DNA from: Actinomycetes bacterium
GTDB taxonomy: Bacteria > Actinomycetota > Actinomycetes > S36-B12
Reading direction: 5' to 3'
NCBI GenBank assembly: GCA_024641635.1
Contig: JAHECS010000002.1
Location: forward strand, 1-64,000
DNA length: 64,000 nt
Shown here: positions 1-64,000 of the stretch, in pieces
How the letters are laid out: every line of letters starts with the position of its first letter
How positions within the stretch are numbered: position 1 is the stretch's first letter
Notes under the pieces: generated by a model
Told to the model about the DNA's origin: nothing
Seen by the model: only the letters and a program-made list of their open reading frames with translations
Database searches by the model: none
Made by a program: the position numbers and the translations under genes

Positions 1-32
1 GTGGCTTCGCCTGATCCGTGACACTCCTGAGC

Positions 33-209
33 ATGCTTGTGGAGTTGAGTGTCGTGGAGCAGAGGTATCAGGCCGTGTTGGCGGTCATTCGCGATGGTGT
101 CCCGGTCGTCGAGGTGGCGCGCCGGTGCGACGTGTCGCGTAAGGCGGTTGATGCGTGACCTGCCCGGTACGAGAGGGGTGGGCTGCCGGCGCTGGCGGAC
201 CATTCACGA
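33..209 (+). pseudogene. IS481-type transposase 5' remnant, broken by a nonsense codon
   Basis: From the ATG at 33 the frame gives 41 residues resembling the N-terminal helix-turn-helix of IS481-family transposases (VVEQRYQAVLAV, then EVARRCDVSRKAVDA). It stops at TGA 156-158, where the family usually has Trp. The same frame continues after the stop as ARYERGGLPALADHSR (162-209), the next conserved block, so a single TGG to TGA change explains the break and no frameshift is needed. The catalytic DDE domain is absent: after about 210 the frame no longer resembles a transposase and soon runs into the GNAT gene. Nothing else is recognisable between 210 and 310. This is family recognition by eye. 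Confidence 0.7.
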
Positions 210-310
210 ACGGACCGGGGTCCCCGTGAGGCGAGCGACGGACCGGGTCACCGGGATCGTCTCGTTTCCAGATCTGGACAGCGGATGGCCCATGCCGGAT
301 ATTTCGCGGC

Positions 311-922
311 ATGCCAGCAACAGGCCCGACGGTCACGATTCGGCGCGCGGATCCCAGCAGCATCGAGCGCATCGCCGCAGTGCTGGGCAGTGCATTTGTC
401 ACCGAGCCGATGATGACGTGGCCTCTCGGTGGTCCACGAGAAGATCTCGAAGAACGCTGCATTCGGGCCTACGCCCTCTACCTCAGGCCGTTGCTGGAAG
501 GTGGTCTCGTGTGGGAGACCGTCGACGGCCACGGCGCCCTGGTGCTCGTCCCGCCCGACCGGACCGACGTGTGGGATGACGCGCTCACGCACGTGGAGGA
601 CTCGACGACTCTCGACGTCACCGATGATGGCGGGTTGCGTCATGAGCAGTTCTGGGAGTGGGTAGCTTCACGGGCTCCGCGCGAGCCGTTCTGGCACCTG
701 GACTCAGTGGGGGTCGAGCCGGGCTGGCAAGGGCGTGGGATTGGCTCGGTGCTCGTGGAATTCAGTCTCGAGCAGTCACGAGCGAGCGGTACTCCCATCG
801 TTCTCGAGACTGGCTCACCCCGCAATGTGCCGCTCTACCAGCGACTGGGATTCCGCGTCGTCGACGAGGAGGCACCACCCGAGGGCGGCCCGCACGTGTG
901 GTTCATGCGCCGGGATCCCTAG
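311..922 (+). CDS. GNAT family N-acetyltransferase
   Basis: This 203-residue protein has the GNAT fold signature. The acetyl-CoA-binding motif A is visible as QGRGIGSVL at residues 140-148, preceded by the beta strand HLDSVGV and followed by the motif B region LYQRLGFRVV near the C-terminus. It should transfer an acetyl or similar acyl group from CoA to an amine in the cytoplasm. The N-terminal half (SSIERIAAVLGSAFVTEPMM) resembles the GNAT subgroup often found next to resistance or detoxification genes, but the substrate cannot be read. The ATG at 311 is the first start after the transposase remnant. The next gene is convergent, so it is probably transcribed alone. Confidence 0.85.
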   Translation: MPATGPTVTIRRADPSSIERIAAVLGSAFVTEPMMTWPLGGPREDLEERCIRAYALYLRPLLEGGLVWETVDGHGALVLVPPDRTDVWDDALTHVEDSTTLDVTDDGGLRHEQFWEWVASRAPREPFWHLDSVGVEPGWQGRGIGSVLVEFSLEQSRASGTPIVLETGSPRNVPLYQRLGFRVVDEEAPPEGGPHVWFMRRDP

Positions 923-1025
923 CGATCAGGGGGCTCATGGTCGCGTCGGAAGCATCGGAGCCATGGTCGCCCGGGTCACCATTCCCTGAAGGCCAAAGCA
1001 AGACAGGCCCGAACGGCGAACCCCG

Positions 1026-4394
<3,369 letters not shown>

Positions 4395-4542
4395 GCTGTC
4401 GCTCCTCTGCTCCGTTGCCGTCCGGTCAGGTCCGTGCTCCCCGCGCATCGAGGCTATCGACCTCGTGACCAGACGCGGGGGGTCCCCCCGGCAGACGGTT
4501 GTCCGTGAGTGGTGCCCGAAGCCTCGACGCGCTAGGAGAAGC

Positions 4543-4920
4543 TCAGCAGTACTTCCCGTCGACGAGCCGGTGAACGACGCGATGCACCTTCGCGTGGCGC
4601 CAGTCGTACCGGGCCGCTTGGTACTCGATTGCGTCATACAGCTCGGGACTGGTGTCGTTCCGCATGTGGTCGGAGCACACGGCGGCCTGCAGCTGCTTGC
4701 GTGTCGCGTCGGACGCGAGGCCCATGATGGCCGGCGCCGCCTTCGCGTACGCCGCCTGCACCTTCGCGTTGGCGTCGCCGTTCTTGCACACGGTCGGTCC
4801 GACGGTGCCGTCCGCGTACGTGACGTAGCCACATGACGTGGCCTGCGCGGGCGCAGCCGTGACGCCGAGGGCGAGGAGCGAGCAGGACAGGGTGGCGACA
4901 GCCATTCGCGTGAGCCTCAT
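4543..4920 (-). CDS. Small secreted protein of unknown function
   Basis: This 125-residue protein begins with a clear Sec signal peptide (MRLTRMAVATL, hydrophobic core SLLALGVTA, likely cleavage after AQA at residue 27). The mature ~98 residues contain four cysteines, including one near each end (TSCGY and DGKYC), which suggests disulfides in an extracytoplasmic protein. I do not recognise a family. The ATG at 4920 was chosen because it puts the signal peptide at the N-terminus. It lies 148 nt upstream of treS on the same strand, but the gap suggests separate transcription. Confidence 0.65.
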   Translation of the reverse strand: MRLTRMAVATLSCSLLALGVTAAPAQATSCGYVTYADGTVGPTVCKNGDANAKVQAAYAKAAPAIMGLASDATRKQLQAAVCSDHMRNDTSPELYDAIEYQAARYDWRHAKVHRVVHRLVDGKYC

Positions 4921-4972
4921 CGCGCCAGTCTCGCTTTGGTGCCGCACGGGGTCAATGCTGCGGCGATTCGGA

Positions 4973-5407
4973 CTAGCCCCGGTAGGAGAAGGGGAACACG
5001 CGGGGCCCCGCACCGTCGCGTCGCAGGAGCAGCAGCATCTCCTCGGCCTCGGCCAGTGTCGGGACATGGCCCTCCTCCACCTCCCAGCACGCCGTCATCG
5101 GCTCGGTGGCGCGCTCGAACCAGTCATGCCGTGACTGGAGCGCGACGCGGTGCTGGTCGTACCCGACGACGAAGGCGCGCAGCGCCTCGAGGTCGGCCCA
5201 CACGGAGAGGTTCACGATCAGGCCGTCGTCGTCCAGGATCCGCTGCCCCGTGGCACCGGGGCCATCCTCGTCGCGCAGGCGCCAGACGAAGCCAGGCGCT
5301 TGCTCGGCCGCCGCGTTGACGTCCGCCAGCTGGGCGAGGAACGGATCCATGCGCGGGTCGTCGAGCGGGAAGCGCGTGCGAGCGATGTTCAGCTGGGCCA
5401 GCGGCAT
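4973..5407 (-). CDS. DUF3291-type protein
   Basis: The 144-residue protein starts MPLAQLNIARTRFPLDD, the usual opening of DUF3291 proteins, and has the ferredoxin-like (ABM-like) pattern including GFVWRLRDEDG, LIVNLSVWADLEALRAFV and the C-terminal EGHVPTLAEAEEML. The family is small, soluble and of unknown biochemical role, and is structurally related to antibiotic-biosynthesis monooxygenase folds. The ATG at 5407 was preferred to the ATG at 5509 because the family begins with this motif and the upstream start would overlap the divergent aldo/keto reductase start. Confidence 0.85.
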   Translation of the reverse strand: MPLAQLNIARTRFPLDDPRMDPFLAQLADVNAAAEQAPGFVWRLRDEDGPGATGQRILDDDGLIVNLSVWADLEALRAFVVGYDQHRVALQSRHDWFERATEPMTACWEVEEGHVPTLAEAEEMLLLLRRDGAGPRVFPFSYRG

Positions 5408-5507
5408 CGGCCCATCGTGCCACCTGTCCCCGGAACGCCGACCCCCCGCGGAACCGGCCAGGACCGGTCCGGGTTGCCTCAGGTCCTCGGCAGGGTTGGA
5501 TGGAGTC

Positions 5508-6398
5508 ATGACCGACCTGACCTTTCAGCCGATCGCCGCCAGCGGAACGTTCACCCTCGCAGAGAGCAGCGATGACCCCATCGCCGTGCGCCGGCTCGGC
5601 TTCGGGGCCATGCGGATCACGGGGCAGGGGATCTGGGGCGACCCCCCGGACCGCGCCACCGCCGTTGCCGTCGTCCGACGCGCTGTCGAGCTCGGCGTGG
5701 ACTTCGTCGACACGGCCGACGCGTACGGGCCTGAGGTCAGCGAGGACATCATCCGCGAGGCCCTGCACCCCTATGACGGGATCCTCGTGGCGACCAAGGG
5801 CGGTCTGACGCGGCAGGGACCTGACCAGTGGGAGGCCGTCGGGCGCCCCGAGTACCTGCGCCAGTGCGTCCAGATGTCGCTGCGGCGGCTGGGCGTCGAC
5901 CGCATCGACCTGTGGCAGCTGCACCGCATCGACACCCATGTACCGGCCGAGGACCAGTTCGGCGAGATCGCGGCGATGCAGAGAGAGGGCCTGATCCGGC
6001 ACGTCGGCCTCTCCGAGGTCACCGTCGACGACGTGCGACGGGCCCAGGAGTTCTTCGACGTCGTCAGCGTGCAGAACCTCTACAACGTCGGCGACCGCAG
6101 TGCGGAGGAGCTGCTTCGGTTCAGCGAGGCCGAGGGAATCGGGTTCATCCCCTGGTTCCCGCTCGGTGGGCGCTCGCTCGTAGCCGTCGACAGCCCGCTG
6201 GTGTCCGTCGCGAATCGGGTGGGTGCGACGCCCGGCCAGGTCGCCCTCGCCTGGCTGCTCCGGCACTCCCCCGTCATGCTGCCGATCCCCGGCACGGGGT
6301 CGCTGGCGCACCTCGAGGACAACTGCGCAGCGGCGCTGTTCGACCTGGACGACACGACGATGGCGGAACTCGACCTGCTGGTGCCGGGCGACGACTGA
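5508..6398 (+). CDS. Aldo/keto reductase
   Basis: This 296-residue NAD(P)H-dependent oxidoreductase has a TIM barrel with the family's catalytic residues in place: D68 and Y73 (FVDTADAYG), K97 (VATKGG) and H139 (WQLHRID). The C-terminal cofactor segment LPIPGTGSLAHLEDN is also typical. It should reduce aldehydes or ketones; the physiological substrate is unknown. The ATG at 5508 is directly divergent from the DUF3291 gene, with 100 nt between the chosen starts. The downstream cupin gene is convergent with only 4 nt between stops. Confidence 0.9.
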   Translation: MTDLTFQPIAASGTFTLAESSDDPIAVRRLGFGAMRITGQGIWGDPPDRATAVAVVRRAVELGVDFVDTADAYGPEVSEDIIREALHPYDGILVATKGGLTRQGPDQWEAVGRPEYLRQCVQMSLRRLGVDRIDLWQLHRIDTHVPAEDQFGEIAAMQREGLIRHVGLSEVTVDDVRRAQEFFDVVSVQNLYNVGDRSAEELLRFSEAEGIGFIPWFPLGGRSLVAVDSPLVSVANRVGATPGQVALAWLLRHSPVMLPIPGTGSLAHLEDNCAAALFDLDDTTMAELDLLVPGDD

Positions 6399-6402
6399 GG
6401 CG

Positions 6403-6735
6403 TCAGCGCTCGACGACCCAGACCTTCCGCAGCGGCTCGTCGACGATCCAGGTCGTGGCCGTTCCCGAGTCGAGCACGCCCACGGTGCCGGGGCGCAGTT
6501 CGAGCACGCGGCCGTCGTCGAGGAGCACACGACCCGAACCGCTCAGCACGACGAAGACCTCGTCCGTCTCCACGTCCGTTGACGTGCCGACCGGGTGCTC
6601 CCAGATGCCGACCTCGAGGGCGTCGGTGCTGGTCAGCATGGTCACGCCAGTGGCGATCGGACCCTCGGGGCACTTCTCCGCTGGGAGGTCGGCGAAGCGC
6701 AGGTCGGCGGTCGTCGCATCGAAGGCCTCATTCAT
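6403..6735 (-). CDS. Cupin-domain protein (EutQ/DUF861-like)
   Basis: This 110-residue single-domain cupin has the motif series GIWEHPVG, TDEVFVVLSGSGRVLLDDG and ELRPGTVGVLDSG, followed by TTWIVDEPLRKVWVV, the pattern of the DUF861/cupin_3 group. Members are small beta-barrels that bind a metal or a small ligand, often without proven catalysis. The metal-ligand His/Glu set is incomplete here, so enzymatic function is uncertain. The ATG at 6735 is preferred over an upstream start at 6798 because homologous sequence begins near it. Confidence 0.8.
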   Translation of the reverse strand: MNEAFDATTADLRFADLPAEKCPEGPIATGVTMLTSTDALEVGIWEHPVGTSTDVETDEVFVVLSGSGRVLLDDGRVLELRPGTVGVLDSGTATTWIVDEPLRKVWVVER

Positions 6736-6869
6736 GGATGCATCATGGCGCGCGCCGCCCCATCCGGGTGCTAGCACTCGCGGGTACTTGTGTGCCAACG
6801 GCGCGGTGTCGCACTCTTGACCCCAACCACGTGCAGCATGTGCAGCACCACGACCTGCGGGAGGTGACC

Positions 6870-7391
6870 GTGTCCGACGTCCACGTGTCCCCGTTCCTGC
6901 ACTCCGACTACTCGCTCGCCGGCTTCGTGATCTCCGGCCGCTGGCCGTCGTCGACGCGCGAATGGACGCAGTTCCTCGCTCTGGCGGTGCGCATCGCCGC
7001 GCATCCGGGATGCCTGCCGCACACGGCCGTCTTCCGCTCCATCGACGATCTGCCCGACGATCCGCAGCCCGACACCGTGGGGCTGGTCACGTGCGCCGGT
7101 CCGGTGATCGGGCGTGACGCCCCGCGTCCGGGCGAGCTGTCGGTGCCGCAGCCGACGGCCCTCTTCGTCCTGCACCCGCCCTCGGAGACGACGCCGTCCA
7201 CGCCGGAGAGCGCGGGCGCGGCGTCGGGCGCGCTCCTGCTCCCTGGTGTGCCGCACCTCGGGCTCGGCCACCGCGCGAGCTGGGTCGAGGCAGAGGCGGA
7301 CGGCACGGTGACGCGACTGGTCAGCCGGGTCGGGCTGGACCCGGTCGAGGACGCCGACATCGCGGTGCTCGCCACCCTCTGCGCCGCCTGA
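6870..7391 (+). CDS. Conserved-looking hypothetical protein
   Basis: The GTG at 6870 has a strong ribosome-binding site (GGGAGGT, about 4-6 nt upstream) and opens a 173-residue soluble protein beginning VSDVHVSPFLHSDYSLAGF. There is no signal peptide or membrane segment. It has a Pro/Ser/Thr-rich stretch around residues 109-116 and an acidic C-terminal region (VEAEADGTVTRLVSRVGLDP). I do not recognise the family. The gene ends just before a long palindrome that separates it from the convergent decarboxylase gene. Confidence 0.6.
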   Translation: MSDVHVSPFLHSDYSLAGFVISGRWPSSTREWTQFLALAVRIAAHPGCLPHTAVFRSIDDLPDDPQPDTVGLVTCAGPVIGRDAPRPGELSVPQPTALFVLHPPSETTPSTPESAGAASGALLLPGVPHLGLGHRASWVEAEADGTVTRLVSRVGLDPVEDADIAVLATLCAA

Positions 7392-7418
7392 CCCGACCCC
7401 ACCCCGGTCACCCCACCA

Positions 7419-7488
7419 CCCCGCCGAGAGGCACGCTGTGGTCGTGAAACCGGGCGGTTTCACGGCCACAGCGTGCCTCTCGGCGGGG
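7419..7488. repeat. 70-bp near-perfect palindrome between convergent genes
   Basis: The left half starts CCCCGCCGAGAGGCACGCTG at 7419 and the right half ends with its reverse complement at 7488. Of 35 base pairs, 33 match. One exception (T at 7442 opposite G) would be a G-U pair in RNA, and the other is in the centre. It lies between the stop codons at 7391 and 7525 of two convergent genes, so it could act as a bidirectional terminator. It is longer than most terminators and has no T tract. It is unrelated in sequence to the 33.5/34.5/50.9-kb palindromes. Confidence 0.85.
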
Positions 7489-7524
7489 TCGGGTCGGGCG
7501 GGCGGGGGCTGGTTCGGGGTGGGG

Positions 7525-8946
7525 TCAGGCGGAGTCGACGATGAGCATCGTCTCGAGAGTGGGGTCGCTGCAGTAGGCCACCCGGCACACCCGGCTGGCC
7601 GCGTGGATCGCGTCGATGCTCTCCTGCGTGACCCGCTCCCCCGGCGCCAGCAGCGGCACCCCCGGCGGATACGGGCAGAACTGCTCGGCGCTGACCTCGC
7701 CGATCGCCTCGCGCATGGGCACCCGCCGGCGCCCGCGCAGGAAGGCCTCGCGAGGAGTGAGCACGACCTCGGGCTCCACCCGCCACACGGCCAGCGGCGA
7801 GGACGGTCGCGCCTCTCCGCGGTGCGACTCGATGAGGGCGGCGAGGAGGTCGGCGAACTCCAGCACCCACTCCGGCTCGTCGGCCACCGTGGTCGTGAAC
7901 ACCAGGGTGTCGTGGTCAGCCGACTCCGGCCCGTGACCGAGCTGCCACAACGCCTCGCCGAGGACGACGCCGTCCGCGCCGGTGCCGGGCAGGATGAGCG
8001 TGAGCTTGGCCGGGTCGACGCGGCATCCGGCCACCGCGTCGTCAAGGACGACGAGGCCCCGCACCCGGGCCAGCCGGCGTCGCGCCTCGGCCACCGCCTC
8101 GATGATCAGCGCGAGCCGCTCGGCTCCGCCGCGCTCCATCGCGGCGCGGGTCCCGTCGATGGTCGCCAGCAGGGTGCCTGACGGCGACGTCGTCGTCGTG
8201 AGGTCGACCCACCGGTCCAGGGTGGACGTGGGGATCAGGTCCCCCCGCATGCTCACGACGGCGGTCTGCGAGTAGCCCAGCAGCGCCTTGTGCACGCTGG
8301 TGACCATGAAGTCGGCACCGGCGCGCATCGCCCCGCCTTCGGGGAGGAAGTCCAGGTGCGCGCCCCAGGCCTGGTCGATGATGAGCGGCTCCTTGCGCGG
8401 GCGCGTGGCCGCGACGAGGCTCGCCACGTCGGAAACGGTGCCGATGTACGACGGCGAGGTCGCGAAGAAGCCGTTGACCTGGTCCGCGACGGCCGTCAGG
8501 CTCGCGGCCTCCATGCCGATCGGCAGGTGGAACTCCGGGTGCAGCCGCGGGTAGATCCACACCGGCCGCGCACCAATGAGGACCAGGCCGGCCTGCGTGC
8601 TGCGATGGGATGTTCGGTCGATGGCGATGGGGACGCCCTCGTCGCCGACCGTCGCCAGCGCCGCGATGTTGCCCTGCGACGAGCCGCCGACGAGGAAGCG
8701 GCTGTGGTCGGCGCCGACCGACTGGGCCCACAGGGCCTCCGCCTGATCGAGGTACTTGTTGCTGTAGGCGTTGTCATCAACGCCGCCCTGCAGCGGAACG
8801 TCGTCGCGGACCAGGTCGCCCACGAGGTCGTAGGACCAACCAGCCGCGCCCTCGGCGTACCGCATCTTGTGCCCGGGCACCTGCATGGGACGTCGTCGAG
8901 CGGCAAGGGCGCGGCGCCATGCGTCGACCAGCGGAGTGCGGGACAT
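7525..8946 (-). CDS. Orn/Lys/Arg decarboxylase family protein (PLP-dependent)
   Basis: The 473-residue protein belongs to the fold-type I decarboxylases. PLP Lys is K220 in TSVHKALLGY, with D191 (IIDQAWGAH) and H114 (DRTSHRS) as cofactor contacts, and the N-terminus shows the family motif PMQVPGHK. The C-terminal domain (PREAFLRGRRRVPMREAIG, PYPPGVPLLAPGE) matches the family. It lacks the N-terminal wing domain of the large inducible enzymes, resembling the short SpeA/YaaO-like forms. It should decarboxylate lysine, ornithine or arginine to a polyamine precursor; which one cannot be told. The ATG at 8946 has GGAGG 7 nt upstream. Confidence 0.88.
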   Translation of the reverse strand: MSRTPLVDAWRRALAARRRPMQVPGHKMRYAEGAAGWSYDLVGDLVRDDVPLQGGVDDNAYSNKYLDQAEALWAQSVGADHSRFLVGGSSQGNIAALATVGDEGVPIAIDRTSHRSTQAGLVLIGARPVWIYPRLHPEFHLPIGMEAASLTAVADQVNGFFATSPSYIGTVSDVASLVAATRPRKEPLIIDQAWGAHLDFLPEGGAMRAGADFMVTSVHKALLGYSQTAVVSMRGDLIPTSTLDRWVDLTTTTSPSGTLLATIDGTRAAMERGGAERLALIIEAVAEARRRLARVRGLVVLDDAVAGCRVDPAKLTLILPGTGADGVVLGEALWQLGHGPESADHDTLVFTTTVADEPEWVLEFADLLAALIESHRGEARPSSPLAVWRVEPEVVLTPREAFLRGRRRVPMREAIGEVSAEQFCPYPPGVPLLAPGERVTQESIDAIHAASRVCRVAYCSDPTLETMLIVDSA

Positions 8947-9023
8947 GGCGTCCTCCGGGTGGTTGGGTGGGGCAGGTGCCCCCACCGCGCATCCTGTCGC
9001 ATGACGGCCTCCCGTCGCACTCC

Positions 9024-10154
9024 ATGGACGAGCTGGCAGCCGGCTCGTCGTTGAGGGTTGTCCTGGCCCCCAACGCCTTCAAGGGCACGCTCAGCCCCGC
9101 GGCGGCCGCAGCGGCGATGGCGGAGGGCACTCGACGGTCCCTGCCCGCCGCCTCGCTCACCCTGCTCCCCATCGCCGACGGCGGCGACGGCTCGGTGGAC
9201 GCCTTCGTGGCCGCCGGCTTCGACGCGATCGAGGTGTCCGCACGCGGCCCCCTCGGCGAACCGTCCCGCACCGTCGTCGCCGTCCGTGACGGAGGGGCCG
9301 TCGTCGAGCTGGCCCGCACCTGCGGGATGGCCCGGCTGCCCGCGGCGGTGCCCGCCCCGATGGCCACGAGCACCCTCGGCGTCGGCGACGCCATCGGGGC
9401 CGTCCTCGACATGGGTTGCCGCGAGATCCTCGTCTGCGTCGGCGGCAGTGCCTCGACGGACGGCGGCGCCGGCGCGCTCGTCGCCCTCGGCGCCCGGCTG
9501 CTGGACGAGTCGGGTCATGATGTGCCGCCCAACGGAGCGAACCTGGCCCGCATCGCCTCGCTCGACCTCAGCGACCTGGACCCACGACTCTCGGAGTCCC
9601 GCATCACGGTCGCGGTCGACGTCGAGAGCCCGCTGGTCGGCGAACTCGGCGCGGCGATGGTCTTCGCGCCCCAGAAGGGGGCCGCCCCAGACGAGGTTGC
9701 GCTCCTCGACGCGGGACTTCGCTCCTGGGCCCGCCTGCTCGCCGCGGAGACCGGGATCGACACGTCCGCGCTCGCGGGCGCGGGTGCGGCAGGCGGGACT
9801 CCGGCCGCGCTCGTGGCGGCCTGCCGGGCGTCAATGTCGCCGGGCGCCGACCTCATCGCCCAGCTGGTCGGACTCGATGAGGCCATCGAGGGAGCGGACC
9901 TCGTCATCACGGGCGAGGGACGGCTCGACGAGCAGAGCGCCCTCGGCAAGGGAGCGTTCGCGGTCGCGACCCGCGCGGTCACGGCCGGCGTGCCCGTGCT
10001 CGCCGTGTGCGGGAGCATCGGGCTCGACGCCGCCACGCTGGGCGAACTTGGCCTCGCGGGCTGGGCCTCGTGCGGGCCACCCGACGCCGAGGGGGCGGCC
10101 GACCGACTCGCGGCCGCGACGGAGACCGCCGTCCGCGACTGGGCCTCCGGCTAG
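9024..10154 (+). CDS. glxK: Glycerate kinase
   Basis: The 376-residue product carries the glycerate 2-kinase (GlxK/GarK) signatures: RVVLAPNAFKGTLS at the start, PIADGGDGS, VCVGGSASTDGGAG, and TGEGRLDEQS near the C-terminus. It phosphorylates D-glycerate with ATP, feeding glyoxylate- or serine-derived carbon into glycolysis. The ATG at 9024 is used; a TTG at 9051, nine codons later, would match the usual family start more closely, and neither has a strong Shine-Dalgarno. The stop overlaps the stop of the convergent antiporter gene inside one CTAG. Confidence 0.92.
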   Translation: MDELAAGSSLRVVLAPNAFKGTLSPAAAAAAMAEGTRRSLPAASLTLLPIADGGDGSVDAFVAAGFDAIEVSARGPLGEPSRTVVAVRDGGAVVELARTCGMARLPAAVPAPMATSTLGVGDAIGAVLDMGCREILVCVGGSASTDGGAGALVALGARLLDESGHDVPPNGANLARIASLDLSDLDPRLSESRITVAVDVESPLVGELGAAMVFAPQKGAAPDEVALLDAGLRSWARLLAAETGIDTSALAGAGAAGGTPAALVAACRASMSPGADLIAQLVGLDEAIEGADLVITGEGRLDEQSALGKGAFAVATRAVTAGVPVLAVCGSIGLDAATLGELGLAGWASCGPPDAEGAADRLAAATETAVRDWASG

Positions 10155-11734
10155 CCCTGCTCGGTGCGCAGCGCCTGATCGCGCAGGTCCAGCTCGTGCA
10201 GGATCGGGCGGACGAGGGCGTCCGGAACGCCCTCCTCGTCACGCATGCGGATGAGCTCCTCCTGCTCGGCGCGGACCATGGCGCGGGCGGCGCTGATGAG
10301 CTGATGCATGGCGATCTCCTGGGTCTCGGAGACCGACTCGGGGTTCGCGGACGCGTCGATCCGACGCTCCGCGTCTGCGCGGAGTCGATCGGAGACCTCC
10401 GGCGCCAGCGGAATCCCGCCGTCTGATGCCTCGACCTCGATGTCGGTGAGACGGTCGAGGGCCGCGCGGGCAAGCCGCGCGTCGACCCTACGCAACAGGT
10501 TCTCGTCGTCGTCGGTTCCCACGCGCAGCGCCCGCGCCAGCGGACCGAGGGTCAACGACAGGAACAGGGTGATGACGATGATGCAGAACGCGGTGCCGAG
10601 GATCAGGTCGCGGTAGGGCACGAGCTCCCCGTCCACGAAGGTGAGCGGGATCGAGAACGCCGCCATCCCGGACACCGGGCCGCGAGCACCGGCCCAGCCG
10701 AGGATCGCCGCTCCTTGGTACGCCCGCCGCCCGCTTCCGGACTGATGGGTGGCCCGCGACGCCCCCATCATCCCGAAGACGAAGATGACGCGAGTCACGA
10801 TGAGGGTGACGAGGACGACGGGCACGAGCACCAGCAGGTTGCGGCGGTCGTCGAGGTTGAGTCGCCCGAGGACGTCGGGAATCTCCATGCCGACGAGGAA
10901 GAAGGCCAGCGCCTGCAGGACGAACGTGATGTGCCGCCACACGGTGACGCTCTGCAGGCGACCGGTGTGCCCCGGATCCGAGTTCTGCGTGTGCGCAATG
11001 ACGAGCCCGGCCACCACGACGGCGAGGATGCCGGACCCCTGGAACTCCTCCGCCAGGAGATAGAGGGCGAAGGGCGCAACGAGCACGAGGGCGTTGGCCG
11101 GAACGAGGTCCTTGCTCCGGCGCAGTACCCACGAGAGCAGTGCACCGCCGGCCGCACCGACACCCACGCCGACGACGACCGCCAGCGTGAACACCCGGGT
11201 GACCTCGCCCAGGGTGAGTGCTCCCGCGGCCGCGGCGACCAGCGCCACCCTGAGAGCGGTGAGGCCCGTGCCGTCGTTGACCAGGCTCTCGCCCTCGAGG
11301 ATCGACACCAGCCGACGCGGCAGTCCCGCTCGGCGTGCGACGGCACTGACCGCCACCGCGTCCGTGGGCGCGAGGACGGCGCCGAGCGCCATCGCCATGG
11401 CCACCGGCATCGCCACGAAGGCCAGGGTGGCGAAGCCGACACCGAGGGTCGTCGCGACGACGAGGCCGATGGCCAAGGCGAGCACCGGCCTGCTCACCTT
11501 GCGCAGGTCCAGGTAGGACGAGCCGAGCGCTTCGCCGAACACGAGGGGGGCGAGAACGACGATGAGGATCACCTCGGGGTCGGGCGGGGCGGTTGGCCCG
11601 ACCGGCAGTGCTCCGACGATCGCGCCGGCGACGAGCAGCGGGATCGCCATCCCCCAGCCGCGCTGCCGGACGAAGACGCCGATGGCGACCGCGAACGTGG
11701 CCGCGGCGGCCAGCGTGACGAAGGTCTCGTTCAT
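10151..11734 (-). CDS. Na+/H+ antiporter, CPA1 family
   Basis: This 527-residue membrane protein has about 12 hydrophobic segments and the CPA1 signatures LAPTDAVAV and EGESLVNDGTG, which contain the ion-binding aspartates, plus AILGWAGARGPVSG. It exchanges cytoplasmic Na+ (or K+) for protons at the plasma membrane for pH and salt homeostasis. After the last membrane segment there is a ~125-residue charged cytoplasmic tail (LRRVDARLARAALDRL onward) predicted to be helical, as in other bacterial NhaP/YjcE-type proteins, where such tails can be regulatory. The ATG at 11734 follows a short gap after the divergently placed dioxygenase stop. Confidence 0.92.
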   Translation of the reverse strand: MNETFVTLAAAATFAVAIGVFVRQRGWGMAIPLLVAGAIVGALPVGPTAPPDPEVILIVVLAPLVFGEALGSSYLDLRKVSRPVLALAIGLVVATTLGVGFATLAFVAMPVAMAMALGAVLAPTDAVAVSAVARRAGLPRRLVSILEGESLVNDGTGLTALRVALVAAAAGALTLGEVTRVFTLAVVVGVGVGAAGGALLSWVLRRSKDLVPANALVLVAPFALYLLAEEFQGSGILAVVVAGLVIAHTQNSDPGHTGRLQSVTVWRHITFVLQALAFFLVGMEIPDVLGRLNLDDRRNLLVLVPVVLVTLIVTRVIFVFGMMGASRATHQSGSGRRAYQGAAILGWAGARGPVSGMAAFSIPLTFVDGELVPYRDLILGTAFCIIVITLFLSLTLGPLARALRVGTDDDENLLRRVDARLARAALDRLTDIEVEASDGGIPLAPEVSDRLRADAERRIDASANPESVSETQEIAMHQLISAARAMVRAEQEELIRMRDEEGVPDALVRPILHELDLRDQALRTEQG

Positions 11735-11767
11735 CGCACGGCAGCCTACGTGGCTCGGGCGTCGCGG

Positions 11768-12565
11768 TCAGACGACCTGGAAGGACCTCTTGGCGAGCCC
11801 GTAGAAGTAGCCGTCGATGGTCGTCGAGACGGGCGCTCCGGGGTCGCCAGCCACGCCCAGGGTGACGAAGATCGGCACGAAGTGCTCGACGCTGGGGTGG
11901 GCGTAGGGCATCCCCGGGGCCTCGGTGCGATACCTGGCCAGCGTGTCGACGTCGCCTCGGTCCAGCGCCTCCGATGCCCAGAGGTCGAAGTCGCGGCTCC
12001 AGCCGGGAGGCGCGGCGTCCGTGCTCCAGTCGCGAAGGTAGGGCAGGCCATGCGTGAGGAAGCCGGACCCGACGACGAGGACGCCCTGATCTCGCAGCGG
12101 GCGGAGGCGGCGGCCGAGATCGAGCAGCCGCTGGGGATCGAGGGTCGGCAGCGACAGCTGCAGAACGGGGATGTCCGCCTCCGGGTACATCACCTTGAGC
12201 GGCACCCAGGCGCCGTGGTCAAGACCACGGCTGGCGTGTCGGTGCACGTCCTTCCCATCCGGGAAGAGCGACGTGACGAGGTCGGCGAGCGCGGACGCGT
12301 CCGGCGTGGGATAGGTCATCGCGTAGTACTTGGGGGGGAATCCGCCGAAGTCGTAGACCAGGGGCGTGGCCGCCGCCGCAGCCGACAGGCTGATCGGCGC
12401 GGCCTCCCAGTGCGCGGACACGATGAGGATCGCGCGAGGCCGGGGCAGAGCTGCGGCCCAGGTGGCGAGCTGACCGGTCCAGAGCCGGTCGTCGAGCAAG
12501 GGCGGCGCGCCATGCCCCAGGTACAGGGCAGGCATCGGTCCGTCCGATGGGAGCCATTCGCGCAT
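11768..12565 (-). CDS. LigB/DODA-type extradiol ring-opening dioxygenase
   Basis: The 265-residue protein fits the class III extradiol dioxygenase family (4,5-DOPA dioxygenase/YgiD group). Metal and catalytic histidines appear in ALYLGHGAPPL near the N-terminus, IVSAHWEA, LDHGAWVPLKVMYPEAD and the later GFLTHGL. Members open catecholic rings with a metal ion and O2; the substrate is unknown. It stands alone rather than in the 21-32 kb aromatic cluster. Its start at 12565 is 94 bp from the divergent MMPL gene, and the space between carries an AT-rich TTGA/TCAA inverted repeat. Confidence 0.85.
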   Translation of the reverse strand: MREWLPSDGPMPALYLGHGAPPLLDDRLWTGQLATWAAALPRPRAILIVSAHWEAAPISLSAAAAATPLVYDFGGFPPKYYAMTYPTPDASALADLVTSLFPDGKDVHRHASRGLDHGAWVPLKVMYPEADIPVLQLSLPTLDPQRLLDLGRRLRPLRDQGVLVVGSGFLTHGLPYLRDWSTDAAPPGWSRDFDLWASEALDRGDVDTLARYRTEAPGMPYAHPSVEHFVPIFVTLGVAGDPGAPVSTTIDGYFYGLAKRSFQVV

Positions 12566-12659
12566 GGCTCCAGTGTGCGTCTTTTTAGTTGAAGCGTCAA
12601 ATATCTGCACTAGAGCGTCCCGACTGGCGGCACACGCGGGTTTCCGCCACCCTGTCGGC
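12566..12659. promoter_or_regulatory. Divergent promoter region with TTGA-N4-TCAA repeat
   Basis: This unusually AT-rich stretch separates the dioxygenase and the MMPL exporter. It contains TTGAAGCGTCAA at about 12589-12600, an inverted repeat with TTGA/TCAA half-sites, of the sort bound by MarR-type regulators. Read on the minus strand, TTGACG could serve as a -35 element with CACACT 17 nt downstream as a weak -10. No regulator gene sits next to it. This is pattern reading only. Confidence 0.35.
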
Positions 12660-15047
12660 ATGAATCTCGGGACCGAAGGCAGAAGCGACGCACGTCGCAC
12701 GTCGACTGGACGCAAGGCCGTGTGGCTGGCGATCGCCGTGGCAGTGGGCTGGCTGCTGATCGGCGGCGTCGTCGGCCCTCTCAGCGGTCAGTTGAGCGAG
12801 GTCCAGACCAACGACAACGCCTCCTTCCTCCCCGCTTCGGCGGAAAGCACGCTCGTCGCCGACGAGCAGGCTGCCTTCGCCGAGCAGCAGTCCTTCCCCG
12901 GGCTCGTCGTCGTCACCAGGCCGGACGGTGCGGCGCTCACCCCGGAGGACATGGCGGCGGCGGCCGCCTTCGCCGAGGCCATCCCGTCGCTCGCCGTGGG
13001 CACTGACGGCACGGTGGCCGACTACCTGGCGCCGGCGCCGGTCGTGCCGATCCCCTCCGACGACGGGAAGGCCGTGCTCATCGCCGTCCCGCTGGATGGG
13101 GACAAGGCCCAGGAGACGATCGATGGCGAGCTCTCCCTGTCGGTCATCACGGAGTCGCTGCGAGCCGCGGCCGAGGACGTACCCAGTCTCGAGATCAACG
13201 TCACCGGCCCCGTCGGAATCCTCACCGACCTGATCTCCGTCTTCGGGGCCATCGACACGACCCTGCTGGGCGCCACCGCACTGATCGTGGCGATCATCCT
13301 GATCTTCGTCTACCGCAGCCCGTTCCTCTGGCTCGTCCCGCTCGTCGCGGCGGGCATGGCCCTGTCCGTCGCGAGCGCCATCGTCTACGTCCTGGCCAAG
13401 AACGAGGTCCTCGTCCTCAACGGCCAGAGCCAGGGCATCCTCACGGTCCTCGTGTTCGGAGCGGGCACGGACTACGCCCTGCTCATGGTGGCGAGATATC
13501 GAGAAGAGCTCCACAACCATGCGGTTCACACGGATGCGATGAAGGCCGCCTGGCGCGGCACCGTCGAGCCGATCCTCGCGAGCGCCGCGACCGTCATCAT
13601 CGGCCTGCTCTGCCTGCTCCTGAGCGAGCTGAACTCCAATCGCTCGCTCGGCCCGGTCGGCGCTGCCGGCATTGTCGGCGCCCTCGTCGTCATGCTGACG
13701 TTCCTGCCCGCCCTGCTCGTCATCCCCAGCATCGTCCTGCCGATCCTGGCCTTCCTCGTCCCGACCGTCATCGGTCTCGGCCTCAGCCTGATCACCGACC
13801 TGTCGGTCGGACCCTTCGCCGCGATGGGCGGACTGCTCGCAGCCGTGACCATCGTCGGCTGGGTGGTCTTCGGCATCATGCGGATCCGGAAGCCCGAGTG
13901 GGGTCCGTTCTCCCGGCAGAAGTTCCCGCCCGGCCGGTGGGCCTTCTGGCCCAAGGTCCCGCGCGAGGGCGAGACCGACGAACGGCTGTCCGGCATCTGG
14001 TCGCGCCTGGCCGGCAGCATCGGCCGCCGACCACGTTCGACCTGGATCGTGACCACCCTGGTCATGCTCATCCTCGCGGGCTTCACCGTCACGCTGAAGG
14101 CGGACGGCATCACCACGACCGAGGCCTTCGTCGAGCGGACCGATTCCGTCGTCGGCCAGGAGAAGCTGGCCGAGCACTTCCCCGGCGGCCTCGGAACGCC
14201 GGCCATCATCATCGCCAACGAGGAAGGGCTGGACGCGGTGACCGCGGCAGCCGCGGCCACACCGGGTATCGCGTCCGTCGTCCCCTACACCGGAGTTCCC
14301 GCCGGCGTCCCCGGTGCGGACCAGGCGCCGGTCAAGGTCGTCGACGGGCGTGTCCAGCTGCAGGCCACGCTCACGGCCGCGGCCGACAGTCCCGAGGCCA
14401 TCGACGCAGTCAGCGCCCTGCGCGACAACGTCCACGCGGTCGAGGGCGCCGATGCCCTCGTCGGCGGGCAGACGGCTTCTCAGCTCGACGTCGACGAAGC
14501 CTCGCTCCACGACCGCAACCTGATCATCCCGGTGGTCCTCGTCGTCGTGTTCCTCGTCCTCATGCTGCTGCTGCGCTCGATCGCTGCGCCACTGGTGCTC
14601 ATGGGAACCGTCGTGCTCTCGTTCTTCGCGACCCTGGGCGTCTGTGCCATCGCGTTCAACCACATCTTCGGGTACGCCGGCGCCGACACGTCCTTCCCGC
14701 TGTTCGCCTTCGTGTTCCTCGTCGCGCTAGGCGTGGACTACAACATCTTCCTCATGACCCGGGTTCGAGAGGAGTCCATCAAGCTCGGCACGCGGCCCGG
14801 CATCCTCAAGGGGCTGACCGTCACCGGCGGCGTCATCACGAGCGCCGGCATCGTGCTCGCCGCCACCTTCCTCGTGCTCGGGGTCCTCCCGCTCGTGTTC
14901 CTGCGCGAGATCGGCTTCGCGGTGGCGATCGGCGTCCTCATCGACACGTTCATCATCCGTTCGACCCTCGTGCCCGCGCTGTCGTACGACATCGGCAAGA
15001 AGATCTGGTGGCCCAGCCGGCTGGCCAAGGCCGACGCACCCGACTGA
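12660..15047 (+). CDS. MMPL/RND-family membrane transporter
   Basis: The 795-residue protein has the duplicated RND/MMPL architecture. One membrane segment near residues 19-39 (KAVWLAIAVAVGWLLIGG) is followed by a periplasmic loop, a block of five helices starting near residue 200, a second N-terminal-type helix (TWIVTTLVMLILAG), a second loop and a final five-helix block. The conserved GAGTDYALLMVARYREEL and VALGVDYNIFLMTRVREES motifs carry the proton-relay residues. MMPL proteins export lipids or hydrophobic compounds across the cytoplasmic membrane; the cargo is unknown. The ATG at 12660 lacks a good Shine-Dalgarno. Confidence 0.92.
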   Translation: MNLGTEGRSDARRTSTGRKAVWLAIAVAVGWLLIGGVVGPLSGQLSEVQTNDNASFLPASAESTLVADEQAAFAEQQSFPGLVVVTRPDGAALTPEDMAAAAAFAEAIPSLAVGTDGTVADYLAPAPVVPIPSDDGKAVLIAVPLDGDKAQETIDGELSLSVITESLRAAAEDVPSLEINVTGPVGILTDLISVFGAIDTTLLGATALIVAIILIFVYRSPFLWLVPLVAAGMALSVASAIVYVLAKNEVLVLNGQSQGILTVLVFGAGTDYALLMVARYREELHNHAVHTDAMKAAWRGTVEPILASAATVIIGLLCLLLSELNSNRSLGPVGAAGIVGALVVMLTFLPALLVIPSIVLPILAFLVPTVIGLGLSLITDLSVGPFAAMGGLLAAVTIVGWVVFGIMRIRKPEWGPFSRQKFPPGRWAFWPKVPREGETDERLSGIWSRLAGSIGRRPRSTWIVTTLVMLILAGFTVTLKADGITTTEAFVERTDSVVGQEKLAEHFPGGLGTPAIIIANEEGLDAVTAAAAATPGIASVVPYTGVPAGVPGADQAPVKVVDGRVQLQATLTAAADSPEAIDAVSALRDNVHAVEGADALVGGQTASQLDVDEASLHDRNLIIPVVLVVVFLVLMLLLRSIAAPLVLMGTVVLSFFATLGVCAIAFNHIFGYAGADTSFPLFAFVFLVALGVDYNIFLMTRVREESIKLGTRPGILKGLTVTGGVITSAGIVLAATFLVLGVLPLVFLREIGFAVAIGVLIDTFIIRSTLVPALSYDIGKKIWWPSRLAKADAPD

Positions 15048-15050
15048 CCG

Positions 15051-15692
15051 TCAGGCGGCCTGGCCGTCACCCTGCTGGCTCGGCGGGGCGAAGATGACGT
15101 CGACCCGGTCCTGAAGGTCGAACAGCGGGGCCGGGGGGACGGCATCGCGCACGACGCCCTCGGCCGCCTCGAACGTGCTGTTCACCTCGTCCTGCGTGCG
15201 CGCGATCTCCGTCGGGTCGTCCGCAGCGCGGCCGAGGTAGGCCTGCCACGCCCGGTTGTGCGCGAGGTAGGCCTCCTGGGCATCGCCGATCTCCTGGTGC
15301 CAGATCAGCCAGCGCACGGCCGCAACCTGCTCACCGGCGGCGGCGATCTGGTCGCGCCCCTGGGCTGCCGCGGCACGCAGCGCCGCGTCAAGGGCATCCT
15401 GCTCGGACGCACTGAGCTGCTCGTTGCCCCGATAGGCCTCGATGATGCCGGCCACGTTGTCCTGCACCTCCCCCATCGCGGCCTCGGACGCCTCGATGCG
15501 CGTGACGAGGGAGTTCATCTCCGAGTTGCGCGCCGCCCAGTCGCCCGCGACGGCGCCGAAGGCGACCAGCACGATGAGGAAGGTCGCAAGGCCGAGCATG
15601 ATCGGCAGCCAGCGTCGTGGCGTGCGTGGAGCTGGGGGGGACGGTGCGGTCACGACACCACCGGCGTCGATGTACTCGAGGGGCTGCGTCAC
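15051..15692 (-). CDS. Single-pass membrane protein with extracytoplasmic helical domain
   Basis: From the GTG at 15692 the 213-residue product has a ~35-residue Pro-rich cytoplasmic leader, one membrane helix (WLPIMLGLATFLIVLVAF) and a ~150-residue external domain rich in Ala, Glu and Gln. The external part is predicted helical (NSLVTRIEASEAAMGEVQDN, AALRAAAAQGRDQI), resembling four-helix-bundle sensor modules but without a signalling domain. It ends in a Pro/Gln-rich tail. I cannot name a family. It is convergent with the MMPL gene (4 nt between stops) and divergent from the FAD oxidoreductase. Confidence 0.6.
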   Translation of the reverse strand: MTQPLEYIDAGGVVTAPSPPAPRTPRRWLPIMLGLATFLIVLVAFGAVAGDWAARNSEMNSLVTRIEASEAAMGEVQDNVAGIIEAYRGNEQLSASEQDALDAALRAAAAQGRDQIAAAGEQVAAVRWLIWHQEIGDAQEAYLAHNRAWQAYLGRAADDPTEIARTQDEVNSTFEAAEGVVRDAVPPAPLFDLQDRVDVIFAPPSQQGDGQAA

Positions 15693-15771
15693 CCGAACAT
15701 TGTCCCTCACCCCGGCGTCGGGCACGCATTCCCTTCCCTGCCGCCACGGCAATTGGCTAGGTTTGTCCCTC

Positions 15772-17181
15772 GTGACGGCACTCCAGCCTGAGGCGGCGTG
15801 GCAATCGCGCTACCGCGATCTGCAGGAGACGCTTCTCGCGCAGTACCGGTCCATCCCGGTCGGCTCGCCCGTCCGGCTCGCCAAGCGCACATCGAACCTG
15901 TTCCGGCCTCGCGATGCGGTGAGTACCCCCGGCCTCGACGTCGCCGCCTTCGACGGCGTCCTGCATGTCGACCCCGAGACGCGCACCGCCGAGGTCCTGG
16001 GCATGACCACGTACGAGCACCTCGTGGACGCGACGCTGCCCTTCGGCCTCATGCCCCTGTGCGTGCCGCAGCTGCGCACGATCACGCTCGGCGGCGCTGT
16101 GACCGGCCTAGGCATCGAGAGCGCCAGCTTCCGCAACGGCACGCCGCACGAGTCCGTGATGGAGATGGACATCCTCACCGGGGACGGCGAGATCGTGACG
16201 GTCACGGGGGCCGCGGACGACCCCCATCGGGACCTGTTCTACGGATTCCCCAACTCCTACGGATCCCTCGGCTACGCCCTGCGCCTGAGGATCGAGCTCG
16301 AGCCGGTGAGGCCCTTCGTCCTGCTCCGCCACGTGCGCTTCTCGACCGCGAAGGCGATGGCGGACGCACTCGCCGAGATCGCCGGCGCGCGGAGCTACGA
16401 GGGCCGACGCGTCGACTTCCTCGACGGAACCGTCTTCTCCGCCGACGAGCAGTACCTGAGCATCGGCACGATGGTCGACGAGCTCCCGGCCGGCATGGGC
16501 CCCAGCGACTACACCGGGATGGGCATCTACTACCGCTCGATCCAGTCCCGCACGCTCGACGCACTGACCGTCCACGACTACCTGTGGCGGTGGGACACCG
16601 ACTGGTTCTGGTGCTCCCGTGCGTTCGGCGCGCAGAACCCGGCGATCCGTCGGCTCTGGCCGAAGTCCCGGCTCCGCAGCGACGTGTACTGGAAGCTTGT
16701 CGCCGTCGAGCGGCGGCACGACCTGTCGAACCGGGTCGCCCGCCGTCGCAGTCGGCCGGTCCGCGAGGCGGTCGTCCAGGACATCGAGGTGCCGGTGGAC
16801 CGACTCGCCGAGTTCCTCGACTTCTTCCACAGCGAGGTGGGCATCGAGCCGATCTGGGTCTGCCCCCTCAGGCAGCGCGATCGCGGGGCCCGATGGCCGC
16901 TCTACGAGTTCGACCCGGACGTGCTCTACGTCAACGTCGGCTTCTGGTCGACCGTGCCGCTGCCTGAGGGGACCGACCCGTCCGAGGGAGTCGTCAACCG
17001 CCGGATCGAGGAGGTCGTCACGAAGCTCGACGGCCGGAAGTCCTTGTACTCCACCGCCTTCTACGATCGGGAGACGTTCTGGTCGATCTACGGCGGCGAC
17101 GACTACGCCCGCCTCAAGGACGCCTACGATCCGAGGCGGCGGCTGCGTGGCTTGTACGAGAAAGTGGTCGAACGGCAGTGA
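15772..17181 (+). CDS. tmsA: FAD-binding oxidoreductase, probable methylene-fatty-acyl reductase
   Basis: The 469-residue protein has a PCMH/VAO-type FAD domain (LGGAVTGLGIESASFRNG, FPNSYGSLGYALRLRIEL) and resembles the DHCR24/Dwarf1-like oxidoreductases of actinobacteria. It is 12 nt upstream of a cyclopropane-synthase-like methyltransferase. In the known TmsA/TmsB (BfaA/BfaB) pair the methyltransferase adds a methylene to C10 of oleoyl phospholipid, and the FAD enzyme reduces it to the 10-methyl group of tuberculostearic acid. That role is inferred from the pairing. The GTG at 15772 fits the family start; no strong ribosome-binding site is visible. Confidence 0.82.
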   Translation: MTALQPEAAWQSRYRDLQETLLAQYRSIPVGSPVRLAKRTSNLFRPRDAVSTPGLDVAAFDGVLHVDPETRTAEVLGMTTYEHLVDATLPFGLMPLCVPQLRTITLGGAVTGLGIESASFRNGTPHESVMEMDILTGDGEIVTVTGAADDPHRDLFYGFPNSYGSLGYALRLRIELEPVRPFVLLRHVRFSTAKAMADALAEIAGARSYEGRRVDFLDGTVFSADEQYLSIGTMVDELPAGMGPSDYTGMGIYYRSIQSRTLDALTVHDYLWRWDTDWFWCSRAFGAQNPAIRRLWPKSRLRSDVYWKLVAVERRHDLSNRVARRRSRPVREAVVQDIEVPVDRLAEFLDFFHSEVGIEPIWVCPLRQRDRGARWPLYEFDPDVLYVNVGFWSTVPLPEGTDPSEGVVNRRIEEVVTKLDGRKSLYSTAFYDRETFWSIYGGDDYARLKDAYDPRRRLRGLYEKVVERQ

Positions 17182-17193
17182 GGAGTCTCAACG

Positions 17194-18447
17194 ATGCGAT
17201 TGGCTGATGCGTTCTCCATCATCGTCCCCGCGGAGCGAGGTGTGGGCTTCCGCGCCTACGACGGGTCGACCGCCGGGCCGGTCAATGCCGACGTCATGCT
17301 CGAGATCCGCAGCCCGCGGGCCGTGCAGTACCTCGCCAGCGCACCCTCCCAGCTCGGCCTCGCACGGGCCTACGTGACGGGCGACCTCGAGATCATCGGC
17401 GATGCCTACACCGCCCTGAGCCGCCTCTACCCGGTCGACTGGATGCAGGTGTCCTGGAGCGACCGCCTCAGGCTCTTCCGCGAGTTCGCCCCGAAGGCGA
17501 TCCACCGGCCCGCACCGCCGCCTCAGGAGCGCACCCTCAACGGGCGTCGTCACTCCAAGAACCGCGACGCGGAGGCCATCCACCACCACTACGACGTCAG
17601 CAACCGCTTCTACTCGTGGGTGCTCGGCCCGTCGATGGCCTACACGTGCGCCGTGTTCCCTTCTCCTGACGCCTCGCTCGAGACGGCCCAGGAGGAGAAG
17701 TTCGACCTCGTCTGCCGCAAGCTCGGCCTCGAGCCCGGCATGCGTCTGCTCGACGTCGGCTGCGGCTGGGGCGGCATGGTCATGCACGCCGTCAAGCACT
17801 ACGGGGTGAAGGCCATCGGCGTCACCCTGTCGGAGCAGCAGGCGCTGTACGGCCAGGAGTCGATCGAGCAGGCCGGCCTGACCGGGCAGGCGGAGATCCG
17901 GTTCAGTGACTACCGCAACGTCGCCGAGTCCGGCTTCGACGCGGTGTCGTCGATCGGTCTCACCGAGCACATCGGGCGGGCTAACTACCCGTCGTACTTC
18001 TCGTTCCTCTACGGCAAGCTGCGCCCCGAGGGCCGCCTCCTCAACCACACGATCACGCGCCCGAGCGACGACTGGGTGAGCCATTTCCGCAAGTCGTTCA
18101 TCAACAGGTACGTCTTCCCCGACGGCGAGCTGTCCGGTCCGAGCCAGGTCATGACGGCGTTGAACTCGGCCGGGTTCGAGGTCAGGCACGAGGAGAACCT
18201 GCGCGAGCACTACGCACTGACCCTCAAGCACTGGTGCGAGAACCTCGAGGACCACTGGGAGGAGGCGGTCGCCGAGGCCGGGCTGGGGACGGCCCGCGTC
18301 TGGCGTCTGTACATGGCGGCGTCCCGCCTCGGATTCGACATCAACACCATCCAGCTGCACCAGATGCTGGGCGTTAAGCTCGGTCCCGGCGGGTCGTCGG
18401 GCATGCCCCTCCGCCCGGGATTCGACAGAATCCCCATGCACGCATAG
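17194..18447 (+). CDS. tmsB: Cyclopropane-fatty-acyl-phospholipid synthase-like methyltransferase
   Basis: The 417-residue SAM-dependent enzyme has the CFA-synthase layout: an N-terminal lipid-binding domain, then HHHYDVSNRFYSWVLG, the SAM motif LLDVGCGWGG at about residues 183-192, and IGLTEHIGRANYPSYF, with the bicarbonate/active-site region typical of the family. Paired with the FAD oxidoreductase it probably acts as TmsB, methylenating membrane oleoyl chains at C10 instead of cyclopropanating them; a genuine cyclopropane synthase remains possible. GGAG lies about 9 nt before the ATG. The two genes form a tight bicistron, as in mycobacteria and other 10-methyl fatty acid producers. Confidence 0.88.
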   Translation: MRLADAFSIIVPAERGVGFRAYDGSTAGPVNADVMLEIRSPRAVQYLASAPSQLGLARAYVTGDLEIIGDAYTALSRLYPVDWMQVSWSDRLRLFREFAPKAIHRPAPPPQERTLNGRRHSKNRDAEAIHHHYDVSNRFYSWVLGPSMAYTCAVFPSPDASLETAQEEKFDLVCRKLGLEPGMRLLDVGCGWGGMVMHAVKHYGVKAIGVTLSEQQALYGQESIEQAGLTGQAEIRFSDYRNVAESGFDAVSSIGLTEHIGRANYPSYFSFLYGKLRPEGRLLNHTITRPSDDWVSHFRKSFINRYVFPDGELSGPSQVMTALNSAGFEVRHEENLREHYALTLKHWCENLEDHWEEAVAEAGLGTARVWRLYMAASRLGFDINTIQLHQMLGVKLGPGGSSGMPLRPGFDRIPMHA

Positions 18448-18504
18448 GTAATTGCTTCCAGTGAGGTAGATTCCTCCCACGTGAAGGTCACCGAGGGGGG
18501 CACC

Positions 18505-20871
18505 ATGTGGAAGCGTCTGAGCGCCGTCATTGGCGTGGTGGGTCTCGTGGCGGCGCCACTGTGGGCGCTCACCTCCGCCCAGGCGGCCGTGCGGGCAGCC
18601 AGCGTCCCGGTGGCCTGCGCCAACGTCGTCTCGAGCACCACCGTCTACGTGGGTGATGTCGTGTCCTTCGGGCCGCCTCCCGGCGGGTGCACGGTGGTGA
18701 GCAACTCGTCCACGCCGCCGCTTGACCGGGTGGGCGACGCGTCGTTCGTCGCCTACGCCACGGGCTCGGGCTCGATCCTCGAACTCCTCACCGACGGCAC
18801 CAACAGCTACCTCAACCAGGTCAACGTCACGGTCCTGCCCAAGCCGACGCCGACGCCGACCCCGACGAGTTCATCCAGCGGGAGTGCGAGCACGTCGCCG
18901 GCCGGGAGCGCCACGCCGAGCGGGTCGCCCAGTGTCGACCCCTTCGCCCCGGAGCCGATCACTCCGACCACCGCATCGAGCACGTCACCCAAGAAGTGGC
19001 AGAAGCTGACCACGTCAGACATCACGTTCAGCACGGCTCCCGGCAAGAACCAGCTCTGGGTGCAGGACAAGGATGGGAACCCGCTGCAACTGCTTTCGAT
19101 GACCGACGATTCGGGCCTGCTCAGGGTCGTCGACGATGGCATCAACTACAGCACGCGGCCGGCCAACTGGCAGCGGCTCGGGTACGGCGACCTGTGCTGG
19201 TCCTACACCGGCTACGAGAACGCCACCGGGATGATCCTGCCGACGCCAACCCCGCCCTTCCGAACCGCTAACGCTGACTGGCGTTTGAGCGCAGCCATCC
19301 TCGGCACCGCGACGGGCAATGCTGTCTTCCGCACCCCAACTCCGGGTGACACCGTGGATGCAGGTGGCCGCAACATCGACACCGTCACGATCTGCGCCAT
19401 CGCTACTGGCAACTCAGATCGATCCAAGTCGCTCGCAATGCCCGCCGGCAAGGGCGGCGGCACCGGGAACTGGTGCCACGTCCCACCGGGCCAAGGCCCA
19501 AACGGTGCCGGATTCCTAGTGGCCAACGGCACCGGAGCGGGCCATGCTAAGCACCCCTATGACTATCCGGCCAGCGCGTACGGCGGCTCCTGCTCTCGCG
19601 GCCTCCCTACGGTGACAAGGCCCACGCAAGGTGCGACTACCAGCGGAACAACCCCGGTTAGTACCCCGAACCCGCTCGTGACGTACTGCCGGGCCACCGG
19701 CAACGCGGTGAACCCGTACGTCACCGATCAGGCCCGACTCAGCGACCTGCCCAAGAACGCAAACCCGTGGGTGTTCCCGACGGCCGGCTGGGGTGACGTG
19801 ATCGCGTCGCGCCCATCCGATCCCGCGTACCCGGGCCTGAATTACAGCTCGTACGGCCAAGCGCTCCTCGCCAACAACTGCAGCGTGCCGGTCTACTCCT
19901 CGGAGCAAAGCGGCTCAGTACCGATCCAGTACTGCCTGGACGGGCAGGACTTCTCAGGCACCCATCTGGCCTCCGCCAAGGCCACCAGCAACGTGTCGCA
20001 GGCCGACGCAGATGCGAAGGCCCAGGCCGCGGCTCAGACACAGGCCGAGCAGGACAAGGCAAGTGGCGCGGCTCTGCCCGGCGGCGCCACCCCCGGGCAG
20101 TGCCCGCTCTCCCCCCCGGTGATCATCATCACGCCCAACCCGCCCGTGACCATCACCGGCACAAATCAGCTCACAACCGCCCTTGAACCGCCGAGGATCC
20201 TCACGGGCTGCGGAACGACCTCCACGCCCGTCTACCCATGGCCGCCCGCCGTTCCCGTGCCGCTGTTCGACAACTGCGTCCCGACCCCGACTGATACCCC
20301 GACGCCGCCGGCAATTCCTCAGGCGATCCCACTCCTCGTCCCACCGCTGTTGGCCCCGGCTGGGGGCAATCCGGTGATCGTGGTTCCTGCCAAGGTCAGG
20401 CCGACGGGCACGGCCACCCCGACGGACACGGCCACCCCGACGGACACGGCCACCCCGACGGACACGGCCACCCCGACGGACACGGCCACCCCTACACCGA
20501 CGGCCACGGCCACGGCCACGGCCACCCCTACACCGACGGCCACGGCCACCGCGACGGCCACCCCGACGGCCACGGCCACCGCGACGGCCACCCCGACGGA
20601 CACGGCCACCCCGACACCGACGGCCACCCCGACACCGACGGCCACCCCGACACCGACGGCCACTGCGGCACCCGGGACGGGCACAGTCACCCTTGTGCTG
20701 ACCAACGGGCCGTCGACCGTCACCTACACGACGACGACCGACAAGCTCCTCACCGTGGCGGTGCCGACTTCGAGCACGACGAAGCCGACCGCGACGAAGC
20801 CGACCAAGCCCACCAGGCCGTCAAGCATCCCGGCCGGCCGCTCCCGCGGGGCGGTCTCGCCGACCGGCTGA
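18505..20871 (+). CDS. Secreted Thr/Pro-rich repeat protein
   Basis: The ATG at 18505 has GAGGGGGG a few nucleotides upstream and opens a 788-residue protein with a Sec signal peptide ending in TSAQA. A Cys-bounded N-terminal part (residues ~36-100) is followed by a [10 protein letters not shown] linker, a ~500-residue central region with scattered Cys, and a segment [17 protein letters not shown] that resembles the DUF5977 repeat motif. Near the C-terminus is a TATPTD low-complexity tract (about residues 630-722), then a Pro/Thr/Lys/Arg tail. There is no LPXTG signal and no C-terminal membrane helix, so it is probably released or loosely wall-bound. Function is unknown; an in-frame GTG at 18481 is less likely as the start. 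Confidence 0.75.
20400..20668 (+). repeat. In-frame tandem repeat encoding [12 protein letters not shown]
   Basis: An 18-bp unit of the type ACGGCCACCCCGACGGAC is repeated in tandem at least four times. It then degenerates into 6- and 12-bp mixtures of ACGGCC, ACCCCG and ACACCG. All units keep the reading frame and encode an extended Thr/Ala/Pro stalk. Such tracts expand and contract by slippage, so length variation between strains is likely. Confidence 0.9.
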
Positions 20872-20880
20872 CGAAACGGA

Positions 20881-21723
20881 CTACTCCGGGGTGAGGGTGA
20901 AGTCGAAGTCGCAGACCCGCACCCCATCGGGGCCTGGGACGAAGTCGGCCATGAGCGACTCCTTCACCCCGAACACGGTGTCGGAGTCGAGGTAGTCGCT
21001 CTCGCGATCGAACACGTGCGTCGTCAACGGCGAGAAGCCGTCGGCCGACACCTTGGCGTGGATGTGCGCGGCGCGCCACTCATGCCGTCCGGTGTCCCTC
21101 AGCAGATGACCGACCGGCCCGTCGTTCGGGATGGGGTACGGCACCGGACGGACGGTGCGGACCTCGTAGCGGCCCTGCTCGTCGGTCCGGAACCGACCAC
21201 GGAGGTTCGTCGCCGGCTGGATACCGGGCTGCTGCACCGCGTAGAAGCCGGTGGCGGCGTTGTGCCAGATGTCCACCACCGCGCCGGAGATCGGGCGGCC
21301 CTCCTGGTCCCGGACGGTCCCTCGCAGCACCGTCGCCTGACCCCCGTCGTCGTACTCCACGATCGAGTCGCCGTTCTCGCGCCACGGGGATTCGGGCACG
21401 TAGAAGGGCCCCAGGATCGTCGGCTCGGTGGCCAGTGACTCGACGTCAGAGTGGTTGATCAGGTCGACGAGCGACGAGAGGCCCAGGGTGTCGGACAGCA
21501 GGATGAACTCCTGACGCACGTCGTCGCACATGTGACCGGTGTCGGTCAGGAAGCGGATCCCCGTGAGCCACTCGTCGTCGGTGAGGCGCACCTCCTTGGC
21601 GAACTCATGCAGATGACGCACGAGGGCCTGCATGACCTCCCGTAGCCGTGGATCGGCCGTCGCGTCCAGCCGCCGGACGACCTCGTCGGTCAGCTCGTCC
21701 TCGGTCATGTGCTCGTGGGTCAC
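20881..21723 (-). CDS. Intradiol ring-cleavage dioxygenase, probable hydroxyquinol 1,2-dioxygenase
   Basis: The 280-residue protein has the helical N-terminal dimerisation domain of catechol/hydroxyquinol dioxygenases (GHMCDDVRQEFILLSDTLGL) and the Fe(III) ligands Y161 (TGFYAVQ), Y196 (PYPIPNDGPVG), H220 and H222 (AAHIHAKV). The GPFYVPESP and PYPIPNDGPVG motifs are closer to hydroxyquinol 1,2-dioxygenases (HapG/PnpG-like) than to catechol enzymes. It would open hydroxyquinol to maleylacetate, which the reductase in the same cluster uses. The GTG at 21723 has AAGGAG 6 nt upstream and overlaps the livM stop by GTGA; an ATG at 21708 is the alternative. It is the last gene of the operon. Confidence 0.88.
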   Translation of the reverse strand: MTHEHMTEDELTDEVVRRLDATADPRLREVMQALVRHLHEFAKEVRLTDDEWLTGIRFLTDTGHMCDDVRQEFILLSDTLGLSSLVDLINHSDVESLATEPTILGPFYVPESPWRENGDSIVEYDDGGQATVLRGTVRDQEGRPISGAVVDIWHNAATGFYAVQQPGIQPATNLRGRFRTDEQGRYEVRTVRPVPYPIPNDGPVGHLLRDTGRHEWRAAHIHAKVSADGFSPLTTHVFDRESDYLDSDTVFGVKESLMADFVPGPDGVRVCDFDFTLTPE

Positions 21724-22805
21724 GTCGGCTCCTTCGGGTCGGGCTCACCGTCGGCGTGGTCCGGCGACGGTGGGTGCAGGGCGAAGCGTTCCAGTGGGCT
21801 GACCAGCCGGTAGCCGACCGGGAAGAGCCTGATGCGCCCGTTGCCGGAGATCAGTCCCCAGATGCCACGTGGGAGGAACAGCGTGATGACGATGGCGAGG
21901 ACGCCGATGATGACGAGGTACCACGTGCCCAGGTCCGACAGCCACTGCTGCAGTCCGAAGAACACGATGGCGCCGACGATCGGCCCCTCGATGCTCCCCA
22001 GGCCCCCGATGACGACCATGAAGATCATGAAGGCGGACAGGTTCACCGAGTAGATCGATTCGGGCGTTATGCGCAGCGTGTTGGCGGCGATCATCCCTCC
22101 GGCCAGGGCGCACCCCATCGCCGAGATGACGAACACGAACCTCTTCGACCGCGTGACCCGCACGCCCAGCGAGGAGGCGGCCACCGAGTCGTCGCGGATC
22201 GCGGTGAACCCCAGGCCCAGGCGCGACCGCATGACGAAGTAGGTGACGCCCACCGCCAGGACGACGGCGATGAGGGACAGCCAGTACACGTAGGCGATGC
22301 GGCGCCCCGGGGAGAGCTCGGTCAGGGAGGTCAGGGACAGGCCTGAGCCCGCCCCCAGCGCGTCGATCTGCATGGTGATCTGCTTGACGACCTCGGCGAT
22401 GACCCACGTGCCGATCGCGAAGTAGCCGCCGACCAGGCGGAAGGCGAGGAACGAGATCGGGATGGACAGCAGTCCGGCGATGACGACCGCGAGGGGCACG
22501 GCGACGAAGGGATCCAGCCCGATCGTGTCGGCGAGGTAGACCAGCCCGTAGGCGCCGATTCCCACATACGCCTGCTGCCCGACCGACACCATGCCGCCGT
22601 ACCCGGCGAGCAGGTTCCACATGGTGGCGAGCACGATGAGCGAGAACAGGGTCACGAGTTGCTGCTGCGTCCCGCGCTCGACCAGGTAGGGCGCCGCCGC
22701 GAGCACGAGGAGCACCGGGATGGCGATCCCGAGACCTGCCCACGAGGACTTCGTCGCCCGCTTGACCTTGACGTGCTGCGTCACGGTCGCATGTGCCGTG
22801 GTCAT
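21720..22805 (-). CDS. livM: Branched-chain amino-acid-type ABC permease, LivM-like
   Basis: This 361-residue integral membrane protein has the LivM pattern: NLLAGYGGMVSVGQQAYVGI, GYFAIGTWVIAEVVKQI and GGLGSIEGPIVGAIVFFGLQ, the last being the cytoplasmic EAA-like loop region. With LivH it forms the membrane channel of a HAAT-family importer. Its position inside the hydroquinone/hydroxyquinol cluster suggests uptake of an aromatic compound rather than amino acids. Both ends overlap neighbours by 4 nt (ATGA with livH, GTGA with the dioxygenase), so translation is coupled. A ~40-residue hydrophilic C-terminal tail follows the last helix. Confidence 0.9.
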   Translation of the reverse strand: MTTAHATVTQHVKVKRATKSSWAGLGIAIPVLLVLAAAPYLVERGTQQQLVTLFSLIVLATMWNLLAGYGGMVSVGQQAYVGIGAYGLVYLADTIGLDPFVAVPLAVVIAGLLSIPISFLAFRLVGGYFAIGTWVIAEVVKQITMQIDALGAGSGLSLTSLTELSPGRRIAYVYWLSLIAVVLAVGVTYFVMRSRLGLGFTAIRDDSVAASSLGVRVTRSKRFVFVISAMGCALAGGMIAANTLRITPESIYSVNLSAFMIFMVVIGGLGSIEGPIVGAIVFFGLQQWLSDLGTWYLVIIGVLAIVITLFLPRGIWGLISGNGRIRLFPVGYRLVSPLERFALHPPSPDHADGEPDPKEPT

Positions 22806-23671
22806 GTCGTCACCGCCTTCGGCAGGAGCCCCTGTGGTCGGAAGGCAAGGATGGCGAGGAACACCAGGTTGCCGATCAGCAGTCCGTAGGCCGGGTTGAT
22901 CTGGTTCCCGACCGCCTGCGCGACGCCCAGCACGATGCCTCCGACGAGCGTCCCCCACAGCGATCCGAGGCCGCCGATGATGACGGCCTCGAAGGCGAAG
23001 ATGAGCACGAGGTCGCCGTAGGTGGGACTGAACTGGGTCTTCATGCCGATGAACATGCCGGCCAGCCCGACCGTCGCCAGCGCGAGCGCCGTCGACAGGG
23101 CGTACACCTGCCGGTTGTCGATGCCCATGAGCTTGACCGTGTCGGGATCGTCGCTGGCCGCCCGCATGGCGCGACCGAGGGGCGCCGTGTTGAGGAAGAT
23201 CTGCACCCCCGCGATGACGAGCACGCCCACGACGAAGGTGACGATCGGGAACACCCCGATGTAGATGTCCTCCGAGATCTGGATGCTGTTCGTGCCGAGG
23301 GAGCCGATCTGGATGCTTCGGGTGTCGGCGGTGAAGAACTCCTGCAGGAGCTGGGTCAGCACGACGGCGAGGCCGAACGCGACGAGCAGCGGTGCCAGTC
23401 CGCCCTTGCTCAGTGCGCGGTTGAACAGCCCCCACTGGAGCACGTAGCCGATGAGCGCCATCACGGGCACGACGATGAGCACGGCCAGGAACCAGGGAAC
23501 GTCGAACGAGTCCACCATCACGTACCCGAGGTAGGCGGCCAGAACCGCGAGCACGCCATGCGCCAGGTTCACGATCCGCATGACGCCGAACATCAGCGAC
23601 AGACCGGCCGCGAGGAGCGCGTAGAGGCCACCGAGGAGCACCCCCTGGATGACCGCATTGAGCCACTGCAT
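22802..23671 (-). CDS. livH: Branched-chain amino-acid-type ABC permease, LivH-like
   Basis: The 289-residue permease starts MQWLNAVIQGVLLGGLYALL, the standard LivH opening, and contains NLAHGVLAVLAAYLGY, GIDNRQVYALSTALALATVG and the loop GGLGSLWGTLVGGIVLG. It forms the transmembrane core with LivM. The ATG at 23671 has GGGAGA upstream and lies 9 nt after the livF stop. It overlaps livM by 4 nt. The substrate is inferred from the surrounding degradation genes to be an aromatic acid or a related compound. Confidence 0.92.
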   Translation of the reverse strand: MQWLNAVIQGVLLGGLYALLAAGLSLMFGVMRIVNLAHGVLAVLAAYLGYVMVDSFDVPWFLAVLIVVPVMALIGYVLQWGLFNRALSKGGLAPLLVAFGLAVVLTQLLQEFFTADTRSIQIGSLGTNSIQISEDIYIGVFPIVTFVVGVLVIAGVQIFLNTAPLGRAMRAASDDPDTVKLMGIDNRQVYALSTALALATVGLAGMFIGMKTQFSPTYGDLVLIFAFEAVIIGGLGSLWGTLVGGIVLGVAQAVGNQINPAYGLLIGNLVFLAILAFRPQGLLPKAVTT

Positions 23672-23680
23672 GGAATCTCC

Positions 23681-24379
23681 CTAGATACCGAAGTAGGCCG
23701 ATGCGACCTGGTCGCGGGTGAGCGTGGACGGGGCTCCCTCGAGGACGGTCCGTCCCTCGAGAAGGCACTGGACACGGTCGGCGACGCGCATGGACTGGTT
23801 GACGTCCTGCTCGACCACCAGCACCGTCGTGCCCTGCGAGGTGATGGTCGGCAGCGCGGCGTAGATCTGCTCCACCACGACTGGCGCCAGGCCGAGCGAG
23901 ACCTCGTCGAGGAGCAGCAGCCGAGGGTTGCTCATCAGCGCGCGGCCGATCGCAGCGGCCTGCTGCTCACCACCGGACAGGTTCACGCCGAGTCGATCCC
24001 GTCGGTCGGCGACGAGGGGGAAGGCTTCGTAGACCGACGCCAGGTTCCACGGGCCCTTGCGCTTGGTGTGGGCACCGACCTTGAGGTTCTCCTCGACGGT
24101 CAGGCTGCGGAAGATGCGGCGGCCCTCCGGAGTGAGGGCGATTCCCAGGGGCACCCGCTTGTGCGCCGGCATGCGCGCGATGCTCGTGCCGTCGAACTGG
24201 ATGTCCCCGGCCGTGGGGGTGAGCAGTCCGGAGATGGTCTTCAGCAGGGTGGACTTGCCGGCTCCGTTGGCCCCGATGACCGCGAGCGTCTCGCCCTCGT
24301 TGAGGTGCAGGTCGAGCCCGTAGATCGCCTGGAAGTCCCCGTAGTGGACGTCGAGGTCGGTGATGCTCAGCAGGCTCAC
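23681..24379 (-). CDS. livF: ABC transporter ATP-binding protein, LivF-like
   Basis: This 232-residue ATPase has Walker A GANGAGKST, signature LSGGEQQAAAIGRAL, Walker B LLLLDEVSLGLAP and the switch histidine replaced by VVEQD (a Gln at the usual His position in many LivF proteins). The LivF-specific TPEGRRIFRSLTVEENL is present. With LivG it energises the LivHM permease. The GTG start at 24379 overlaps the livG stop by GTGA, which argues against the longer in-frame extension upstream. Confidence 0.92.
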   Translation of the reverse strand: MSLLSITDLDVHYGDFQAIYGLDLHLNEGETLAVIGANGAGKSTLLKTISGLLTPTAGDIQFDGTSIARMPAHKRVPLGIALTPEGRRIFRSLTVEENLKVGAHTKRKGPWNLASVYEAFPLVADRRDRLGVNLSGGEQQAAAIGRALMSNPRLLLLDEVSLGLAPVVVEQIYAALPTITSQGTTVLVVEQDVNQSMRVADRVQCLLEGRTVLEGAPSTLTRDQVASAYFGI

Positions 24380-25116
24380 GACGCCTCGCCCATGTCGAAC
24401 GTGGATCCGAGGTACACCTCGATGACCTCGGGGCTCCTCATGACCTCCTGCGGGTCGCCGAGCGCGAGGACCTTCCCGAAGGCGAGGCACATGAGCTCGT
24501 CGACGACCGCGAGGAGCGCGTGCACGATGTGCTCGATCCAGATCACGGTGACGCCCGAGTCGCGCAGGCCCTTGATCATCTCGATCAGCGGCGGCAGCTC
24601 CTTCTCCGTCAGGCCGCCGGCGATCTCGTCGAGCAGGATCAGCCGCGGACTCGTCGCCAGGGCGCGGGCGAGTTCGAGCCGCTTGCGGTCGAGCAGGCGC
24701 AGCTGGCCCGCAGGCACGTCCGACAGCGGCAGCAGGCCGGTGATCTCCAGCGCCTCGGCGGTCGTGTCGTACCCGGCCTGGCCGTGACTGTCGCCGCCGA
24801 ACGCCGCCCCGACGTACACGTTCTCGAAGACCGTCATGTCCACGAACGGGCGCGGGATCTGGAACGACCGAGCAATGCCCAGCTCGCTCCGGGCTCCCGG
24901 GGAGATCTTGGTGATGTCCTTGCCGTCGAAGACGATCGCTCCCGCGTCGGCCGGAAGCACGCCGGTGATGAGGGACAGCAGGGTCGACTTCCCCGCCCCG
25001 TTCGGGCCCACGATCCCGAGGGCCGAGCCCTCCTCGACGGTGAACGACACGTCCTCAGCCGTGATGACCTTGCCGAACCGCTTCGACAGGCCCGCCACCT
25101 CAAGGATGGGCGCCAT
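24376..25116 (-). CDS. livG: ABC transporter ATP-binding protein, LivG-like
   Basis: The 246-residue ATPase has Walker A GPNGAGKST, the LivG feature GIARSFQIPRPFVDMTVFEN, and Walker B LILLDEIAGGLTEKE followed by WIEHIVHALL with the H-loop. The usual LSGG signature is replaced by AGQLRLLDRKRLELARAL, a divergent C-loop (canonical LivG has LSYGQQRRLEIARAL). If functional, the LivF signature must support the other ATP site. The ATG at 25116 has GGAGGAAG directly upstream. A strong hairpin separates it from the upstream binding-protein gene. Confidence 0.9.
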   Translation of the reverse strand: MAPILEVAGLSKRFGKVITAEDVSFTVEEGSALGIVGPNGAGKSTLLSLITGVLPADAGAIVFDGKDITKISPGARSELGIARSFQIPRPFVDMTVFENVYVGAAFGGDSHGQAGYDTTAEALEITGLLPLSDVPAGQLRLLDRKRLELARALATSPRLILLDEIAGGLTEKELPPLIEMIKGLRDSGVTVIWIEHIVHALLAVVDELMCLAFGKVLALGDPQEVMRSPEVIEVYLGSTFDMGEAS

Positions 25117-25137
25117 TCTTCCTCCTGCGGGGTGCAT

Positions 25138-25167
25138 GGTGGGGGCGGCCCGAGGGCCGCCCCCACC
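25138..25167 (-). terminator. Strong hairpin between binding-protein gene and livG
   Basis: A perfect 14-bp inverted repeat (GGTGGGGGCGGCCC and its complement) lies 12 nt downstream of the binding-protein stop and 22 nt upstream of livG, with no T tract. Inside an operon such a structure usually causes partial termination or protects the upstream mRNA end. This would give more binding protein than transporter, as known for other ABC operons. The effect here is inferred. Confidence 0.75.
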
Positions 25168-25179
25168 GTAGGGGCACGG

Positions 25180-26526
25180 CTAGCTGAGAGGCTCGACCTT
25201 TCCGCCAAGCGGAACCTCCGGAGCCAGCGAGTTGGACACGATGACGATCTCCCACGGGAACTCGCCACCGTCCGTCATCCGCCACTGGCCGCCCGTGAGC
25301 GGTGTCTTGGAGACGTTCGGCACCGGACCGGAGGTCCAGTCGAGCGGCCCGACGACCGTGTCGACCTTGAGGGTCGCCAACGCCGCCGACACGGCCTCCT
25401 TGTCGGGGCCACCGGCCGCGATCACCACGGCCTGCATGACCTCGAACAGCGCCTCGGAGAAGCCGATCGGCTGCGTCCACTGCTTGCCCGTGGCATCGGT
25501 GTAGCCCTGGGCGAGCTCGGCAGCTGACTGGCCGGTGAGGCTCGAGGAGAACGGGTAGTTCGGCGTCCACCAGACCTCGGATCCGAGGTTCTGGCCGATG
25601 TCGCCGAGTGCCTCCATGGATGCCGGGAAGAGCAGCGCCTTGCCGATGGTCGCGATCTTCGGGTTGAAGCCCTGCTGCTTGGCCTGCTTCCAGAAGGTGG
25701 TGAAGTCCGGCGGGATCGGGACGCCGGTGAGGATCTCGTCACCGCTCTTCTTGTACGCCGAGATCTGCGCCGAGAAGTCCTGGGTGCCGTTCGGGTACAG
25801 GCCGGGGTCGTTGACCGTGTAGCCCTGCTCCTTGGTCAGATCCGGGAACGCACCGCTCCAGGCCTGGCCGTCCGGGTCGTTCGGGAACAGTCCGGCCACC
25901 TTCTTGTTGGTGTCGAGCTGACCCCACATGTCCTGGTAGACGGCCGCGACGTCCTCGAGACCCCAGAAGAAGTGGTAGGTGTACTTGAAGGGCACCGGGT
26001 TCGCCGGATCCTTCTGACGGCCGAAGAAGTACGGCTGCCAGGGTGCGTCGGAGGTGATGCAGGGGGTGGCGTTGGCCTCGCACTGATCGGCCACGGGGTT
26101 CGTGGTGTCGGGCGTGCCGTGGGCCATGACGATGTCGACGCCGTCCTGGTTGATCAGCTCTCCGGCGACCTCGCCGGCCCGCTTGGCGTCGGACTGCGAG
26201 TCCTTGAGGACGATCTCCACGTTGTAGCTGGTGCCCCCGGCCTCGATCGGGTTATCGGCGAACCATGCGCCCATGGTGTCGACGATCCACTGGTCCGGCT
26301 CGCCGAAGCCCGCGAGCGGTCCGGTCAGCGGCGAGACGAATCCCACCTTGATGGTGCCGCTGGCCGCTGGGGCCTCGCTCCCGCCGGAGGCGGCAGCACT
26401 CGGCTGTGCGGCCGCCGAGCTGGCCGCGGAATCCGTCGACCCTTCGTCGAGGTTCCCGCACGCCGTCGCAAGCAGGCCGACGGTGGCAACGGCCGCCACG
26501 ACCCGCATCGATCGCGCAATCTTCAT
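25180..26526 (-). CDS. HAAT-family substrate-binding lipoprotein
   Basis: The 448-residue protein has a lipoprotein signal peptide with C23 in the lipobox (LLATAC) and a Ser/Ala-rich linker. A type I periplasmic-binding (Leu/Ile/Val-type) domain starts at IKVGFVSPLTGPLAGFGE. The segments QCEANATPCITSDAPWQPYFFG and TYHFFWGLED are typical of binding proteins linked to aromatic catabolism. It should capture the substrate outside the membrane and deliver it to LivHMGF. GGAG lies 7 nt upstream of the ATG. A near-identical paralogue is encoded at 58990-60342. Confidence 0.92.
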   Translation of the reverse strand: MKIARSMRVVAAVATVGLLATACGNLDEGSTDSAASSAAAQPSAAASGGSEAPAASGTIKVGFVSPLTGPLAGFGEPDQWIVDTMGAWFADNPIEAGGTSYNVEIVLKDSQSDAKRAGEVAGELINQDGVDIVMAHGTPDTTNPVADQCEANATPCITSDAPWQPYFFGRQKDPANPVPFKYTYHFFWGLEDVAAVYQDMWGQLDTNKKVAGLFPNDPDGQAWSGAFPDLTKEQGYTVNDPGLYPNGTQDFSAQISAYKKSGDEILTGVPIPPDFTTFWKQAKQQGFNPKIATIGKALLFPASMEALGDIGQNLGSEVWWTPNYPFSSSLTGQSAAELAQGYTDATGKQWTQPIGFSEALFEVMQAVVIAAGGPDKEAVSAALATLKVDTVVGPLDWTSGPVPNVSKTPLTGGQWRMTDGGEFPWEIVIVSNSLAPEVPLGGKVEPLS

Positions 26527-26635
26527 CTGCACTCCTTCACAGCGGCCCCTGCGGGAACCGCACCCGATCCGACGCCCATCTCGGACGCCGGCTGCCTGCC
26601 CAGCGGGCCATGACATTGCTGCCCACTGGTCCTAC

Positions 26636-26679
26636 TTTCTCCCACATTTTGGTCGTTTCGTCCTGCATCGTGGGAGAAA
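26636..26679 (-). promoter_or_regulatory. 10-bp inverted repeat upstream of binding-protein gene
   Basis: TTTCTCCCAC (26636-26645) and its exact complement GTGGGAGAAA (26670-26679) flank 24 nt in the 168-nt gap between the maleylacetate reductase stop and the binding-protein start. The gap is the largest within the operon. The repeat could form an RNA hairpin or be an operator for a promoter dedicated to the transporter genes. A TCGTTTCGT direct repeat overlaps it. No regulator can be assigned. Confidence 0.45.
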
Positions 26680-26694
26680 TGTGATCGTTTCGTG

Positions 26695-27783
26695 TCATAC
26701 CGTTCCCGCCCCGGGACGTTCCCCGGACAGGGCCGCGGCGAGCAGCCCCCGGACGCCCTCGACATCGACGGGACGCGGGTTCGTGGGACGTGCCGACGCG
26801 ACGATGCCGGCCGCCTCGTCGACGTCCTCTGCTCGGAAGCCGATCTCCGCGAGGGAGGTGGGGGCGTCGATGGCGCGCGCGAGGTCCCACACTCCCTGCG
26901 CCGCGTCCGTGCACGGGATCCCGCCCGCGTTCAGCGCCCGGACGATGCCGGCCATCGCCGCCGGCGCGTGCTCGGCGTTGAACGCCGTCGCGTAGGCGAT
27001 GACCGCCGAGTGCGACGGCGCATGCGGGAGGTCATAGGTGCCGCCCAGGGTGTGGCAGATCTTGTGGTGGACTCCCATCCCCGTCGTCCCGAGGGTCCAG
27101 CCGGCGAGCCAGGCTCCGTAGAGGGCGTCGCCACGGGCGACCAGGTCGGTCGGGTCCGCGACGACCCGCGGCAGGGAGCTGGCCAGCGCGCGAACCCCCT
27201 CCTCCGCCTGGAGGAAGGAGATCGGCGAGACGCCTGGGGCATACAGCCCCTCCACGAGGTGGGCGATCGCGTTCATCCCGCTGGCCGCCGAGATCTGCAC
27301 CGGCAGGCTCACGCTGAGCTCCGGGTCGTAGACGACCGTGCGCGGGAGCACCCGGACATCGCGCCCGGTCGTCTTGCGGTTGCCCTCGGTCAGGCCCCAG
27401 ATGCTCGTCATCTCGGATCCGGCATAGGTCGTCGGCACCGCGAGGATGGGCAGACCTGTCTCCTTGGCAACCGCCTTCGCCATGCCGGTGGACGACCCTC
27501 CGCCGAGCGCGATGAGACCGTCCGCGCCAGCCGAGATCGCGACGTCGACCGCACGGGCGGCGATCTCCGCGGGGACGTGCATGACGACGTCGGTGAAGCG
27601 TGCCACGACACGGTCGCCCAGGGCCGAGGCGATCACCTCCGCGTACTGCGCCTCCGGCCCTCCCGAGACGAGCATGACGCGGGAGCAGCCCAGGCGGGCC
27701 AGCTCCTCGCCCACCGTCGCGATCGCCCCGTTGGCGAAGACGACACGAGCAGCGGGCACGTCGTGAACGAAGGCGTCGACCAT
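26695..27783 (-). CDS. Maleylacetate reductase
   Basis: This 362-residue member of the iron-type alcohol dehydrogenase superfamily matches maleylacetate reductases (MacA/HapF/PnpF). It has the nucleotide-binding GGGSSTGMAKAVA, the signature VPTTYAGSEMTSIWG, and MGVHHKICHTLGG with LPHAPSHSAV. It reduces maleylacetate to 3-oxoadipate with NAD(P)H, the step common to hydroquinone and hydroxyquinol degradation. The ATG at 27783 overlaps the stop of the CoA-transferase B gene by one base (TGATG), so the two are translationally coupled. Confidence 0.93.
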   Translation of the reverse strand: MVDAFVHDVPAARVVFANGAIATVGEELARLGCSRVMLVSGGPEAQYAEVIASALGDRVVARFTDVVMHVPAEIAARAVDVAISAGADGLIALGGGSSTGMAKAVAKETGLPILAVPTTYAGSEMTSIWGLTEGNRKTTGRDVRVLPRTVVYDPELSVSLPVQISAASGMNAIAHLVEGLYAPGVSPISFLQAEEGVRALASSLPRVVADPTDLVARGDALYGAWLAGWTLGTTGMGVHHKICHTLGGTYDLPHAPSHSAVIAYATAFNAEHAPAAMAGIVRALNAGGIPCTDAAQGVWDLARAIDAPTSLAEIGFRAEDVDEAAGIVASARPTNPRPVDVEGVRGLLAAALSGERPGAGTV

Positions 27784-28556
27784 CACGCCCCCGCAGTCAG
27801 GGCGCGGAGCGCGGCCAGCTCGTCGGCCGTCGGCAGCTCGGTCGTGACGAGGTCGGGCGAGACGCGCAGCGGCCAGCCGGTGGCGGCGATGGCCTCCTCC
27901 ACCGTGCGGCCGGGGTGCACCGCCGTGAGCACGAACTCGCCGGTCCCGGCCTCGGGGCGCAGAACCCCGATATCGGTGATGATCACCGTCGGCCCGCGAC
28001 CGGTCATCCCGAGCGCCTGCCGGGAGTCGCCGCCCTGGTAGTTGCCCACGCTCGTGCAGAAGTCGAGACGGTCCACGAACGCGCGCGGGTTCTGACGCAG
28101 CATGATGAAGGTCTGCTTCGCACTGGCGGCGATCTCCGGGGCGCCACCTGCTCCGGGCAGCCGGACCTTCGGGTGCTCGTAGTCGCCGACGACCGTCGTG
28201 TTGATGTTGCCGAAGCGATCGAGCTGCGCGGCGCCGAGGAAGCCGACGTCGATGCGTCCGGCCTGGAGCCAGTACGTGAAGATCTCCGGCACGGAGATGA
28301 CGACGTCGGCGGTGTCGGCGAGCTCGCCGTCGCCGATGGACAGAGGGGGTCGCGTCGGCTTGGCGCCGATGGTGCCCGATTCGTAGATGAGCACGGCGTT
28401 GGGTGCGTGCATGTGACGCGCGAGGTTGGCCGCGGTGCTGGGCAGACCGATGCCGACGAAGCAGACCACGCCGTCCGGCAGCTCGCGCGCCGCCACGACC
28501 GTCATGATCTCGTCCGTGGTCGCGGTCATCGCACCGTCCTCCGCCACCGCTGTCAT
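27783..28556 (-). CDS. catJ: 3-oxoadipate CoA-transferase, subunit B
   Basis: The 257-residue subunit has the CoA-transferase family I beta-subunit motifs: CFVGIGLPSTAANLARHMH, the active-site glutamate in LIYESGTIG, and GGAPEIAASAKQTFIM. Together with subunit A it moves CoA from succinyl-CoA to 3-oxoadipate. Most similar in style to the CatJ/glutaconate-type group. The ATG at 28556 overlaps the stop of subunit A by ATGA. Confidence 0.9.
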   Translation of the reverse strand: MTAVAEDGAMTATTDEIMTVVAARELPDGVVCFVGIGLPSTAANLARHMHAPNAVLIYESGTIGAKPTRPPLSIGDGELADTADVVISVPEIFTYWLQAGRIDVGFLGAAQLDRFGNINTTVVGDYEHPKVRLPGAGGAPEIAASAKQTFIMLRQNPRAFVDRLDFCTSVGNYQGGDSRQALGMTGRGPTVIITDIGVLRPEAGTGEFVLTAVHPGRTVEEAIAATGWPLRVSPDLVTTELPTADELAALRALTAGA

Positions 28557-29410
28557 GACACGACCGCCATGCCGCTGCGAACCATCGACAGGTGGTCGCT
28601 GAAGTCGCTGGTGCCTCGGATGTGATCGTCGACCCAGCGGGTGAAGGAGTCCCGGTCGCGGCTGATCTCGTCCCACTCCCGGTAGAAGGCGTTGTCACGC
28701 TCGTAGTAGCCGTGGGCGTACGACGGATGCGCCCCCGACGGCACGTGCGCTACCGCGGTGACGACCCAGGACGGAAGCATCACCGTGACGCGAGGGTCCA
28801 GCTCGTCGACGATCTCCTCGACCGTCACGATGCTGGCGCGCGACGCGAGCACGGTCTCCTTCTGCACCCCCTGGATGCCCCAGATGCCGACGTTGCCATG
28901 CTGATCCGCCTGTTGCGCGTGCACGATCCCCACGTCGGGACGCAGCGCGGGCAGCGCGGTGAGCTGCTCGCCGGTGAAGGGGCAGGTGATCGTGGCGATC
29001 GTGCTCGTGTGCTTGGCCAGGTCGGTCCCGACGTAGCCGCGCAGGACGCTGAACGGCAGCCCGCTCGCTCCGGCCACGTACCGGCCGGCCATCCCCGCGT
29101 GGCTGTGCTCCTCGATCTCGAGCGGATGCGGCCAGCCGTGCTCGACCGCGTCGCGGAAGCGGTGGAGGGACCCGACACCGGGATTGCCGCCCCAGGAGAA
29201 GATGAGCTTGCTGGCGCAGCCCGCCCCGATCATCTGGTCGTAGACCACGTCCGGGGTCATCCGCACGAGCGTCAGGTCGCGACGACCCTGGCGGATGATC
29301 TCGTGACCCGCTGCGAACGGGATGAGGTGCGTGAATCCCTCCAGCGCCACCGTGTCGCCGTCATGGACGAGGTCGGCCACCGCGTCGTGGAGCGTGGTGA
29401 TCTGCGCCAT
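28553..29410 (-). CDS. catI: 3-oxoadipate CoA-transferase, subunit A
   Basis: This 285-residue alpha subunit shows the CatI/glutaconate CoA-transferase pattern: DTVALEGFTHLIPFAAGHE, KLIFSWGGNPGVGSLHRF, and the C-terminal SYAHGYYERDNAFYREW that is typical of CatI. It forms the active transferase with the overlapping subunit B. The ATG at 29410 sits 4 nt after the aldehyde dehydrogenase stop, with GAGGGG within the end of that gene as ribosome-binding site. Confidence 0.9.
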   Translation of the reverse strand: MAQITTLHDAVADLVHDGDTVALEGFTHLIPFAAGHEIIRQGRRDLTLVRMTPDVVYDQMIGAGCASKLIFSWGGNPGVGSLHRFRDAVEHGWPHPLEIEEHSHAGMAGRYVAGASGLPFSVLRGYVGTDLAKHTSTIATITCPFTGEQLTALPALRPDVGIVHAQQADQHGNVGIWGIQGVQKETVLASRASIVTVEEIVDELDPRVTVMLPSWVVTAVAHVPSGAHPSYAHGYYERDNAFYREWDEISRDRDSFTRWVDDHIRGTSDFSDHLSMVRSGMAVVS

Positions 29411-29414
29411 CCCG

Positions 29415-30881
29415 TCAGCCCCTCGGATAGAAGGGCGGGAGCTGGGCGTCGATGTTCACCCAGATCGCCTTCGGCTCGGTGTACTCGCGCATGGCCTCGA
29501 AGCCCATCTCGCGGCCGTATCCGGACACGCCGACGCCGCCGAAGGGTGAGCCCGGGTTCACCCGCTTGTACGAGTTGATCCAGACCATTCCCGCGCGCAG
29601 CTCACGCGCCGTCGCGTGGGCGCGGCTCAAGTTGTTGGTCCACAGGCCGCCACCCAGGCCGTAGTCGACGGAGTTCGCGATCTCCAGGGCCTCCGCATCG
29701 GTGCGGAAGGTGTGCACCGTCATGAACGGGCCGAAGACCTCCTCGCAGGCAACGCGGGCGCTCGGGTCGACGCTGACGACGGTGGGCTCGACGTAGCAGC
29801 CGTTCGCCAGGGCCGGGTCGTCGGGTGCCTTGCCCCCGGTGAGGATCTGGCCCCCGTCCTCGATCGCCTTCTCCACGTACGAGAGCACGCGGTCTCGGTG
29901 CAGCGTCGAGGTGAGCGGCCCCATCTCCGTGGTCGGATCCTTCGGGTCCCCGACCTTGATGCTGCGAGCGAGCGCGGTGAACCGCTCGAGGAACTCCTCC
30001 GCGACCGACTCGTGGATGATCAGGCGTGAGGCGGCGATGCACGCCTGGCCCTGGTTGTGGAAGATGCCGAACGCCGTCCCTCCGACTGCCGCGGCGATGT
30101 TGGCGTCCTCGAACACGATGTTGGCGCCCTTGCCGCCGAGCTCGAGATGCACCTGCTTGAGCGTGTCGGCCGCACTCCGCGCCACGTTCTTGCCGACCGC
30201 GGTGCTGCCGGTGAAGGACACCTTGGCGATGCCGGGGTGCTCGACGATCCGCTGGCCTGCCGTGGCCCCGTACCCGGGCAGGATGTTGACGACCCCCGGC
30301 GGGAACCCGACCTCGGCCATGAGCTCCCCGATGCGCAGCGCGCTCATCGGTGTGAGCTCCGCCGGCTTCATCACGATGGTGTTCCCCGCAGCGAGGGCGG
30401 GCGCCATCTTCCAGCTGCAGAACATGACCGGGAAGTTCCACGGGACGATCTGGCCGACGACGCCCAGCGGCTCGGGTGTGACGTAGTCGAGGAAGCCGGC
30501 CTCGACCGGGACGACCGACCCCTGGAACTTGTCGGCCATGCCGCCGAAGTAGCGGAAGGTCGCGGCCGTGCGCGGGACGTCCAGATTGCTGGTGTCCCGC
30601 AGCGGGTGCCCCGTGTCGCGGGTCTCGAGGAGCGCGAGGTTCGCAGCGTCAGCCTCGATCGCGTCTGCGAGCTTCAGCAGCAGTCGGCCACGTTCGGCCG
30701 CGGGCATCCGACGCCAGCCGGCCTTCGCCTCGGTCGCGGCGACGACGGCGCGGTCGATGTCGGCCTCCTTGGCCTCCGCGACCTGCGCGAGCAGGGAACC
30801 GTCATGCGGATCCAGCACATCGATCGTCGCGCCGTCGAGGGCGTCCACGAACTCGCCGCCGATGAGGAGCTTGGTCTGCAT
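29415..30881 (-). CDS. Aldehyde dehydrogenase, probable 4-hydroxymuconic semialdehyde dehydrogenase
   Basis: The 488-residue NAD(P)-dependent ALDH has the nucleotide-binding VSFTGSTAVGK, the general-base glutamate in HLELGGKGAN and the catalytic cysteine in FHNQGQACIA. Sequence alone would allow many aldehydes. Its place directly after the hydroquinone dioxygenase subunits and in one operon with maleylacetate reductase matches HapE/PnpE, which oxidises 4-hydroxymuconic semialdehyde to maleylacetate. AAGGA lies 6 nt before the second ATG of an ATGATG pair (30881); the first, at 30884, is a close alternative. A strong hairpin precedes it. Confidence 0.9.
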   Translation of the reverse strand: MQTKLLIGGEFVDALDGATIDVLDPHDGSLLAQVAEAKEADIDRAVVAATEAKAGWRRMPAAERGRLLLKLADAIEADAANLALLETRDTGHPLRDTSNLDVPRTAATFRYFGGMADKFQGSVVPVEAGFLDYVTPEPLGVVGQIVPWNFPVMFCSWKMAPALAAGNTIVMKPAELTPMSALRIGELMAEVGFPPGVVNILPGYGATAGQRIVEHPGIAKVSFTGSTAVGKNVARSAADTLKQVHLELGGKGANIVFEDANIAAAVGGTAFGIFHNQGQACIAASRLIIHESVAEEFLERFTALARSIKVGDPKDPTTEMGPLTSTLHRDRVLSYVEKAIEDGGQILTGGKAPDDPALANGCYVEPTVVSVDPSARVACEEVFGPFMTVHTFRTDAEALEIANSVDYGLGGGLWTNNLSRAHATARELRAGMVWINSYKRVNPGSPFGGVGVSGYGREMGFEAMREYTEPKAIWVNIDAQLPPFYPRG

Positions 30882-30905
30882 CATCCGTCCTTCGCCTGTG
30901 CAGGA

Positions 30906-30940
30906 CGATCCGGCCGGCAGGTCGTCAACCGGCCGGATCG
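30906..30940 (-). terminator. Intercistronic hairpin between hapD and the aldehyde dehydrogenase
   Basis: CGATCCGGCCGG at 30906-30917 pairs perfectly with CCGGCCGGATCG at 30929-30940 around an 11-nt loop, in the 75-nt gap after the hapD stop. There is no T tract. It may be a partial terminator, an RNA-processing site or a 3'-end stabiliser that sets a higher level of the dioxygenase subunits than of the downstream enzymes. Confidence 0.7.
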
Positions 30941-30956
30941 GCTGCCATGACAATCG

Positions 30957-31943
30957 CTAGAACTCGACCGGGTAGGTCGGCGCCTGACCGCTCGCGATGA
31001 GCTCCGGCACCTTGCTGGAGTTGTTCTCCCACACCAGCAGCATCGAGCGCTTGGGCGAGTAGCCCTGGTGGCGGATGTCCGCCGGCATGGCGCAGACGTC
31101 ACCCGCCTTCATCAGCACGCGCGAGCGGATCGCGCCGGTGTCACGGTCCTCGACGTCCCAGTGGATCTGGTCGCTGAGCTGCACGAACCACTCGACCCGG
31201 TCGTTGCCGTGGATGATCGGGAGGATGTACTCCTCGGTCGTCGGGCAGAACAGCGAGTCCTTGCAGGCGCTGACGACGGACGGGTTCCACGTGACGTCGG
31301 ATCGCGACAGGTACGCGAACAGGTTGAACGCCACGACCTCGCCCTCGAAACCCGGCTCGGCCTCGACGACGGGCTCGCTCTGGTCCACGTCGAGGAAGTG
31401 GCGGTTGATCCGGAAGCCGGACTCGTCCGAGCGGATCTGCTCGTCTCCGGGGACCCCGACCATGCGCTGTGCGGCGACACGACGACGGGTGACGGCGCTG
31501 TTGTTGTCGCCGTTCTTGATGCCCCATGCTGCGCCCGTCTCGTGCGGCGACGCGAACGGGTCGAACGTCTCGTTGGTCCAGTCCGCGAGGATCGACTTGA
31601 AGGTCTCGCGGATGGCCGGAGTCTCGTGGTTCTCGCTGTAGTCGAGTTCGGCCTTGCGGTAGGAGTCGTTGTAGCGGCCCGCGAAGATGTCGACGGTGCC
31701 GTAGTGGTTGACGGTGCCGAAGACCCCGTCGAAGTTGACGATTCCGTAGAAGAAGTCCCACGCCACGTCGCGCTGGAGCGCCCGCAGGAAGGCGTCGACG
31801 CTCATGACGTGGTGCCCGGTCGGCCACGTGATGTAGACGAAGTACTCGTCCCGGCGGAACTGGAACTCGCCGAGGGTGAAGGAGAAGTACCCCTCCGCGT
31901 TCGGGGTCTCGGACTGGTTGACCTGGGTGTCGGTGACGGTCAT
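30957..31943 (-). CDS. hapD: Hydroquinone 1,2-dioxygenase large subunit
   Basis: The 328-residue protein matches the large subunit of two-subunit (type II) hydroquinone dioxygenases HapD/PnpD. The sequence around IIHGNDRVEW gives H245, N247 and E251, with a further histidine, H292, in ADIRHQGYSP. From memory of the PnpCD structure, the Fe(II) ligands are His256, Asn258, Glu262 and His303, the same spacing (+2, +6, +47) as here. The enzyme opens hydroquinone between C1 and C2 to 4-hydroxymuconic semialdehyde. The ATG at 31943 has AGGAGA upstream and follows the small-subunit gene by 22 nt. Confidence 0.88.
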   Translation of the reverse strand: MTVTDTQVNQSETPNAEGYFSFTLGEFQFRRDEYFVYITWPTGHHVMSVDAFLRALQRDVAWDFFYGIVNFDGVFGTVNHYGTVDIFAGRYNDSYRKAELDYSENHETPAIRETFKSILADWTNETFDPFASPHETGAAWGIKNGDNNSAVTRRRVAAQRMVGVPGDEQIRSDESGFRINRHFLDVDQSEPVVEAEPGFEGEVVAFNLFAYLSRSDVTWNPSVVSACKDSLFCPTTEEYILPIIHGNDRVEWFVQLSDQIHWDVEDRDTGAIRSRVLMKAGDVCAMPADIRHQGYSPKRSMLLVWENNSSKVPELIASGQAPTYPVEF

Positions 31944-31965
31944 GGTGTCAATGTCTCCTGTCGGC

Positions 31966-32496
31966 TCAGACGGTCTGGCAGATCTCGGCCCAGCGGTACT
32001 GGGTGTCGGGCCCGGCGATGGTCTGCATCATCAGGACGCTCGGAGCCGCCGCGACGAAGCGGTATGCGGCGCCGGCCGGCAGCAGTACCTGGTGGCCGCG
32101 TGACAGCGTCACCCTTCCCATCTTCGCCCCGACGGGGTCGCCGTCGAGTGCGACGGATCCCTCGGCGTCGGCGGGCAGCGGCGAGGACTCGAGCTTGACC
32201 AGCTCGACGCTGACCTGCCCGTCCATGCACACCGCGAACTCGTCGTGCGCGGCCGTTCGCCAGGGCGAGGTGCCCTCGGCGCGAACGGCCTCGAGGACGT
32301 ACTCGAAGTTCTTCGCGACCGCGACCTTCTCCCACGGCTTGCTCATGCTCGCCACCTCGAACACGTTCGAGAAGGCGTAGTGCCTCGCGTCGTCGTTGAC
32401 GAGCTCGACGCCACCCTTGTCGAACGAGTCCAGTGACCCGAAGACGGTGGTGTAGGACGACTGCTCGACGCCGCCACCCCTGGTCGGATTGCCCAT
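31966..32496 (-). CDS. hapC: Hydroquinone 1,2-dioxygenase small subunit
   Basis: The 176-residue protein is cupin-like (EFAVCMDGQVSVELVKLE, GHQVLLPAGAAYRFVA). Its size and position fit the small subunit HapC/PnpC (about 160-180 residues) that pairs with the 328-residue large subunit encoded just downstream. In PnpCD the small subunit is also a cupin and helps shape the active site without holding the iron. The ATG at 32496 has GGAGGACA 5-7 nt upstream. It is the first gene of the degradation operon, divergent from the IclR-type regulator. Confidence 0.82.
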   Translation of the reverse strand: MGNPTRGGGVEQSSYTTVFGSLDSFDKGGVELVNDDARHYAFSNVFEVASMSKPWEKVAVAKNFEYVLEAVRAEGTSPWRTAAHDEFAVCMDGQVSVELVKLESSPLPADAEGSVALDGDPVGAKMGRVTLSRGHQVLLPAGAAYRFVAAAPSVLMMQTIAGPDTQYRWAEICQTV

Positions 32497-32533
32497 GTGC
32501 CTGTCCTCCAGAATGTTCGTAATGCGCACAGAA

Positions 32534-32548
32534 GTTCGCTCTCAGAAC
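32534..32548. promoter_or_regulatory. Candidate IclR-type operator 1 (GTTC-N7-GAAC)
   Basis: GTTCGCTCTCAGAAC, extended by one further pair (A/T) on each side, is a 15-bp inverted repeat 38 bp upstream of hapC. Its GTTCG start and length resemble operators of PcaR/PcaU/PobR-type IclR regulators. A second repeat with the same geometry lies exactly 84 bp away. Candidate only. Confidence 0.55.
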
Positions 32549-32617
32549 TCATCGTGGTGCCTGGCGCTTCGCGCGTCAAGGGAAATGGTGAAAATGCTGT
32601 GCGCATGTCGAGCATCT

Positions 32618-32632
32618 GTTCGGCATTCGAAC
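32618..32632. promoter_or_regulatory. Candidate IclR-type operator 2 (GTTCG-N5-CGAAC)
   Basis: GTTCGGCATTCGAAC is a perfect 5-bp-arm inverted repeat 20 bp upstream of the regulator's ATG and resembles known Pca-type IclR operators (GTTCGATAATCGCAC). Its position suggests autoregulation. The 84-bp centre-to-centre distance to operator 1 is eight helical turns. A longer inverted repeat, ATGCGCACAG (32522-32531) and CTGTGCGCAT (32597-32606), brackets most of the region. Confidence 0.6.
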
Positions 32633-32651
32633 GAACCGCTACTCTGGGCGC

Positions 32652-33452
32652 ATGCCCGACCCCGCGTCTCCCGAGCCCGAGCCGGATCGCCCGCCCGAGT
32701 TCGTCCAGTCCCTCGAACGCGGCCTGGCCGTCATCCGGGCCTTCTCCCACGACCGACCCCGGCTGACCCTCTCGGACGTCGCTCGGGAGACTGGCATGAC
32801 CCGCGCTGCCGCCCGCCGCTTCCTCATCACCCTGGAGTCGCTGGGGTACGTCTCGTCCGACGGACGGCTGTTCTCGCTGAGGCCCAGCGTCCTTCAGCTC
32901 GGCTACGCGTACCTGTCGTCCTTCTCCCTCGCCGAGATCGCGCAGGACCACCTCGAGGAGCTGGCGGAGGAACTGCACGAGTCCTGCTCCGCGTCCGTGC
33001 TCGACGGCGACGACATCGTCTACGTCGCACGGGCCTCGACCAACCGGATCATGACCATCGGGCTGTCGGTGGGCGCGCGCCTGCCGGCCTACTGCACGTC
33101 GATGGGGCGGGTCCTGCTCGCCGCGATGGACGCGGAGGCCATGGACCGCTACCTCGCGACGGCGAACCTCGAGGAGAGGACGGATCGGACCATCACGGAT
33201 CCGTCGTCCCTGCGCAACGAGCTGGTGCGAGTCCGCGAGCAGGGCTTCTGCGTTCTCGACCAGGAGCTCGAGGACGGCGTGCGCTCCGTGGCCGTGCCCG
33301 TTCGGGATGCCAGCGGCCGCGTGGTCGCGTCCATCAACACCTCGGCGCATGCCAGTCGCGTCACGACCGAGATCCTGAGCCGCGACTTCCTGCCACGGCT
33401 GCGCAACTGCGCCCGCCAGATCGACGTCGACCTCGCCGGCCGCCAGTACTAG
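32652..33452 (+). CDS. IclR-family transcriptional regulator (PcaR/PcaU-like)
   Basis: This 266-residue regulator has an N-terminal winged helix (FVQSLERGLAVIRAF, TLSDVARETGMTRAAARRFL, LESLGYVSSDG) and the C-terminal IclR effector domain (SCSASVLDGDDIVYVARAS, LPAYCTSMGRVLLA, LRNELVRVREQGFCVLDQEL). It resembles PcaR/CatR-type regulators of aromatic ring-cleavage genes, which usually activate in response to a pathway intermediate. Being divergent from the hapCD operon with two GTTC/GAAC repeats between them, it is the probable pathway-specific regulator. Confidence 0.92.
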   Translation: MPDPASPEPEPDRPPEFVQSLERGLAVIRAFSHDRPRLTLSDVARETGMTRAAARRFLITLESLGYVSSDGRLFSLRPSVLQLGYAYLSSFSLAEIAQDHLEELAEELHESCSASVLDGDDIVYVARASTNRIMTIGLSVGARLPAYCTSMGRVLLAAMDAEAMDRYLATANLEERTDRTITDPSSLRNELVRVREQGFCVLDQELEDGVRSVAVPVRDASGRVVASINTSAHASRVTTEILSRDFLPRLRNCARQIDVDLAGRQY

Positions 33453-33471
33453 CCCCCCTCCTCCCTTTCTC

Positions 33472-33535
33472 CGTTGAGTGCGGGGTTGTTGGGCACTTCA
33501 GGGTCCCTGAACGCCCAACAACCCCGCACTCAACG
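33472..33535. repeat. Palindromic repeat, copy A
   Basis: A 23-bp left arm beginning CGTTGAGTGCGGGGTTGTTG (33472-33494) pairs perfectly with the right arm (33513-33535). The 18-nt centre contains its own 15-bp palindrome, TTCAGGGTCCCTGAA. The right arm supplies the TGA stop codon of the DUF559 nuclease gene on the minus strand (33530-33532). The same arms recur at 34534-34597 and 50902-50963 with different loops. Confidence 0.95.
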
Positions 33536-34438
33536 AGCTGGACGCGGGGTCCAGCCTCGGGACCGGAGGGCGTCGCGGACCTGTTGGGCCAGCACCCACG
33601 GGCGCCGATGATCATCGGCCGTCGCCGTGATGACGATCCATCCGTGCTCCTGGAGCAGGTTGCGTCGTTGCGCGTCACGTCGACGCTGACCCTCCTCGAG
33701 ATGGACGAGGCCGTCGTACTCGACCGCGACGCGGAACTCCGGCCATGCCATGTCCACTCGCGCCAGCCAGCCGCCCGACTCGATCACGTCGTGGTTGCAC
33801 ACGGGGCGCGGCACACCTTCAGCCATCAGCTGCACCCGCGTCACGGACTCACCCGGCGAGGCCGCCGCGGGATCGAGGAGCGGGAACGCCCGCCGCGCCA
33901 CCGCGACGCCGCGACGCCGGTAGGCCCAGCGCAGCAGGGCGCGCAGCTCGGCGCTGGCCATCAACGAGCGGGCCAGCCCGAAATCGCCCATGGCAACCAC
34001 GTTTGCCACGGGCATCTCGGCAGCGCAGTCCAACCAGGTACGAGCGGGCGTGGTGACGCGCCGACCGTCGACCTCGGTCACGTGCTCCTCCGGGAGCCGC
34101 AGCCGCCGCCCGCGAACCCCCACGCGCTGCGGCTCCGCGGTACCGGCCGAGACTGCCAAGGACACCGGACGCTTGTCGACGTCCTGCATCCACGGCGGGA
34201 GCGGGAGCCCCCACAGCCGCGCGGCATCAACGTCGGTGACGACAGCACGATCGACGGCGCCGCTCAGCCCTGCATCGATGCGGTCGTGGTCACCCGGCTC
34301 GGCGCTGGTGTCGATCCTGACCCCGCGCGAGGGCGCTCGGAATCGCTTGGCGCGCAGCTCGTCGTACGTGAGGCCCGCGCCTCCGTCCCGCGTGACGCGA
34401 ACGATGCGGTCCCCGGTCGATTCTCCATCCACGGGCAC
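33530..34438 (-). CDS. DUF559 (Vsr-like) endonuclease-domain protein
   Basis: The 302-residue protein has an N-terminal DNA-binding-type region seen in AbiEi-like/DUF559 proteins (GLTYDELRAKRFRAPSRGVR) and a C-terminal PD-(D/E)XK nuclease-like domain. Candidate catalytic residues are E197 (SPGES), D229 (RVDMAW), E240 and D242 (VAVEYDG). DUF559 proteins are very common in actinobacteria, but their role is unknown; homing, repair or defence have been considered. The GTG at 34438 has only a weak Shine-Dalgarno, so the start is uncertain. The gene is bracketed by palindrome copies A and B, and copy A provides its stop codon. Confidence 0.8.
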   Translation of the reverse strand: MPVDGESTGDRIVRVTRDGGAGLTYDELRAKRFRAPSRGVRIDTSAEPGDHDRIDAGLSGAVDRAVVTDVDAARLWGLPLPPWMQDVDKRPVSLAVSAGTAEPQRVGVRGRRLRLPEEHVTEVDGRRVTTPARTWLDCAAEMPVANVVAMGDFGLARSLMASAELRALLRWAYRRRGVAVARRAFPLLDPAAASPGESVTRVQLMAEGVPRPVCNHDVIESGGWLARVDMAWPEFRVAVEYDGLVHLEEGQRRRDAQRRNLLQEHGWIVITATADDHRRPWVLAQQVRDALRSRGWTPRPAR

Positions 34439-34533
34439 AGCAGAGCCCCGCGACGCACGTGGATCCCGACAGCGGAGAGTGCCTGTGCGCCGTCGACCAC
34501 CGTCGCTGCCCCCGTGGACAACCCGCTACCCCT

Positions 34534-34597
34534 CGTTGAGTGCGGAGTTGTTGGGCGTTCAGGGGTGCCAGAACGCCCAACAACCCCGCACTCAACG
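34534..34597. repeat. Palindromic repeat, copy B
   Basis: Arms of 27 bp (34534-34560 and 34571-34597) are complementary except for one A/C mismatch and enclose a 10-nt loop, AGGGGTGCCA. The outer 22 bp are the same sequence as in copy A. It lies 95 bp upstream of the DUF559 nuclease start and 11 bp downstream of the LLM-like gene stop. Confidence 0.95.
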
Positions 34598-34608
34598 AAG
34601 AAGGGGGG

Positions 34609-35187
34609 TTAGCGGTCGAACAGGGCGGGCGTCGCGCCGACAACCAGCGCCTTCACCTGCGCGAGGACGTCCGCGACATCAAGCTCATGCGGCACCGTCA
34701 CGAGCAGCACCTCCGCACCCGCCCGAGCGAGTTCGAGCACCTGCTCCTGGGCCTGCTCGAACGTGCCGAAGATGCCGGACTCGCGCGGGTGCGCGTCGCC
34801 CACGAACCGAGGATCACGGTCGGCTCGAGCCACCGCCTCGTTGAACGTCCGTCCGATCGAGATCGGCACGGCCACGATGAGCGGACGAGCGTCCTCGAGC
34901 TCGTCCAGCCGTTCGCGGGCACGGCGCACGAGCGCGGAGTCGTTCCTGCGCACGATGCCGACGTTGTCCGATCCGTCGTCCACGACGAGCATCGCCGGCG
35001 ACGCGGCTTCCATGAGGCGCTCGATCTCCACCGGATCGAGGTTGCTGCCCTCGGGGAGCGGAACATGGACGGCGAGGTATCCGAGACGCCCAGCGAGCCG
35101 GGCGACCAGCTCGCGCTCCGTCGGGTCGGCGTCGGCCCGGAGCATCACGGCCAGGTCGAGCAGCTGAGCGGCCACGCCCCTCCTCAT
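34609..35187 (-). CDS. LLM-like TIM-barrel protein under a candidate SOS promoter
   Basis: This 192-residue protein resembles a shortened luciferase-like (LLM) TIM barrel: LLDLAVMLRADADPTERE and LARLAGRLGY-like opening (VARLAGRLGYLAVHVPL), then the typical C-terminal GTFEQAQEQVLELARAGAE. At 192 residues it is far shorter than the usual ~300, so flavin or F420 binding is doubtful. The ATG at 35187 follows TATAAG by 6 nt, which would give a leaderless mRNA. A LexA-type box sits just upstream. A GTG at 35175, after AGGAGG, is an alternative start. Function unknown. Confidence 0.6.
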   Translation of the reverse strand: MRRGVAAQLLDLAVMLRADADPTERELVARLAGRLGYLAVHVPLPEGSNLDPVEIERLMEAASPAMLVVDDGSDNVGIVRRNDSALVRRARERLDELEDARPLIVAVPISIGRTFNEAVARADRDPRFVGDAHPRESGIFGTFEQAQEQVLELARAGAEVLLVTVPHELDVADVLAQVKALVVGATPALFDR

Positions 35188-35200
35188 GAAGTTCTTATAG

Positions 35201-35214
35201 CGAACACTTGTTCG
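35201..35214. promoter_or_regulatory. LexA/SOS box with divergent leaderless promoters
   Basis: CGAACACTTGTTCG is a perfect match to the Gram-positive LexA box CGAAC-N4-GTTCG (read on the minus strand, CGAACAAGTGTTCG fits CGAACRNRYGTTCG). On the minus strand a TATAAG -10 (35194-35199) begins 1 nt after it. On the plus strand TTGTTC (35208-35213) with TAGGCT 18 nt later (35232-35237) could form -35/-10 elements, placing the transcription start at the GTG of the CoxE-like gene. LexA bound here would block both directions. Confidence 0.75.
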
Positions 35215-35243
35215 TCACGCGCACGCAAGGTTAGGCTCTCGCC

Positions 35244-36608
35244 GTGGCCACCGCAACCATTCCCCCGATCGAGGGGGTGCCCGCCGCGATCCTGGAGATG
35301 GTCCGGCGCCTGCGCGCCGGCGGGCTACCGGTGTCCACCAGTGAGGCCCTCGACGCGGTGGCCGCGGTCTCCGCGATCGACTTCGACGCACGGCCGGACG
35401 TGCGGACCGCACTCAAGGCCACCCTCGTCAAGGACACGTCGCACGAGGTCCTCTTCGAACGGTCCTTCGAGGCTGTCTTCCCCCGCGTCCGCCGCGACCG
35501 CGGCGGGGAGGCCTCCGGGTCAGGCAGCGCGAAGGAGGCGGGGGACGAGCAGCTCATGGACGACCTCGTCCGGGCGATGCGCGACGGGGACCTGTCCCAG
35601 ATCGACGAGCTGCTCGACGAGGCCGTCCAGCGATATGCCGGCACAGACAAGCACACCTCCACCGCGGGCCACCACACCCAGCGGGCGCTGCGACGCATGA
35701 ACGTGCCGAGCCTCTACCGCCGCTACCTCGAGCAGGGCGACAGCGACTCGGCCTACGACCGCGCCATCGACGCCGCCGAGGCGACCGCCATGCTGGAGTC
35801 GATGAAGGTCCGGATGGAGGACCTCGTCTCGGGCCAGCTGCGCGACACCGGGCGCGACGCCTCCCAGAGCCTCGAGGACCCGGAGGACCGGCCGCTGCTG
35901 CTGGCCGGAGCCGACGAGCTGGCCGCCATGCGTCAGGCGATGCGTCCGTTGGCCCGCCGGCTCGCCACGCGTCTGGGCAACCGGCGCCGACGTGGGACAG
36001 CCGGGCTCGACATGCGACGGACAATCCGGGCGTCCATGGGCACCGGCGGCGTCCCGGTTCAGCCGGTCCTTCGTCGCAAGCGGCCGACCAAGCCCGATCT
36101 CATCGTCCTGTGCGACGTGTCCGGATCGACGGCCGAGTTCGCGCCCTTCACGCTCACCCTGCTGCACGCGGTCCACCAGGAGTTCCGTCGCGTGCGCTCG
36201 TTCGTCTTCGTCGACGGCATCGTCGAGATCACCGACATCCTCGCCAGCTCCCCCGGGGTACTCGATCCGCGTCAGCTCCTCGGCCGCAGGGGACTGGTCG
36301 TGCGGGACGGGCGCAGCGACTACCGGCACGTGCTCGCCACGTTCCTCGACACGTGGGGGGACTCCGTCACGGCCAAGACGACGATGATCATCGCCGGGGA
36401 CACCCGATCGCATCGACGCGAGTCCGCCGTCGCCGAGCTGGCCGAGCTCCAGCACCGGGCCCGCCGCCTGTACTGGCTCAACCCGGAGCCACGGCACGAG
36501 TGGGACACCCTCGACTCATGCGCGACCGAGTACGGCAACCACTGCACCGACTTCTTCGAGGTCTCCACCATCCGGCAGCTCATCGGCGCGGTCACGCAGA
36601 TCGTGTGA
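35244..36608 (+). CDS. VWA-domain protein, CoxE-like
   Basis: The 454-residue protein combines a helical N-terminal region (VPAAILEMVRRLRAGGLPVS is the typical opening of CoxE/COG3552 proteins) with a C-terminal von Willebrand factor A domain. That domain has the MIDAS motif DVSGST and a downstream SDYRHVLATFLDTWGD. CoxE-like proteins work with a MoxR/CoxD AAA+ ATPase as a chaperone pair; in aerobic CO dehydrogenase they help insert the metal cofactor. The ATPase is at 37808-38686 on the other strand, and no CO dehydrogenase structural genes are present, so the client is unknown. The GTG start is probably leaderless. Confidence 0.85.
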   Translation: MATATIPPIEGVPAAILEMVRRLRAGGLPVSTSEALDAVAAVSAIDFDARPDVRTALKATLVKDTSHEVLFERSFEAVFPRVRRDRGGEASGSGSAKEAGDEQLMDDLVRAMRDGDLSQIDELLDEAVQRYAGTDKHTSTAGHHTQRALRRMNVPSLYRRYLEQGDSDSAYDRAIDAAEATAMLESMKVRMEDLVSGQLRDTGRDASQSLEDPEDRPLLLAGADELAAMRQAMRPLARRLATRLGNRRRRGTAGLDMRRTIRASMGTGGVPVQPVLRRKRPTKPDLIVLCDVSGSTAEFAPFTLTLLHAVHQEFRRVRSFVFVDGIVEITDILASSPGVLDPRQLLGRRGLVVRDGRSDYRHVLATFLDTWGDSVTAKTTMIIAGDTRSHRRESAVAELAELQHRARRLYWLNPEPRHEWDTLDSCATEYGNHCTDFFEVSTIRQLIGAVTQIV

Positions 36609-36620
36609 CGGAACTGCGCC

Positions 36621-37811
36621 CTACAGCCGTTCGACCACCATCGCCGCGCCCTGACCGACGCCGATGCACAGCGATGCGACGCCGTAGCGCCCACCCGTCC
36701 GCTCGAGGTGCCCGAGGAGCGTGATCATGATGCGCGATCCGCTGGACCCCAGCGGGTGCCCCAGGGCGATGGCCCCGCCACTCGCGTTCAGGCGGGCCCG
36801 GTCCACGCCGAGCTCCTTCTCGCAGGCGAGCACCTGCGCCGCAAAGGCCTCGTTGATGTCCACGGCGTCGATGTCGTCGAGGGTGAGGCCCGCGAGGTCG
36901 AGTGCCTTGCGGATGGCCGGGACGGGACCGATCCCGAACAGGCTCGGAGCGACCCCGGCAGCGGCGTAGCTGACGACCCGGGCACGCGGCGTCAGTCCGT
37001 GCTCACGAACAGCGTCCTCTCCCGCGACCACGATGGCCGACGCCCCATCCGACAGCGGTGACGAGTTGCCTGCCGTCGAGACGCCATCAGCGCTGAACGC
37101 CGGACGCAGCGTCGCCAGGCCCTCCACGGTCGTCCCGGCCCGCACGGTCTCATCCCGGGTCACATCGCCGGCCTTGACGGGCACAGCGACGATCTCGCCA
37201 TCGAAGTCGCCGCGCTCCCATGCCTGCGCGGTCAGCGTCTGCGAGCGCACGGCGTACTCGTCGGACGCCTCGCGGGTGATGCCGTAGAGAGCCGCGAGCT
37301 TCTCGGTGCACTCGCCCAGGGACAGCGTTGCGTCGCCGCCGTCGAGTTCGACCATGCGCGGGTTGACCAGTCGCCACCCGAGCGCGGTGTCGAAGGCCTC
37401 CGTGGGCTTGGCCCACGCCCGGGCCGGCTTCGCGGTCACCCACGGCGCCCGGGTCATCGACTCGGCCCCGCCGGCGACGGACAGCGACGAGCCTCCGGAT
37501 CGGATGGCCTGCGCGGCGGACGCGATGGCCTGGAGCCCGGAGGCGCAGAGCCGGTTCACGGTGTACCCCGGAACCGTCTCGGGCAGCCCGGCGAGCAGCA
37601 CTGCCATGCGGGCGACGTTGCGGTTGTCGTCGCCGGACTGGTTGGCGGCTCCGAGGATGACGTCGTCGATGCGATCCGCCGGGATCCCGGTGCGCTTCAC
37701 CACCTCCCCGACGACGAGCGCGGCGAGATCATCGGCACGCACGTCGGCGAGCGCTCCGCCGTATCGGCCGACAGGGGTCCGCACTCCTCCGACGAGGTAG
37801 GCCTCCGTCAT
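36621..37811 (-). CDS. Acetyl-CoA acetyltransferase / 3-oxoadipyl-CoA thiolase
   Basis: The 396-residue thiolase has the nucleophile C89 (VNRLCASGLQA), the catalytic histidine in GGAIALGHPLGSSG, and the second cysteine in SLCIGVGQGAAM. DINEAFAAQVLACEKELG is characteristic. It is compatible with 3-oxoadipyl-CoA thiolase (PcaF), which would complete the ring-cleavage route encoded at 21-32 kb to succinyl-CoA and acetyl-CoA. A general acetyl-CoA acetyltransferase is equally possible. The ATG overlaps the stop of the MoxR/CoxD ATPase by 4 nt, and the end is convergent with the CoxE-like gene. Confidence 0.9.
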   Translation of the reverse strand: MTEAYLVGGVRTPVGRYGGALADVRADDLAALVVGEVVKRTGIPADRIDDVILGAANQSGDDNRNVARMAVLLAGLPETVPGYTVNRLCASGLQAIASAAQAIRSGGSSLSVAGGAESMTRAPWVTAKPARAWAKPTEAFDTALGWRLVNPRMVELDGGDATLSLGECTEKLAALYGITREASDEYAVRSQTLTAQAWERGDFDGEIVAVPVKAGDVTRDETVRAGTTVEGLATLRPAFSADGVSTAGNSSPLSDGASAIVVAGEDAVREHGLTPRARVVSYAAAGVAPSLFGIGPVPAIRKALDLAGLTLDDIDAVDINEAFAAQVLACEKELGVDRARLNASGGAIALGHPLGSSGSRIMITLLGHLERTGGRYGVASLCIGVGQGAAMVVERL

Positions 37812-38686
37812 CGCCCCCCTCCGAGCCCGAGCTGCTCGGAGACTCGGTGCCGGTCGCTCTGGTGCTTGAGCACGACGCCGAGGGTCTGCTCGATGACGCC
37901 CTCCGTGAGCTCGGTGACGCCGAGGACCTGCATGGCGCGTGCCCAGTCGATCGTCTCCGCGATGCTCGGCGCCTTCCGCAGCTCCATCGTGCGCATGGCC
38001 CGCACGGACCGGACGAGCTCGGTCGCGAGCGCCTCCGTCGTCTCGGGCACTCGCGACATGACGATGGCCCGCTCGCGGGTCGCGTCCGGGTAGTCGACGT
38101 GGGCGTACAGGCAGCGCCGCTTGAGCGCCTCGGACAGCTCGCGCGTGGCGTTCGACGTGAGGACGACGAAGGGGGTGTGCGTCGCCGTGATGGTTCCCAG
38201 TTCCGGCACCGTCACCTGGAACTCGCTGAGCACCTCGAGGAGCAGGCCCTCGACCTCGACGTCGGCCTTGTCCGTCTCATCGACGAGGAGGACGGTCGGA
38301 CCCTCCTGCCGGATGGCCGTGAGCAGCGGGCGCGACAGCAGGAACTCCTCGCTGAAGATGTCGTCGTGCAGCTCGTTCCAGTCCTCCGACTCCTCGTCGA
38401 CCTGCGCCGCCTGGATCCTCAGCAGCTGCTTGCGGTAGTTCCACTCGTAGAGGGCGCGCGCCTCGTCCAGTCCCTCGTAGCACTGGAGCCGAACGAGGGT
38501 CGCCCCGGTGGCCTCGGCGACCGCCTTGGCGAGCTCGGTCTTGCCGGTGCCCGCGGGGCCCTCGAGCATGACCGGCTTGCCCAGGGCGTCGCCGAGGAAG
38601 ACGACGGTCGCCAGCGCTTCGTCGACGAGGTAGCCCGTCGTGGCCAGCTTCTCGCGCGTGTCGGCGATGGACGAGAAGAAGGTCAT
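37808..38686 (-). CDS. MoxR/CoxD-type AAA+ ATPase
   Basis: This 292-residue AAA+ ATPase has Walker A GPAGTGKTE, Walker B VLLVDETDKAD, sensor 1 FVVLTSNATRE and the sensor region LKRRCLYAHVDYPD. It matches the CoxD/MoxR family that acts with VWA proteins as an ATP-driven chaperone. Its partner is very probably the CoxE-like protein encoded convergently at 35244-36608. It overlaps the thiolase start by ATGA, so thiolase and ATPase are co-translated. Confidence 0.9.
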   Translation of the reverse strand: MTFFSSIADTREKLATTGYLVDEALATVVFLGDALGKPVMLEGPAGTGKTELAKAVAEATGATLVRLQCYEGLDEARALYEWNYRKQLLRIQAAQVDEESEDWNELHDDIFSEEFLLSRPLLTAIRQEGPTVLLVDETDKADVEVEGLLLEVLSEFQVTVPELGTITATHTPFVVLTSNATRELSEALKRRCLYAHVDYPDATRERAIVMSRVPETTEALATELVRSVRAMRTMELRKAPSIAETIDWARAMQVLGVTELTEGVIEQTLGVVLKHQSDRHRVSEQLGLGGGR

Positions 38687-38765
38687 TCAGGCTCCCGGGC
38701 TAGAGTGTTCGCATAGCGACCAAACGTGCGCCCAGCGTACAGTTGCTCCGCGTCCCGGACAACCC

Positions 38766-39458
38766 TCAGCCTGCGGTTTCGACGAGGACGTGCGCCGCGA
38801 CGTCGTCGGCCAGCTCGGTGTACTCGCCGCCGCTGCCGATCGTGACCCCGCCCGACGATCGGTGCACCTTCACCGATGCCCCCGGCATCGCGCCGATGCG
38901 GTGCATGGTCGTCATCGCCTCGCCGTCGTCCTGCAGGGGCTCGGCGATGCGTCGCACGATGACTCGTCGAACCTCCTCGCCGGCGACCTCGTTGAGCGGC
39001 CTCATCGATCCCGGCGACGTCACCACGTCCTCGGCTCCAGGCACCAGTTCGGCGAGGCCGGGGATCGGGTTTCCGTACGGAGACGTCGTCGGGTTGTTGA
39101 GAACCTCCAGCAGGCGCCGCTCGACGGCCTCGCTCATCACGTGCTCCCAGCGACAGGCCTCGGCGTGCACCTCCTCCCAGGGCATGCCGAGGACGTCGAC
39201 GAGCAGGCACTCGGCCAACCGGTGCTTGCGCATGACCCTGGTCGCCGTCGCCCGCCCAGCCGCAGTGAGCTCGAGCTGCCGGTCACCGGCCACCACCACC
39301 AGGCCGTCGCGCTCCATCCGAGCGACGGTCTGCGAGACCGTCGGGCCGCTCTGGCTCAGGCGCTCGGCGATGCGCGCGCGCATCGGGACGACGCCCTCCT
39401 CCTCGAGCTCGAAGATCGTGCGCAGGTACATCTCCGTGGTGTCGATCAGCTCGCTCAC
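38766..39458 (-). CDS. ideR: Iron-dependent regulator of the DtxR/IdeR family
   Basis: The 230-residue regulator starts VSELIDTTEMYLRTIFELEE, nearly the IdeR opening, and has the winged helix ARIAERLSQSGPTVSQTVAR. Metal-binding residues are in VHAEACRWEHVMSE (the Cys, Glu and His of the primary site) and there is a C-terminal SH3-like domain. With Fe(II) bound it would repress iron-uptake genes. The GTG at 39458 with AGGAG 6 nt upstream gives the family's usual length. It is divergent from the photolyase gene. Confidence 0.92.
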   Translation of the reverse strand: MSELIDTTEMYLRTIFELEEEGVVPMRARIAERLSQSGPTVSQTVARMERDGLVVVAGDRQLELTAAGRATATRVMRKHRLAECLLVDVLGMPWEEVHAEACRWEHVMSEAVERRLLEVLNNPTTSPYGNPIPGLAELVPGAEDVVTSPGSMRPLNEVAGEEVRRVIVRRIAEPLQDDGEAMTTMHRIGAMPGASVKVHRSSGGVTIGSGGEYTELADDVAAHVLVETAG

Positions 39459-39514
39459 GAAGGCTCCTCGCACTTTGGTTTGCCTACCCTGAACCTACTG
39501 CCTAGCCTGCTGGC

Positions 39515-40870
39515 GTGCCGACCGTGATGTGGTTCCGCCGCGACCTGCGCCTGGGCGACAGCCCGGCACTCCTCGCGGCCGTGGAGGAGGCCCGCGCCTC
39601 CGGGGATGGGCGGGTGGTCCCCCTCTTCGTGCTCGACCCGGCCCTCTGGGGACCTTCGGGCGACGTCCGACGGGCGTACCTCGCCGCCTCCCTGCGCTCC
39701 CTCGACGCCAGCCTCGCCGACGCGCTGCTGATCCTGCACGGCGACCCCGTCCGCCTCGTCCCGCAGGTGGCACGGGCGGCCTCGGCGACCGGCGTCCACA
39801 TCGCCGCTGACTTCGGTCCCTACGGCGGTCGGCGCGACGCCGCCGTCGAGTCGGCGCTCGAGGTCCCCCTCGTCCGCACCGGATCGCCCTACGCCGTCGC
39901 CCCCGGCCGGGTCACCAAGGAGGACGGCACGGCGTACCGGGTCTTCACCCCGTTCTGGCGCGGGTGGACGCGGCATGGATGGCGGGCCCCGGCGCCACCG
40001 CCGCCGGCCGACGTCGACTGGTGGATGCCGCTGGACTGCCACGGTCATCCCGAGGCCCCCGACCTCGGCGACCTGGCACTGCCAGATGCCGGTGAGTCGG
40101 CCGCGCTGGCCACCTGGGAGCGGTATCGGGACGCCCGGCTGGCCGAGTACGCGGAGCTTCGCAACCGGCCCGACGTCGCGGGCACCAGCGCCATGAGCCA
40201 CCACCTGAGGTGGGGCGAGATCCACCCCCGCACGATGCTCGCGGACCTGTCCGCATCGGACGAGGTCTTCGGGAAGGAGCTCTGCTGGCGCGAGTTCTAC
40301 GCCGACGTGCTCGCCCAGAACCCGTCGAGCGCGCGTTCATCCCTCGACTCCCGCTTCGACGAGGACATGCGATGGACCGAGGGTCCGCAGGCTCAGGCGA
40401 TGCTGGACGCGTGGCGCGAGGGCCGCACCGGATACCCGTTCGTGGACGCCGGGATGCGGCAGCTGCGCGCCGAGGGCTGGGTGCACAACCGGGTTCGCAT
40501 GGTCGTGGCCAGCTTCCTGGTGAAGGACCTGCACCTGCCCTGGCAGCTCGGCGCACGCGAGTTCATGCGCTGGCTCCGGGACGCCGACCTGGCCAGCAAC
40601 GCGCACGGCTGGCAGTGGACGGCCGGGTGCGGGACCGACGCGGCGCCCTTCTACCGGGTGTTCAACCCGGTGCTGCAGGGCCTGAAGTTCGATCCGCAGG
40701 GCGACTACGTCCGCCGGTACGTCCCGGAGCTGCGGCACCTGGACGGGCAGGCCGTCCACGAGCCATGGCAGGCCGGCGACGGCTACGCGCACGGCTACCC
40801 CGAGCGGGTGGTGGACCACGCCATCGAGCGGGACGTGGCGCTCGCCGACTTCGCCATGATCAAGAACTGA
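39515..40870 (+). CDS. phr: Deoxyribodipyrimidine photolyase
   Basis: The 451-residue protein has the N-terminal antenna-binding Rossmann domain (VMWFRRDLRLGDSPAL) and the C-terminal FAD domain (LCWREFYADVLAQNP, GYPFVDAGMRQL, GWVHNRVRMVVASFLVKDL, NAHGWQWTAGCGTDAAPFYRVFNP). It uses light and FADH- to split UV-induced cyclobutane pyrimidine dimers. The conserved Trp of the electron-transfer chain region and the NAHGWQW segment are present. The GTG at 39515 is 57 bp from the divergent IdeR-like start. Confidence 0.95.
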   Translation: MPTVMWFRRDLRLGDSPALLAAVEEARASGDGRVVPLFVLDPALWGPSGDVRRAYLAASLRSLDASLADALLILHGDPVRLVPQVARAASATGVHIAADFGPYGGRRDAAVESALEVPLVRTGSPYAVAPGRVTKEDGTAYRVFTPFWRGWTRHGWRAPAPPPPADVDWWMPLDCHGHPEAPDLGDLALPDAGESAALATWERYRDARLAEYAELRNRPDVAGTSAMSHHLRWGEIHPRTMLADLSASDEVFGKELCWREFYADVLAQNPSSARSSLDSRFDEDMRWTEGPQAQAMLDAWREGRTGYPFVDAGMRQLRAEGWVHNRVRMVVASFLVKDLHLPWQLGAREFMRWLRDADLASNAHGWQWTAGCGTDAAPFYRVFNPVLQGLKFDPQGDYVRRYVPELRHLDGQAVHEPWQAGDGYAHGYPERVVDHAIERDVALADFAMIKN

Positions 40871-40952
40871 CGACCGTCCCGGGTCGGGACCGGCTCGGCG
40901 CGTTGCCGCCACGGGTGACGAGCGATCGGGGTCTCGGTGACAGGATGGCGGC

Positions 40953-41762
40953 ATGACCGTCGTCGCCGTGCTGTCCATGAAGGGCGGAGTGGGCAAGTCC
41001 ACCGTGGCCCTGGGGCTGGCGAGCGCGGGTTGGGACCGGGACATCCGGACCCTCGTCATCGACCTCGACCCGCAGGCCAACGCCACCATGGCCCTGGACG
41101 TGGGTGAGCCCGAGTTCACGACCAGCGATGTGCTCGCCGACGCCCGTCCGGGCGTCGCGGCCGACGCCGTGGTGACGAGCGGCTGGGGGGACCGGGTCGC
41201 GGTCATCGCCGCGGAACGGTCACTCGAGCATCGCAACGTCCCGCGTGGTCGGCACAGCGCACTCCGGCTTCGCACGGCGCTGGCCACGCTGCCGCGCTCG
41301 TACGATCTCGTCGTCATCGACTGCCCGCCGTCGCTCGGCGAGCTCACCCGCAACGCGCTGAGCACGGCCGACCGGGCCGTCGTCGTCACCGAACCGAACC
41401 ACTTCGCCCTGCACGGCGCGGCCGAGGCGCTGGAGGCGGTGAGCGTCATCGCGAACGCGACGAACTCGCGGCTGCGGGCCAGCGCCGTCGTGGTCAACCG
41501 GTTCCGTCCGGACGACCGGGAGCACCGCCTCAACCTCGAACGGCTCGCGGACGCGCACGGCCGCCTTGTCTACGACCCGCCGCTCCCCGACTGCCCCGGC
41601 ATCCCTCAGTCGCAGCGCGCGGTGAGCCCGATCCATTCGTGGAACTCCCCCGGCTCCCGTGACGTGGCCGACATCATGGACGACCTCCTCGACTCGCTCC
41701 TCCCACCGAAGCGCCCCGAGGCGTCGATGCCGCGCGTGTCGATCAAGAGGTACCTCACGTGA
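40953..41762 (+). CDS. ParA/MinD-type ATPase
   Basis: This 269-residue ATPase has the deviant Walker A KGGVGKST at residues 10-17, the second Walker region VIDLDPQANAT and YDLVVIDCPPSLGELTRNAL. It belongs to the ParA family that positions DNA or protein cargo on the nucleoid. No parB or chromosomal-partition context is present, so it is an orphan ParA with its own partner, the small protein encoded in the overlapping next gene (GTGA overlap). This layout resembles ParF/ParG or other small ParA systems. Confidence 0.88.
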   Translation: MTVVAVLSMKGGVGKSTVALGLASAGWDRDIRTLVIDLDPQANATMALDVGEPEFTTSDVLADARPGVAADAVVTSGWGDRVAVIAAERSLEHRNVPRGRHSALRLRTALATLPRSYDLVVIDCPPSLGELTRNALSTADRAVVVTEPNHFALHGAAEALEAVSVIANATNSRLRASAVVVNRFRPDDREHRLNLERLADAHGRLVYDPPLPDCPGIPQSQRAVSPIHSWNSPGSRDVADIMDDLLDSLLPPKRPEASMPRVSIKRYLT

Positions 41763-42031
41763 GCGACTCGTCCAGGGAAGGCCTGCGCAAGGCTCCCGAC
41801 GCCGACCTGCACCCCAGCACGCCGCTGGGGGGTCCCAGCGAGCCGTCGCTCCTTCGCCGGGGCGCGACCACCGCGGACTCGGTGGGGGCACCGGACCGCG
41901 ACAAGGCCGTCAAGCTCGAGGTCGCCGTCCCGAAGTCCCTCCGCAAGGCGGTCCGCGCCGAGGCCAAGCGCCGCGGCATCTCCGTCGACGACCTCGTGGC
42001 AGAGGCGCTGCGCAACCGCGCTCCCCGCTGA
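41759..42031 (+). CDS. Small ParA partner, ribbon-helix-helix-like
   Basis: The 90-residue protein has a disordered Pro/Ser/Gly-rich N-terminal ~48 residues and a C-terminal segment KLEVAVPKSLRKAVRAEAKR followed by GISVDDLVAEALRNR. This reads as a strand followed by two helices, like ribbon-helix-helix DNA-binding proteins. Small RHH proteins with flexible N-termini that stimulate ParA-type ATPases are known (ParG). The GTG start overlaps the parA-like stop by 4 nt, so the two are co-produced. Confidence 0.75.
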   Translation: MSDSSREGLRKAPDADLHPSTPLGGPSEPSLLRRGATTADSVGAPDRDKAVKLEVAVPKSLRKAVRAEAKRRGISVDDLVAEALRNRAPR

Positions 42032-42077
42032 CCTCCGCCCCCGTTTCGCCCGTCCTGCGCGAGCAACGACCAGGGGG

Positions 42078-43337
42078 TCAGGGAACGGGGTGCCGTGCGT
42101 CGTACTGCAGGAACTCCGGGAACTTCGCGGCCAGGCCCACCGCCCCGACGATGCAGGCGATTCCGCCGGACACGACCGAGAACGCCTCGCCCGCCAGCGC
42201 CGCCACCGCACCGGCCTCGACGTCACCCAGGCGAGGCCCACCCGCGACGACGACGGTGAACACACCCTGCAGCCGTCCGCGGTACTCGTCGGGAGTCGCG
42301 GCCTGGAGGATCGTGGTCCGGAACACGGCCGACACGTTGTCCGCCGCCCCTGCGACCGCGAGCAGCAGCAGCGCCAGGGGCAGCCAGCGCACCAGTCCGA
42401 AGGACGTGATGGCCACTCCCCACACGATGATCGCTCCGACGATCGCCCGCCCCTGCCACCGCACGTGGCCCAGCGGCCCGGAGAACACGCCCGAGACCAG
42501 CGCTCCGACCGCCGGAGCGGCCGACAGCAGGCCAAGGACGAGCGCGACGTCGGCCGTGGAGCCCCCGTACCACTGCGCCGCGATGGCCGGGAAGAGCGCC
42601 CGCGGCATGCCGAAGACCATCGCGACCATGTCCTCGTAGAAGGTCATCTGCAGGTTCCGCTTGCCCTTGAGGAAGGCGAAGCCCTCGCGCACCGACGCCC
42701 AGCCGGCCCGCGGCCGGGCCGCGCCGGGAACGACGATCGGCGGAAGGCTGGGCAGTCGGATCATCGCCCAGACGAGAACGGCGAAGGCGACCACGTCCGC
42801 CGCATAGGCCGCGGTCACCGTCCCCGTCGCGGCGACCAGGAGGCCGCCGATCACCGGTCCGAGGGTGAAGCCGAACGTCCACGTGATGATGCCGAGCGCG
42901 TTCGCGGCCGGAAGCAGCTCCGGAGGAACGATGCGGGGGATGATCGCCTGCCGGGCCGGATTGCCGATCGCGAAGAAGGCCGCCTGCACGGCGACGATGG
43001 CGTAGAGAACGGCCACCGTGTCGAGACCAGCGAGCGACTGGCCCAGGAAGGCGAGCGAGCACGCCCACAGGCCGACGCCGGAGACCACCCCGACCTTGCG
43101 TCGGTCGAAGGCGTCGGACAGCGTCCCCCCGTACAGCCCGAAGCCCACGAGCGGGACCAGCTGGAACAGGCCGACGAGGCCGACCATGAGGCTCGACTGC
43201 GTCAGGCTCCAGACCTGGAGCCCCACGGCCACCGAGGTCATCTGCTGGCCGATGTTGCTGACGCCGAGCGCGACCCACAGGCGACGGTAGGGCGCGCTGA
43301 CCCGCAGAGGGGTCAGGTCGGCGAACAGGCGGGCCAC
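42078..43337 (-). CDS. MFS transporter (EntS-like MFS_3 group)
   Basis: The 419-residue protein has about 12 membrane segments and the pattern of the MFS_3 exporters (LWVALGVSNIGQQMTSVAVGLQVW, GGTLSDAFDRRKV as the loop 2-3 motif, NPARQAIIPRIVP, PDEYRGRLQGVFTVVVAGGPRLGD). Members such as EntS export siderophores or drugs; the substrate here is unknown. The GTG at 43337 is the start used. The 3' end is convergent with the ParA-partner gene. Confidence 0.9.
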   Translation of the reverse strand: MARLFADLTPLRVSAPYRRLWVALGVSNIGQQMTSVAVGLQVWSLTQSSLMVGLVGLFQLVPLVGFGLYGGTLSDAFDRRKVGVVSGVGLWACSLAFLGQSLAGLDTVAVLYAIVAVQAAFFAIGNPARQAIIPRIVPPELLPAANALGIITWTFGFTLGPVIGGLLVAATGTVTAAYAADVVAFAVLVWAMIRLPSLPPIVVPGAARPRAGWASVREGFAFLKGKRNLQMTFYEDMVAMVFGMPRALFPAIAAQWYGGSTADVALVLGLLSAAPAVGALVSGVFSGPLGHVRWQGRAIVGAIIVWGVAITSFGLVRWLPLALLLLAVAGAADNVSAVFRTTILQAATPDEYRGRLQGVFTVVVAGGPRLGDVEAGAVAALAGEAFSVVSGGIACIVGAVGLAAKFPEFLQYDARHPVP

Positions 43338-43415
43338 GAGCGGGAACCTACGCCCGACGCGAGGCCGCCTCGGTGCAGCCCTGTCGCCCGGTGCCCGGCG
43401 AGGCGGGGCAGCCGG

Positions 43416-44237
43416 CTACTGAGCCGGGGCGAAGACGGCCTGCGCTGCACCCGAGGCGTCGCGGAGCGTCAGCGAATTGGCGTCCTGCTCGTACGTCGTG
43501 ACCGCGGCAAGCCCGGTGAAGTACGCCTGCTCCGTGGCCATGACGGCGTCCTCGCACATCATCCTCGTGGACGCGACCGGGCCGATCGTGATGGCGTCGG
43601 ATCCCGACGTCGTGTAGGTCGCGGTGTAGGTGTTGCAGCCGCCGGACCCCGTCAGGGTCCCGTCGGCCCCGAACATCGCCGTCACGCCGCCGGTCGTCGC
43701 ATCCGACACGACGGCCTCCTTGCCGTTGTTGATCCCCGTCGCTGTCCACGAGGTTCCGGACAGCCCGGCAGGAGCCGCCGCGTAGGCGAGCAGCTGGGCT
43801 CCCGACGCGTCGAGCAGGACCAGCGTGGAGTCGGCGGTGAACGACGCGACGTTCGGAAGCGCCGCCAGGAGCGCGGCCTCCTGCTCCGCCACGGGTCCGG
43901 CGCACGCCCGCAGGGTCATGGGGCCGGGCACGATCGTCAGGGCGGTCCCGTCCTGCTCGTACGTGCCGGTGAAGGAGTTGCAGCCGGTCGAGCCGGCTAC
44001 CGCCCCGTCCGCGGAGAAGGTCAGCGACCCCGACTGCGGGGCGGCAGTGGCGGACACCTCGGCACCGCTCGCGTCGGCGTAGGAGGTGAGCGTCCACGAC
44101 GTCCCCGCGAGGTCGGCCGCCGCCGGCGCCGCCGACGCGGAGCCGGCGCCAGCATCGCCTGACGACGTGCTGGAACCGCATGCGGACAGGATCAGGAGGA
44201 GGGGCAGCGCAGCGAGCGCGAGGAGGCGGTTCGACAT
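43416..44237 (-). CDS. Lipoprotein with two META domains
   Basis: The 273-residue protein has a lipoprotein signal peptide with C20 in LSAC and a Gly/Ser/Ala linker. Two tandem META (HslJ-like, DUF306) domains follow, each starting GTSW and containing the GCN(S/T)(F/Y)T sequence, with a late conserved cysteine (LRACAGPVAEQE and TRMMCEDAVMATEQ). The cysteines in each domain could pair. META-domain proteins are surface-exposed and connected with envelope stress or resistance; the exact role is unknown. Confidence 0.88.
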   Translation of the reverse strand: MSNRLLALAALPLLLILSACGSSTSSGDAGAGSASAAPAAADLAGTSWTLTSYADASGAEVSATAAPQSGSLTFSADGAVAGSTGCNSFTGTYEQDGTALTIVPGPMTLRACAGPVAEQEAALLAALPNVASFTADSTLVLLDASGAQLLAYAAAPAGLSGTSWTATGINNGKEAVVSDATTGGVTAMFGADGTLTGSGGCNTYTATYTTSGSDAITIGPVASTRMMCEDAVMATEQAYFTGLAAVTTYEQDANSLTLRDASGAAQAVFAPAQ

Positions 44238-44419
44238 ACCGCCACTGTACGTCGCCGCTCGTGACGACGACCGCTCGCGGAGGCCGTCGCAATATCGGGC
44301 GCGAGGACCCCGGCACCCCGCTCCACGCCTTACCCATCCCTAACCTGCTGGACCTATCCATCGTGGTCCGCAACCGTCACACTTTCAACGCCGACACCGG
44401 CCACGATCTGAGGAGAGTC

Positions 44420-44866
44420 ATGCACGAGACCCTGGTCCGACGGGCCAAGCAGGCGAGCGGGATCGTGTCCCTCGCCACCGTGGCCGGACTCCTTCTCGCC
44501 GGTCCCGCCCAGGCCGCGGGTCACCGTGACACCGACCACGACGGGATGCCGGATCGGTGGGAGCGCAGCCACCACCTGAACTGGAAGGTGGCCAACGCGC
44601 GCAAGGACGCCGACCACGACGGCCTGAGCAACCTCAAGGAGTACACCCTCCGCCTGAACCCCCGGAGCGCCGACAGCGACGACGACGGCACGGAGGACGG
44701 CTACGAGGACTCGGACCATGACGGTCTCGACAACGAGAACGACTCCGACGAGGTGTGCGCCGTGCTCAGCCAGTCAAGCGCGCAGGCGAGTGACGACGAC
44801 GAGCAGGGCGAGCACTGCGACGACCAGGGGGACGACGACCAGGGCGAGGACGAACAGGACGACTGA
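44420..44866 (+). CDS. Secreted calcium-binding (thrombospondin type 3-like) protein
   Basis: The 148-residue protein has a signal peptide (SLATVAGLLLAGPAQA) and four DxDxDG calcium-binding loops: DTDHDGMPD, DADHDGLSN, DSDDDGTED and DSDHDGLDN. The C-terminal ~40 residues are almost entirely Asp, Glu, Gln and Ser with two cysteines. Such repeats bind Ca2+ and stabilise extracellular structures. The ATG at 44420 has GAGGAGAG 5-6 nt upstream. The 182 nt before it contain no further gene and presumably the promoters of this gene and the divergent META gene. Confidence 0.85.
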   Translation: MHETLVRRAKQASGIVSLATVAGLLLAGPAQAAGHRDTDHDGMPDRWERSHHLNWKVANARKDADHDGLSNLKEYTLRLNPRSADSDDDGTEDGYEDSDHDGLDNENDSDEVCAVLSQSSAQASDDDEQGEHCDDQGDDDQGEDEQDD

Positions 44867-44878
44867 CGTCGTCGTCTG

Positions 44879-46486
44879 TCAGCCGCGCGCTGAGAGCTGC
44901 CAGACCCCGTACCCGAAGGCCTCGACCCTGATCGTGTCACCGGCCACGGTGACGCCGTCGGAAAGCAGCGCCTCGGCTCCGGACATGCGCGGGACGTCGA
45001 CGACGGCGACATCGCGGCGTGGGTTGAGGACGACCAGATGCGAGTCGCCGCGCAGGTAGGCGAGCGGATAGGCGTCGTGGACGACCGTGGTGGTCGATCC
45101 GCCCCCGAGGGCCGGGTGCTCCCGCCGCAGCGCGATGAGCCGGCGCACGTGGTTCAGGAGCGACGACGGGTCGGCCCGCTGCGCCGCCACCGTCGGTCGC
45201 GCCGGATCCGGATCGATGGGCAGGTACAGCCGCCCGGGATCGGCAGTCGAGAACCCGGCGTTCGGCGAGTCGTCCCACTGCATCGGGGTGCGGCACCCGG
45301 CGCGGTTGTACGCCGGGTTGCAGACTGCGCCCTCCACGTCCGGCATGCCGGGCAGGTAGCGCATCCCGATCTCGTCCCCGTAGTAGATCGACGGCACCGA
45401 TCCCCACGTCAGCAGGAACGTGAGCGCAACGGGCAGCTGCTCTGCGGTCCGGGGTCCGCAGGCGAGGCGGCTGAGGTCATGGTCGGCGGTCGCGAGGATG
45501 ACCGCGCGATCCGGATGCCCCTGGCGCGCGCGCTCCCATCCGTCCAGGAAGCTCCCGAACGAGCCGTCACCGGATGCGTCGAAGAACGGCACCTGCGGCT
45601 CGTGGAACGGAGAGACTCCCGCGCCCTGGTTGTCGAACAGTGCTCCGTGCTCGGCATTGATCACGAGGAAGAAGTCGGCGTCGAACGCGAACGACTCGCC
45701 CAGGCGCGGCTCCGACCCCTCCGGCACGATCACCGCTTCCGGGTACTCCTGAGAGAGCCACGAGCGGATCTCGCGCCACAGCCTGGCCGTCTCGACGAGT
45801 CCCGGATCGTCCTTGACGAGGGAGAACCACATGTCGACGCGGAATCCGGCGACACCCCTGTCCAGCCAGAACGCCATGATGTCCTTGAGTGCCTGCCTGT
45901 TCCGCCGTGGCCCCATCGCGTCGACCGGGTCGCGCCACGGCTCGTGCGGGTCCATGCGCGCCCACCCGAAGTTCAGCGCTGGCTGCGCGTCGTAGAAGTT
46001 CTTGAGGTACCAGCCGGGTCGCGGCCCGGGTGATCGCACCCACGCAGCCGTGCCGGGGACGTCGTCCGACGTGTCACGGTGCGGCGGGTCGTCGCACCAG
46101 ACGTAGCGGTCGCCGTCGGGGTCGGGTCCGTCGAGCGCGCGAGCCGTCTCGAACCACGCGTGTCGGTCTGACGTGTGCCCCGCGACCAGGTCGAGAAGCA
46201 CGCGGATGCCTCGCTCCCGCGCCGCCTCCACCAGCGCGACCATGTCGTCGTTCGTGCCGTACCGCGGGGCGACCCTCAGGTAGTCCGCCACGTCGTAGCC
46301 GGCATCGACGAACGGCGAGTCGAAGCACGGGTTGAACCAGATGGTGTCGACGCCGAGCCAGGCCAGATGGTCGAGGTGGTCGATGACCCCGCGCAGATCG
46401 CCGATGCCGTCACCGTTCGCGTCGGCGAAGGACTGCGGGTAGATCTCGTAGATGATCGCGTCGCGCAGCCAGTCGGCTCCCGTCAC
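44879..46486 (-). CDS. GH13 alpha-glucosidase / trehalose synthase-like glycosidase
   Basis: The 535-residue GH13 enzyme has the nucleophile D218 (GFRVDMWFSL), acid/base E256 (IVPEGSEP) and a third acid in ATADHDLSRL. The N-terminus (AIIYEIYPQSFADANGDGIG) and the C-terminal beta-domain (VEAFGYGVWQLSARG) are typical of the oligo-1,6-glucosidase/trehalose synthase-like subgroup. It is cytoplasmic (no signal peptide), so it probably handles alpha-glucosides or maltodextrins inside the cell. The GTG start overlaps the pdxH stop by GTGA, so it is co-translated with an unrelated vitamin B6 gene. Confidence 0.85.
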   Translation of the reverse strand: MTGADWLRDAIIYEIYPQSFADANGDGIGDLRGVIDHLDHLAWLGVDTIWFNPCFDSPFVDAGYDVADYLRVAPRYGTNDDMVALVEAARERGIRVLLDLVAGHTSDRHAWFETARALDGPDPDGDRYVWCDDPPHRDTSDDVPGTAAWVRSPGPRPGWYLKNFYDAQPALNFGWARMDPHEPWRDPVDAMGPRRNRQALKDIMAFWLDRGVAGFRVDMWFSLVKDDPGLVETARLWREIRSWLSQEYPEAVIVPEGSEPRLGESFAFDADFFLVINAEHGALFDNQGAGVSPFHEPQVPFFDASGDGSFGSFLDGWERARQGHPDRAVILATADHDLSRLACGPRTAEQLPVALTFLLTWGSVPSIYYGDEIGMRYLPGMPDVEGAVCNPAYNRAGCRTPMQWDDSPNAGFSTADPGRLYLPIDPDPARPTVAAQRADPSSLLNHVRRLIALRREHPALGGGSTTTVVHDAYPLAYLRGDSHLVVLNPRRDVAVVDVPRMSGAEALLSDGVTVAGDTIRVEAFGYGVWQLSARG

Positions 46487-47184
46487 GGGGAGAGCCTCTC
46501 GACCACCCACGCGTCCGGGTCGTCCAGCCGGGCGCTCGCGCCCGCCGCCACTCGGTAGCGCAGCCGATCATGCAGTCGGGACTCCCGGCCCTGCCAGAAC
46601 TCGACCGACTCGGGCCGGATCAGCCAGCCGCCCCAGAACTCGGGGAGCGGGACGTCGCTCCCCTCGGGGTACTGGGCCTGCAGACGGGCGTACTCGGCGT
46701 CCAGCTCCGTGCGCCCGTCGATGACCGTCGACTGGCGACTGGCCCAGGCACCGAGCCTCGACCCGTGCGGACGTGCGGCGAAGTACCCCTCCGCCTCGTC
46801 CCGCGGGATCCGCGACGCTCGTCCCACGACGATCACCTGGCGGTGCATCGCGAACCACGGGAAGACGCACGAGGATCCAGGGTTCTCGGCGAGGTCGGCG
46901 CTCTTGTGCGAGCCGTAGTTCGTGTAGAAGGCGAAACCCCGCGCGTCGGCGTCCTTGAGCAGCACGGTGCGCGCACTCGGCTGGGCGTCCGCCGAGGCCG
47001 TGGCGAGGATCATCGCGTTCGGCTCGGGCAGACCGACGGCCACGGCGTCGGCGAACCAGGCCCGGAACTGCCCCAGCGGCGTGGCTGCGAGGTCCGTCTC
47101 CAGGAGCTCTCCTGCGTCATACGAGACGCGCAGATCCGCGAGCCGCTGGGGCCCATCCTTGGGCGGTGGGGTCCACAGACTCAT
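46483..47184 (-). CDS. pdxH: Pyridoxamine 5'-phosphate oxidase
   Basis: The 233-residue FMN enzyme matches PdxH: PNAMILATASADAQPSARTV, FYTNYGSHKSADL, FPWFAMHRQVIVVGRA, GSRLGAWASRQS, and the C-terminal FWQGRESRLHDRLRY. It oxidises pyridoxine or pyridoxamine phosphate to pyridoxal phosphate, the cofactor of the serC product and the decarboxylase encoded in this window. It is divergent from citrate synthase; the ATG at 47184 begins MSLWTPPP. Confidence 0.95.
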   Translation of the reverse strand: MSLWTPPPKDGPQRLADLRVSYDAGELLETDLAATPLGQFRAWFADAVAVGLPEPNAMILATASADAQPSARTVLLKDADARGFAFYTNYGSHKSADLAENPGSSCVFPWFAMHRQVIVVGRASRIPRDEAEGYFAARPHGSRLGAWASRQSTVIDGRTELDAEYARLQAQYPEGSDVPLPEFWGGWLIRPESVEFWQGRESRLHDRLRYRVAAGASARLDDPDAWVVERLSP

Positions 47185-47255
47185 GACCCGATCTCACCAC
47201 GATTCGGACGGGCATGTTGAATGGGCGCGGATCTGTCCATCGGAGGGAGCACACC

Positions 47256-48383
47256 GTGGCCGAGTTCGTGCCGGGACTCGAGGGCGTCGTCGCGTTCGAG
47301 ACCCAGATCGCCGAGCCGGATCGCGACGGCAGCGTCCTGCGCTACCGCGGCGTCGACATCGAGGACCTGGTGGGCAAGGTCTCGTTCGGGAACGTCTGGG
47401 GACTGCTGGTCGACAACGAGTTCAACCCCGGGCTCCCACCGGCCGAGCCGTTCCCGATCCCCATCCACTCCGGAGACGTGCGCGTCGACGTGCAGTCCGC
47501 GATCGCGATGCTGACGCCCGCGTGGGGCCTCAAGCCGCTGCTCGACATCGACGACGACACGGCGAGAGAGAACCTCGCCCACGTCTCGGTCATGGCGCTG
47601 TCGTTCGTGGCCCAGTCCGCGCGCGGCATCGGCAAGCCGATGGTCCCCCAGTCGGAGATCGACGAGGCGCACACCATCGTCGAGCGCTTCATGCGCCGGT
47701 GGCGCGGCGAGCCGGATCCCAAGCACGTTCAGGCCGTGGACGCCTACTTCGTCTCCGCAGCCGAGCACGGCATGAATGCCTCCACGTTCACCGCGCGCGT
47801 CATCGCCTCCACGGGAGCCGACGTCGCGGCGGCGATCTCCGGCGCCATCGGGGCGATGAGCGGACCACTGCACGGCGGGGCCCCGTCGCGCGTGCTCGGC
47901 ATGATCGAGGAGATCGAGCGAACCGGTGACGCCGAGGGCTACGTCAGGGGCGTGCTCGACCGCAACGAGCGACTCATGGGCTTCGGCCACCGCGTCTACC
48001 GCGCGGAGGATCCGCGGGCGCGGGTGCTGCGTCGGACGGCCCGCGAGCTCGGTGCCCCGAGGTACGAGGTTGCCGAGGCCCTCGAGAAGGCCGCGCTGGC
48101 CGAGCTGCGTGCACGGCGTCCGGACCGCGTCCTCGAGACGAACGTCGAGTTCTGGGCGGCCATCGTCCTCGACTTCGCCGAGGTCCCAGCGCCGCTGTTC
48201 ACGTCGATGTTCACCTGCGCACGCCTGGCGGGCTGGAGCTCGCACGTCCTGGAGCAGAAGCGGACCGGTCGGCTCATCCGGCCGTCCGCGCGGTACATCG
48301 GTCCGAACCCCCGCCGGCCCGAGCAGGTGCCGGGCTGGGACGCCCGCATGGTCGACCCGACCCCGGGCACGCCTGCGGCCTAG
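47256..48383 (+). CDS. citA: Citrate synthase (citrate synthase 2, CitA type)
   Basis: The 375-residue protein contains the catalytic motifs AAEHGMNASTFTARVI, GPLHGGAPSRV and GFGHRVYRAEDPRA with the active-site histidines, and the aspartate in NVEFWAAIVLD. It condenses oxaloacetate with acetyl-CoA in the TCA cycle. It corresponds to the second, shorter citrate synthase encoded near serC in many actinobacteria. The GTG at 47256 has GGAGGGAG about 7-9 nt upstream; an in-frame ATG at 47214 lacks a ribosome-binding site. Confidence 0.93.
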   Translation: MAEFVPGLEGVVAFETQIAEPDRDGSVLRYRGVDIEDLVGKVSFGNVWGLLVDNEFNPGLPPAEPFPIPIHSGDVRVDVQSAIAMLTPAWGLKPLLDIDDDTARENLAHVSVMALSFVAQSARGIGKPMVPQSEIDEAHTIVERFMRRWRGEPDPKHVQAVDAYFVSAAEHGMNASTFTARVIASTGADVAAAISGAIGAMSGPLHGGAPSRVLGMIEEIERTGDAEGYVRGVLDRNERLMGFGHRVYRAEDPRARVLRRTARELGAPRYEVAEALEKAALAELRARRPDRVLETNVEFWAAIVLDFAEVPAPLFTSMFTCARLAGWSSHVLEQKRTGRLIRPSARYIGPNPRRPEQVPGWDARMVDPTPGTPAA

Positions 48384-48404
48384 GGGCTCCGCCGCACCCT
48401 CTAG

Positions 48405-50800
<2,396 letters not shown>

Positions 50801-50803
50801 GCC

Positions 50804-51847
50804 TCAGGCGCGTCCGGGCGAGCGGCGGCGCCGCCACTCGATGAGCCCGATCAGCGCGACCGCTGCTGCGATGAGACCCCCCGCCACAACCACCCCCCAT
50901 TGTTGAGTGCGGGGTTGTTGGGCGTTTTCGCCATCCGAATCCCCCAACAACCCCGCACTCAACGAAGGGGGAGGGGGTTGGCTTGGGGAAGCATCGGTTG
51001 CTCCCCCGGTCGAAGCAGCGGGGGTCACATCCACCCGGAGCAGCCGGTCGTCCTTCTCACCGGCCACCAGCAGGGCGCTGCCATCGGGAGTCCACGTCAT
51101 CGCCTCCCCCTGCACCTGCAGAGGCAGGTAGACACGCTGCGGATCGGTCCCGGGGGGCTTCCCCGTGCGCACCTCGGCGTCGACGTAGTCCCGGATCGCG
51201 AACCGGCTCCCATCCGGGCTGACGGACGCATCGGTCACGAACCCCCCGGCGTCGCCGACCGGCTCGGCAACGTTGATCCTCGTGCGCGACAGCGGCTCCG
51301 GCAGGGCATAGATACGTCCGGCCGCCGACTGCTTCGTCACCACCCACACCCGGCTGGACTCCGGGTCGGCCAGCAGCGCCTCCGCGTTGTGCGGTCGATC
51401 GGGGTAGGTGAACCGGTACGTCCGCGCCTTGACGCTGCGGTCGCGCAGGACCTTCGGCTCGCGAACCCGGTGCAGCCGCACCTCGGGCCAGGAGTCGACG
51501 TTGTCGCCGATGTCGGCGACCCACAGCACCGGACGGCCCTTCGCGTCACGCCCCGAGCCGATCGCCTCGATGTCGCGCGCCTCGATCCCGCGAATGGTCA
51601 GGGTCGCGAGGGTCTGGCAGGTGGCCGCATCGACAGCGAACACCAGCGGACCACCCGACGAGTCGTTGTGCAGGTAGATCACGCCGTCATGCCGCTGGGA
51701 GTACGTCATCCCACTGATCTCCGTGAACCGCGGATCGGCGAAGCGACAGACCTCGGTCACGCCATCGATGGCCGACGCGGTCGGCAACGGCACGGCCAAC
51801 AGGCCCACGAGGACCGCTGCGGAGCCGAGCGCGAAGGCGCGCCGCAT
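50804..51847 (-). CDS. Secreted beta-propeller protein with C-terminal membrane anchor
   Basis: The 347-residue protein has a signal peptide (cleavage likely after TASA, residue 26), a ~250-residue domain of repeated beta-blade segments (DIEAIGSGRDAKGRPVLWVADIGDN-type motifs, NAEALLADPESSRVWVVTK), a Pro/Ser linker and a C-terminal membrane helix (VVVAGGLIAAAVALIGLIEW) followed by WRRRRSPGRA. It is probably an extracytoplasmic propeller anchored to the membrane. The linker contains the whole of palindrome copy C, translated as SLSAGLLGDSDGENAQQPRT. The function of the propeller is unknown. Confidence 0.8.
   Translation of the reverse strand: MRRAFALGSAAVLVGLLAVPLPTASAIDGVTEVCRFADPRFTEISGMTYSQRHDGVIYLHNDSSGGPLVFAVDAATCQTLATLTIRGIEARDIEAIGSGRDAKGRPVLWVADIGDNVDSWPEVRLHRVREPKVLRDRSVKARTYRFTYPDRPHNAEALLADPESSRVWVVTKQSAAGRIYALPEPLSRTRINVAEPVGDAGGFVTDASVSPDGSRFAIRDYVDAEVRTGKPPGTDPQRVYLPLQVQGEAMTWTPDGSALLVAGEKDDRLLRVDVTPAASTGGATDASPSQPPPPSLSAGLLGDSDGENAQQPRTQQWGVVVAGGLIAAAVALIGLIEWRRRRSPGRA
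50902..50963. repeat. Palindromic repeat, copy C, inside a coding sequence
   Basis: The 21-bp arms (50902-50922 and 50943-50963) are identical in sequence to the core arms of copies A and B, around a 20-nt loop. Unlike A and B it lies inside an open reading frame on the minus strand. It is read without a stop between the propeller domain and the membrane anchor of the protein encoded at 50804-51847. Confidence 0.95.
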
Positions 51848-51848
51848 G

Positions 51849-51935
51849 TCAGCTCCGCAGGGCCGCGATGAGCACGACGACGACCAGTGACACGAGGACC
51901 GCGAGAGTCACGAAGCGCCGGGTCCGCGGGTCCAT
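51849..51935 (-). CDS. 28-residue single-helix membrane microprotein
   Basis: A short frame encodes MDPRTRRFVTLAVLVSLVVV followed by VLIAALRS: a basic N-terminus and one membrane helix. Its TGA is separated by a single base from the ATG of the propeller gene, implying an operon with translational coupling. No Shine-Dalgarno is evident, so the call rests on the protein's hydrophobic character and tight spacing. It could instead be a coupling leader peptide. Confidence 0.45.
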   Translation of the reverse strand: MDPRTRRFVTLAVLVSLVVVVLIAALRS

Positions 51936-51970
51936 GCCGACAGCGTACGTGCGCCCGTCCGAACCTCCGG

Positions 51971-53443
51971 CTACTTGACCCCGAAGAGCACCTCGAAGGG
52001 ATAGATGGCGAAGTAGAACAGGAAGGCCAGCGACACCACCCACATGAGCCAGCTGACGTCACGTGCCTTGCCGGTGAAGATCTTGATCACCAGCCAGGAC
52101 ACGAAGCCGGCCCCGATGCCGATCGTGATCGAGTACGTGAACGGCATGAGGGCGATCGTCAGGAAGGACGGGATGCCGATCTCGTAGTCGGTGAAGTCGA
52201 TGTGCCTGATCTGGGTCATCATGAGGAAGCCGACGATGACGAGCGCGGGCGCCGCAGCCTCGTAGGGAACGATCGTGACCAGCGGCGAGAAGAACATGGC
52301 GACGAGGAACAGCCCGCCGGTGACGAGGGATGCGATCCCGGTGCGCGCACCTTCGCCGATGCCCGCCGCCGACTCGATGTACGACGTGTTGCTCGACACC
52401 GATGCGGCGCCGCCCGCGGCCGCTGAGATGGAGTCGACCACGAGGATGCTCTCGAAGTGCGGGATCTGGCCCTCCTCGTCGAGCAGCTCGGCCTCGGTCG
52501 CCAGCCCGAAGGCGGTGCCCATGGTGTCGAAGAAGTCGCTGAGCATGAGCGAGAAGATCGCCAGGATGGTCGCGACGACGCCGATCGCCGCGAAGCTGCC
52601 GAAGAGGTTGAACTGGCCGAGCAGCCCGAGGTCGGGGCTGGCGATCACCTGGTCGGGCATCCGCGGCACATTCAGGCCCCACCCGGTGGGGTTGGCGACT
52701 GAGCCGTCCGGCCCGACCTTCGGGCCGACCTTGGCGATCGCCTCCACGACGATCGACAGGATCGTCGTGGCAAGGATGCCGATGAGGATGGCGCCCTTGA
52801 CCCTCTTCGCCACGAGGACAGCCGTCAGCAGGAGTCCGAACGTGAACGTGAAGATGGGCCAACCCTGAAGCTCGCCGAAGACGCCGAACGAAATGAGCGG
52901 AACACCTGGTCGCGTGATGCCGGCGTCGACGAGCCCGATGATGGTGATGAACAGGCCGATACCGACCCCGATCGCGTACTTGAGCTGCTCGGGCACGGCC
53001 GTGAAGACCGCAGACCGGAAGCCGGTCATGACGAGCAGCAGGATGAGGAGTCCCTCCAGGACGACCAACCCCATGGCGTCGGCCCACGTCATCTGCGGTG
53101 CGAGGGTGAAGGCGACGAATCCGTTCAGCCCCAGTCCCGCCGCGACCGCGATCGGGAACCGACCGATGGCTCCCATGAGGATGCTCATGAGGCCGGCGAT
53201 GAGGGCGGTCGCCGCCGAGACCATGGTGATCGCCTTGACGACATCGTCGGTCCCGCCGACGAAGAGGCCGTTGACGTCCTTGGCCGTGCCGATGATCAGG
53301 GGGTTGAGGACCACGATGTACGCCATCGTGAAGAAGGTGACCAGACCGCCGCGGACCTCACGGCCGTAGGTCGAGCCACGAGCGGTCAGTTCGAACCAGC
53401 GGTCGAAGGAGCTGGCGGTGGGGGTGGTGGCTGGGGCGGACAA
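51971..53443 (-). CDS. NCS2-family purine permease (adenine/guanine/hypoxanthine type)
   Basis: The 490-residue transporter has about 13 membrane segments. Its motifs match the AzgA-like NCS2 group (GGLVTFFTMAYIVVLNPLII, AAGLGLNGFVAFTLAPQMTW, FFDTMGTAFGLATEAELLDE, SSNTSYIESAAGIGEGARTG). It imports purine bases with protons. The TTG at 53443 has GGGAGG 4 nt upstream. It is divergent from the DUF2530 gene, a conserved neighbour in actinobacteria. Confidence 0.92.
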   Translation of the reverse strand: MSAPATTPTASSFDRWFELTARGSTYGREVRGGLVTFFTMAYIVVLNPLIIGTAKDVNGLFVGGTDDVVKAITMVSAATALIAGLMSILMGAIGRFPIAVAAGLGLNGFVAFTLAPQMTWADAMGLVVLEGLLILLLVMTGFRSAVFTAVPEQLKYAIGVGIGLFITIIGLVDAGITRPGVPLISFGVFGELQGWPIFTFTFGLLLTAVLVAKRVKGAILIGILATTILSIVVEAIAKVGPKVGPDGSVANPTGWGLNVPRMPDQVIASPDLGLLGQFNLFGSFAAIGVVATILAIFSLMLSDFFDTMGTAFGLATEAELLDEEGQIPHFESILVVDSISAAAGGAASVSSNTSYIESAAGIGEGARTGIASLVTGGLFLVAMFFSPLVTIVPYEAAAPALVIVGFLMMTQIRHIDFTDYEIGIPSFLTIALMPFTYSITIGIGAGFVSWLVIKIFTGKARDVSWLMWVVSLAFLFYFAIYPFEVLFGVK

Positions 53444-53528
53444 CGCGCCTCCCGGTGGGCGTCGATGATGCTCGCCGGGGAAGGCGACGGTGTCGGGCGA
53501 TCAGCGCGAACGGTAGCGTGACCTCACC

Positions 53529-53783
53529 ATGTCCGGAGGCAGACTCGAGAGGTCCGATGCGGACGCGATCCTGCCGGTTTCCATCGGCACCGTGGCATGG
53601 GTCGTCGTCCTCGTCGTGCTGCTCCTCGCCCGGCCGTTCCTCGACGAGCACGGGGCCACCTGGTGGATCGGTGCCGCGCTCGTGGGCGTGGTGAGCGGCG
53701 CGGGAGGCGTGGTCTTCCTGAGGTGGCGATCCGCTCGCGCGGCCGGTCGGGTGCCGTCAGTCGGGACCGACCCTCAGGAGTGA
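53529..53783 (+). CDS. DUF2530 small membrane protein
   Basis: The 84-residue protein has two membrane helices (VSIGTVAWVVVLVVLLL and WWIGAALVGVVSGAGGVVFL) and the DUF2530 pattern. The family is restricted to actinobacteria and usually sits next to the NCS2 permease and DUF3027 genes, as here. Its 3' end overlaps the convergent DUF3027 gene by 10 nt. Function unknown. Confidence 0.85.
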   Translation: MSGGRLERSDADAILPVSIGTVAWVVVLVVLLLARPFLDEHGATWWIGAALVGVVSGAGGVVFLRWRSARAAGRVPSVGTDPQE

Positions 53784-54553
53784 CCGAGGTCGAGCGGGTC
53801 CCAGCCGGTCTCGTCGTGGGCCGTCGCAGGGCGCTCCTCGCTGGCCTGCTCCACCTCGGAGTGCGCACCGCACCCGAAGGTCAGTGACACGACGTGCCCG
53901 TCTGCTGGGCTCATGAGGTTCGCGCAGACCGCGAACTGCTGGCCCAGCGCCCCACCCATCGGCAGGAGGAACCCGCAGGTGGCGCACTCGAGCGCGGCCT
54001 GACGGGCCATGGCCGCGGTGGGGCCGAAGTCGCCCGACACCCAGCGGTCCGCCGCATCGTCCCGTCCGGTCGGCGACAGGACTCGGGTGCGACCCAGGCC
54101 GATCTCCCACTGGCTCGGGCGCAGGGGGGACAGCGACTCGACGGACTCGAGGTCGTCCTCGCCGGTCAGTCCGGCGACCAGCCGTGCGTCATCGACCGGT
54201 GTGGGCAGCACGTCACCGGGGCCGAGGTCGCCAGGACGAACGCGATCACTCCACGGGAGCCACTCCGGCGCCACCAGGGCATCGGGGCCCGGCAGCAGGA
54301 CCACCTCGGTGACGGTGACCGTCTTGGCCCGGGGAACCCGAGCAAGGGTCACTGCCCACTGCCAGCCGACGTAGGCCGGGCTGAGACACACGAAGGTGTG
54401 CGTGGCGAGCCGCTCGTCCTCCATGACCGCCGCGATGTGGTCCCCCACCATCGCCGAGCCAGCCTCCGTCTCGGCCGCGTCCCGCGCGGCATCGACCGCG
54501 GAGACAAGGGTGGCGTCGCGTTTGGCCTGGCTCGAGGACGCGGTCGGGGTCAT
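53774..54553 (-). CDS. DUF3027 protein
   Basis: This ~259-residue actinobacterial protein contains the DUF3027 features HTFVCLSPAYVGWQWAVTLAR, PEWLPWSDRVRPGDLGPGD and a C-terminal Cys-rich segment (ALECATCGFLLPMGG, CANLMSPADGHVVSLTFGCG) whose four cysteines could bind zinc. It is a soluble protein of unknown function, highly conserved in position near the cold-shock gene. The ATG at 54553 is preferred; an in-frame GTG at 54577 would add eight residues. Confidence 0.9.
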   Translation of the reverse strand: MTPTASSSQAKRDATLVSAVDAARDAAETEAGSAMVGDHIAAVMEDERLATHTFVCLSPAYVGWQWAVTLARVPRAKTVTVTEVVLLPGPDALVAPEWLPWSDRVRPGDLGPGDVLPTPVDDARLVAGLTGEDDLESVESLSPLRPSQWEIGLGRTRVLSPTGRDDAADRWVSGDFGPTAAMARQAALECATCGFLLPMGGALGQQFAVCANLMSPADGHVVSLTFGCGAHSEVEQASEERPATAHDETGWDPLDLGHS

Positions 54554-54646
54554 GGGGAGATTGTGTCCCACCGACACTCACCGGGGCCGTGCGGGTCCGG
54601 ACCCTCGGCCCGGGCATGGGCGCCGGCCCCCCGCTAGGGTCATGCC

Positions 54647-55108
54647 ATGACGCGAGTGCGTGTTCCCCTCATCGTCGCCGGCTGCGCCGTGCTGGCTCTC
54701 GGCCTGACGGCCTGCGACAAGCCGAACCCGGTGGCCACCGTGTTCTCCGGCACGAGCAGCCAATGGCGCGAGGCGGCGTGCTGGTCCTCCGACGGAGGCC
54801 AGATCGATGCGAACGCCTGCGCTCAGGACGTCATCAAGGGCGCTGCCGGCGGAGCGAAGATCGCCACGATCCCGGTGGTGCCGGGTCAGACGATCGGCAT
54901 CAGCGTCGATCCCGTGGTGGCAGACGCCGGCTGGTCCCCGCAGATCAACGGCCAGAGCATCACCCAGTCGCCGCTGACGAGCACCTACTTCCGGTTCACC
55001 TACCCGGAGTTCCAGCAGGTCCCGGCCGAGGGCCTGATGATGGAGATCCTCGCCGGCTCCGAGGGTGGAACGCGCGGAGTGTGGCTGTTCCAGCTCGTCC
55101 CGGCCTAG
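54647..55108 (+). CDS. DUF2771 lipoprotein
   Basis: This 153-residue protein has a lipoprotein signal peptide with C23 in LTAC. A domain matching DUF2771 follows (VVPGQTIGISVDPVVADAGW, FTYPEFQQ and a strand-rich C-terminus). The family is actinobacterial and membrane-anchored, with unknown function; it usually lies between DUF3027 and the cold-shock gene, as here. The convergent cold-shock gene follows after 23 nt. Confidence 0.85.
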   Translation: MTRVRVPLIVAGCAVLALGLTACDKPNPVATVFSGTSSQWREAACWSSDGGQIDANACAQDVIKGAAGGAKIATIPVVPGQTIGISVDPVVADAGWSPQINGQSITQSPLTSTYFRFTYPEFQQVPAEGLMMEILAGSEGGTRGVWLFQLVPA

Positions 55109-55131
55109 ACAGCGAGGGCTCGGACCGCGTC

Positions 55132-55515
55132 CTAGACGTCCATGTCGTCGGCGACCGCACGCAGGACGGCCGCGACCTTCTGAGCGGCCGCGTCGGCCGG
55201 GTACTTGCCCCGGCGGAGCTGGTTCGACACCCCGTCGAGCAGCTTGATGAGGTCCTCGACGATGACGGCCATGTCGTCCGCCGGCTTCCGGCTGCCCTTC
55301 ACCACGGACGGAGCGGCCGACAGCACCGACAGGGACAGGGCCTGCTTGCCGCGGCGCCCGTCGACGACACCGAACTCCACCTTGGTGCCCGGCTTGAGGG
55401 CTGAGACGCCGGCCGGCAGCGTCGACACGTGGACGAAGACGTCGTCACCCTCGTCCGAGGTGATGAAGCCGAAGCCCTTCTCGGAGTCGTACCACTTCAC
55501 GGTCCCGGTCGGCAC
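55132..55515 (-). CDS. Cold-shock-domain protein with C-terminal extension
   Basis: The N-terminal ~65 residues are a CspA-type OB fold (GTVKWYDSEKGFGFITSDEG, DVFVHVSTLPAG) that binds single-stranded nucleic acid. The C-terminal ~60 residues form a helical extension (DDMAVIVEDLIKLLDGVSNQ), as in the actinobacterial 127-135-residue Csp-like proteins. It probably modulates RNA folding. The GTG at 55515 with GAGG upstream is chosen; an in-frame GTG at 55530 is an alternative. Confidence 0.9.
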   Translation of the reverse strand: MPTGTVKWYDSEKGFGFITSDEGDDVFVHVSTLPAGVSALKPGTKVEFGVVDGRRGKQALSLSVLSAAPSVVKGSRKPADDMAVIVEDLIKLLDGVSNQLRRGKYPADAAAQKVAAVLRAVADDMDV

Positions 55516-55595
55516 GGCGTCCTCGCTCACATTGCATGCAGCAGACGGCAGGGGTGCCGCTGGCACGGGCTCCCCGCGCCTGCCAAGGTTACCCC

Positions 55596-55814
55596 GTGAG
55601 CCCCGACACCTCGTCCGCCGACCGGGTGCTGCGCATCGGCGCGGTCATCACGGCCGCGGGACTGGTGTTCACCCTGATCGCCATCATTCCCCTGGTCGTA
55701 CCCGACCTCGACCTCCCCAGTGCCATGTGGTTCCTGGCGATGCTCACCGGAGTGGGACTGATCGTCGTCTTCGTGGGCCTGGCCATGGGTGCCCGCCGGC
55801 GGCGTCCGCACTGA
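55596..55814 (+). CDS. Small two-helix membrane protein
   Basis: The GTG at 55596 opens a 72-residue protein with two membrane helices (IGAVITAAGLVFTLIAIIPL and MWFLAMLTGVGLIVVFVGL) and a basic C-terminus (GARRRRPH). It lies between the cold-shock and helicase-associated genes, a position occupied by a similar small membrane protein in other actinobacteria. Function unknown. Confidence 0.7.
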   Translation: MSPDTSSADRVLRIGAVITAAGLVFTLIAIIPLVVPDLDLPSAMWFLAMLTGVGLIVVFVGLAMGARRRRPH

Positions 55815-55862
55815 CAGGGCGCGCACCGCACGCAGTCGGCACCTTCGGCGGACGCGTACCGT

Positions 55863-57908
55863 GTGAGGGTGGCAGTACCCCGCAGTCTCGCCGATGACCT
55901 CCGGCATCGTGACGACGCCGCCGTGGCCCGACTGCTGCGCCGGCGCCCCGATCTCCTCCAGCCGGTCCCCTCGGACTTCACGGCGCTGACCGCGCGCGCC
56001 ACGGCCGGCCCCTCCGTCGCCCGATGCCTCGATGGGCTCGACGCCATGCACCTGCACGTCCTGCGTTCGGCATCGGCGCTGACGGGCGAGTCGGCAGCGA
56101 CGGCGGATGCCATCACCGCCCACGCGGCCAAGCCCCTGCCCGACGATGCCATCGACGCCTGCCGAGCCGCCCTCGACGACGTCGTCGACCTGGCCCTGGT
56201 CTGGGGCTCTCCCGACGCCCTCCATGCCATCGTCCCCGTGCGCGACCTTGTGGCGTCCGCGGCGGTGCCGTCCTGGCCGCGCCCGGAGGCCGACCAGGGA
56301 CACTCGCACGACCCGCACGACGTCGACGCCCAGGCAGCGCTGCACGCCCGCGAGGCGCTCGCCCTCGTCCGCGACCTGCTGGACGACTGGTCGGCCCACC
56401 CACCGGGCGTCCTTCGCAGCGGCGGGCTGTCCCTCCGGGACTTCGCGGCTGCCCGGGCTCGACTGCACTCCGACTGGGCTCGCACGGCCCTCACCATCGA
56501 GCTGGCGCATGCCGCCAACCTCGTCGTCGACGACCAGGACGAGGTCCCGCACTGGGTGCCCACCGATCACTTCGACGCCTGGGTCGCCCAGCCCCCCGCC
56601 GAGCAGTGGATCGAGCTGGTTCACGCCTGGCTCGCCCTGCCGCGGCTCACCTCGCTCGCGGACGCGAAGACCCAGGTGCTGTCGGCGGAGAGGGATCGGC
56701 GGGCCATTCCCGTCCTGCGGAGGGACATCGTCGAGCTCCTCACCGCGCTGCCCCCCGGCTACTCCCAGTCCGAGGACCGGATCCTCGGCGTCCTCGACGA
56801 TCGCCAGCCCCGCCGGGCAGGCGAGCTCCGCCGACTGACCGTGGCCGCGACGCTGCGGGAGGGATCCGATCTCGGCCTCCTGGGCGCCGGGGCCCTGAGC
56901 TCGGCTGCCCGCCTGCTCCTCAGCGACGAGGGCTCCTCCCCCGCGGAACGTCGTGCGCACTCCCAACGGGTGGCGGCGTCGCTCGCGGCGGCGCTTCCCG
57001 TCGACGTCGACCACGTCGTCATCCAGGCCGACCTGACGGTGGTCGCGCCCGGTCCGCTGGCGGCGAGCATCGCGAGGAGCCTTCGGCTGCTCGCCGACGT
57101 CGAGTCCCGCGGCCACGCGACCGTGTACCGCATCAGCGAGGGATCCATCCGGAGGGCCCTCGACGTCGGGTGGGATGCCGAGGCGATCCACGCCCTCCTG
57201 CGCGACATCTCGCGCACGCCGGTGCCGCAGCCGCTGACCTACCTCGTCGACGATGTCGCGCGTCGGCACGGAGCCGTGCGGGTGGGCAGCGCCCTGGCCT
57301 ACATCCGCAGCGACAACGGCGATGCGCTGACCGCGCTCGTCGCGGACCGACGGCTGCGCTCCCTTGGCCTGCACCGCATCGCGGAGACCGTCGTCATCTG
57401 CCACGCGCCCACGTCGGAGGTCATCGCGGACCTCAGGAACGCTGGCTACGCGCCGGCAGCGGAGAGCCCCGACGGGGAGATCCTGATCAGGCGACCAGAG
57501 GATCGACGCACGAGAGCCCGCCGCGCCACGTCGAGCTCGACTCGCCGCGCCCCTGAGACTGCCCTCGTCACGGCGGCCCTGCGCACCCTGCGGGCGGCAG
57601 ATCGGGCCAGCGCGCCGCGGGGGGCCACGGTGTCGGGGCCCGCCGCCGGTACCGAGCTGGCCAGCCTGAGCGCGGCCGCCACCGTCTCGGCGCTGCGAGC
57701 GGCGCTCGCCGACAACCGCTCCCTCTGGATCGGCTACGCAGACACCGATGGTGCGGTCGTCCAGCAGATCGTCGACCCCATCCGGCTGTTCGGCGGCGTC
57801 CTCACCGCCTTCGACCATCGCACCGACTCGGTACGCCAGTTCTCCGTCTCGCGCGTGACGGGGTTGGCCGAGGTCGACCGGCTGTCGTCCGAGGACGAGA
57901 CACCATGA
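55863..57908 (+). CDS. Helicase-associated protein with C-terminal WYL-like domain
   Basis: The 681-residue protein belongs to the actinobacterial family that sits beside the XPB-type helicase gene and is annotated as helicase C-terminal/helicase-associated. It has winged-helix-like segments (LDGLDAMHLHVLRSASALTG and RAGELRRLTVAATLRE) and a domain VDHVVIQADLTVVAPGPLAA typical of the family. No Walker A or helicase motor is present. The last ~70 residues (ALADNRSLWIGYADTDGAVV then DPIRLFGGVLTAFDH) read as a WYL-like ligand-sensing domain. Expected role: DNA-repair-linked regulation or helicase partner; unproven. GTG starts at 55863 or 55869 are both possible. Confidence 0.82.
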   Translation: MRVAVPRSLADDLRHRDDAAVARLLRRRPDLLQPVPSDFTALTARATAGPSVARCLDGLDAMHLHVLRSASALTGESAATADAITAHAAKPLPDDAIDACRAALDDVVDLALVWGSPDALHAIVPVRDLVASAAVPSWPRPEADQGHSHDPHDVDAQAALHAREALALVRDLLDDWSAHPPGVLRSGGLSLRDFAAARARLHSDWARTALTIELAHAANLVVDDQDEVPHWVPTDHFDAWVAQPPAEQWIELVHAWLALPRLTSLADAKTQVLSAERDRRAIPVLRRDIVELLTALPPGYSQSEDRILGVLDDRQPRRAGELRRLTVAATLREGSDLGLLGAGALSSAARLLLSDEGSSPAERRAHSQRVAASLAAALPVDVDHVVIQADLTVVAPGPLAASIARSLRLLADVESRGHATVYRISEGSIRRALDVGWDAEAIHALLRDISRTPVPQPLTYLVDDVARRHGAVRVGSALAYIRSDNGDALTALVADRRLRSLGLHRIAETVVICHAPTSEVIADLRNAGYAPAAESPDGEILIRRPEDRRTRARRATSSSTRRAPETALVTAALRTLRAADRASAPRGATVSGPAAGTELASLSAAATVSALRAALADNRSLWIGYADTDGAVVQQIVDPIRLFGGVLTAFDHRTDSVRQFSVSRVTGLAEVDRLSSEDETP

Positions 57909-58912
57909 CACGGGTGCTCGTGCTCGGCGGCACACGGCACGTGGGCCGCGCTGCCGTGGAGCACGCCCTCGGCCGGGACTGGGACGTCACCGTCGTCAAC
58001 CGAGGGACCGGGAGGCCCGAACCGTCGGGGGTGGGCGTCGTGCGCGTGGATCGCACCGTCGACGGGGCACTTCGACGCGCGCTGGACGGGCTCGGTGACT
58101 GGGACGTCGTCCTCGACACCTGGAGCGGGGCACCGCGAGTCGTGCAGGATTCCGCCGCCGCACTGGCCGACCGGACCGATGCCTATGCCTACATCTCCAG
58201 TGTCTCCGTGTACGAGTGGCCATGGTCGCGTCAGGGCGACGAGTCCGCGGCGGTCGTGGCGGCCGACCCCTCGAGCGCTGGCACCGACTACGCCGCCGAC
58301 AAGCGGGGGGCGGAGATCGCGGTGCTGGAGGCATTCGGCGAGCAGGGCTGCTTCATCGCGCGAGCCGGCCTCATCCTCGGGCCGTACGAGGTCGTCGGAC
58401 GACTGCCGTGGTGGCTGCAGCAGCTGAGCGCATCCGACGCTGTCCTCGTTCCCGGGCCGCCGGACCGCGCCCTGCAGTTGATCGACGGACGTGACCTTGC
58501 CGGCTGGGTGCTGGACGCCTCACTCGGGGGCGCCCGGGGAGCCGTCAACTCCGTCGGCCCCGCCGGGATCACCACGATGGGCGAGCTCGTCGGGGCGGCC
58601 GCGCAGGTGACCGGTTCGACCGCACGGCTGGAGTGGATCTCCCCGGAGGACGTGCTGCTCGCCGGACTCGAGCCGTGGACGCAACTGCCGATCTGGGCAC
58701 CGCCCGAGGGTGAGATGGCAGCGATCCATGACGTCGGGATCCGCCGAGCCGCCGCACTCGGCCTGACGTGTCGGCCGGTCGAGCAGACCGTCTCGGACAC
58801 CTGGCAATGGATCCTCAGTGAGGGCTACCCGGACTCCGTGCTCGAGGGCCGAGTGGGCATGGACCCGGCAGCGCGACGCGCCGCACGGATGGCCCTCGGA
58901 CTGCAGCCCTGA
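57905..58912 (+). CDS. NAD-dependent epimerase/dehydratase family protein
   Basis: The 335-residue protein has the extended SDR fold: the nucleotide-binding VLVLGGTRHVGR at the N-terminus, AYISSVSVYEW, and the active-site YAADKRGAE (YxxxK). It resembles NAD-dependent epimerases/reductases that act on sugar nucleotides or isoflavone-like substrates; the substrate cannot be assigned. The ATG overlaps the stop of the preceding helicase-associated gene by 4 nt, so the two are co-translated. A strong terminator follows. Confidence 0.88.
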   Translation: MTRVLVLGGTRHVGRAAVEHALGRDWDVTVVNRGTGRPEPSGVGVVRVDRTVDGALRRALDGLGDWDVVLDTWSGAPRVVQDSAAALADRTDAYAYISSVSVYEWPWSRQGDESAAVVAADPSSAGTDYAADKRGAEIAVLEAFGEQGCFIARAGLILGPYEVVGRLPWWLQQLSASDAVLVPGPPDRALQLIDGRDLAGWVLDASLGGARGAVNSVGPAGITTMGELVGAAAQVTGSTARLEWISPEDVLLAGLEPWTQLPIWAPPEGEMAAIHDVGIRRAAALGLTCRPVEQTVSDTWQWILSEGYPDSVLEGRVGMDPAARRAARMALGLQP

Positions 58913-58942
58913 CCCGGCACGGCAGCGGGTGACCCGGAAACC

Positions 58943-58980
58943 CCTCGTGGGCGGGCCCCAGGAGGGGCCCGCCCACGAGG
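58943..58980. terminator. Bidirectional terminator hairpin
   Basis: A perfect 17-bp inverted repeat (CCTCGTGGGCGGGCCCC at 58943-58959 and its complement at 58964-58980) encloses the loop AGGA between two convergent genes whose stops are at 58912 and 58990. The GC-rich stem without a T tract is the common actinobacterial type and can serve both transcripts. Confidence 0.9.
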
Positions 58981-58989
58981 GTGGTGCTG

Positions 58990-60342
58990 CTAGTTCAGCG
59001 GCTCGACCTCGCCGCCGAGGGGAACCTCCGGGAACAGCGAGTTCGACACGATGGTGAGCTCGTAGGGGAACTCCCCACCATCGGTCGCCCGCCACTGGCC
59101 ACCCGTCAGCGGCGTCTTGGCCACGTTGGGGACCGGTCCGTTGCCGAAGTCCAGGTCACCGACGAGCGTGCTGACCTTCATCGTCTTCATGGAATCGGCG
59201 ATGGCTGCCTTGTCCTTCCCGCCCGCCGCGGTGACGGCGGCGGCCATGACCTCGAACAGCGACTCCGAGAACGCCAGCGGCATGTTCCACTGCTTGGTCG
59301 TCGCATCCGTGTACGCCTGGGCGAAGTCGGCAGACGACAGACCCGTGACGCTCGACGTCGTCGGGTACGACGGCGCCCACCAGACCTCGGTGCCCAGATT
59401 CTGGGCCAGATCGCCGAGCGCCTCGATCGCAGCCGGGAACTCGATGGCCTTGCCGACCGTGGCCAGCTTCGGGTTGAAGCCCTGCTGCTTGGCCTGCTTC
59501 CAGAAGGTGATGAAGTCCGGCGGGGGAACGATGCCCGTGAGCAGCTCGTCACCGTTCTTCTTGTAGGCCGAGATCTGCGCCGAGAAGTCCTGCGTCCCGC
59601 TCGGGTACAGGCCCGGGTTGTTGAACTCGTATCCCTTCGGGCCGATCATGGCCGGGAACCCGTTCTCCACGTCGGTGAAAGCCTGGCCGTCAGAGTCGTT
59701 CGGGTACAGGGCGGCGACCTTCTTGTTCGAGTCCACCTGATCCCACATGTTCGTGAAGACCTCGGCCATGTCCTCCATGCCCCAGAAGAAGTGGTACGTC
59801 CACTGGAAGCCCTTGGCCGGGTCGCCGCCGCGGCCGAAGAACCACGGCTGCCACGGAGTGTCGGCGGTGATGCACGGCGTGGCGTTCGCCTCGCACTGGT
59901 CGGACACCGGCACCGTCGTCTCGGGGGTGGCGTGCGCCATCACGATGTCGACGCCGTCGCTGTTGATCAGCTCGCCGGCAACCTCGCCGGCACGCTTGGG
60001 ATCGCTCTGCGAGTCCTTGACGATGACCTCGATCGAGTACGTCGCATCGCCCGCCTGGATCGGGTTCTCCGCGAACCACGAGGTCATGGAGTCGACCACC
60101 CACTGGTCGCCCTCGCCGAACGCGGCAAGCGGGCCGGTGAGCGGCGTCACGAAGCCGATCTTGATGACGTCGCTTGCCGCGGAGCCACTGTCACTCGCCG
60201 CAGCCGACGCTGCCGCGGTGGACTCCGCAGGCGCGGCCGCGCTGGAGCTGGACTCCGTCGAGTCGAGGTTTCCGCACGCGGTCGCCAGCAGGCCAGCCGC
60301 CGCAATGGCGGCGACCCCACGCATGGTTCGAGAGATACCCAT
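58990..60342 (-). CDS. HAAT-family substrate-binding lipoprotein, paralogue of the 25-kb protein
   Basis: The 450-residue protein has a lipobox cysteine C23 (LLATAC) and a Ser/Ala linker. The same binding domain as the cluster's own binding protein follows: IKIGFVTPLTGPLAAFGEGD, QCEANATPCITADTPWQPWF, TYHFFWGMEDMAEVFTNMW, TQDFSAQISAYKK. Whole segments are identical between the two. No permease or ATPase genes accompany it. It probably feeds the LivHMGF transporter encoded at 21.7-25.1 kb, or another copy elsewhere. It lies downstream of the catechol 2,3-dioxygenase gene on the same strand, with a 135-nt gap containing an operator-like repeat. Confidence 0.92.
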   Translation of the reverse strand: MGISRTMRGVAAIAAAGLLATACGNLDSTESSSSAAAPAESTAAASAAASDSGSAASDVIKIGFVTPLTGPLAAFGEGDQWVVDSMTSWFAENPIQAGDATYSIEVIVKDSQSDPKRAGEVAGELINSDGVDIVMAHATPETTVPVSDQCEANATPCITADTPWQPWFFGRGGDPAKGFQWTYHFFWGMEDMAEVFTNMWDQVDSNKKVAALYPNDSDGQAFTDVENGFPAMIGPKGYEFNNPGLYPSGTQDFSAQISAYKKNGDELLTGIVPPPDFITFWKQAKQQGFNPKLATVGKAIEFPAAIEALGDLAQNLGTEVWWAPSYPTTSSVTGLSSADFAQAYTDATTKQWNMPLAFSESLFEVMAAAVTAAGGKDKAAIADSMKTMKVSTLVGDLDFGNGPVPNVAKTPLTGGQWRATDGGEFPYELTIVSNSLFPEVPLGGEVEPLN

Positions 60343-60431
60343 TCAGAACTCCCTGCTTGTTTGGCGTGCGACCCCGTCTGGGCCTCACGGTCGGGACACT
60401 AGGTGCACGGGAGGGCCGTCATGGTCGCCTC

Positions 60432-60447
60432 GTTCCCCGTGCGGAAC
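60432..60447. promoter_or_regulatory. Operator-like repeat GTTCC-N6-GGAAC upstream of the second binding protein
   Basis: GTTCCCCGTGCGGAAC, extended on both sides to TCGTTCC/GGAACGA, is a 7-bp-arm inverted repeat 90 bp upstream of the second binding-protein start. The half-site GTTCC/GGAAC recurs as a tight palindrome upstream of the ferredoxin gene (61841-61852). Both may bind one regulator, possibly of the IclR family. Candidate only. Confidence 0.5.
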
Positions 60448-60477
60448 GAAACCGACAGCGATTCGGGGAAGCTCCCC

Positions 60478-61392
60478 TCAGGTCGCCACCGTCAGGAACC
60501 GCTCGTTGAGCTCGCGGCTGTGGTAGAAGATCGCCTTCCCCAGCTGATCGGCCGTCCACGTCACCATCGGCCGGTCGCGGAAGCAGCGGTACCCGCCGGC
60601 GAACGTCTCATTCCGGTTGCCGGACGGATCGAAGAAGTAGATGGTCGTGCCGCGGGTGATGCCGTGGCGTGTCGGTCCGATGTCGATCGGGACGTCGTCC
60701 ATCGCGAAGATGTCTGCCGCCTTGAGGATGTCGTCCCAGCTCCGCATCTCGAACGCGAAGTGGTGGATCTTGTTCTCCGGAGCCTCGAGCAGCGCGATGT
60801 CGTGGTTCGACTCGCCCAGCGTCAGCCACGTCGCGAGCGTCTTCGCGTCATCGTCGAGGCTGGTGACCACGCGCTCCGTGGGGTACATGCCGACGCAGTC
60901 CATGAAGAACCGTTCGATGCCGGCCACGTCGTTCACCCACAGCAGTGCGTGGTCGAGGCGCGGCGCCCCGATCCCCACCATGTGGCGTGGGAAGGCGTCG
61001 GGGTTGTGGGTGCCGACCTCGAGGCCGTACGACGTCATGTGCGAGTAGAACTCCACCTGGTGACCGCTCGCGAGGGTGACCCGGATGCCGTCGCCCACCT
61101 CGGGGTTCTCGCCCGCGACCATGCGCTCGACGGGGTAGCCGTAGACGGTCGCCTTGGCCTCGATGTCCGCGATGTCCTCGGGTCGCTCGCACTTGAAGCC
61201 GCACTTGACGTAGCCGACACCGCCTTCCTCGATGACGATGGAGTGGTGGTCCCACTCGTCCCAGCCCTTGTAGTAGACCCTGCCGTCCTGCTCGAGGGTC
61301 TGGTACAGGCCGACGGTGTTCGCGTAGTGCTCCTTGGCCTCGGCCAGGTCCGTCACCCGAACGTGCATGTAGCCCATGCGCATGACTGCCAT
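60478..61392 (-). CDS. Catechol 2,3-dioxygenase (XylE-like extradiol enzyme)
   Basis: This 304-residue two-domain vicinal-oxygen-chelate enzyme has the Fe(II) ligands H148 (RLDHALLWVND), H211 (KIHHFAFEM) and E262 (GNRNETFAGGY), matching the His153/His214/Glu265 triad of XylE. The C-terminal MVTWTADQLGKAIFYHSREL is almost the XylE tail. It cleaves catechols meta to the hydroxyls, giving 2-hydroxymuconic semialdehyde. The usual downstream meta-pathway genes (hydrolase/dehydrogenase, hydratase, aldolase) are not in the window. It follows a XylT-like ferredoxin gene after 45 nt. Confidence 0.93.
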   Translation of the reverse strand: MAVMRMGYMHVRVTDLAEAKEHYANTVGLYQTLEQDGRVYYKGWDEWDHHSIVIEEGGVGYVKCGFKCERPEDIADIEAKATVYGYPVERMVAGENPEVGDGIRVTLASGHQVEFYSHMTSYGLEVGTHNPDAFPRHMVGIGAPRLDHALLWVNDVAGIERFFMDCVGMYPTERVVTSLDDDAKTLATWLTLGESNHDIALLEAPENKIHHFAFEMRSWDDILKAADIFAMDDVPIDIGPTRHGITRGTTIYFFDPSGNRNETFAGGYRCFRDRPMVTWTADQLGKAIFYHSRELNERFLTVAT

Positions 61393-61437
61393 GGCTGGTG
61401 TCCTCTCAGTAGGGGCTCCCCCGAGTCGGGGGAGCGG

Positions 61438-61764
61438 TCAATGGGACGTGGCGTACAGGGCGAGGAGAGGGTTGACGCAGCGCAGCGTCTCCTCGCGAAG
61501 GGAGATGGTCGTGTCGCTCACGGGCACGGCACGGCAGGACAGGCAGACCCCCGACTGCCGCTCGGCATCGCTGAGGACCGTGTCCGCAACGGGTCGGGTG
61601 TAGCGGACCTCCCCGCTGACGACATCGACCTTGCAGATCGCGCATCCGCCGCGGCGGCACCCGGTGCGGTAGGCGTAGCCGTGGCGGTGGAGTCCCTCGA
61701 GGATGGTCTCGTCCTCGCGCAGCTCCACGACGACACCGTCGGATGCGACTGTCAGACGCGGCAC
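61438..61764 (-). CDS. 2Fe-2S ferredoxin, XylT-like
   Basis: From the GTG at 61764 (GGAGG 5 nt upstream) this 108-residue protein has the plant-type 2Fe-2S cluster ligands CRRGGCAIC (CX4CX2C) and a fourth cysteine in GVCLSC. It resembles XylT, the ferredoxin that reduces and reactivates the catechol 2,3-dioxygenase iron after oxidative inactivation. Placement immediately upstream of a XylE-like gene supports that role. Longer in-frame upstream starts were rejected because they lack a Shine-Dalgarno and family similarity. Confidence 0.88.
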   Translation of the reverse strand: MPRLTVASDGVVVELREDETILEGLHRHGYAYRTGCRRGGCAICKVDVVSGEVRYTRPVADTVLSDAERQSGVCLSCRAVPVSDTTISLREETLRCVNPLLALYATSH

Positions 61765-61840
61765 CTGGACCTCCGATCCGCGACTCGATTCGGCCGCGTG
61801 GCCGCACGCTAGGACCCGGCCCGTCGAGGACGAGGCGGGA

Positions 61841-61852
61841 GTTCCGCGGAAC
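61841..61852. promoter_or_regulatory. Palindrome GTTCCGCGGAAC upstream of the ferredoxin-dioxygenase operon
   Basis: A perfect 12-bp palindrome 77 bp before the ferredoxin start, in the 167-nt region between this operon and the divergent monooxygenase-domain gene. GTTCC/GGAAC half-sites also occur at 60432-60447. IclR-type regulators use similar short palindromes. An AATTCC/ATTTG-rich tract nearby may contain promoter elements. Candidate operator only. Confidence 0.5.
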
Positions 61853-61931
61853 GGGACAAATCTGGCAAATGAATTCCGCCATGCGGGACACGTGGTCAAG
61901 CGGCTTGGGGTGCCCGCCTAGCGTCGGGCGC

Positions 61932-62540
61932 ATGATCGACGACAGCGCGGGCAGCAGCGTCAGGCAACCCGGGCACGAGCGACTGCCCGTATCGGTGGTC
62001 GTCTCGCGCCGACCGGCGCCCGGTCGCGAGCGGGACCTTGCCACGTGGGCCGACGGCGTCTCGGCGGCCGCGGCCGCGTTCCCCGGGCACCTCGCCGCGC
62101 GCGTGTACCGACCCGACCCACCAGATCGGGACGACCTTGTCATCGCCTTCACCTTCACCGACGCGTCCTCGCTGTCGGCGTGGGAGGTCAGTGACATTCG
62201 CCGTTCCTGGCTCGCGGCGGCCGCGCCGCTGACTCAGGGGGGCCAGCAGACGCACGCTGTCAGCGGGTTCGAGTCGCTGTTCGCCCCCGGCGTGCACGCC
62301 ACCGCGTCCCCGCCGCCGCGGTGGAAGACCGCGGTGATCATCGCCCTCGCGCTGTACCCCGCCTCACTGGCCGTCGGGTGGCTGATCACACCCCGGCTCC
62401 CGGATCTCCCGCTGCCCGGCCGGGTCCTGGTGTCGACGCTCGTGATCGTGCCCTACATGGTGTGGATCGGCGTGCCCTGGGCCACCCGGTGGATGCAGCG
62501 GTGGCTCAACCCGAGTGCCGGTCGAGAGCCGACGCCCTAG
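61932..62540 (+). CDS. Antibiotic biosynthesis monooxygenase-domain membrane protein
   Basis: The 202-residue protein has an N-terminal ABM (ferredoxin-like) domain (LPVSVVVSRRPAPGRERDL, FPGHLAARVYRPD, LVIAFTFTDASSLSAWEVSD). Two C-terminal membrane helices follow (TAVIIALALYPASLAVGWL, VLVSTLVIVPYMVWIGVPW). Membrane-tethered ABM proteins of this arrangement are common in bacteria; most have no proven substrate. It is divergent from the ferredoxin-dioxygenase operon, but this does not prove a functional link. Confidence 0.85.
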   Translation: MIDDSAGSSVRQPGHERLPVSVVVSRRPAPGRERDLATWADGVSAAAAAFPGHLAARVYRPDPPDRDDLVIAFTFTDASSLSAWEVSDIRRSWLAAAAPLTQGGQQTHAVSGFESLFAPGVHATASPPPRWKTAVIIALALYPASLAVGWLITPRLPDLPLPGRVLVSTLVIVPYMVWIGVPWATRWMQRWLNPSAGREPTP

Positions 62541-62555
62541 CAGGGTCGGCGTCGA

Positions 62556-63677
62556 TCACGAGCCGAGTCGCAGCTCCGTCGACCACACCGTCAGGTCGGC
62601 CAGCACTTCGGGGATCGGTTCGACCCCGATGCCAGGCCCGGTGGGCACGTCGAGCTGGCCGTCCCGCAGCACGAACGGTTCGGTCACGTCGACCCGGTAG
62701 TAGCGGCTCGACGCACTGGTGTCCCCGGGCAGCGTGAAACCGGGGAGCGCGGCGAGGGCGACGTTGGCCGCCCGGCCGATCCCGGACTCGAGCATTCCGC
62801 CGGCCCATACCGGTGCACCGCGACCGCGGCAGAGGTCGTGGATGTCCCTCGCGGTGAGATAACCGCCGACGCGCCCCGGCTTGATGTTGACGATCGTGCA
62901 GGCACCGAACTGCAGGGCCGAGTCGGCCGACATGGTCGAGTGGATCGACTCGTCCAGGCAGATGGGCGTCGCGCAGGCCCTTGACATGAGGACGTGCCCG
63001 TACCAGTCCTCCTGATCGAGCGGCTGCTCGTGCAGGAGGAGGTCGAACCGGTCCAGCTGGGCCAGATGCGCCGCGTCGGAGCGCTGGTACGCCTGGTTGG
63101 CGTCGGTCTGCAGCGGAATGTCCGGCCACTCCCGGCGCACGGCCCCGACGGGTTCGATGTCCCATCCCGGCTCGATCTTCAGCTTGATCCGTCGGTACCC
63201 CTCCTCGACGTACCCCGCGACCTCGTCGAGCAGGTCGGTGAGGGACTCCGTCGGGGGGATGCCCACCGACACTCCGCAGTCGACGCTCGTGCGCACGGCA
63301 CCGAGGTAGGAGGCGAGGGACTCGTCGCGCTCACGCAGCCACACGTCGAGCATGGCCGTCGACAGCGCGCACTTCGCCATCGGGTGCCCGCTGACGACCT
63401 CCATGGCCGCGCGCACATCGGCGGGGTCGTCCGCATCCGCGACCTCGACGAGGGCCGGCAGCAGGTGGTCACGCATGACGTCGATGGCGCCGTTCCCGTA
63501 CTCGTAGCTGTAGCCGGGCCACGACATCGTCACGCACTCGCCCCAGCCGCTCACGCCATCGGACGACACCGCTTCGACGAGGATGACGTCGCGCACGCTC
63601 TCCGTGCCGAAGCTGGTGCGGAACGGCCGGACCAGCGGAATGTTGAGCCGGTGCAGCCGGAACAGTTCGATCGCCAT
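62556..63677 (-). CDS. Enolase-superfamily enzyme, N-succinylamino acid racemase/o-succinylbenzoate synthase type
   Basis: The 373-residue enzyme has the muconate-lactonising subgroup residues: K165 and K167 (RRIKLKIEPGWD), metal ligands D192 (QTDANQAY), E217 (HEQPLDQ) and D242 (CLDESIH), and the second base K266 (NIKPGRVGG). The pattern matches NSAR/OSBS (MenC-class 2) enzymes. The preceding overlapping gene is a COG3375-type acetyltransferase, a pairing known from D-amino-acid to L-amino-acid conversion by N-succinylation, racemisation and desuccinylation. Function is inferred from this context. It ends 15 nt after the convergent monooxygenase-domain gene. Confidence 0.88.
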   Translation of the reverse strand: MAIELFRLHRLNIPLVRPFRTSFGTESVRDVILVEAVSSDGVSGWGECVTMSWPGYSYEYGNGAIDVMRDHLLPALVEVADADDPADVRAAMEVVSGHPMAKCALSTAMLDVWLRERDESLASYLGAVRTSVDCGVSVGIPPTESLTDLLDEVAGYVEEGYRRIKLKIEPGWDIEPVGAVRREWPDIPLQTDANQAYQRSDAAHLAQLDRFDLLLHEQPLDQEDWYGHVLMSRACATPICLDESIHSTMSADSALQFGACTIVNIKPGRVGGYLTARDIHDLCRGRGAPVWAGGMLESGIGRAANVALAALPGFTLPGDTSASSRYYRVDVTEPFVLRDGQLDVPTGPGIGVEPIPEVLADLTVWSTELRLGS

Positions 63678-64000
63678 CAGTGCCTCTCCAGTACGTAGCC
63701 GCCACTCGGACTGACCCCGGTGATCACGTAGCCCTCCTGGAACGCCTCGATCAGTGCAGCACGGACGGCGAAGCGCCAGCCCCGCGCGGCCTCGGGCTCG
63801 GACGCACGAAGCGCGACGATGTCCTCCGGGAGGTCGATGTGGACGACGTCGCGACCCGCGGCGATGAGCTCCACCGAATCGATCGGCAGGAGTGTGCCCA
63901 TCGACGCCGCGTAGACACGAGGCGAATCGAGGCGCCACCACGCGAACAGCCGGTCTGTCGGATCGCCGCTGTTGATGCCGTCGTTCATGCTTCCGTAGAA
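63677..64000 (-). CDS. COG3375-type GNAT acyltransferase (partial at window edge)
   Basis: The reading frame is open to the end of the window, so the 5' part of the gene is missing; 107 residues are seen. The segment FYGSMNDGINSGDPTDRLF followed by AWWRLDSPRV is characteristic of the COG3375 predicted acyltransferases found beside N-succinylamino acid racemase genes. There they probably succinylate amino acids. The stop overlaps the racemase ATG by one base (TGATG). A methionine at 63988 is not the real start, because homology continues upstream of it. Confidence 0.8.
   Translation of the reverse strand, partial: FYGSMNDGINSGDPTDRLFAWWRLDSPRVYAASMGTLLPIDSVELIAAGRDVVHIDLPEDIVALRASEPEAARGWRFAVRAALIEAFQEGYVITGVSPSGGYVLERH

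Follow-up and report, generated by a model that had tools for sequence, protein, structure and literature searches.

For REP repeats a single class of dedicated enzyme is known, the RAYT, and for some REP families none is known (PMC3733652). The classic case of palindromic repeats carried in frame within proteins is that of the Rickettsia palindromic elements, or RPEs (PMC10969869). The EDxHD (Vsr-like) homing endonucleases, of which I-Bth0305I is an example, are self-propagating nuclease genes. The locus that is compared with these systems here lies in a window of 64,000 nucleotides from the genome of a freshwater actinobacterium, and the features needed for the comparison are the following.

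33473..33534: copy A palindrome, 62 bp, at the 3' end of the nuclease gene, to which its GTTGAGTG box gives the TGA stop codon
33530..34438, minus strand: DUF559/Vsr-like (EDxHD-type) nuclease gene, 302 aa, with an AbiEi-like N-terminal part
34535..34596: copy B palindrome, 62 bp, about 100 bp upstream of the nuclease start
49577..50800, plus strand: MFS-type transporter gene, convergent with the host gene of copy C, identified from sequence and not by family search
50804..51847, minus strand: host gene of copy C, 347 aa, with a signal-peptide-like N terminus, a beta-propeller, a disordered linker and a C-terminal membrane helix
50902..50963, translated on the minus strand: copy C palindrome, 62 bp, with 21-bp arms and a 20-nt loop
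50899..50966: copy C with its adjoining trinucleotides, ATT...GAA here, TTC/GAA-type being usual in the copies of the source genome

Copy C, which lies exactly where the original prediction placed it (50902-50963), reads GTTGAGTGCGGGGTTGTTGGG-N20-CCCAACAACCCCGCACTCAAC, both of its 21-bp arms pair perfectly and, as the original prediction held, it has the same arms as copies A and B, with the spacing identical as well. It folds at -54 kcal/mol, where shuffled sequences average about -21 to -23, and both strands fold far better than their shuffles (z about -9 to -11). The palindrome is wholly within one uninterrupted minus-strand open reading frame, 50804-51847, to which it contributes no stop, and the peptide of this region is ...SLSAGLLGDSDGENAQQPRTQ..., downstream of which come the helix and then ...EWRRRRSPGRA. 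The stops of the transporter gene and the host gene are 3 bp apart, with copy C lying 101 bp past the transporter stop. The part of the protein encoded by the palindrome is residues 295-316; in the AlphaFold model of the host protein beta strands extend up to residue 273 and a helix spans 318-342, with confidence very low at residues 279-292 and 297-318, the linker, which is predicted to be disordered. Against the tails of three sister-species orthologues (L034, L035, L057) the C-terminal helix region aligns better than 1000 of 1000 shuffles, and because it is homologous to these tails the frame downstream of the palindrome is real. The helix is intact as had been claimed, and the possibility that the host protein is really two overlapping genes finds no support. 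It is confirmed that copy C belongs to a dispersed palindromic repeat and is read in frame as part of a flexible linker, between the propeller and the C-terminal helix, and the linker peptide is probably produced. Neither the propeller protein nor the nuclease has a match in an NCBIfam search, and a search for Rfam RNA families gave zero matches in the window. The precedent of the RPEs that had been suggested for this copy is apt, as is that of intragenic REPs (PMC10969869, PMC3733652); palindromic repeats within genes are less unusual than the original prediction held, REPs of this kind being on record from several species and phyla (PMC3733652).

Within the source genome the palindrome is one of a dispersed family. 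The pattern GTTGAGTG-N35..65-CACTCAAC has 27 matches in the 3.06-Mb genome and the reversed pattern, used as a control, has 0, which excludes a chance origin for copies that share the same architecture. Among the copies listed or read, all are 62 bp with identical spacing, and an alignment of 26 copies has 35 invariant columns, with outer arms that are nearly invariant and a loop that is variable in sequence and constant in length. According to crude codon-usage gene calls, 15 of the 27 copies are in a convergent context, 9 in a tandem one and 1 in a divergent one, with 1 near a contig end and 1, copy C, inside a gene; a stop codon is found at most 20 bp from 21 of the 27. The invariant box, GTTGAGTG/CACTCAAC, has no GTAG or CGTC tag. 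Two of the three frames of GTTGAGTG are open and the third gives TGA, and some genes adjoining copies terminate at this TGA. The 3' flank of the palindromes is G/A-rich, with no T-run after the hairpin, and no target-site duplication was defined for them. The element is more than the intergenic repeat of the original description, as copies A and B bracket a homing-endonuclease-like gene in an arrangement that recurs class-wide. An extension of copy C to arms of 59 bp was rejected, as there is no covariation past the ends across copies and the extension reflects C-rich/G-rich flanks; an attC-like integron site (GTTRRRY-like ends) was set aside by inspection, the order of boxes being inverted relative to attC, and so was a DNA uptake signal, the arms being seen solely as paired palindromes in the stretches read.

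The GTTGAGTG palindromes are carried by 16 of the 99 genomes searched, nearly always at 61 or 62 bp, and it is apparent that their inner arms are species-specific. The relatives of the source organism include MAGs labelled Candidatus Nanopelagicales. In a set of 76 distinct elements drawn from several species, the inner stem pairs 9-21 are Watson-Crick in 84-100% of cases even where both sides vary, and past the palindrome ends pairing equals expectation. This is a hairpin of fixed size under compensatory evolution, and the family is widespread and apparently undescribed. Gene ends in the same genus also carry a second, GCTCGCTGCGCTCACTCCTCGCTAGCGGGCTC-like repeat (L113 3973-4240; L116 about 3930-3970), which in genome G001 is tandemly duplicated next to a palindrome. 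A row of imperfect ~80-bp palindromes (GCGGGCTATACC...CTGACCCGCC) lies downstream of the propeller orthologue of G060 (L058 2523-3203).

Copies A and B are about 1 kb apart, with the nuclease gene 33530-34438 between them, and the pairing of palindrome and nuclease is found again in G012, G005, G013 and G030. Its frequency was counted at 20 close nuclease homologues (L137-L156) collected by protein similarity alone, a set that leaves out six loci obtained because of, or with sight of, palindromes. Palindromes lie upstream of 15 of the 20, downstream of 11 and on both sides of 10, under strict size and position limits that miss the downstream palindromes of L144 and L148; for the propeller genes used as controls the figures are 2/28 upstream, 1/28 downstream and 0/28 on both sides. 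Upstream, the flanking palindromes lie some 90-170 bp ahead of the nuclease start; downstream, they lie at its stop codon. Several homologues from species without GTTGAGTG palindromes have, in these positions, palindromes of ~61-72 bp with quite different arms. In relatives the palindromes at the nuclease, of ~60-70 bp, have lineage-specific arms, and these arms recur dispersed through the genome concerned (G060, G033, G012, G018 and others), whilst none of the nuclease-flanking types was found by a composite query in three control genomes. The two nuclease genes of G012 are each accompanied by a separate palindrome family.

Across the class a nuclease homologue is present in 119 of 247 genomes. 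At 26 further homologue loci, scored by looser criteria and without a matched control, palindromes are on both sides of 12 and on one side of 9; a minority of nuclease homologues have a palindrome on neither side by the criteria of the scan. All 13 genomes of family f23 carry GTTGATCATGG palindromes, from 1 to 52 of them and mostly 60-61 bp (control hits 0), and in one of these, G283, two such palindromes bracket the nuclease. In G018 and G029 (L152, L153) the palindromes flanking the nuclease are longer and compound, built from repeated GTTGCTGACTTGTGGCAAC units. An identical palindrome is present at the nuclease locus of G005 and of G013 (L111, L114), the other G005 palindromes differing in their arms, and this sharing may reflect transfer or misbinning. 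No paper linking dispersed palindromes to DUF559 or EDxHD nucleases was found in searches of an open-access library, and with that scope the novelty of the link is provisional.

The nuclease itself matches DUF559 at or just above the cut-off, its N-terminal part matches AbiEi models and its profile matches the homing endonuclease I-Bth0305I (E 2.8e-5). I-Bth0305I is also the closest solved fold to the structural model (pLDDT 90), with a Foldseek probability of 1.00, a target TM of 0.66-0.71 and an E of only 0.012, and by these matches the protein has a Vsr-like catalytic domain fold. Residues conserved in the alignment of homologues include E197, D229, E240 and G243. The neighbours of the gene in the window are an IclR regulator and an unassigned gene, with no partner toxin or methylase noticed adjoining it. 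A search for the Y1 (RAYT) transposase, PF01797, gave 0 matches in the 97%-complete genome, the control being positive in E. coli and others.

Sister species do not always share their palindromes. G001 and G009 are about 94% identical around the orthologous sites compared; at two loci the palindrome is present in one and absent in the other, and at a third G001 has a palindrome-nuclease-palindrome unit where G009 has a half-arm only. The sites differ in length, the differences are unpolarised and one is accompanied by a neighbouring duplication. Two further copies, of the same family or close variants of it, are in frame in conserved proteins of G030, from a related genus, one in an Lhr-like helicase and one in an AtuA-like protein. 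The helicase copy separates motif I from the RVLYISPLKAL motif. The orthologues of G090, G012 and G000 are free of palindromes and have loops equal in length to one another, so that the G030 copy adds 14 aa net. At the same site G019 and G084 carry palindromes with other arms, which add 16 aa. In the linker of the AtuA-like protein palindromes are present in G030 and G090 and there is none in G019. Net additions smaller than the element suggest that some target sequence was replaced. In genus g7 the AtuA-like protein is a single fused chain, and in the genus of the window it is split into two overlapping ORFs with an ATGA junction (L173-L182); its palindromes occupy the fusion linker.

The nearest propeller orthologues of the host protein of copy C are about 64-68% identical to it, with 68% the maximum, and a search of genome contigs found no close relative. 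Some orthologues (L036-L039) are without the tail altogether and others have a tail and no palindrome; the membrane tail varies within one genus, being present in L034, L035, L040, L041 and L057 and absent from L036-L039. Measured from RLLRV to the basic end, the palindrome-free tail of G012 (L035) is equal in length to that of the host protein, at 71 vs 70 aa, and those of other relatives can be as short as 63 aa or less. A clean gap in place of the block was not seen in orthologues of this identity, the G012 tail being free of the palindrome yet of the same length. An insertion that adds length and a replacement of linker DNA thus both fit copy C, of which insertion is, by analogy, the likeliest history, one that for copy C itself we infer.

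The best reading of the locus is that of a selfish, REP/RPE-like palindrome family which either is moved by an EDxHD-type nuclease or parasitises it. Copy C is quite likely a solo member of a set of REP-like 61/62-bp palindromes that are paired with, and probably spread by, the EDxHD/DUF559 nuclease they flank. In such a scheme the nuclease would recognise or cut the palindrome, or a target near the 3' ends of genes, and repair would copy the palindrome, or the palindrome-nuclease-palindrome, into the break. Arms would be homogenised within a genome and would diverge between lineages with compensatory changes. Most of the copies that survive would be those just past stop codons between convergent genes, with the few that land in coding sequence, copy C included, surviving as additions of ~14-22 residues in tolerant linkers. 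The nuclease would then be the cause of palindrome movement, of which flanking by itself is no proof. In a wider form, which we think on balance probable, the DUF559/EDxHD nucleases found Actinomycetes-wide and their lineage-specific palindromes of ~61 bp would make up a self-propagating equivalent of RAYT-REPIN built on a homing-endonuclease fold, dispersing palindromes to gene ends and occasionally adding peptides to proteins, that of the propeller protein in the window among them.

The placing of the copies, with 15/27 convergent and 21/27 no more than 20 bp from a stop codon, could also be that of bidirectional terminators or 3'-end mRNA stabilisers maintained by the host, for which a strong hairpin with its stem kept by compensatory changes would be well suited; copy C would serve the MFS transcript, would be passed over by ribosomes translating the propeller mRNA and would be immobile. 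This is unlikely, as the hairpin has no T-run, the arms are lineage-specific and nuclease genes are flanked at both ends, and as presence or absence varies between sister species and copies occur within coding sequence; a terminator role is in any case compatible with mobility and could be a by-product of it, known REPs being placed likewise (PMC3733652). The AbiEi-like N terminus, and the genome-by-genome correspondence between nuclease and arm sequence, would suit sites that serve a cellular nuclease of AbiEi-like/REase defence or regulation for recognition, as operators or for protection, and that are kept for binding and are not selfish. Copies in protein linkers and differences in presence would be unexpected of operators, however, and with no partner toxin or methylase noticed beside the window nuclease we regard this as a distinctly poor prospect.

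The behaviour of the palindromes is REP-like in their intergenic 3' ends, supply of stop codons and intragenic copies (PMC3733652), yet that they are ordinary REP/REPIN elements moved by a RAYT (Y1) transposase is extremely improbable when the 97%-complete genome has no Y1_Tnp match (control positive), no GTAG/CGTC tag is present and the gene flanked is a DUF559 nuclease. It is possible to suppose that copy C was never inserted, and that other copies served, through gene conversion or template switching, to turn a linker of the same length into a palindrome. The G012 linker, equal in length and without a palindrome, would allow this, as would the arm turnover that genus g7 shows from species to species at the Lhr site, but the Lhr copies add a net 14-16 aa over empty orthologues and the G001/G009 sites are unequal in length, so that such a conversion is very improbable. 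If the reading of a selfish palindrome family mobilised by, or parasitic on, the nuclease is true, a second and unrelated enzyme is partnered with lineage-specific palindromes, and the life-style of REPs has evolved more than once. A large nuclease family at present labelled 'unknown function' would also gain a testable role, and one way in which short selfish DNA can add segments to proteins in actinobacteria would become apparent.

Set beside the described systems, the palindromes share with MITEs that they are small, palindromic and non-autonomous-looking with an occasional in-frame fusion, and differ in that no DDE transposase with matching terminal repeats was seen here and no target-site duplication is shown. 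Like RPEs they include in-frame palindromic repeats that add a short peptide to unrelated proteins, whereas RPEs are ~150 bp, alphaproteobacterial and have no nuclease partner described (PMC10969869), and here most copies are extragenic; the RPE trait of an in-frame palindrome with orthologues that lack it is seen for the Lhr copy of G030, copy C being in frame with orthologues at most 68% identical. With the EDxHD homing endonucleases the nuclease shares the fold of the catalytic domain and profile similarity, self-copying by cutting being only predicted for the window nuclease; classical members are intronic or free-standing, and flanking palindromes dispersed through the genome were not found for them in the literature searched. 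As in REP/REPIN-RAYT systems, the palindromes are short and lineage-specific, lie for the most part at the 3' ends of genes in convergent or tandem contexts, flank the gene of a DNA-cutting enzyme, donate stop codons and are sometimes intragenic (PMC3733652). Unlike those systems, there is here a DUF559/EDxHD nuclease with no Y1 HUH transposase and no GTAG/CGTC tag, and a single actinobacterial palindrome of a fixed 61/62 bp. The larger finding is thus a partnership of nuclease and palindrome that behaves like REP-RAYT with a different enzyme, in which the nuclease would probably mobilise the palindromes.
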